DNA of 33,604 nt from Chrysiogenes arsenatis DSM 11915 (GTDB lineage Bacteria > Chrysiogenota > Chrysiogenetes > Chrysiogenales > Chrysiogenaceae). The position numbers and the translations under genes were made by a program. The stretch's first letter is position 1, and every line of letters starts with the position of its first letter. Where the stretch lies: positions 2,279-35,882 of the forward strand of contig NZ_AWNK01000014.1 of NCBI RefSeq assembly GCF_000469585.1. The letters run 5' to 3'. Positions 1 through 33,604 of this stretch are shown here, in pieces. The notes under the pieces were generated by a model. It did no database searches. It saw only the letters and a list, made by a program, of their open reading frames with translations, and was not told the origin of the DNA.

Positions 1-503
1 ACGATGGGGGCGATGGCGTCATAAAAGTAGAGGTGTTTGCCAAAAAGTGTTTCCAGCTCAGCGGCGAGAGCGGGTGATGCCAGCGGCCCCGGAGCGAGAA
101 TGGTTGGAGCGTTGGGAAGTGCGGCAAGGGTGCGAACTTCTTCGCGTTTGACGGTGATATTGGGGTGTGCCTCTATCTGCGCGGTAATGTCGTCCGCCAG
201 CGCGACACGATCGACGGCTAAGGCGCCGCCAGCCGGAACTTGATGGCGCAGTGCGGCGGCAAAAATGTGAGATCGACCCTGTTCCAGCTCCCATTTCAAA
301 ATGCCGGGCGCGCATTCCATGCCTGTTCCACGCAACGAATTCGAGCAGAGCAGTTCGCAGAACTTATCTGTTGTGTGCGCTTCGGTCTGGACGCTGGGGC
401 GCATTTCGTACAGGGTGACGGAGCAACCGGCGTGCGCGAGTGTGAGTGCGGCTTCGCTCCCTGCCAGCCCTGCGCCGACTACCGTAACGGCATAGCTTTT
501 CAA
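1..503 (-). CDS. trmFO: TrmFO, folate-dependent tRNA (uracil-54-C5)-methyltransferase (partial, C-terminus beyond window)
   Basis: This enzyme makes ribothymidine at U54 of the tRNA T-loop, using methylenetetrahydrofolate and FAD. About 167 codons are present and the rest lies left of the window. The N-terminus shows the FAD-binding Rossmann motif VVGAGLAGSEAA, followed by YEMRP and a CELLCSNSLRG stretch typical of the TrmFO/GidA family. The start is TTG at 503: it gives MKSYAVTVVGAG, the expected family N-terminus, and has GGAG seven bases upstream. No ATG lies in a usable position. The start overlaps the stop of the upstream TPR-HEPN gene by 4 nt, so translation is probably coupled. No frameshift is visible. 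GidA/MnmG is the main alternative, but the CSNSLRG region and the short N-terminus favour TrmFO. Confidence 0.9.
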   Translation of the reverse strand, partial: MKSYAVTVVGAGLAGSEAALTLAHAGCSVTLYEMRPSVQTEAHTTDKFCELLCSNSLRGTGMECAPGILKWELEQGRSHIFAAALRHQVPAGGALAVDRVALADDITAQIEAHPNITVKREEVRTLAALPNAPTILAPGPLASPALAAELETLFGKHLYFYDAIAPI

Positions 504-2068
504 AGTGATGCTCCAGCGTCGCTTTCGCGCAGTTCTTCAAGAAAGGTTGCCAATAAGCCCATCGTGCCATTGCCGCCGAGAACAATCAGGCGGCATTCGG
601 CGGAGGCTTCAGGGCGAAGGTTTTCGCCATGCGCCCAACAGTTGCGGTAGTTAATCGCCAGTTCATTCACCTTTTCGGGAAAGTCGCTATTAATAAGGGC
701 AAGTCCCGATTTAAATCGCTGTATAATGAATTTTCGGAAGGCTTCCATTGATCCCATGAGTTCATGTGGATTGCTTTCTTTCAATGCTTCGAGCACGTTG
801 GCCATCTGTCCGAGCGAAAGGTTGATTTTTCCGGTCATGAAATTTGCCATGATTTTGAATTTTTCGTACTTCGTATCGACATCACCATACTGTTCTTTAA
901 ACGGGTAAAATAGGTGTGCTTTCAATTCTTTTTCGAGGACAAAGCAGTATTGAATTCCGGTTAAGCCAGTCGAAAAGTTGGCTTTTTCATATTTGCTTTC
1001 AAGGTACAGTGCTTGCAAAAGGAGTTCACGGCTTTCGCTTGCCAGCCGATCCCAATAGATACCCACAATATCGCGTGCGCTCCCTTCGATTTCCTGAAGG
1101 ACTTGCGAATGGGTTTTGAAGTGCGGTAACAGGCGTTGCATTAAATCGTCAGCCAGATTATCCATTTCGTCTGGCGTTTGTGTCTGCGAGCCGATGCTGC
1201 GCAGCGCTTTTTGAAATTCTTTTTGCGAATTTTTTACGATCTTTCCTGCGCTTGTTACATCGTCACTTTGCACAAGATTAAATTCGCGCGCCATTTGCGC
1301 GGTGCGCCGTGAGAGTCTAAAAATCAGATTTTCTGCGATATCAACTTGTTGTTCGTAGCGTTGAATTTGCGCCATTGCTTCGTCTAAACCGCCTTGCATC
1401 CGTTGGCACCCTGCCAGATACCCCATGAGTTGGTGTGTGTGCACGGCATCTGGAGTTTGTTCGAGCGCTTGCTGCAGCAAGTCTTCTGCTTCTTGATAGT
1501 GGCTGGTTTCGATATAAATCAATGCCAGTTTTTGCTTGAGATCAAGGCTGGTTTCGCCATGCGCAATCGCTTGCAAGTAGTGCTCGATGGCACGGGTATC
1601 CTCTTCTATCATCATCAGACAGTTGCCAATGGCCTTATGAATTTGAGCCTGGATAGCGTCGTGGTTGATCGCAACTTGTTCGATACTTGTGCCATATCGT
1701 GCCAAAAGTGTAATTGCTGTTTGGTATTCGTTGATCGCTAATTCAAATTCATCAAGATTCAGGTAACAATCCCCAAGGAACATATGCAAAATGGGGGAAT
1801 TGGGGATGGCACGGAGTGCCCGGATCATATGGCGACGACATTCGTCAAAGCGCCCTTGCGCCAAGAGTATCGTCCCCATCCCCATCCATGAACGTATCCA
1901 GGAAGGATTGACGCGCGTTTCCTGCGAAAAATACTCTAACGCCACATCATACGATTTTTGCGCGTACGCTGCTTCGCCAAGGGCAAAATACGAAGAGCCT
2001 TGAGGTAAAGTATTCTTTGTCGCTAAAACAGTTGCGTCAGTTATTTTATTTGATAGGTGAGTATCCAT
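500..2068 (-). CDS. TPR-repeat protein with C-terminal HEPN-like (Swt1/RNase-type) domain
   Basis: A 522-residue protein of unknown function. Residues about 25-230 are tetratricopeptide repeats, seen as repeated A..Y..Al...P units such as YFALGEAAYAQKSYDVALEY. A helical linker and then a second all-helical domain (about 310-520) follow. That domain contains W-RLASESRELLLQA, an LTGIQYCFVLEKELKAHLF segment and, near the end, YRNCWAHG at 474-481. R475-N-x3-H480 fits the Rx4-6H motif of HEPN RNases, in which a polar residue follows Arg; this layout resembles Swt1-like HEPN domains. Many HEPN proteins are RNases in toxin-antitoxin or defence systems, but others only bind RNA. No signal peptide or membrane segment is seen. 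ATG at 2068 has GGAG nine bases upstream. The gene is divergent from secA and coupled to trmFO. The TPR call is firm; the HEPN call is inferred from one motif plus the fold pattern. Confidence 0.75.
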   Translation of the reverse strand: MDTHLSNKITDATVLATKNTLPQGSSYFALGEAAYAQKSYDVALEYFSQETRVNPSWIRSWMGMGTILLAQGRFDECRRHMIRALRAIPNSPILHMFLGDCYLNLDEFELAINEYQTAITLLARYGTSIEQVAINHDAIQAQIHKAIGNCLMMIEEDTRAIEHYLQAIAHGETSLDLKQKLALIYIETSHYQEAEDLLQQALEQTPDAVHTHQLMGYLAGCQRMQGGLDEAMAQIQRYEQQVDIAENLIFRLSRRTAQMAREFNLVQSDDVTSAGKIVKNSQKEFQKALRSIGSQTQTPDEMDNLADDLMQRLLPHFKTHSQVLQEIEGSARDIVGIYWDRLASESRELLLQALYLESKYEKANFSTGLTGIQYCFVLEKELKAHLFYPFKEQYGDVDTKYEKFKIMANFMTGKINLSLGQMANVLEALKESNPHELMGSMEAFRKFIIQRFKSGLALINSDFPEKVNELAINYRNCWAHGENLRPEASAECRLIVLGGNGTMGLLATFLEELRESDAGASL

Positions 2069-2158
2069 TTGTTATAACTCCATAAGCCCGATGTTTGGTT
2101 TTGTGCACCACAATAACCGCCTCGGGAGAAACTGTCCATCACCAGAGGTTTTACACGA

Positions 2159-4678
2159 ATGCTAAAATATATCGCCAAGAAGATTTTGGGAACTAAAAAT
2201 GACCGTGAAATAAAACGAATTCAACCCATTGTTGCTCAAGTTGCGGCATTTGAACCAGCACTCCTGACTCTTTCAGATGCCGAACTGGCAGCCAAAACCG
2301 TTGAATTCCGTTCCCGCTATCAAAATGGCGAATCGCTCGATGCGCTCCTCCCTGAAGCCTTTGCGGTTGTCCGCGAAGCATCGCGCCGCGTTCTTGATAT
2401 GCGCCACTACGATGTGCAGATCATTGGCGGTATGGTACTCCACATGGGGCGGATATCGGAAATGAAAACTGGTGAAGGGAAAACACTGGTTGCGACGCTG
2501 GCTATTTACTTGAACGCCCTGAGTGGTAAAGGGGCGCATCTGGTAACTGTCAACGATTATCTGGCCAAGCGTGACGCGGAGTGGATGGGGCAGATTTACC
2601 GCTTTTTGGGGATGAGCGTTGGCATTATTGTCCATGGCTTGAGCGATGCCGAGCGCAAGGCGGCCTATGCTTGCGATATCACCTACGGCACAAATAATGA
2701 GCTTGGTTTTGACTATCTGCGTGACAATATGAAATTTGATATCCAGGACTACGTGCAACGTCCACTGCATTTTGCCATTGTCGATGAAGTTGACTCTATC
2801 TTGATTGACGAAGCGCGTACACCACTTATTATCAGTGGCCCGACCGATGATTCGACCGAATTATACTATGTTGTCGATCAGGTTGTCCGCAAGCTCACCA
2901 AAGAGGTTGATTTTACCGTCGACGAAAAAGCCCGCAACTCCGTGCTGACCGAAGACGGTGTCAAAAACGTTGAATCCCTGATGAAAATCGACAACCTCTA
3001 CGATATGGGGAACGTGGCTATCTTGCACCACGTAGGGCAATCACTGCGCGCCCACTGGAACTATCAGCGCGATGTTGATTACATGGTAGATGAACAGGGC
3101 AAAGTCGTCATCGTCGACGAATTTACTGGCCGAGTGCTGGAAGGGCGTCGCTATTCAGACGGTCTGCACCAAGCTATTGAAGCCAAAGAAAAAGTGAAAA
3201 TCGAACGCGAAAACCAGACACTTGCTACCATCACCTATCAGAATTTTTTCCGCCTGTACGAAAAAATCGCCGGGATGACTGGCACGGCCGATACCGAAGC
3301 CGCAGAATTCAAAAAGATTTACGACCTTGATGTTACCGTTATTCCAACCAACGTGCCCATGATTCGGAAGGATGCTTCGGATAAAGTATTTAAGACGAAA
3401 GAAGAAAAATTTGAAGCCGTGGTGGCGGAAATTAAAGAACACTACGAATCAGGCCAGCCGGTGTTAGTCGGCACCGTAGCAGTTGAAACCAGCGAGTACC
3501 TCTCAAACTTACTCAAAAAAGCCAAAATTCCACACAACGTGCTGAACGCCAAAAACCATGCCCGTGAAGCGGAAATTATCCTGAATGCTGGGCAAAAAGG
3601 GATGATCACCATTGCCACGAACATGGCCGGTCGTGGTACCGATATTAAGCTTGGCGAAGGGGTAAAAGAGCTTGGCGGCTTGCATATCATTGGTACGGAG
3701 CGTCACGAATCGCGCCGGATTGATAACCAGCTGCGTGGCCGTGCTGGTCGCCAGGGCGATCCCGGCAGCTCGCGCTTTTTCCTTTCGTTAGAAGACGACC
3801 TGATGCGCATCTTTGGTGGTGACCGCATTAAAACCATTATGGACAAGTTCGGCATGGAGCGCGGCGAACCAATTGAACACAACCTTGTTTCCAAAGCTAT
3901 CGAAAATTCACAGAAAAAAGTGGAAAACTACCACTTTGAAATGCGGAAACATCTTTTGGAATATGACGATGTCATGAATCAGCAACGCTTGATTATCTAC
4001 GCCTATCGTCGTGACATCCTCTCGGGTCACCATGTCGACGGAATGGTAGAAGAGCGGATTGACCAAATCCTGAATGACATCTACCAGACGCATATCCCAG
4101 ACGGGGCATTTTTTGCCGACATTGACCGCAAAGCTGTGAGCGAATCATTCACTTATTTCTTTAATCTGACACCTGATTTTGGCGTGTTTGCGGATAACGA
4201 AAAAACCATTGAAGTGCGTGAACGACTTCGTCAGCAGGTGATTGACTCGCTGAAAAGCAAAGAGGACGAAGCCGGAGTGGAGCGTTTTGCGGAACTCAAG
4301 CGTCACCTGCTCCTACACATCATTGACACAACGTGGAAAGATCACCTCCTTTCAATGGATCGCATGAAAGAAGGGATCGGGCTGCGTAGTTATGGACAGA
4401 AAAACCCGTTAACTGAATACAAGCGCGAAGCCTTTGAGTTATTTGACAAAATGATGCATCGCATTAAAGAAGAAGTTGTCCGCTACATGTTCCGCGTTGA
4501 ATTCCGTTATGATACGGAAGTTCCAAATGAGACGAACCCATCCGCTACGCGCCAGCAACGCCGCCAGGAAGAGCGACAAAAAGGGAAAGACTCAAAACGC
4601 AAAGGGGCAATGGATCCCAATCAGCCATGCTCTTGTGGAAGTGGTATAAAATACAAACTTTGCTGTGGTGCCAATTAG
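2159..4678 (+). CDS. secA: SecA preprotein translocase ATPase
   Basis: The motor ATPase that pushes unfolded preproteins through SecYEG at the inner membrane. At 839 residues it is a little shorter than E. coli SecA. Walker A is MKTGEGKT (102-109), the DEAD-box equivalent [11 protein letters not shown] starts at 209, and helicase motif VI is [13 protein letters not shown]. The preprotein cross-linking region and the helical scaffold ([20 protein letters not shown]) are present. The C-terminus is a zinc-binding SEC-C tail, [16 protein letters not shown], with Cys824, 826, 835 and 836, which binds SecB or ribosomes in other bacteria. The start at ATG 2159 follows an AGAGG sequence about ten bases upstream. 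An ArsR-type regulator follows after 33 nt and may be co-transcribed. The gene looks complete. Confidence 0.98.
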
Positions 4679-4711
4679 TAGCGTTTGATGAGATAAAGGA
4701 GTAAAAAGCCC

Positions 4712-5020
4712 ATGAGTATTGTTCCCGCTAAAGATTACGAGCACATCGCCTGGGTTGCGAAAGCCCTTGCGCATCCGACTCGCTTGTTGATTCTTGAAGT
4801 CATATCGCGCGAGCGTCTCTGTGTGCAGGAACTGGTGGCACTTGTTGGGTGCGATCAGTCAACCGTCTCAAAGCACCTTTCCGTGCTCAGTTCCGTTGGC
4901 GTGATCGAATATGAAAAAGAGGGACAGAAAATATATTACTCCGTCAAAAACCGCTGTATCCTGAACTTCTTTACTTGTGCGCGGGTGTTTCTGGAAGAAG
5001 AAGGTGGCCCACGCCGCTAG
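4712..5020 (+). CDS. ArsR/SmtB-family winged-helix transcriptional regulator
   Basis: A 102-residue one-domain DNA-binding repressor of the ArsR family. The segments AKALAHPTRLLILEVI (16-31), ELVALVGCDQSTVSKHLSVL (40-59, helix-turn-helix with recognition helix) and EGQKIYYSV (the wing) are characteristic. The classical arsenite site of E. coli ArsR (ELCVCDL) is only partly kept: Cys37 is in RLCVQEL, but the next site Cys is Gln. Further cysteines at 47, 82 and 89 (CILNFFTC) could form another thiol site, so it may sense a metalloid, a soft metal or redox state; the ligand cannot be decided from sequence. AAAGGAG lies ten bases before the ATG. It sits 33 nt after secA, in the same direction, with no ars or efflux gene nearby, which is unusual. 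It converges on surE with only 28 nt between stops and no clear terminator hairpin. Confidence 0.9.
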   Translation: MSIVPAKDYEHIAWVAKALAHPTRLLILEVISRERLCVQELVALVGCDQSTVSKHLSVLSSVGVIEYEKEGQKIYYSVKNRCILNFFTCARVFLEEEGGPRR

Positions 5021-5048
5021 GGGTGTGACCACTCTGTTGCGCTTCCAC

Positions 5049-5798
5049 CTACAAAATCACGTTATGTAATCGATAAAAATCTTCCATGTTTGTTAAATTA
5101 AACTGGAGCGGAGTAACACTAATATACCCTTGACGCACGGCTTGCCAATCAGTGTCAGGGGATTTTTCATATTGTAAATCGTTGCCTGATAGCCACCAGT
5201 ATTCTCGGTTTCGCGGACAGTGACGTTTTTCATAAAAGTCGCTGTAGTGCGATACAGCCTGTCGCGTGATTTTTGTCCCCAGAATTTCATCACCATTGCA
5301 CGATGGCAAATTGATATTGAAGAGCGACGTTGTTGAATCCGCATGCGGCAAAAGCCGCTCAATCAACGGGCGCAAATGGGCATAACACGCCCCGTAATTT
5401 GGCTTAGAGTAGTCATCAACGCTGATGGCAAAGGCGCGAATGCCATCGAAAAACCCTTCCGTTGCCGCCGAAACCGTCCCCGAATAAATAACATTGCAAC
5501 CACAGTTTGCACCCTTGTTGATTCCGCTGAGCACTAAATCCGGCTTAATCTGAAGGCCGCGCAACGCCAGCTTGACACAGTCAGCGGGTGTGCCAGACGT
5601 TTTGTAGGCCATAACTGTCCCGGGAAATTCGACCTCCTCCGCCCAGAGTGGCGTTGAAATCGTAATGGCATGGCCGATGGCGCTACGCTCCGTATCCGGC
5701 GCAACCACAAAAACCTCATTGTGCGGCGAAAAAATATCAACCAACGCCTTGAGGCCGGAACTGTAAATGCCATCGTCGTTAGAAATCAGTATGCGCAT
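5049..5798 (-). CDS. surE: SurE, 5'-nucleotidase / polyphosphatase
   Basis: A metal-dependent nucleoside-monophosphate phosphatase of 249 residues. The family signature ISNDDGIYSSGL opens the protein (Asp8 and Asp9 are metal ligands). ERSAIGHAIT (Ser39) and SGINKGANCG (Asn94) complete the active site, and the SGTVSAATEG stretch is also typical. SurE acts in the cytoplasm in nucleotide recycling and stationary-phase survival. In many proteobacteria it lies next to pcm, nlpD and rpoS; none of these is here. Instead it follows the Septu-like HNH gene after about 100 nt. AGGAG lies five bases before the ATG. The 3' end converges with the ArsR-type gene. Complete, no oddities. Confidence 0.97.
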   Translation of the reverse strand: MRILISNDDGIYSSGLKALVDIFSPHNEVFVVAPDTERSAIGHAITISTPLWAEEVEFPGTVMAYKTSGTPADCVKLALRGLQIKPDLVLSGINKGANCGCNVIYSGTVSAATEGFFDGIRAFAISVDDYSKPNYGACYAHLRPLIERLLPHADSTTSLFNINLPSCNGDEILGTKITRQAVSHYSDFYEKRHCPRNREYWWLSGNDLQYEKSPDTDWQAVRQGYISVTPLQFNLTNMEDFYRLHNVIL

Positions 5799-5823
5799 GA
5801 AAGCTCCTATTATGTAAAGTCGT

Positions 5824-5852
5824 TACAGGCCGCCAGCAGACGTTTGCCTGTA
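5824..5852 (-). other. Inverted repeat in the ptuB-surE gap
   Basis: TACAGGC (5824-5830) and GCCTGTA (5846-5852) form a perfect 7-bp inverted repeat with a 15-nt loop, between the HNH gene and surE. There is no T-run after it, so it is not a convincing terminator. It could be a weak RNA hairpin or chance. Confidence 0.3.
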
Positions 5853-5899
5853 GCCTCTCATATGAATAGTCTGCCCATTCTCCTTGATCTTTTACGCTC

Positions 5900-6556
5900 T
5901 TATTTTATCCAATTCCTGATAATATTCACCACGACAGGAGCAAAGGGAACTAGCTTGCTATCTTTTGGAGTAAGCAAATCAGTAATCACTGACCGCAATA
6001 GTTCATCGTCTTCCAATCCTTCTTCAGGGTTGACGCCGTTTATCCACAATAAATCCGAAGAAAGTCGTTTGCGCTTTTCAACCAATGCTTTGTTGTTTTG
6101 CTCTATATCACCAAGATTCAAAACTCGAATTGCTTCTATCGCTCTGGGTGTTAGCCCTTCAACACGCCCACTGATTTTGAATTTTAACTCATTTTCACAC
6201 TCTTCCATGAGAGGGGTAAGTGGCAAGGGCTGCCCGGCGTGGGCATTATCGCATCGTCCTTTATTATTGCAGCTTGCGACGATGTTCGTATGATCTAAGC
6301 TTCTATGTGGCGCAATCGCCCTTGCCTCAACATGCTCATTTTTGGTGTCAGCCTTTGTTCCCTCTATGCGGTCGCAGCAATAAGCACAGATATAAAATTG
6401 TTCTTTTGTATTGTGAAGACTCAAAGCATTTACTATATCCCAATGTTTCTGAATATAAAGTTCCTGAAACCATTGGTTTTCATCTTTACTTTTGGGCTTT
6501 TTCCTTACCCAATCACGAAAGCTTATGGGAGGTTCACCCTTATTGATTTTGCGCAT
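5900..6556 (-). CDS. ptuB: Septu-like HNH nuclease (PtuB / TIGR02646-type)
   Basis: A 218-residue HNH-type nuclease. The zinc and catalytic landmarks are CAYC (Cys57, Cys60), NEHVEAR (Glu74, His75), LDHTNIVASC (His89, Asn91, Cys96) and CDNAH (Cys102, His106). This order (CxxC, then EH, then H-x-N, then C) matches the HNH partner of Septu systems and of the Ec78-type retron effector pair. The start overlaps the 3' end of the upstream ATPase gene by 17 nt, which strongly suggests a two-gene module. In known Septu systems the pair blocks phage and the nuclease is the effector; that role is inferred here. Local base composition is AT-rich: hand-counting 6421-6480 gives 18 G/C of 60, against 37 of 60 in glmS at 9001-9060. 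No reverse transcriptase gene is adjacent, so it is not a retron. Confidence 0.82.
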   Translation of the reverse strand: MRKINKGEPPISFRDWVRKKPKSKDENQWFQELYIQKHWDIVNALSLHNTKEQFYICAYCCDRIEGTKADTKNEHVEARAIAPHRSLDHTNIVASCNNKGRCDNAHAGQPLPLTPLMEECENELKFKISGRVEGLTPRAIEAIRVLNLGDIEQNNKALVEKRKRLSSDLLWINGVNPEEGLEDDELLRSVITDLLTPKDSKLVPFAPVVVNIIRNWIK

Positions 6557-7907
6557 TTTTAATTTCCTGCTTGCGCAAAAGAATTTGGGCTTTCACCAGT
6601 TCCAGATTATTTGAAGGCAACTCATCTTTCAATGCGTTTAATTTATTTTTTGCCTCTTCGAGTTTTCCATTCTGGATAAGATCCAGTAAATCGCCGAGTT
6701 TTTTTGCCACCGTTTCGTTTCTGATATGCGTATCCATTACATCAAGCAATACCGTATTCGCATCCTGACCGTACTGCGAAGAAACCGTTACCAACTCGCC
6801 ATTTTCTAACGAATACACCATCACGTCTTTACCGTCACTAATCACCAACGGCGAATGTGTCGTCAGGATGAATTGGCAATTGGGGAACGTATCCGTCAAT
6901 CTTCTAATGACACTGCGCTGCCATGATGGATGCAGATGCATATCGACTTCGTCTACCAAAACAATTCCGTCTCCATGTAATGGATTTTCAAGTCCTGGAT
7001 TCATCATGGCTAAACGCCTCGCGATATCGCCCACCAACGCCATAAGAGATTTTTCGCCTTGTGATAGCTGTGACACATTGAGTGTTTGGCCATCCTTATC
7101 GATAGACATGTGCAAGCGCGGTTTACGACGAACACGCAAGTTACTAAAGCCCGGCATAAAATTGGCGATAGCAGTTCTGACCGCTGTGAGCTGACGATCA
7201 CGCGAAGAGGCCATAAAATACTGCAACTTATGCCAAATATCACTCTCTATGCTCACCGAAGACAGTAGATTGTCAAGAATGTCTTGAGGTAGACCTGATT
7301 CGTTTTCAAAATCCTCTCGCTCACGAAACCACTCGAAGAAGCGCCGAAAGTCTACGCCTTGGTTAAGCGAGTTATCATAGCCATCTAATTGCAAAAAACT
7401 GTGCTTGCTTTTAATTTTTAGTGGGATATCCAATACCACCCGCTCAACAGGGTAGAAAGCAATGAGAGGAAGACTCTGGTCTTTACGAGCGGTTAATCCA
7501 TTGCGGTAGTATTCCGCCAGATGAGTAGCCTCCTGCAAGGAGGAGGTAAGGCTGGCTTTTTTGCCCTTGGCCGTTTTCGCCAGCGTCCAGCAGTAGAGGT
7601 GTTCGCTTTCATCGGCATCAGGATTCCCGGACTGACCTTGTTCATCAAACACTTCGATATCAATCATAGCTGAAGCTTGGCCATTGAGTATAACTTCTTC
7701 AGGAATATGGCTGCCACTTCCTTTCTCACTACGCAAACGCGCAACAAACCAGCTTAAAATAGTTGCAAGTGAAGTCAAAACCGTTGTTTTTCCCGCTCCA
7801 TTATTGCCGATAAACACGGTTACGCTCCCCTTGCCCCTTGATGCAAGGTGAGCTTTAAGCTGCTCGAACCGACCTAAATTGGTGAGGCGAAAAGATATAA
7901 TTTCCAT
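6540..7907 (-). CDS. ptuA: Septu-like AAA/ABC-type ATPase (PtuA)
   Basis: A 455-residue SMC/ABC-like ATPase, the presumed sensor or regulator of the HNH nuclease that follows. Walker A is GNNGAGKT (34-41), the ABC signature is LSQGEKS (281-287), Walker B is VLVDEVDMHLHP (about 316-327) and the H-loop is TTHSP (349-353). A helical C-terminal tail (about 390-455) follows. This is the OLD/RecF-like layout of PtuA, with the short inserted region of a soluble ATPase rather than long SMC coils. I place the start at ATG 7907 (MEIISFRLTNLGRFEQL), because this is the family N-terminus and GAGAG lies about eight bases upstream; a longer open frame reaches 7985 but adds an unrelated 26 residues. The gap to the glmS stop is 97 nt, with no clear promoter or terminator. 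Generic ABC ATPase without a defence role is the alternative; the HNH partner makes Septu more likely. Confidence 0.85.
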   Translation of the reverse strand: MEIISFRLTNLGRFEQLKAHLASRGKGSVTVFIGNNGAGKTTVLTSLATILSWFVARLRSEKGSGSHIPEEVILNGQASAMIDIEVFDEQGQSGNPDADESEHLYCWTLAKTAKGKKASLTSSLQEATHLAEYYRNGLTARKDQSLPLIAFYPVERVVLDIPLKIKSKHSFLQLDGYDNSLNQGVDFRRFFEWFREREDFENESGLPQDILDNLLSSVSIESDIWHKLQYFMASSRDRQLTAVRTAIANFMPGFSNLRVRRKPRLHMSIDKDGQTLNVSQLSQGEKSLMALVGDIARRLAMMNPGLENPLHGDGIVLVDEVDMHLHPSWQRSVIRRLTDTFPNCQFILTTHSPLVISDGKDVMVYSLENGELVTVSSQYGQDANTVLLDVMDTHIRNETVAKKLGDLLDLIQNGKLEEAKNKLNALKDELPSNNLELVKAQILLRKQEIKNAQNQ

Positions 7908-8004
7908 GGCACAACTCTCACTTTGCGTTATGGCAACCGAAATAGAGTTTGCTAGCACATGCACGAAGGCAGAACTGCTCACCATTGATTGCGATGTTCA
8001 CCAC

Positions 8005-9819
8005 TCACTCCACAGTTACACTCTTTGCGAGGTTACGCGGTTGATCCACGTCGCACCCTTTGAAATCGGCCACGTAATAGGCAATAAACTGCATCGGCAC
8101 GGCGTTAACAATCGGGCTGAGCATTTCCGGCACTTCGGGAACGCGGAACACGGTGTGGGCTTTTTTGCCCCAGCTGGTGTCGGCATCGTTGACCAGCGCC
8201 ACCACAATGCCGTCACGCGCGGCGACCTCTTCGACATTAGAAACAAGTTTATCGTACACGGCGCTGGCGGTTGCCACGACGACCACGGGCATTTGCGCGT
8301 CTATCAGGGCAATTGGGCCATGCTTCATTTCGCCGGAGGCGTACCCTTCGGCATGTATGTACGAAATTTCTTTCAGTTTCAGGGCTCCTTCCAGCGCAAT
8401 GGGGAAGTTAAACGAGCGGCCAAGGAAAAGGAAATTCGGGTAATCGTGGAAGGTATGGGCAAAGTTTTTATACTCTTCTTCACGCTCCAGCACGGTTTCG
8501 ATAACCGCGGGCAGGGCTTCTAGCTGGGCAATGTGTTCGGCGATAGCGGCGCTGTCAAGGCGCTTTTGTTCCTGCGCTATAAAGAGCGCCAGCAGGTAGA
8601 GGGCGGCGAGTTGGGTGGTGAAGGCTTTGGTAGATGCCACGCCAATTTCTGGCCCAGCGTTGGTGTACAGCACGCCGTGCGATTCCCGCACGATGGAGCT
8701 ATCGACCACGTTGCACACGGTGATGACTTTGGCGCCTTCGCGTTTGGCGTCCTTGAGCGCGGCCAGCGTATCCGCCGTCTCGCCACTCTGCGTAATCGGC
8801 ACCACAAGCGTACTGCTGTCAACGACTTTTGTGCGATAGCGGTATTCGCTGGCAATATCGACTTCCACCGGAATGCGGGCGATTTGTTCAAGGTAATACT
8901 TGCCAACCAGTCCCGCGTGCCAGCTGGTGCCACAGGCCACGAGTTGAATACGGCGGATGGAGGCGACTTCCTGCGGGGTAAGGGCTAAGTCGCTGAGTTG
9001 GAGCGTTTTGCCGTCGAATTTCCCGCGTAGCGTATCGCGCAATGCCCGCGGCTGTTCGTGGATTTCTTTGAGCATAAAGTGTTTGTAGCCACCCTTTTCG
9101 GCGGCTGATGGGCTCCATGAAACGGTTTTGATGGGGCGCTCCACGGGTTGTCCGTGATGGTAAATAGACACGGATTCTGGGGTAATCGCGGCAACGTCGC
9201 CATCTTCCAAGAAAATAAAATCGCGTGTATGCGCGAGGAGGGCGGGAATATCGCTGGCGACAAAATTTTCATTTTTGCCAAGACCAATCACCAGTGGTGA
9301 TTCTTGTTTGACGCATACCAGCGTGTGTGGGTCGCGAGTATCGATGGCGGCGATGGAATACGCGCCGCGAATCATGGGGAGAATCGCAAAAAGCGTTTCC
9401 AGCAGCGTTTCACGGCGGTGTACGTGCAGCAGGTGGGCGACCGTTTCGGTGTCGGTTTCGGAGAGGAACTGACTGCCGTGCGCTTCCAGCTCTGTCCGGA
9501 GCGATTTGTAATTTTCAATAATCCCGTTATGCACGATGGCAGTGGTGCCAACAACGTGCGGGTGCGCGTTGGGAACTGATGGCTTGCCGTGCGTGGCCCA
9601 GCGGGTGTGGCCAATGCCAATCGATCCAGCCAGTGGTTCCTGCGCCAGTTGCTCTTCAAGGGCAATCAGCTTGCCAAGGGCTTTCACATGGGTGAGTTCG
9701 TTGTGGTGCAGTGTCGAGATGCCGGCAGAGTCGTATCCGCGATATTCAAGTTTTTTCAGCCCTTCCAGAATAATAGGCATCGCTGCCCGTTTGCCGGTAT
9801 ATCCAACGATTCCACACAT
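8005..9819 (-). CDS. glmS: GlmS, glutamine-fructose-6-phosphate aminotransferase (isomerizing)
   Basis: It makes glucosamine-6-phosphate from fructose-6-phosphate and glutamine, the first step to UDP-GlcNAc for peptidoglycan and LPS. At 604 residues it has the usual length. It opens with MCGIVGYTGKR: Cys2 is the nucleophile of the class II glutaminase domain (about 1-240). Two SIS sugar-isomerase domains follow, with CGTSWHAG, TQSGETADTLAAL and EGYASGEMKHGPIAL, and the protein ends in the conserved KSVTVE. AGGAGG lies seven bases before the ATG. No glmS ribozyme-like leader is evident in the 51-nt upstream gap. The lipoprotein gene lies upstream and the Septu-like pair directly downstream. 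The region after the glmS stop is the classic attTn7 position. Confidence 0.98.
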   Translation of the reverse strand: MCGIVGYTGKRAAMPIILEGLKKLEYRGYDSAGISTLHHNELTHVKALGKLIALEEQLAQEPLAGSIGIGHTRWATHGKPSVPNAHPHVVGTTAIVHNGIIENYKSLRTELEAHGSQFLSETDTETVAHLLHVHRRETLLETLFAILPMIRGAYSIAAIDTRDPHTLVCVKQESPLVIGLGKNENFVASDIPALLAHTRDFIFLEDGDVAAITPESVSIYHHGQPVERPIKTVSWSPSAAEKGGYKHFMLKEIHEQPRALRDTLRGKFDGKTLQLSDLALTPQEVASIRRIQLVACGTSWHAGLVGKYYLEQIARIPVEVDIASEYRYRTKVVDSSTLVVPITQSGETADTLAALKDAKREGAKVITVCNVVDSSIVRESHGVLYTNAGPEIGVASTKAFTTQLAALYLLALFIAQEQKRLDSAAIAEHIAQLEALPAVIETVLEREEEYKNFAHTFHDYPNFLFLGRSFNFPIALEGALKLKEISYIHAEGYASGEMKHGPIALIDAQMPVVVVATASAVYDKLVSNVEEVAARDGIVVALVNDADTSWGKKAHTVFRVPEVPEMLSPIVNAVPMQFIAYYVADFKGCDVDQPRNLAKSVTVE

Positions 9820-9870
9820 ACAAATTCCTCCTGAGTAGAGTATCTCGCCTTTTTATTGTGCTGCCGCTAT

Positions 9871-10608
9871 TTATGGCAACAGGTGAATGGTCGCTTCGCC
9901 AACTTTTTCCCGTTTGTCAGCCGTTTCGACGACAAACTGAATTTTGTCGTACTGGTTTTGGTCAAAGAAGACCAGCCCAACGGTATAACTATTCGGGGGG
10001 ACGCTTTCAAGCCATTGAACGCGGTTGACTTCGGTACGAACATGCGCCGGAACATCTTGATATCCCTCCATCGCGCCGTACGCACCGCCTGCCAGGGCGC
10101 CGCCTAAGGCACCAACGGCCGCACCGCGTCCCGCAGCGCGCGAGCTATCGCCGACAACGCCACCGACGGCGGTTCCTACAACCGCTCCTAACAGTGCGCC
10201 ACCGGCGGCTTTGGCGGCGCCTGATTTGAGCACTTCTTTGCCGATAACTTTATCATTCAATGTTTTTATGACTTGCGCTTGGGTAAATGCAATTGCCATA
10301 TCGCTTTGTGCCGTGACGGCGTACATGCTTCGATTGGAGATGACGAAAGGGGTGTTCGAACGATTGTGCGCCACCAGCTTAACGGCACTCATCCCGGCGT
10401 TTGTGATTGTCGTACCAAAAACTTTTTCCAGCTCGATAGAGTCGACAACTTGCGCGGAAACGACGAGTTGTTGCCCCAGATGGTACGCGTGCGTATTTAC
10501 TCCGGGGTCGCGAAAGGTAAGTTGTGTTGTTTTCAGCTTTGGCGCACATCCAATAAGGCTTAAAGCGATCAATCCAAAAGCAAATGCACGAAAGAGTTGG
10601 CGGGTCAT
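9871..10608 (-). CDS. Outer-membrane-type lipoprotein with glycine-zipper domain
   Basis: A 245-residue protein of no recognised specific function. Residues 1-20 are a lipoprotein signal peptide with lipobox LIGC (Cys21), so the mature protein should be lipid-anchored and periplasm-facing. A beta-rich region (about 30-130) precedes a glycine/alanine-rich segment (about 130-185) with repeated GxxxG spacing, such as GGALLGAVVGTAVGGVVG and GALGGALAGGAYG, typical of glycine-zipper membrane-associating domains. A beta-rich C-terminal part follows. The ATG overlaps the bioF stop by 4 nt, so it is probably co-translated with bioF, although a functional link to biotin is not obvious. Glycine-zipper lipoproteins can be structural, stress-related or oligomerising; which applies here is not known. 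Confidence 0.85.
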   Translation of the reverse strand: MTRQLFRAFAFGLIALSLIGCAPKLKTTQLTFRDPGVNTHAYHLGQQLVVSAQVVDSIELEKVFGTTITNAGMSAVKLVAHNRSNTPFVISNRSMYAVTAQSDMAIAFTQAQVIKTLNDKVIGKEVLKSGAAKAAGGALLGAVVGTAVGGVVGDSSRAAGRGAAVGALGGALAGGAYGAMEGYQDVPAHVRTEVNRVQWLESVPPNSYTVGLVFFDQNQYDKIQFVVETADKREKVGEATIHLLP

Positions 10609-11786
10609 ACGTCACCTTTTTTAGGAAGTCCTGTGTTGTTGTATTCACGAATAAGGCTAACAATCAGCCTTTCAATAGCTTCTGGCGTATGGTTGGCATT
10701 AAGGGCAATGCGCAGTCGCGCTGTGCCGCGTGCCACGGTCGGATAGCGGATAGCAGGGACAAAAAAACCTGCCTGGCGCAATCCGAGCGAAAGATCAACG
10801 GCGGTTTCTGCTTCGCCGACGACTATTGGAAAAATGGCCGTTTTCTGCTGCGAAAAATCCCAGCCAGCGCGCGTCAGTCCTTCAGCTAATGCGCGGATGT
10901 TGTGCTTGAGTGCGTCAACTTGCTCGCCTTTAGCAAGCATTTGCACCGCAGTGCGATTGACATGGGCAATGCCGGGTGGAAAGGCGGTACTAAAGATATA
11001 ACCCCGCGCCATGTTGCGCAAGTAGTCAATCTGGAGTTGGGTTCCGGTCGCGTAGGCTCCCATCGAGCCGAGTGCTTTGCCAAACGTACCAAAGGTCAGG
11101 AGGTGGTCGGGATGGGAACCGAAAATTTCTGTTACCCCCTGCCCGCGCGCGCCCAGCACACCGGTAGAGTGCGCTTCGTCGACAACGAGTAACGCGTTAT
11201 GGCGTTTGGCTAACTCCAGCAGCGCTACCAGTGGGGCAACATCGCCATCCATGCTGTAGACCGCATCGGTGACAATCGTCCGCAGCCCATTGCCCACATG
11301 CGCGACGAGGAGCGATTCAAGGTGCTCGATATCATTGTGTCGGTAGACGTGAACGGTGCCGCGTCCCAAACGGCAGCCATCAATAATACTGGCGTGGTTA
11401 AGGGCATCCGAAAAAACTTGATCGTGCGGGGAATGGAGCAACGCACTCATCAGCGCCACATTTCCTTGGTATCCTGCGGGGAAGAGCATGGCATCTTCCA
11501 CCCCTTTCCAGTTGCATAACTCACGGACAAGCAGGTGGTGTTCTTCCCAAAACCCATTGACTAACGGGCTGGCAGTCGCTGAAGTGGCCGAACATGAGGC
11601 CGCCCGCGCTGCGGCGAGTAACGTTGGGTGAGTGGCATAGCCGAGGTAGTCGTTCGAACTGAAAAGCACCAGCGGTTCGCCATCGACTTCGGCGTGTGAA
11701 CCGGTGTAGTGGCGAATTGTCCGCAGTTGGCGAAACAGCCCCGCATTGCGAAGCGTCTCAAGACGTTGCGCTAAGATATGCTGCAT
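10605..11786 (-). CDS. bioF: 8-amino-7-oxononanoate synthase (BioF-like, alpha-oxoamine synthase family)
   Basis: A PLP enzyme of 393 residues that condenses pimeloyl-ACP/CoA with alanine in biotin synthesis. LFSSNDYLGYATHP (41-54), DALNHASIIDG, VVDEAHSTGVLG (201-212) and the PLP lysine in TFGTFGKALGSMGA (Lys237) identify the family. The region corresponding to the usual glycine-rich GSGGS loop is SATAS at 69-73, then PLVNG, a clear departure from E. coli BioF. The fold and catalytic residues are otherwise kept. Related family members (Kbl, ALAS, serine palmitoyltransferase) cannot be fully excluded; no other bio gene is in the window. The start lies 3 nt after the dnaA stop, and the stop overlaps the lipoprotein start, so dnaA-bioF-lipoprotein looks like one transcription unit. 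Confidence 0.87.
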   Translation of the reverse strand: MQHILAQRLETLRNAGLFRQLRTIRHYTGSHAEVDGEPLVLFSSNDYLGYATHPTLLAAARAASCSATSATASPLVNGFWEEHHLLVRELCNWKGVEDAMLFPAGYQGNVALMSALLHSPHDQVFSDALNHASIIDGCRLGRGTVHVYRHNDIEHLESLLVAHVGNGLRTIVTDAVYSMDGDVAPLVALLELAKRHNALLVVDEAHSTGVLGARGQGVTEIFGSHPDHLLTFGTFGKALGSMGAYATGTQLQIDYLRNMARGYIFSTAFPPGIAHVNRTAVQMLAKGEQVDALKHNIRALAEGLTRAGWDFSQQKTAIFPIVVGEAETAVDLSLGLRQAGFFVPAIRYPTVARGTARLRIALNANHTPEAIERLIVSLIREYNNTGLPKKGDV

Positions 11787-11789
11787 GGG

Positions 11790-13184
11790 CTAACTGAGGA
11801 TTCGCGCTTCGATGGCTTGCAAGTCATTCGAGAAGGTTTCATCGCTGATAATCCGTTTGTCGATGGTTTTAATGGCATGCACAACCGTTGAGTGATCGCG
11901 TCCGCCGAATTCGCGGCCAATCTGCGGTAGTGACATATTCGTAAGTTTACGACAGAGGTACATCGCTGTGTGGCGCGCGGTTATGTATTCGCTGGAGCGG
12001 CTTTTTGATTTCATGTCGTTGACTTTCACGTGGAAAAAATTCCCGACTTCCCGTTGAATTTCGTCGCAACTAATGATTTTATCAATGTCACGCACAATAT
12101 CCTTCAGCATAAGCTTGATTAAATCAAGGCTCAGGTCAACGCCTGTCAGTTTCGAATAGGCACTGACGCGAATCAGGCACCCTTCAAGTTCGCGAATGTT
12201 ATTTTTGATCGCTTTTGCAATATAGAGCGCGGCGTCGTTCGGGAGGTTCACCCCTTCCGATTCGGCTTTTTTGCGTAAAATTGCGAGCTTGGTTTCTAAG
12301 TCAGGCGGTTGAATGTCGGCAATCAGTCCCCATTCAAAACGCGAGCGGAGCCGTTCTTCGAGGTTCGTAATTTCACGGGGGAATTTATCGCTGGAAATAA
12401 CGATCTGTTTCTTTTCACGGTGGAGCGTGTTGAAGGTGTGAAAAAACTCTTCCTGTGTCCGCTCTTTGCCCGCAATAAATTGAATGTCGTCGATAATCAG
12501 CACGTCGACGTGCCGATAACGCTGGCGAAAGTCTTCTATCTTCCCGTTTTTCAGAGCGTTAATCAGTTCGTTGGTGAATTTTTCACTGTCGTTGTAAACA
12601 ACACGGGCGTTCTGCTTCGTTTTCGAAATCATGTTGCCGATCGCCTGAATCAGGTGCGTTTTTCCGAGTCCAACCCCGCCGTATAAAAAGAGTGGGTTAT
12701 ACGTGATTCCCGGCACCTGCGCGACGGCCAGCGCGGCGGCGTGGGCGAATTGGTTCGAAGAGCCGACGACAAAAGCATCGAAATTATACTGTGGCGACAG
12801 CGAGTCGTTCGCCACTGGCACTTCTTTAATTGCGGACGGCGGCAATGAATTGCGTGGTTTCAGGGGGAGAGTATCTCGAGTTTCGCCTTCCGGAGTGCTG
12901 GCGTCATGGTCAGACTGCGCTTCGTTTCTGGTGGCGGCATCTTTGTCGATAACGAGGCGGACACGGCACGGCGCACTTTCAAGTTGTTCGACGGTTTCCT
13001 GGATTTGCGCCAGATAGCGTTCTTCAACGATGTCTTTCATGAACTTTGATGGCACCGCCAATTGTAGGTATTCACCATCCCAGCCTAAAAATTCAATGGT
13101 TTTGATCCAAGTATAAAAATTCTGTTCCGATATTTTGGCAGACAGCATTCCCAGAACATTTATCCAAAGATCGTTTGACGACAT
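11790..13184 (-). CDS. dnaA: DnaA, chromosomal replication initiator
   Basis: The AAA+ protein that binds DnaA boxes and melts oriC. With the ATG at 13184 (MSSNDLWINVLG) it is 464 residues; GAGG lies five bases upstream, so I prefer this to a 14-residue longer frame starting at 13226. Domain I (1-75) has the usual W-x-WIKTI pattern. A variable linker rich in acidic and polar residues spans about 80-130. Domain III has Walker A GGVGLGKT (169-176), Walker B IIDDIQF and the arginine region RLRSRFEWGL. Domain IV ends with the DnaA-box recognition signature GGRDHSTVVHAIKTID. It is not next to dnaN, recF or gyrB, as dnaA often is; its neighbours are a ClC channel and bioF. Confidence 0.98.
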   Translation of the reverse strand: MSSNDLWINVLGMLSAKISEQNFYTWIKTIEFLGWDGEYLQLAVPSKFMKDIVEERYLAQIQETVEQLESAPCRVRLVIDKDAATRNEAQSDHDASTPEGETRDTLPLKPRNSLPPSAIKEVPVANDSLSPQYNFDAFVVGSSNQFAHAAALAVAQVPGITYNPLFLYGGVGLGKTHLIQAIGNMISKTKQNARVVYNDSEKFTNELINALKNGKIEDFRQRYRHVDVLIIDDIQFIAGKERTQEEFFHTFNTLHREKKQIVISSDKFPREITNLEERLRSRFEWGLIADIQPPDLETKLAILRKKAESEGVNLPNDAALYIAKAIKNNIRELEGCLIRVSAYSKLTGVDLSLDLIKLMLKDIVRDIDKIISCDEIQREVGNFFHVKVNDMKSKSRSSEYITARHTAMYLCRKLTNMSLPQIGREFGGRDHSTVVHAIKTIDKRIISDETFSNDLQAIEARILS

Positions 13185-13225
13185 AAGTACCTCTTGTGTT
13201 TTATTATAGTGAATCGGCGTACGCA

Positions 13226-15016
13226 TTATCCTTGACGAAGCGCCAGCTTTTGCACTTCCCGATTATAGGCTTGCATAATGTCGCGGCGCGATATCATTCC
13301 GTCGAGTTTTCCGTCTTTATCCACCACTGGCAGATGGTCAAAGTCGCGGATGCCAAATTTTTCCAGAGCATCCTGCAAGTTATCATCAATTGATACGGTG
13401 ACAACATCGGTGGTCGCCAGATCTTTTGCGACCAGAATATCGTCAAGCCCCTCTTCAAACATTACCTTGCGGATATCTTGAAAGGAGAGGATGCCAACTA
13501 GCTTTCCATCCGTGTCGAGCACAGGAAAATCCATTTGTGAACTATGGGCAATCAGCATTTGAATTTGCTTAAATGACATAGATTCGGCAATAGCGTCGCA
13601 GTTTTTCGTTTCAACATTGGCCACTTTCAGCCGTTGCATAATCGTGAGGTCTTTGCCACCGGCTAAACGATAACCACGCCTGATCATTGGGATGGTATCG
13701 ATCGATTCTTGCCCCATCATTTTCACTAGCGAGGTGCCAATCATACACGCAAACATAGTGGGGAGCACGATGTTAAAGTCCCCTGTGATTTCAAAGAGCA
13801 GGAAAATAGCCGTCAGCGGTGCGTGGCTGGCGGCGGCAACCATTGCTCCCATGCCAACCATCGCGTAGGATGGGGCGTGAATTTCAAAGGGAAAAATCAT
13901 ATTACACCCGATGCCAAAGGCCGATCCCAGCATCAGTCCGATAAACAGTGAAGGGCCAAATACGCCGCCAGAGAGTCCACTTCCCAGCGTGACGCCCGTC
14001 GCAACCATTTTCACGAAAACGAGCGCTAAGAGCAGGTAAATCGAGATTTCACCAAGGAGTGCATCGTTCATCCAGCGATATCCGACTCCCATCACCTGCG
14101 GAAACGCAACCCCCATCACACCAACCAGAAATGCACCAAACATTACTTTGCGCCACACTGGCCATGGTGATGCCTGAAAACGGTCGTAAATATTATAATA
14201 AACACGGATGAAAATCATCGCCACAACGCCAACCAATAAGCCCAGAATGGCGTAAAGGAAGTATTCCTGCGCGCTGGCCATTTCAAATGCGGGCGTAACT
14301 ATTTCAATGTCTTTTTCAAAAATAGCGCGCGACACCACGGCTGCAACCGCTGCTGAAATAACAATCGGGCTGAAACTGAAAATCGCGAGGTCGCCCATCA
14401 GCATGATTTCCAGCGCAAACATTGATCCCGCAATGGGCGCATCAAAAGCCGCTGAAATGCCACCGGCGGCACCACAGGCCACGAGCACTTTCATGCGTGC
14501 CCCACTCATCTTGAGAAACTGACCCAGCATCGAACCAATTGCGGCACCTATCGCGACAATCGGCCCTTCGCGCCCAGCACTTCCCCCACTGCCAAGCGTA
14601 ACCGCGGTGGTTATTGTACGCAGAAAAATAACGCGAGGGTGAATTATGGCGTTTTTGAAAATAACGTTTTCTAGCAAGCTTGGCATGCCATAACCGCTCG
14701 ACTCTTTGGGATATTTCAGGAGCAAGGGTAAAATGATGAGCGCCCCAGCAATGGGAATGATGATGAGCAGCAGTCGACCCGGAAAATCATACGATACGCC
14801 AAGGTAGTGAAAAGCATCTTCAAAAAATAGCTTTTCCATGGCGCTAATCGATATCCGAAAAAGGGCGTTAAACAGCGCACTGGCTACCCCGATAATGGCA
14901 GCCATAATGATAAGAAAGGTGTTGTCGTTGATCCGCAGCAGCGATATCAACTGCAAAAAACGGACGTGCGCGGTGGCAAGTCCTTTAATGTACTTACGTT
15001 TAAAACGGCTAGGCAT
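13226..15016 (-). CDS. ClC-family chloride channel/transporter with C-terminal CBS pair
   Basis: An integral membrane anion channel or H+/Cl- exchanger of about 596 residues. About ten to twelve hydrophobic helices fill the first 440 residues. Family motifs are GYGMP (near 109-113, where E. coli ClcA has GSGIP), GSGGSAGREGP (142-152, gating Glu150) and GSGLSGGVFGPS. The C-terminal 130 residues form two CBS domains (SSQMDFPVLDTDGKLVGILS and DFDHLPVVDKDGKLDGMISR), which usually bind nucleotides and regulate the channel. I choose ATG 15016 (MPSRFKRKY), preceded by an AAAGAG stretch; alternative starts are ATG 15046 and TTG 15079. Whether it is a channel or exchanger cannot be told. It lies between hisG and dnaA and its ion role has no evident link to either. 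Confidence 0.9.
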   Translation of the reverse strand: MPSRFKRKYIKGLATAHVRFLQLISLLRINDNTFLIIMAAIIGVASALFNALFRISISAMEKLFFEDAFHYLGVSYDFPGRLLLIIIPIAGALIILPLLLKYPKESSGYGMPSLLENVIFKNAIIHPRVIFLRTITTAVTLGSGGSAGREGPIVAIGAAIGSMLGQFLKMSGARMKVLVACGAAGGISAAFDAPIAGSMFALEIMLMGDLAIFSFSPIVISAAVAAVVSRAIFEKDIEIVTPAFEMASAQEYFLYAILGLLVGVVAMIFIRVYYNIYDRFQASPWPVWRKVMFGAFLVGVMGVAFPQVMGVGYRWMNDALLGEISIYLLLALVFVKMVATGVTLGSGLSGGVFGPSLFIGLMLGSAFGIGCNMIFPFEIHAPSYAMVGMGAMVAAASHAPLTAIFLLFEITGDFNIVLPTMFACMIGTSLVKMMGQESIDTIPMIRRGYRLAGGKDLTIMQRLKVANVETKNCDAIAESMSFKQIQMLIAHSSQMDFPVLDTDGKLVGILSFQDIRKVMFEEGLDDILVAKDLATTDVVTVSIDDNLQDALEKFGIRDFDHLPVVDKDGKLDGMISRRDIMQAYNREVQKLALRQG

Positions 15017-15090
15017 AACACTCTTTCTCTGTTGAAACGGGTACATAGCATCGGACGTTGATTCAGGGCAGCCGTGCAATGGTGCGTGTG

Positions 15091-15744
15091 TTACCCTGTG
15101 GGCGCGTTGCTCACAATCATGGCACGCAATTGCTCGATAAGCTGCTGTATGCGGTCAAACTTGGTCTTCATGCTGGTGCGATTGACCACCACGCGGCATG
15201 ATGACGTAAAGATTTTTTCTTTGATGATTAACCCGTTTTGCCGAAGGGTCTCACCCGTTTCGACAATATCGACAATACGCCCTGAAAGGCCAACCAGCGG
15301 TGCAAGTTCAATGGAACCGTACAGCTTAATCAGTTCAACATCAACCCCTTTAGCGGCAAAGAATCGTTCGGCAATATTCACGAATTTCGTGGCGACAACC
15401 GTCCCATTGTATCCCGGCACTCGCTCGGAAAAACCGGCTGGTTCGGCGACAACAACATCGCAGACACCAAACCCAAGGTCGAGTGGTTCACATAGGTCGT
15501 AGCGCGTTTCTTCCAGTGTATCTTTCCCGCAAATGCCGATATCAGCCGCGCCGTGATGGACATAGGTTGGAACGTCCGTCGCACGAACCGTCATAAAACT
15601 TACCTGTAAATCGTCGCGCGTAAAAATGAGTTTGCGCGATCCGGAAAACATCTCGGGACAACCCCAGCCGATTTTTTCGAGCAGAGCCATGGACTCTTCC
15701 TGAATTCTCCCCTTTGGGAGTGCGATCATCAGTGGCTTTGCCAT
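15091..15744 (-). CDS. hisG: HisG, ATP phosphoribosyltransferase (short form)
   Basis: Catalyses the first step of histidine synthesis, joining ATP and PRPP. The 217-residue length lacks the C-terminal regulatory domain of long HisG, so this is the short form, which needs the HisZ subunit for activity and feedback control. Signatures are MIALPKGRIQEES, the GICGKDTLEE stretch near residue 70 and VDIVETGETLRQNGL. HisZ is not in the window. The ATG overlaps the murA stop by one base (TAATG), so the two are probably translated together. The murA-hisG pairing occurs in several bacterial groups outside enterics. Complete. Confidence 0.96.
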   Translation of the reverse strand: MAKPLMIALPKGRIQEESMALLEKIGWGCPEMFSGSRKLIFTRDDLQVSFMTVRATDVPTYVHHGAADIGICGKDTLEETRYDLCEPLDLGFGVCDVVVAEPAGFSERVPGYNGTVVATKFVNIAERFFAAKGVDVELIKLYGSIELAPLVGLSGRIVDIVETGETLRQNGLIIKEKIFTSSCRVVVNRTSMKTKFDRIQQLIEQLRAMIVSNAPTG

Positions 15745-17000
15745 TATGACGATACCCTTTCTATCTGCGCGCCAAGCGCGGCAAGTTTTGTTTCTAGCTG
15801 TTCATATCCACGATCAAGGTGATAAATTCGTTGCACTTCGGTTGTCCCCTCGGCGGCGAGCGCAGCTAAGACCAATGAGGCGCTGGCACGTAAGTCGGTG
15901 GCCATCACCGGTGCTCCCTTGAGTTGCGCCGCTCCGCGCACCACGGCGCGTGGTCCCTGGATCTCAATTTGAGCACCCATGCGGCGTAGCTCGGCAACGT
16001 GCATAAAGCGATTTTCGAAGATGGTTTCTTCAATACTACTTACCCCTTTGGCGCGGCACATGAGCGCCATGTATTGGGCTTGCATATCGGTCGGAAAGCC
16101 GGGGTAGGGGCTGGTTGTAACGTCTCGGCTGATGATGCCATTGCCGATTACGCGTACACCTTGCGGTGTGCTTTCAATTTTGACCCCGCAGTCGCGCAGC
16201 TTGATAATCACCGAGTCAAGCAGTGGGGCAATATCGCCAATGACGTGCACATCGCCGCCGGTAATCGCGGCCGCTACAATTAAGGTTCCCGCTTCAATCC
16301 GATCCGGCATAATCGAATACGTTGTCCCTTGCAGGGCCTCGACGCCTTCAATCGTGATGGTGTCTGTTCCTGCCCCCTCAATGCGTGCTCCCATCTGAAT
16401 CAGGCAGTTCGCTAGATCGCGCACTTCTGGTTCGCGCGCAGCGTTGCGCAGAATCGTTTTTCCCTGAGCCAGTGTGGCAGCCATCATGATATTTTCGGTG
16501 CCCGTAACTGTGACCGTGTCAAACCAGATTTCCGCCCCCTGCAACCGATCGCATTCGGCCAGAATATATCCATCCGCAAGGTCGATTTTTGCGCCCATTT
16601 TTTCGAGTGCGCTCAGGTGAAGATTTACTGGACGTGCTCCAATGGCACAGCCGCCAGGCAGACTGACTTTTGCCTTGCCGTAGCGCGCCAGTAAGGGGCC
16701 AAGCAGCACAATACTCGCCCGCATTGTCCGCACTAAATCATAATGAGCCAGACATGGGCTGGTGGGGGAAGTTTGCACGCAAAAACGTTTTTCGTTGCTT
16801 ACGTAGTGGCTTTCAGCACCCAAAGAAAGTAACAAGCGACGCATGGTATCAATATCGCGTAAATTCGGCACATTCAAAAGGCATGTCTCTCCCTCGGCAA
16901 GCAACGTTGCTGCTAACAAGGGAAGTGCCGCATTTTTTGCTCCGCTGACAAAAACATCTCCCCGTAAAACCTGACCGCCAGTAATCAGTAATTTATCCAT
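15744..17000 (-). CDS. murA: MurA, UDP-N-acetylglucosamine 1-carboxyvinyltransferase
   Basis: The first committed enzyme of peptidoglycan synthesis, transferring enolpyruvate from PEP to UDP-GlcNAc; it is the fosfomycin target. With start ATG 17000 it is 418 residues, the normal length. GAGG lies six to seven bases upstream, while the adjacent ATG at 17003 is too close and an open frame reaching 17087 adds an unrelated leader. [10 protein letters not shown] (Lys22, Asn23), the PEP-reactive cysteine in [15 protein letters not shown] (Cys118, the fosfomycin target site, which is Cys rather than Asp) and [11 protein letters not shown] identify the family. The gene is divergent from dnaE across a gap of about 190 nt. 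hisG follows with a one-base overlap. Confidence 0.97.
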
Positions 17001-17131
17001 CATTTTCCTCGCGTATGAACAGCTTATAGAGCGTATTTTTATCGTGCCGATAATACACGAATACTGCAAAAAAAACACTTGCGACACGATTTTAACGGCA
17101 ATTTTCTGCGTTTCATCAAGGCGTTATACGG

Positions 17132-17144
17132 CGCGGTAGCCGCG
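17132..17144. promoter_or_regulatory. Short GC dyad in the murA-dnaE divergent intergenic region
   Basis: CGCGG (17132-17136) and CCGCG (17140-17144) form a perfect dyad around a TAG spacer, within the roughly 190-nt gap that must hold the promoters of murA and dnaE. It could be an operator or a leader hairpin. No convincing -10/-35 pair was found on either strand, so this is a candidate only. Confidence 0.25.
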
Positions 17145-17194
17145 ACTATGTATCTGTGGTAGTATGAGCAGACCTTGCGGAAGGAGCACCTTTC

Positions 17195-20100
17195 ATGGAC
17201 TTTGTTCACTTGCACTTACATACACAATACTCGTTACTTGATGGTGCGATAAAAATTAAGGAACTCGTCAAAAAGTGTCAGGACGAGGGGATGAAATCAA
17301 TTGCCATTACTGACCATGGCTGCATGTTTGGTGTGTTGGATTTTTATAAGCAATGCACCAAGGGGGGGATTAAGCCCATTCTTGGCTGCGAAGTGTACGT
17401 TGCCCCTGGCGGTATGCTGGAAAAGCGCAACGCCGAAGGGGTGTACGAAGGAGCCTTTCACCTTGTTCTGTTAGCCGAAAATGAGGTGGGATACCGGAAC
17501 CTGATTTATATGGTTTCTGAAGCCTATATGAAAGGTTTCTACTATAAGCCGCGCGTAGACAAAGAGTTACTTCGCCAGCACTCCGAAGGGATTATCGCCC
17601 TTTCGGCCTGTCTTGGTGGCGAAGTGCCAAACTTATTGTTGGCGGGTAAGCGCGATGTGGCGCGTCAGTCGGCGCTCGAATATAATTCGATTTTCGGGCA
17701 AGGGAATTTTTTCCTCGAAATTCAGGAAAACGGGATGGAAGCGCAGCGCGATGTCAACCTGCAGGTGATCGCGTTGGCTGACGAACTGGGTATTCCGCTG
17801 GTTGCGACCAATGATTGCCACTACTTGCGCCGTGAAGATGCCAAAGCGCATGATATTCTGCTGTGCATTCAGACGCAGAGTGCTTTTGATGACCAAAAAC
17901 GCTTCCGCTTTGATTCCGACCAGCTTTACGTGAAAAGTCCGGCCGAAATGCACCGCGATTTTGCCGCATACCCAGAAGCATTAGCCAATACCGTCAAAAT
18001 TGCGGAGCGGTGTAATGTAACGTTAGAGTTCGGTCAGGTGTATCTGCCGAAATATCCCGTTCCTGAAGGACACGACCTCAACTCGTTCATCCGTCATATG
18101 TCGCGCGAAGGGCTGGCGGAGCGTTTCGAGCAGTTTGAAACGCTGAACATTACAGTCGATAAAGAGTTGTATCGTGAGCGGTTGGAGCTGGAAATTGACG
18201 TAATTATTTCGATGGGTTTTCCCGGCTATTTCGTCATAGTAGCGGACTTTATCCAGTGGGCGAAACGCAACGATATTCCCGTGGGTCCAGGGCGTGGATC
18301 AGCTGCGGGAAGTTTGGTCGCCTATGCGCTGAAAATCACCGACATCGATCCAATTCCATACAATTTGCTTTTTGAGCGGTTTCTGAATCCTGAGCGGGTT
18401 TCCATGCCCGATATCGATATCGATTTTTGTATGAACCGTCGCGGCGAAGTCATTGAGTACGTGCGTGAAAAATATGGGCGCGAAAATGTCTGCCAAATCA
18501 TCACGTATGGCGCCTTGCTTGCCAAAGGGGTGCTGCGCGATGTGGCACGCGTGCTTGGTCTGCCGTATGCTGATGGCGATAAGCTGTCCAAGCTGGTTCC
18601 CGATAAACTCGGCATCTCACTTCGTGAAGCGATTGATATGGAACCAAAGCTTGCTTCGACGGCGGCGGCGATGCCACATGGCGAAAATTTGATGCAGTAC
18701 GCGCTGGCGCTTGAAGGGCTGTATCGTCAGGCAGGGATGCACGCGGCTGGAGTCGTCATTACCGATGAGCCCATTCACACCTACGCCCCACTCTACCGTG
18801 GCCCTGAGGGCGAAGCAATTTGTCAGTTTGACAAAGATCAGGCGGAAAGCATCGGGTTGGTAAAATTCGATTTTCTGGGATTGAAAACCCTAACTGTTAT
18901 TGATGATGCCTGTCGCTTAATCGCTCAGACACAGAAGTTACCACAGAAGTTTGATATTGCTGCGATTCCGATGGATGACCAGAAAGCCTACGATTTACTC
19001 TGTGCCGGAAAAACCACCGGTGTGTTCCAGCTTGAATCTGGCGGGATGAAGAATCTGATTGTCAAACTGCGGCCTTCGACTTTTGAAGATATTATTGCGT
19101 TGGTCGCGCTCTACCGTCCAGGGCCACTCGGTTCGGGCATGATTGATGACTTTGTTAACCGGAAGCACGGAATAGCCGAAGCAACCTATTCGCTCTCTGC
19201 ACTGGAACCGATTCTGAAAGATACGTACGGCGTTATTGTGTATCAGGAACAGGTTATGCAGATTGCGCGCACCCTGGCAGGGTACTCGCTGGGGGGAGCG
19301 GATTTACTGCGTCGTGCAATGGGAAAAAAGAAGGCTGAAGAGATGGCCAAGCATAAGGAAATATTTCTTTATGGTGATGGGAAGAGTACGCCGGGGGCGC
19401 AGGCGTTAGGCTTTGATGTAAAAAAAGCCGAGGATATTTTCGATTTGATGGCATTCTTTGCGGAATATGGTTTTAATAAATCGCACTCCGCAGCTTATGC
19501 TTTGATTGCCTATCAGACCGCTTATCTAAAAGCCCATTATCCATCAGAATTTATGGCGGCACTTATGTCGAGTGAAATGGATAATACGGATAAAGTTGTA
19601 CACTTCATTAACGAATGCCGCGAGATGGGGATTCTCGTACAGCCACCCGATGTCAATAAGTCGGGTCGTTCGTTCAGCGTTGATGATGATGGTCAGACAA
19701 TTATCTTTGGGTTGACGGCGATTAAGAATGTTGGCGGCAAAGCCGTCGAAGAGATTATCCACGAGCGCGAGACGGCAGGCATGTATCGCTCGCTCTACCA
19801 TTTCACAGATCGTATTGATTTGCGCAACGTGAATAAGCGGGTTGTGGAAAACCTGATTAAGTGTGGTGCGTTTGATGCACTGCATGCCAATCGCCGCCAA
19901 GCATTTGAGGCCGTAGAATCAGCTTTCTCACGTGGGCAAGCCGTTCAGAAAGAGCGTGAATCAGGCCAGTTATCACTCTTTGCCGTTGAAGAGGAAACAC
20001 ACAGTTGGGATGAGAGTGGCGAAGAATACGCCGATGTTCCCGATTGGGACGCTTCACAGCGCTTAACCGCGGAAAAAGAAACACTCGGATTTTATATCAC

Positions 20101-20677
20101 CGGCCACCCGTTGCAACGCTACGAAAAGCACCTGCAATGCTTTACCACATCTATTGCCGCACTTGATGAAATGGAAGCGGAACAGAAGGTTCGTTTGGGT
20201 GGGCTGCTCAGTTCGGTGCAAATCAAAATGACGAAAACAGGGAAAAAGATGGCAGTGCTTATCGTAGAAGATGTTAGCGGTAAGTGTGAAGCGATTGTTT
20301 TTCCAAAAACTTATGAACATATTTATGAACATCTACATGTCGATAATATACTGATTTTCGAAGGTAAGGTAAACGCACGAGATAACGGTAAAAACATTGC
20401 AATTGAAAAGGTTTACACGCTAAGTGACGCCCAGAAAGCATTTACCAAACGTGTAGAACTTTCGATAGACACAGAACGGTTTTCCACAGAGTTATTCACA
20501 CAACTTAAACAGGCTGTTGAGCAATACCGTGGGGAAAAGCCTGTTATTGTCCGGCTTCACCATGAACCAGAGTGGGAAGCAATTTTTCAAACCAACCTTG
20601 CTATTACACCCAATACGGATTTGCTGATTCGGCTTGAAGAGATGCTTGGTAGCGATGCCATTGCTTTTACGGCATAG
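17195..20677 (+). CDS. dnaE: DnaE, DNA polymerase III alpha subunit
   Basis: The replicative polymerase, 1160 residues. It starts MDFVHLHLHTQYSLLDG after GGAAGGAG. The PHP domain (1-about 280) keeps the residues known as metal ligands in proofreading PHP domains: His7, His9, Asp16, His41, Glu66, His89, Cys139, and Asp207 and His209 in TNDCHYL. E. coli DnaE has lost several of these. The polymerase core has GPGRGSAAGSLVAYAL and catalytic Asp406 and Asp408 in MPDIDIDF, plus Asp559 in VKFDFLGLKT. HhH and OB-fold (RLGGLLSSVQIKMTKTGKKM) domains follow in the C-terminal third. A bidirectional terminator lies just after the stop. The gene is single, facing murA. Confidence 0.98.
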   Translation: MDFVHLHLHTQYSLLDGAIKIKELVKKCQDEGMKSIAITDHGCMFGVLDFYKQCTKGGIKPILGCEVYVAPGGMLEKRNAEGVYEGAFHLVLLAENEVGYRNLIYMVSEAYMKGFYYKPRVDKELLRQHSEGIIALSACLGGEVPNLLLAGKRDVARQSALEYNSIFGQGNFFLEIQENGMEAQRDVNLQVIALADELGIPLVATNDCHYLRREDAKAHDILLCIQTQSAFDDQKRFRFDSDQLYVKSPAEMHRDFAAYPEALANTVKIAERCNVTLEFGQVYLPKYPVPEGHDLNSFIRHMSREGLAERFEQFETLNITVDKELYRERLELEIDVIISMGFPGYFVIVADFIQWAKRNDIPVGPGRGSAAGSLVAYALKITDIDPIPYNLLFERFLNPERVSMPDIDIDFCMNRRGEVIEYVREKYGRENVCQIITYGALLAKGVLRDVARVLGLPYADGDKLSKLVPDKLGISLREAIDMEPKLASTAAAMPHGENLMQYALALEGLYRQAGMHAAGVVITDEPIHTYAPLYRGPEGEAICQFDKDQAESIGLVKFDFLGLKTLTVIDDACRLIAQTQKLPQKFDIAAIPMDDQKAYDLLCAGKTTGVFQLESGGMKNLIVKLRPSTFEDIIALVALYRPGPLGSGMIDDFVNRKHGIAEATYSLSALEPILKDTYGVIVYQEQVMQIARTLAGYSLGGADLLRRAMGKKKAEEMAKHKEIFLYGDGKSTPGAQALGFDVKKAEDIFDLMAFFAEYGFNKSHSAAYALIAYQTAYLKAHYPSEFMAALMSSEMDNTDKVVHFINECREMGILVQPPDVNKSGRSFSVDDDGQTIIFGLTAIKNVGGKAVEEIIHERETAGMYRSLYHFTDRIDLRNVNKRVVENLIKCGAFDALHANRRQAFEAVESAFSRGQAVQKERESGQLSLFAVEEETHSWDESGEEYADVPDWDASQRLTAEKETLGFYITGHPLQRYEKHLQCFTTSIAALDEMEAEQKVRLGGLLSSVQIKMTKTGKKMAVLIVEDVSGKCEAIVFPKTYEHIYEHLHVDNILIFEGKVNARDNGKNIAIEKVYTLSDAQKAFTKRVELSIDTERFSTELFTQLKQAVEQYRGEKPVIVRLHHEPEWEAIFQTNLAITPNTDLLIRLEEMLGSDAIAFTA

Positions 20678-20709
20678 ATGACTACACAGTATTCCACTTT
20701 CACAAAACG

Positions 20710-20746
20710 AAAAACCCCCAGCGGCTTTAGGCCACTGGGGGTTTTT
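20710..20746. terminator. Bidirectional Rho-independent terminator between dnaE and rpoC
   Basis: AAAAACCCCCAGCGG and CCACTGGGGGTTTTT pair with one mismatch around a 7-nt loop. The A-run on the left and T-run on the right let it work for both convergent genes. It lies between the dnaE stop and the rpoC stop, each about 25-35 nt away. Confidence 0.93.
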
Positions 20747-20768
20747 ATTTCATTGAAGTTTACAACAA

Positions 20769-23700
20769 TTAGACGCGCACGTAGTCAACTTCGCGGTTAC
20801 ACTTCACGCCTGTTCCGGCTGGGATCAAGCGACCCATCGTAACGTTTTCTTTCAGGCCACGCAGGGTATCAATTTTACCACTGATACTGGCTTCTGTCAG
20901 AACGCGAGTCGTTTCTTGGAAGGATGCGGCCGAGATGAATGATTCAGTTGACAAGCTGGCTTTGGTAATCCCTAGCAGCATATGGTCGAACTTCGCGGTC
21001 AACTTACCTGCCAACTCAAGCTCACGGTTTACGTGGCGGACAGTGAGGTGGTCAAGTTCTTCGTCAAGCAGGAATTCGGAATCGCCCGGATCGGTAATGC
21101 GCACTTTACGCAACATCTGACGGATGATGACTTCGATGTGTTTATCGTTAATGCCAACCCCTTGCAGACGATACACTTCCTGTATTTCGTTGACCAGATA
21201 CGCGTGTACCTTTTCAACACCCATAACGCTCAGAATATCGTGTGGGTCAAGCGCTCCATCGACCAGCATTTCGCCAGCGCGAATAAAGTCGCCATCAAGA
21301 CAGTTCAGATAACGGTTCCGAGGTATCGAGTAGGTACGCGAGTCGCCCGTATCATCATTTCTGACAATAACTTTCCGCATGCCGCGCACGAGGCCGCCAA
21401 TTTGAACAATACCGTCGATTTCGGCAATAATTGCCTGATCTTTCGGCTTACGAGCTTCAAACAGTTCCGCAACGCGTGGCAGACCACCGGTGATATCTTT
21501 GGTTTTGCCGGCTGCTTTCGGGATTTTTGCAATAACGTCACCAGGGAGCACTTCTGCCCCTTCTTCGACAAGGATAGTGGCACCATTCGGTAGAAGGTAA
21601 CGACGAACCGTTTCCCCATGGCCATCTTTAATCGAAACGCGTGGCTGACGACGTTCTTCCGTGTGTTCGAGAACGGTACGACGAGCGATACCGGTAACGG
21701 CGTCTACTTCTTCGCGGACGGTCATCCCGTCAACGATGTCGCCGTATTTTGCCAAGCCGCTGACTTCAGTAATGATGGAAGCGGCAAATGGATCCCATTC
21801 CATCAACTTATCGCCTTGTGATACGGTTGCACCGGCTTCTTTGAGCAGCGTGGCACCGAAGACAACTTTATAGCTGTCGAGTTCGTGGCCTTCGTCATCC
21901 TCAATAATGAGCAGACCATTCCGGCTCATGGCGATAATACGTCCTTGGCGGTCGACGACAGAATTCAAGTCAACATAGCGCAGTGTACCCGACGCTTTTG
22001 TATGCGCGGTACTGGCTTCTGCCACTTTCGACGCGGTTCCCCCAACGTGGAAGGTACGCATAGTAAGCTGCGTGCCAGGTTCACCGATTGATTGGCCGGC
22101 AATAATACCAACCGCTTCGCCAATTGATACCAAGCGACCGCGCGCAAGGTCGCGACCATAGCACAACGCACAGACACCGGAAGGAGACTGGCAGGTTAAT
22201 ACGGAGCGTGCTTTGACGATTTCAACGCCCGCTAGTTCAATGGCAGACGATTGCGATTCGTTAATGAGATCGCCAGCTTTGGCAAGGAGGTTCCCTTCGG
22301 TATCAAGTACATCCTCGAGAGCGGTACGGCCAAGAATGCGCTCTGCAATCCCTTCGACGATATTCGACCCTTCGATGAGTGCCGAAATCCGTACCCCTTC
22401 GCGCGTACCACAATCATGTTCGGTAATGATCATATCCTGCGCAACGTCAACGAGGCGGCGGGTGAGGTATCCGGAGTTCGCCGTTTTCAGTGCGGTATCG
22501 GCCAGACCTTTACGCGCTCCGTGCGTAGAAATAAAGTACTGTAGAACGGTTAGACCTTCGCGGAAGTTTGCCGTAATTGGCGTTTCGATGATCGAACCAT
22601 CCGGTTTGGCCATCAGGCCGCGCATACCAGCAAGCTGACGCATCTGCTGACGCGAACCACGAGCACCGGAATCGGCCATTACGTAGACTGAGTTAAAGTT
22701 TCTCGCACGGCGTTCTGTGGCGGAGGCATCGCCGCCTTCGCTTCCAAGTTCCACCATCATGGCATCGGCAATTTTTTCGGTAGTTTCCGACCAAATGCCA
22801 ATAGTCCGGTTGTATTTCTCGCCTTGCGTAATAACCCCTTCCTGATACTTGATGGTAACATCGGCAATTTCAGCAAGCGCTCTATCAAGCAGTGACTGCT
22901 TGGCTTCTGGAATGCGCATATCATCAATACAAACAGAAAGACCAGCTTTCGTCGCGTTGCGGTAGCCCAGTGATTTGAGGTCATCAAGGAACCGAACTGT
23001 CTCCGCGTTCCCGCATTTGTGGAAGGTCTCTTCGACAAGGTTGAGCAACACTTTTTTATTCAACACGCGGTTCGCTGACGCAAAGCTGAGTTGAGCAGGG
23101 AGAATTTCCGAAAACTTGACACGGCCAACTGTCGTCTCGTAGCGTTCACCACGAACACGGCAGGTGATTTTCGCGTGAATATCGACCAATCCCAGCGAGT
23201 GGGCGGTTTCAACCTCTTCAGGCGAACTGAACTTCATCCCTTCGCCTTTAGCGTTTTTCTTTTCACGCGACATATAGTAGCAACCCAGTACGATATCCTG
23301 TGTAGGAACGGTGACTGGCTTACCGCTGGCCGGTGAAAGGATGTTATTCGACGCGAGCATCAGCACGCGACATTCAAGCTGCGCTTGGGTAGAAAGCGGT
23401 ACGTGTACCGCCATTTGGTCACCGTCAAAGTCAGCGTTAAACGCGGTACATACCAAGGGGTGAAGCTGAATCGCTTTTCCTTCGATCAGGATCGGCTCGA
23501 ATGCCTGAATGCCGAGACGGTGCAGCGTTGGAGCGCGGTTCAACATTACGGGATGCTCTTGAATAACCTCTTCAAGGACGTCCCATACTTCCGTGCGATT
23601 TTTTTCTACCATTTTTTTAGCGCTTTTGATGGTAGAGGCAAATCCCTTCATCTGAAGCTTGTTATAGATAAATGGCTTAAAGAGTTCGAGCGCCATTTTC

Positions 23701-24809
23701 TTTGGCAACCCGCACTGCCACATTTTCAGTTCAGGCCCCGCAACGATAACGGAACGACCGGAGTAATCGACCCGCTTTCCAAGAAGGTTCTGACGGAAAC
23801 GGCCTTGCTTCCCTTTCAGCATATCGGAGAGCGATTTGAGAGGACGCTTATTTGGGCCACGCAACACGCGGCCACGTTTGCCGTTGTCAAAGAGCGCATC
23901 GACCGCTTCTTGCAACATCCGCTTTTCATTGCGGATGATAATATCAGGCGCCGAAAGCTCCATCAAACGCTTCAAACGGTTGTTACGGTTGATAACGCGG
24001 CGGTAGAGATCGTTCAAATCTGACGTCGCAAAGCGACCGCCATCAAGTGGTACCAGCGGGCGAAGTTCAGGTGGAATAACAGGGATAACTTCAAGAATCA
24101 TCCACTCTGGCTTATTCCCACTTTTACGGAAGGCTTCCGCAACACGCAAACGTTTGGTCAATTTTTTTATCTTTTGTACAGAGGTCGCTTCGGCCAGATC
24201 CTGGCGCAGCTCAATCGTGAGCAGGTCGAGATCGAGTCCCGCGAGCATTTCACGAATCGCTTCTGCGCCCATTCCGGCGATGAATGAACCGTAGCCGTAC
24301 TCTTCAATAGCCTTGTAGTAGGCTTCTTCGTTCAAGAGCGTCCGTTCACTCAGGGGAGTTCCCATGGCATCCAGGACAATATATTCTTCGAAATAGAGTA
24401 CTTTTTCCAGATCGCGCAAAGTCATATCGAGAATCGTCCCGATGCGGCTTGGCAATCCTTTAAAGAACCATACATGGCTCACTGGACAGGCAAGTTCGAT
24501 GTGACCCAGCCGTTCGCGACGTACTTTTGACTGAATAACTTCGACACCGCACTTTTCGCACACGATGCCACGATGTTTCATCCGTTTATATTTACCGCAG
24601 TTACATTCCCAGTCCTTGACGGGGCCGAAAATTTTGGCGCAGAAAAGGCCATCCTTTTCCGGCTTAAACGTACGGTAGTTGATGGTTTCTGGCTTGGTTA
24701 CTTCGCCAAAAGACCACGAGCGAATTTTTTCCGGTGATGCCAGACTGATTCGCAATGCATCAAATGAAATCGGTTCTACCGACTCCGGAGCAAACTTATG
24801 AATTTCCAA
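20769..24809 (-). CDS. rpoC: RpoC, RNA polymerase beta' subunit
   Basis: The catalytic beta' subunit of RNA polymerase. The active-site [13 protein letters not shown] binds the catalytic Mg. Two zinc sites are present: an N-terminal one ([19 protein letters not shown]) and the CDCGTREG...[11 protein letters not shown] cluster. [20 protein letters not shown], the trigger-loop region, is intact. The start is likely TTG 24809 (1346 residues): GGAGG lies five bases before it, giving [14 protein letters not shown] five codons upstream at 24824 would put the Shine-Dalgarno inside the gene. The rpoB stop lies about 46 nt upstream. It is the last gene of the ribosomal-RNA-polymerase cluster and ends at the shared terminator. 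Confidence 0.98.
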
Positions 24810-24855
24810 AATGCCCTCCAGCACTATGCACGTTCAAAAAGCGATACCAAAATGG

Positions 24856-27800
24856 TTACTCACCATCAGTTTCCGTTGGTGTCTCAGGCGCTGCCGCTGC
24901 TGCAGGAAGCTGTGGTGTCCGGAGGTCTGGCAAATCGTATTTCGCCGCAACCGCCTTGGTGCCATCAGCATTGAGTAGCTCAAGATCCAGACACAGCGAC
25001 TGAAGCTCTTTCACCAGAACGTTAAATGACTCAGGCATACCGGCCGTGAGGATATTCTCCCCTTTTACGATAGATTCGTACATTTTGGTTCGGCCAGGGA
25101 CATCATCCGATTTCACGGTTAAGAGTTCTTGCAAGCAATGGGCGGCGCCGTACGCTTCGAGTGCCCATACTTCCATCTCTCCAAGTCGCTGACCACCAAA
25201 CTGAGCTTTACCGCCAAGTGGCTGCTGGGTTACCAGCGAGTATGGGCCGGTTGAGCGGGCGTGAATCTTGCTATCGACCAAGTGGTGAAGCTTCAGCATA
25301 TACAACACACCAACCGTGACTTCCTGATCGAACCGTTCGCCTGTACGACCATCGTACAGGACGGTTTGGCCACTTTCGTCAGCAAATGCGGCTTGCAGTA
25401 GGTCTTTAATGTCGCGCTCAGTTGCTCCATCAAATACTGGTGTAGCCACATGCAGGCCAAGGGCTTTTGCCGCCCAGCCGAGGTGCGTTTCCAGAATCTG
25501 CCCGACGTTCATCCGTGAAGGAACCCCAAGTGGATTCAGCACGATATCAACCGGCGTACCATCTGGCAGGTACGGTAAATCCTCAACGGGAAGAATGCGC
25601 GAGACAACCCCTTTGTTCCCGTGACGGCCAGCCATTTTGTCACCGACTTTCAGCTTCCGCTTCACGGCAACATAAACTTTGACCATCTTGAAAACACCTG
25701 GTGGCAGATCGTCGCCCATGTTCACACGCGATTTACGCTCGGTATACACGGTGTGCGCCGCTTCAAGTTGTTCTTCAGTAATTTCACGAATAGATTCGGC
25801 TGTTTTTACGTAATTACTTGCGCTTTCAACCGGAACATCAAGCAGTTCGTTGAGGGTGAGGCGGCCGATCATTTCGGCAGTGATGGTATCGCCTGCATCG
25901 CCGACAATAACCCCTTCGCTGAGCAGTTGATCGGCAAGTTTTTTTCCGATCAGCAGTTTGCGAATTTTATTGAGACGGTCGCGACGGATCAACGAACATT
26001 CGTCGTGATAGTCGGCGTCTAGTTTCTTGAGTTCCTCGTCTTCAATCCCTTTTGTCCGCTCATCTTTTTCTGAGCCACGGCGGGTAAAGACTTTAACGTC
26101 GACAACGGTTCCTTCGATGCCTGGTGGAATGGTGAGCGAAGCATCGCGGAAATCGCCAGCTTTTTCGCCGAAAATGGCACGAAGCAGCTTTTCTTCCGGA
26201 GTAGGTTGTGTTTCCCCTTTCGGAGTCACTTTCCCTACCAGAATATCGCCAGCCTTTACTTCGGCACCGATGCGGATAATACCGGAGTCGTCGATGTTGC
26301 GCAGGGCATCTTCGCCGACGTTGGGGATATCGCGCGTGATCTCTTCGGGGCCGAGTTTCGTGTCGCGAGCTTCTACATCGAATTCTTCAATGTGAATCGA
26401 GGTATAGACATCTTCGTTGACAATCTTTTCTGAGATCAGAATCGAATCTTCGAAGTTGTAGCCCATCCACGGCATGAAGGCGACGACGACGTTTTTCCCC
26501 AAGGCGAGTTCACCCTGTTCGGTAGCAGGGCCATCTGCTAGCACGTCGCCAGCTACTACCGTCATATCAGGATACACGATAGGCTTTTGGTTAATACAGG
26601 TGTTCTGGTTTGAGCGACGAAATTTTACGAGTGAGTAAATATCGACGCGTCCTTCGCCTTCGCGAATTTCAGACTCATCAGCGTGTACGATGATTTTGTC
26701 TGCTTCGACACTTACCACCTTACCACCACGGCGAGCAACAACTGCCGCACCGCTATCGGTTGCGACTTTGCGCTCCATCCCTGTCCCTACCAGTGGTGCC
26801 TGTGCGCGCAACAGTGGTACGGCCTGACGCTGCATGTTCGAACCCATCAGGGCGCGGTTGGCGTCATCGTTTTCAAGGAATGGAATAAGGCCGGCGGCTA
26901 CAGAAACCATTTGAACTGGTGCAACGTCCATATAGGTGATGTTTTCAGGCGATGTCATTACGAATTCACCTTCGTCACGAGCCGAAACCAACTCGTTAAC
27001 AAAGTACCCTTTTTCGTCCAATGGTGCATTCGCCTGAGCAATTACTTGCCCCGCTTCGTCAATGGCGCTGAGGTAATGGATTTCGTCGGTAACTCGTGAA
27101 CCTTCAACTTTACGGTATGGTGTTTCGATAAAGCCATACTCGTTGATTTTCCCATGGGTTGCCAAAGAAGTGATCAAACCAATGTTTGGTCCTTCCGGCG
27201 TTTCAATGGGGCAAATCCGGCCATAGTGCGTTGGGTGTACGTCGCGCACTTCAAAACCGGCCCGTTCACGAGTAAGACCGCCAGGTCCAAGGGCGCTCAA
27301 GCGGCGTTTGTGCGTGATCTCTGCCAGCGGGTTGGTTTGATCCATAAATTGCGAGAGCTGTGAGGAACCGAAGAACTCTTTGATCGCGGCTACGATTGGC
27401 TTGGCGTTCAAAAGATCCTGCGGCGAGAGCTCTGCCAGATCCTGAATACTCATCCGCTCTTTTACCGTACGTTCCATCCGCACTAAACCAATACGGAACT
27501 GGTTCTCTAAAAGTTCACCAACACTCCGGATGCGGCGGTTGCCAAGGTGGTCGATATCATCGACTTTCCCTTTCCCGTTTTTGATGTCGTTGAGGGTTTT
27601 TACTACCAGCATGATATCGTCCCGCGTGAGGACACAGATGTCCATTGGCACGTTGAGCTTGAGGCGACGGTTAATCTTTAATCGACCAACCTTGCTCAAG
27701 TCGTAGCGTTTTGGATTAAAGAACATGTTTTCGAAGAGTTGCGTAGCCGCTTCGATAGTCGGTGGCTCGCCTGGGCGCATCTTACGGAAAATTTCGATCA

Positions 27801-28944
27801 ACGCTTCTTCGGGCGACGTGATTTTCGTATCAAGTGCCAGGGTGTCGCGCATGGAGCTATCAGACTTGATGTTATCAATAAAGAGCAGGTTAAACGTCGT
27901 GATGCCACGCTCAAGAAAGAGATCAAAAAGATCATCAGTCAGCGGCTGATTCAATGCAGCAAGTTGCTCGCCACTGTGCGGATCGTAAATGTCTTCCCCA
28001 AGGAAAGCCGTGTCACGCAGCACTTCGAGGCGATCAATTTTAATTTTTGATATATTGGCATTGACTAAGCGACGGATGTTGCCGCGTGATATTTTATGAC
28101 CCGCCCGTACCAAAATATCGCCGGTTTCGGGGTTTACAATATCGTTCATCAGCTTTTGGCCGTACAGGTTTTCCAGTGCGGTGATTTTATAGATCGTGCC
28201 ATTTTCTTCGACGTGAATTGATTCACGGTCATAGAAGAAATCAATAATTTCCTTTTCCCGATATCCGAGAGCTTTTAGGACGACCGTTGCAGGAAACTTC
28301 CGTTTTTTATCGATACGAACGTAGAGTATATCTTTCGCATCGTACTCGAAGTCTATCCATGAGCCGCGATACGGAATAATTCTTGATGAATACAATACTT
28401 TTGCGTTGGTGCTGTTTTTGCCGCCATCGTCTTCGAAAAAGACACCCGGTGAGCGGTGCAGCTGACTGACAATAACCCGCTCGATACCATTGATAATAAA
28501 GGTACCTTTGCTCGTCATGAGTGGCAGTTCGCCAACATACACTTCCTGCTCTTTTACATCACGAACGAGTCTTTCGGCAGCACTGCCGGAGTCATCCTTT
28601 TCAAAAAGCACCAAGCGCACTTTAATGCGCAGAGGAGCGGCAAAAGTTGCTCCCCGATCCTGGCACTCATCGACGCTGTATTTCGGTTCGCCCAGTGTGT
28701 ACGAAATGTACTCCAACTGTGCTGTAGAGTTATAATCTTCTATAGGAAAGACGCTTTTAAAGACAGTCTCAAGGCCTATTTCTTCATCGTTCTGGTGATT
28801 GGCAAACTCCAGATTAAGAAACTTCCGGTAGGAATCTTTCTGAATCGCGGTTAAATCGGGAATATCGAGAATAGACGGAATGCGAGAAAACGACTTACGC
28901 TCACGCTTTTGTGCCCGACTGTTATGCGAATGTGCTAAAGCCAT
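24856..28944 (-). CDS. rpoB: RpoB, RNA polymerase beta subunit
   Basis: The beta subunit, 1362 residues with ATG 28944 ([12 protein letters not shown]); GGGAG five bases upstream decides this start over an upstream in-frame TTG at 28959. The rifampicin pocket is clear: [20 protein letters not shown], then [20 protein letters not shown]. Compared with E. coli 509-533, N518 is Thr, S522 is Ala and I530 is Leu; the resistance-critical H526 and S531 are wild-type. [12 protein letters not shown] and [15 protein letters not shown] are further landmarks. The C-terminal [20 protein letters not shown] and an acidic PTETDGE tail are present. It follows rplL after 156 nt and precedes rpoC. Complete. Confidence 0.98.
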
Positions 28945-29037
28945 TGTGACTCCCTGCAACGTTCATTATCAGTGTAAAATCGGTATCGTTGCTCATTGCG
29001 GGGCAAACAATACGGTACGAAAAAAGAAACACAAACA

Positions 29038-29072
29038 GGCACAGGGGGATGGAAAAACCAATCCCCTGTGCC
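29038..29072 (-). promoter_or_regulatory. rplL-rpoB intergenic hairpin (attenuator or RNase III site candidate)
   Basis: On the minus strand, GGCACAGGGG pairs perfectly with CCCCTGTGCC, with two mismatches and three more pairs next to a T-rich loop. A T-rich but interrupted tract follows. It sits in the 156-nt gap before rpoB, as the E. coli rplL-rpoB attenuator and RNase III site do. It probably lowers rpoBC relative to ribosomal protein output by partial termination or processing; the exact mode is inferred. Confidence 0.72.
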
Positions 29073-29100
29073 GTAAAATGCCGGTTATGTGAGCGAATTA

Positions 29101-29478
29101 TTACTTCAGCTCTACTTTAGCGCCAACTTCTTCGAGTTTTGCTTTCATTGAGTCAGCTTCCTCTTTGTTAGCTCCCTCTTTTACGGCTTTTGGAGCCGCT
29201 TCAACCAAGTCTTTTGCTTCTTTCAAGCCAAGACCGGTGAGTTCACGTACTACCTTGATAACGTTGATTTTCTTCTCGCCAGCATCCGCAAGGATAACGT
29301 CAAAAGAAGTTTTTTCTTCAACAACAGCAGCTTCACCAGCAGGGCCAGCAACCATTGCTACGGCAGGAGCAGAAGCGCTAACTCCGAACTTCTCTTCAAG
29401 TTCTTTAACAAGGTCAGCAAGCTCAAGCACGGTCATGTTTTCAAGGTACGAAATGAACTGTTCTTTAGTAATAGACAT
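29101..29478 (-). CDS. rplL: RplL, 50S ribosomal protein L7/L12
   Basis: The stalk protein, 125 residues, several dimers of which bind L10 and recruit translation GTPases. The N-terminal dimerisation helices (1-about 32), an alanine-rich hinge (about 33-52) and the C-terminal domain with [35 protein letters not shown] and the terminal KVELK are all typical. GGAGG precedes the ATG by six bases. It lies 65 nt after rplJ, with which it is normally co-regulated through the L10 leader. Complete. Confidence 0.98.
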
Positions 29479-29543
29479 GAAAATCCTCCAAATATTATGC
29501 TGAAAATCTAAACTGGCAAAAATAATGCAGTTGGTTGGTCAGC

Positions 29544-30074
29544 TTACGCTGCGCCACCCTGTTGGTCTTTCCGTGCGTTAAGCAGATAAAGAAATTTGCG
29601 CGGAACTGCGGCAAGAACGCCAACGAAGTTCGTCACAGGAGCGTTCATGCTGCCAAGCAAACGTGCAAGGAGCACTTCGCGTGGTGGCAGGTCGGCAATT
29701 TTCACAATGTCGCTCGCGCTCAGGACGTTTCCGTCAAGAATTCCGCACTTAATATTCAGTGCTTCATTGCTGGTTTTGACAAACTTCGTGGTGTATTTTG
29801 CTACCGCTGCGAGGTCGCTTCCCACAAATATCACACCTGTTGTACCATGAAGGTACTGATCAAGCCCTTTGGCTTCAGAAAATGCGCGGCGAATCATCGT
29901 ATTCTTGATGACTTTGTACTCAGCGCCAAGTTTACGGAGTTCAACACGAAACTCGCTCACTTGCGCTACCGTCAACTTTTGGTAGCTGCACAAAATGACA
30001 GCTGACTGCTCAGTAACTTTCGTTTGCAGTTCGTTGACAAGTTGTTTCTTTGCTTCTAATACTTGCTGGTTCAA
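29544..30074 (-). CDS. rplJ: RplJ, 50S ribosomal protein L10
   Basis: The stalk base protein, 176 residues, that binds 23S rRNA and carries the L7/L12 dimers. The start codon is TTG at 30074 (MNQQVLEAKKQLVNELQ), with GGGGAG six bases upstream. KVTEQSAVILCSYQKLTVAQ, the YKVIKNTMIRRAF stretch and the alanine-rich C-terminal helix that docks L12 are present. L10 in complex with L12 binds its own mRNA leader in other bacteria. The rare TTG start next to a leader hairpin may lower the base rate of translation. Complete. Confidence 0.97.
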   Translation of the reverse strand: MNQQVLEAKKQLVNELQTKVTEQSAVILCSYQKLTVAQVSEFRVELRKLGAEYKVIKNTMIRRAFSEAKGLDQYLHGTTGVIFVGSDLAAVAKYTTKFVKTSNEALNIKCGILDGNVLSASDIVKIADLPPREVLLARLLGSMNAPVTNFVGVLAAVPRKFLYLLNARKDQQGGAA

Positions 30075-30077
30075 AAA

Positions 30078-30213
30078 TTACTCCCCACGAAAATACCCCC
30101 AAAGAAATCTCAGGGGGCATCGGTCGATTTATTTTCGCATCTCCCTCGGCCGCTTGCGCATTTAAGTAAACACCGAGTTCTTTGATACCCTATTCAGTTG
30201 TATGCTCGGTTGA
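30078..30213 (-). promoter_or_regulatory. Ribosomal protein L10 leader (autoregulatory mRNA element) candidate
   Basis: The 139-nt gap before rplJ is highly structured. In minus-strand order, ACCGAG can pair with CTCGGT about 25 nt later, and that same CTCGG can instead pair with the CCGAG in AGCGGCCGAGGGAGATGC, giving two exclusive folds. A final hairpin (30094-30119), CCCCC-loop-GGGGG, ends shortly before the Shine-Dalgarno. Position, size and the GCCGAGG stretch fit known L10 leaders, which bind the L10-L12 complex. There is no T-run after the last hairpin, so control is more likely at translation. Not checked against the covariance model. Confidence 0.55.
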
Positions 30214-30915
30214 TTACAGGCTCTGCAAGACCGATTGAACATCAATACGAATGCCAGGACCCATGGTTGAAGTCAGGGTGATGGCTTTCACATACGTTCC
30301 TTTTGCGGCAGCAGGCTTGGCTTTCACCAAAGCTTCGAGAAGAGCTAACACATTCTCGCGAAGCTTGTCAACTTCAAAAGCGACTTTCCCGACAGGAGCG
30401 TGGATAATACCGGCTTTATCGGTACGGTACTCAATCATCCCGCTTTTGAGGTCTTTTACCGCTTTTGCAACGTCGAAGGTTACGGTGCCGAGTTTCGGGT
30501 TTGGCATCATGCCACGCGGCCCGAGTACGCGGCCAAGTTTACCCACAACGCCCATCATATCTGGAGTTGCAACGGTTTTATCGAAGTCGAGCCATCCGCC
30601 TTGAATTTTGGTAGCCAGTTCATCGCCACCAACATAATCGGCGCCAGCGTCAGCTGCTTCTTTTTCCTTTTCGCCTTTGGCAAATACCAATACGCGAACA
30701 ACTTTGCCCGTGCCGTGTGGTAGCCCAACTGAGCCACGTACGATCTGGTCTGCGTGCTTAGGGTTAACCCCAAGGTTTACTGCGACATCCATACTTTCAG
30801 CGAAGGTAGCAAAAGAGAGGGATTTGCAAAGTTCTATTGCTTCGTCAAGTGTATATTGCTTTTCGCGATCTACTTTCGCAAGAGCGCTGGCGAATTTTTT
30901 GCCGTGTTTTGCCAT
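30214..30915 (-). CDS. rplA: RplA, 50S ribosomal protein L1
   Basis: L1 forms the mobile stalk near the E site and represses its own mRNA. ATG 30915 ([19 protein letters not shown]) is chosen because AAGGAG lies six bases upstream; an upstream in-frame start at 30942 lacks a good site. The protein is 233 residues, the normal length. [54 protein letters not shown] and the C-terminal [13 protein letters not shown] are all family signatures. The start lies 10 nt after the rplK stop. Complete. Confidence 0.98.
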
Positions 30916-30925
30916 GATTTTCTCC

Positions 30926-31351
30926 TTATTCCACGATCTCAAGACCCATACTGCGGGCAGAACCTTCGATGATCGTCATGGCGACATCAACGGTATAGCA
31001 GTTAAGATCAGGAAGTTTTAACTCTGCAATTTCCCGGATTTGTTGACGGGTAACCTTGCCACACTTGTTGCGATTCGGCTCGCCAGATCCCTTTGGGATA
31101 CCAGCAGCTTTCATCAAGAGCACAGCAGCAGGCGGAGTTTTGGTGATGAAGGAGAATGAGCGGTCTTCATAAACAGTGATGATAACAGGGATGATAGTCC
31201 CTTTTTGTGCTTCCGTGCGAGCGTTAAACTCTTTCACGAACGCCATAATGTTGACGCCCTTTTGACCCAATGCCGGACCGACTGGGGGTGAAGGGTTCGC
31301 TGCCCCAGCAGGGATTTGCAGCTTGATCTGTCCAATGACTTTTTTAGCCAT
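30926..31351 (-). CDS. rplK: RplK, 50S ribosomal protein L11
   Basis: L11 binds the GTPase-associated centre of 23S rRNA and is needed for RelA activation in species that have it; it is also the thiostrepton site. At 141 residues it has the standard length. [20 protein letters not shown] with its conserved prolines, [15 protein letters not shown] and the C-terminal RNA-binding domain ([20 protein letters not shown]) are clear. GGAGG lies five bases before the ATG. The gene lies 29 nt after nusG and 10 nt before rplA. Complete. Confidence 0.98.
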
Positions 31352-31363
31352 GCTTTCCTCCGT

Positions 31364-31380
31364 GTAGCCCTATGGACTAC
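31364..31380 (-). promoter_or_regulatory. Short hairpin between nusG and rplK (possible L1 operator)
   Basis: On the minus strand, GTAGTCC and GGGCTAC form a 7-bp stem (one G-U pair) around a 3-nt ATA loop, immediately after the nusG stop and just before the rplK Shine-Dalgarno. L1 binds a hairpin in the rplK-rplA leader in other bacteria; this one is in the right place but the typical L1-binding bulge is not evident. Confidence 0.35.
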
Positions 31381-31899
31381 TTATATCTTTTGAATTTGGG
31401 TGTATTCGAACTCCACTGGAGTTTCGCGCCCAAAAATACTGACGTTTACCTTAATGCGACGGCGCTCGCTGTTGACTTCAGTCACCACGCCATTGAATCC
31501 GTGGAATGGCCCTTCTACAACGTCAACCCGATCACCTATGGCGAAAATGACTTTCGCTTCTACGAGGCGATTGTCACTTTCGATCAGCTTTTGCACTTCG
31601 CTGTCCGGAATAGGGACAGGCTTTGTGCCACCGATAAAGCCGGTAACTTTAGGGATGTTCTTGACGACGTGCCATGTAGTTTTATTCATTTCCATCTGGA
31701 CGTAGATGTAGCCAGGATAGCGTTTGCGGGTGATAATTTTCTTTTTGCCACCCTTGTATTCGGCTACGTTTTCCGTCGGGATAAGAATTTGCGTCACTTC
31801 GTCATGCAAGACCAAGCTGTTAACTCGCTCTTCAAGCGCTTCTTTTACTTTGTTTTCATACCCCGAATATGTGTGAACTACATACCAAGCCAAAGACAT
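31381..31899 (-). CDS. nusG: NusG, transcription elongation/antitermination factor
   Basis: NusG bridges RNA polymerase to Rho or the ribosome (via S10). The 172-residue protein has the NGN domain, beginning AWYVVHTYSGYENKVKEAL and including RKRYPGYIYVQMEM and VTGFIGG, and a C-terminal KOW domain (GDRVDVVEGPFHGFNGVV). GAGGGG precedes the ATG. It begins 11 nt after the secE stop, in the order secE-nusG-rplK found across bacteria. Complete. Confidence 0.98.
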   Translation of the reverse strand: MSLAWYVVHTYSGYENKVKEALEERVNSLVLHDEVTQILIPTENVAEYKGGKKKIITRKRYPGYIYVQMEMNKTTWHVVKNIPKVTGFIGGTKPVPIPDSEVQKLIESDNRLVEAKVIFAIGDRVDVVEGPFHGFNGVVTEVNSERRRIKVNVSIFGRETPVEFEYTQIQKI

Positions 31900-31910
31900 A
31901 AGCCCCTCAT

Positions 31911-32090
31911 TTACCCGAGAAGTGACTGCACAGCGCGTGACAGGGCGGTATCAAGTACAAAGAAGTATACTGACATAAAGGCTGTCAGTATGAGCACAAC
32001 CGCCGTCATTCCCTTTACTTCGTCTTTTTTAGGCCAGACTACCTTCCCAAATTCCGTCTTAACACTTTGCAAAAACTCAACAGGCTTCAT
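31911..32090 (-). CDS. secE: SecE, preprotein translocase subunit (short one-helix form)
   Basis: A 59-residue subunit of the SecYEG channel. It begins MKPVEFLQSVKTEFGKVVWP; the amphipathic KTEFGKVVWPKKDEV segment is the SecE signature. One membrane helix follows (about residues 28-47, TAVVLILTAFMSVYFFVL), then a short tail ending SLLG. Only the conserved core is present, unlike the three-helix SecE of enterics. An AAAGG lies eight bases before the ATG. It lies between rpmG and nusG, 43 nt and 11 nt away. Confidence 0.95.
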   Translation of the reverse strand: MKPVEFLQSVKTEFGKVVWPKKDEVKGMTAVVLILTAFMSVYFFVLDTALSRAVQSLLG

Positions 32091-32133
32091 TGTTTTAACC
32101 TTTGCACCAAACTCACGAAAAGTTCGATAGTAA

Positions 32134-32283
32134 TTACTTCATTTCCTTATGCAGGGTGTGGCGTTTGCAGAACTTACAGTACTTTTTCAGTTCAAGTTTC
32201 CCTGACATGGTCTTCTTGTTCTTTGTGGTGCTGTAATTCTTGTTCTTGCACTCTTCACAGCCCATTTGAATGATGTCTCTCAT
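32134..32283 (-). CDS. rpmG: RpmG, 50S ribosomal protein L33 (zinc-binding form)
   Basis: A 49-residue ribosomal protein. It reads [20 protein letters not shown], then a basic stretch, then [17 protein letters not shown]. Two CxxC pairs (Cys9/Cys12 and Cys36/Cys39) mark the zinc-containing form, in contrast to zinc-free paralogues induced in zinc starvation. GGAG lies six bases upstream of the ATG. It precedes secE by 43 nt. Only 17 nt separate its start from the end of the T-run of the upstream terminator-like hairpin, so it must be read through from tuf or use a promoter within that region. Confidence 0.95.
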
Positions 32284-32300
32284 GATTGTCTCCAGCTCAC

Positions 32301-32337
32301 AAAAAAATGGAGTGCGCCGATTTCTATCGACGCACCC
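32301..32337 (-). terminator. Terminator-like hairpin between tuf and rpmG
   Basis: On the minus strand, GGGTGCGTCGAT and ATCGGCGCACTCC form a stem of about 12 pairs (two G-U) with a 4-nt AGAA loop, then A and seven T. This is a classical Rho-independent terminator after tuf. It ends 17 nt before the rpmG start, too close for a downstream promoter with normal spacing, so partial readthrough is likely. Confidence 0.85.
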
Positions 32338-32367
32338 ATAAGATATTTAAATCGTCAAAAGGGTTTA

Positions 32368-33558
32368 TTACGCAAGAATCTTGGTAACAACACCAGCGCC
32401 AACAGTTCTACCGCCTTCACGGATAGCGAAGCGCAAGCCTTCTTCCATTGCAATTGGGTGGATCAGCTCGCCAACAACTTTTAGGTTGTCGCCAGGCATA
32501 ACCATCTCGGTGCCTTCTGGAAGCGTTACGATCCCAGTGATGTCAGTTGTTCTGAAGTAGAACTGTGGACGGTAGCCAGAGAAGAATGGAGTGTGACGTC
32601 CGCCTTCTTCTTTGGTCAGTACGTATACTTCTGCTTCAAAGCGAGTGTGTGGCTTGATAGAACCTGGAACTGCGATAACCTGACCGCGTTCAACATCGTC
32701 ACGCTTCGTGCCGCGAAGCAGAAGGCCAACGTTGTCGCCTGCTTGACCTTGGTCGAGCAGTTTACGGAACATTTCTACGCCCGTAACAATTGTTTTCACG
32801 GTGTCGCGAATACCAACGATTTCAACTTCCTGTTGAACCTTAACGATACCGCGCTCGATACGACCAGTAACAACCGTACCGCGACCTGAAATTGAGAATA
32901 CGTCCTCAATAGGCATAAGGAGTGGCTTCTCGATATCACGCTCAGGGGTTGGGATGTACTCGTCAACGGCCTTCATGAGCTCGTGGATTTTGTCGGCCCA
33001 TTCACCGCTGTTTGGATTTTCGAGTGCTTTCAGTGCTGACCCAACGATGATCGGAGTGTCGTCTCCAGGGAAGCCGTACTCGGTAAGGAGTTCGCGGATT
33101 TCCATTTCAACGAGTTCGATCAGTTCAGGATCGTCAACCATGTCGGCTTTGTTCATGAAAACTACCATCTTCGGTACGCCAACCTGGCGGGCAAGCAGGA
33201 TGTGTTCACGAGTCTGTGGCATTGGGCCGTCAGCAGCAGAAACAACCAGAATGGCTCCGTCCATCTGAGCGGCACCAGTGATCATGTTCTTTACGTAGTC
33301 CGCGTGACCTGGGCAGTCAACGTGAGCATAGTGACGGATTGGGGTTTCATACTCAACGTGAGCTGTTGAAATAGTGATCCCGCGCTCTCTTTCTTCAGGA
33401 GCCTTATCGATAGAATCGTAGGCCATTGCAGCCGCGCCACCGATAGTAGAAAGAACTGTTGTGATTGCAGCAGTTAATGTAGTTTTTCCATGGTCAACGT
33501 GACCAATAGTACCAACGTTTACGTGCGGCTTGTTACGCTCAAACTTCGCTTTTGCCAT
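32368..33558 (-). CDS. tuf: Elongation factor Tu
   Basis: EF-Tu delivers aminoacyl-tRNA to the ribosome. At 396 residues it is complete: [20 protein letters not shown] leads into the P-loop GHVDHGKT (19-26). DCPGHADY begins at 81 and NKAD is at 136-139. The C-terminal barrel domains end [11 protein letters not shown] strong GGAGG precedes the ATG by 11 bases; the 46 nt to the window edge contain no other gene. A rpmG-secE-nusG cluster follows past a terminator-like hairpin. No tRNA genes were found beside it, unlike the E. coli tufB region. Whether a second tuf copy or fusA is upstream cannot be seen. Confidence 0.99.
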
Positions 33559-33604
33559 AACTAAAAAATCCTCCTCGAATATGAATAGATACCGAATAAA
33601 CGAC

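Follow-up and report, generated by a model that had tools for sequence, protein, structure and literature searches.

In the stretch of Chrysiogenes arsenatis DSM 11915 DNA analysed here (33,604 nucleotides; hereafter the window), a chromosomal gene encodes a TPR protein whose C-terminal domain probably represents an uncatalogued HEPN family, acting as a putative signal-controlled RNase output whose inputs have been swapped between lineages. The best reading is that of a sensor-gated HEPN RNase or RNA binder, belonging to a new HEPN family whose input domains can be exchanged. The gene is a genuine 522-aa open reading frame with an ATG start (500–2068, minus strand), and its two orthologues (L004:4603-6090 and L005:4566-6062) share 50–57% identity with the window protein and come from genomes of the same family, G001 and G002. 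The earlier note, made from the letters of this DNA, had described the N-terminal half as a TPR scaffold, and this was borne out: tandem TPR repeats span residues ~25–240 (1349–1996, minus strand; Pfam TPR_2 E 2.8e-22, five stretches), and AF2 modelled the region as TPR with high confidence (pLDDT of about 70–94 across most of it). A helical linker with conserved IVKxSQKEFQKALR and PHFKTH segments follows (residues 276–343; 1040–1243, minus strand), and leads into the HEPN-like domain at residues ~344–516 (521–1039, minus strand). Pairwise identity among the three genomes was 62–74% in the C-terminal domain, 48–55% in the TPRs and 15–35% in the linker. Among 60 relatives from 29 genera searched for the C-terminal domain, it was present only in the window genome and the two genomes of the same family, a pattern that takes in three genera of a small phylum.

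The 2013 analysis of the HEPN superfamily describes an Rx4-6H motif in which the arginine is followed by a polar residue, and a second motif, Ex3[KR] (PMC3710099), and the C-terminal domain carries both. Residues 474–481 read YRNCWAHG, with Arg475, Asn476 and His480 at the positions previously claimed for them (R475-N-C-W-A-H480; 629–646, minus strand), the asparagine being one of the polar residues (N, D or H) expected after the arginine; the second hallmark is E379-x3-K383 (920–934, minus strand). YRNCWAHGE is invariant across the three family proteins. The earlier note had also proposed a survey of motif conservation, and in a 15-row alignment, made up of the three TPR proteins, 11 proteins with a response-regulator receiver (REC) domain and one longer protein (both described below), R475, N476, H480, E379, A353 and R445 were invariant, and position 383 was K in 14 rows and R in one. 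On its own the motif is weak evidence, as R[NDH]x3H arose in 8.4% of shuffles of the 522-aa protein, against 0.005% for R[NDH]xWAH; we accept it as more than chance because it is kept in all 15 homologues. This conservation also bears on the alternative of a HEPN-type domain that serves as a regulatory adaptor, binding RNA or just forming dimers without cutting. Some HEPN families are indeed non-catalytic RNA binders (PMC3710099), and such a role would suit a chromosomal gene beside secA with no visible antitoxin, where a freely active RNase would need some other form of control. However, non-catalytic HEPN families usually lose Rx4-6H, whereas here the R, N and H and the Ex3[KR] motif are all invariant, and we consider a non-cutting adaptor unlikely, if well worth keeping in mind.

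The C-terminal domain apparently belongs to a wider, uncatalogued domain family. None of the Pfam, NCBIfam or PADLOC models covered it above noise, and a profile of the three domains, searched against 40 genomes from a different phylum, returned four proteins of 430–453 aa (E 2.5e-4 to 1.7e-3), each with a response-regulator receiver domain at the N-terminus (Pfam Response_reg, with E about 1e-20) and a C-terminal domain that ends LQHYRNPYIHPEIS and is likewise without a Pfam model. Weak hits of a first profile search were read and rejected, namely chemoreceptors, a GGDEF/EAL-type protein, an antisense frame of an aldehyde dehydrogenase and a Cas1-like protein. A joint-profile search added seven REC proteins, bringing these to 11, and one longer protein of 815 aa in G266 (L114 5321-7768, plus strand), which has the same C-terminal domain with the motif FRNRAIHEG, behind a long N-terminal region without an assigned domain. 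The REC proteins (L082, L083, L084, L085, L086-L090, L094 and L095) carry RNP[Y/F]IHPE and come from several phyla: G178 and G315 stand as their own phylum among the genomes examined, and both, together with G193 and G330, lie outside the 40-genome list of G062's phylum. Like the window protein, these regulators (e.g. in G062, G178, G193 and G393) retain Y-x-F-x2-E-x-E-x-[K/R] and RN-x3-H; unlike it, they have a receiver in place of the TPRs and a longer insert in the domain, and belong to other phyla.

Profile–profile comparison of the TPR and REC families (hhalign) gave 95% probability and a score of 56, whereas 60 column shuffles never exceeded 25 and the reversed profile reached 13. The first halves of the domains alone scored 52.6, with a shuffle null that peaked at 17.5; the match between the families lies in this first half and is therefore independent of the motif. 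The motif-bearing second halves, compared alone, did not rise above the shuffle null, and their best local match was exactly YRNxxxHxE, with only the motif aligning. Reciprocal HMM searches returned modest scores, with E values between 5e-5 and 8e-4, and unrelated open reading frames came close, one of them at 7.5e-4. A fusion of REC and HEPN domains was found neither in the one superfamily survey searched (PMC3710099) nor by a search for papers. As for the surroundings of the REC genes, which vary, a kinase-like gene adjoins the one in G416, an RNase J-like gene lies beside those in G392 and G393, and rph-like (RNase PH) genes lie upstream of those in G413, G349 and G062, all three of the same phylum; all of these were recognised by eye, and the proximity of the RNase J-like and rph-like genes (loci L082, L105, L106, L107 and L109) may be chance.

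Structural evidence points in the same direction. An AF2 model of the domain, built from three sequences, was of low confidence (pLDDT 50, pTM 0.42), and on this model the top four rows returned by the VIA tool were all the HEPN endoribonuclease RnlA (Z 8.8, 8.8, 8.6 and 7.8), ahead by 1.5–2.5 Z of the next row, a designed protein at Z 6.3; by the tool's own note, Z values under about 13 are weak for helical bundles. Foldseek, run on the same low-confidence model, likewise gave RnlA the highest probability (0.44, 64 columns, rmsd 2.0). The aligned ranges (model 5–195, RnlA 202–357) would put the RnlA motif R318-x4-H323 at the position of R475-H480. When the 15-row profile was aligned to 22 Swt1-HEPN domains, 47 columns around the motif matched with a score of 29, where shuffles reached 19 at most. 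A structure search with the full-length AF2 model returned TPR matches only, and a BFVD search gave no match. The structural and Swt1-profile results thus agree with a HEPN fold for the modelled domain but do not prove it, and we regard a HEPN-type domain as likely and its catalytic activity as predicted. The alternative, that the domain is all-helical, unrelated to HEPN and active in signalling, with YRNxxxH in a structural or ligand-binding role, draws on the low confidence of the fold, the lack of a match to a known family, the weak homology of the second half and the resemblance of helical bundles to many folds. Against it, both HEPN hallmarks co-occur and are invariant and RnlA leads the structural list, and we judge a domain unrelated to HEPN to be rather improbable.

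A HEPN-type domain being the preferred assignment, its relation to known HEPN systems can be described by likeness and difference. With the Abi2/Swt1 clade of the superfamily (PF18731, HEPN_Swt1) it shares Rx4H with N after R (RNxWAH in both) and the helix–motif–helix context; in contrast, the domain partners are other, and the TPR-family profile alone aligned over just 13 columns at the motif. PF18731 had no match in G000, G001 or G002, and was not among the hits when the three domains were run through hmmscan with E values of up to 10, so that, without a profile match, we reject membership of this family. Of the earlier claim of an RNase-type HEPN motif on a Swt1-like fold, the motif thus stands, with both hallmarks retained throughout the alignment and RnlA as the nearest structure on a low-confidence model, while assignment to the catalogued Swt1-HEPN family does not. 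RnlA (RNase LS; PDB 6y2q, 7aex) is the nearest structural neighbour and has its own Rx4H (R318, H323) near the C-terminus, but identity is 8% on a weak model, and RnlA has NTD and NRD domains where the window protein has TPRs. A gene for an RnlB-type antitoxin was not found beside the TPR-HEPN gene, whose neighbours are secA and either trmFO or a DUF523 gene. HEPN proteins of the LA2681 type (PF18733, HEPN_LA2681) resemble the window protein in overall build, with an N-terminal helical or TPR region, a C-terminal HEPN domain and a length of about 480–530 aa, but their motif context is IRNALEH and their domain sequence differs; the absence of a PF18733 match in G000, G001 and G002 led us to reject membership here as well.

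A role in defence or as a toxin is the rule among HEPN RNases (PMC3710099), and whether this gene, too, supplies a defence system with a toxin or an abortive-infection RNase has to be weighed. At a distance of 3.8 kb there is a Septu (PtuAB) system, and there is a match to the abortive-infection family PHROG 2158 that overlaps the relevant region but is too weak for use (E 0.014). Set against this, the gene keeps its place beside secA in each of the three family genomes (divergent neighbour; 2159–4678, plus strand, in the window), no antitoxin gene accompanies it, and the REC relatives sit among housekeeping genes. Searches of plasmids, phages and viral contigs yielded no relatives, and this speaks against a mobile toxin; the two scans of viral contigs, like two of genome contigs that found none, are a weak negative, as they required exact short peptides and possibly left out near relatives. 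The TPR-HEPN gene is chromosomal and vertically inherited, and we hold a role as toxin or defence RNase to be distinctly improbable. Two further hits were set aside: PADLOC HEC-01A (E 0.03), which overlaps the relevant region and is too weak for use, and a phage tblastn match to a Streptococcus capsid protein (E 7e-3), judged to be chance. The Septu-type pair itself occupies 5900–7985 on the minus strand and consists of a PtuB-like HNH protein (PADLOC PDLC00344, E 5.7e-87) and a PtuA-like ATPase (PDLC00271, E 1.8e-167), whose open reading frames overlap by 17 nt.

Downstream, the 5′ part of trmFO (1–503, minus strand; Pfam GIDA E 5.9e-27) adjoins the TPR-HEPN gene, and the sequence reading confirms two details recorded earlier: the stop codon TGA (500–502) overlaps the trmFO start TTG (501–503) by 4 nt as TTGA (500–503, minus strand), and the trmFO ribosome-binding site, GGAG (511–514, minus strand), lies within the TPR-HEPN gene, 7 nt before the TTG. 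Immediately ahead of the first position of the window, a single undetermined base (N; L006 2278) divides trmFO between two frames, which is a matter of assembly and not a frameshift. Adjacency to trmFO is found only in this genome of the three. In G002, trmFO lies ~28 kb from the TPR-HEPN gene, and in G001 on another contig; in both, a DUF523 (2-thiour_desulf) gene, absent from the window genome, takes its place downstream (L004 3663-4709, L005 3658-4569), overlapping the TPR-HEPN gene by GTGA in G001 and lying just downstream of it in G002. Since the partner differs in this way, trmFO here and a DUF523-type gene in the sister genomes, the overlap is the usual translational coupling with the next gene, whatever that happens to be, and the pairing is a local accident. 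The earlier suggestion of a tRNA-surveillance RNase functionally paired with TrmFO, for which the TTGA overlap and internal ribosome site of the window genome speak, is largely refuted by this neighbourhood, with trmFO distant in both sisters and none seen beside the REC-HEPN genes whose neighbourhoods were read, and has become scarcely credible; the neutral operon arrangement that the earlier note had offered in its place matches the data.

For the sensor-gated HEPN protein that we favour, the following mechanism can be proposed. The TPR half would take in the signal by binding a partner, either protein or peptide, and through it control the output. R475 and H480, probably brought together from both subunits of a dimer, would make up a site that cleaves RNA independently of metal, supported by E379 and K383; cleavage through R475 and H480 is what we infer by analogy with HEPN enzymology. 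In the REC members, the same output domain would be placed under the control of phosphorylation. Because the same domain follows a phosphorylatable REC in other phyla, the family would appear to be a signal-controlled RNase module whose input has been swapped. Taken as a statement about the whole family, namely that it comprises signal-gated RNases with one catalytic domain and with either a receiver (in several phyla) or TPRs (in the family to which C. arsenatis belongs) as input, this is a tentative proposal, with a substantial chance of being right yet somewhat short of probable.

HEPN RNases are known chiefly from toxins, CRISPR effectors and abortive infection. The candidate family described here departs from that pattern in that it is chromosomal and has the architecture of a regulator. 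If the proposal is true, it would constitute a bacterial signalling output that acts on RNA directly and not via transcription, and if the REC-linked members cut RNA upon phosphorylation, two-component systems would gain a direct RNA-degrading output.
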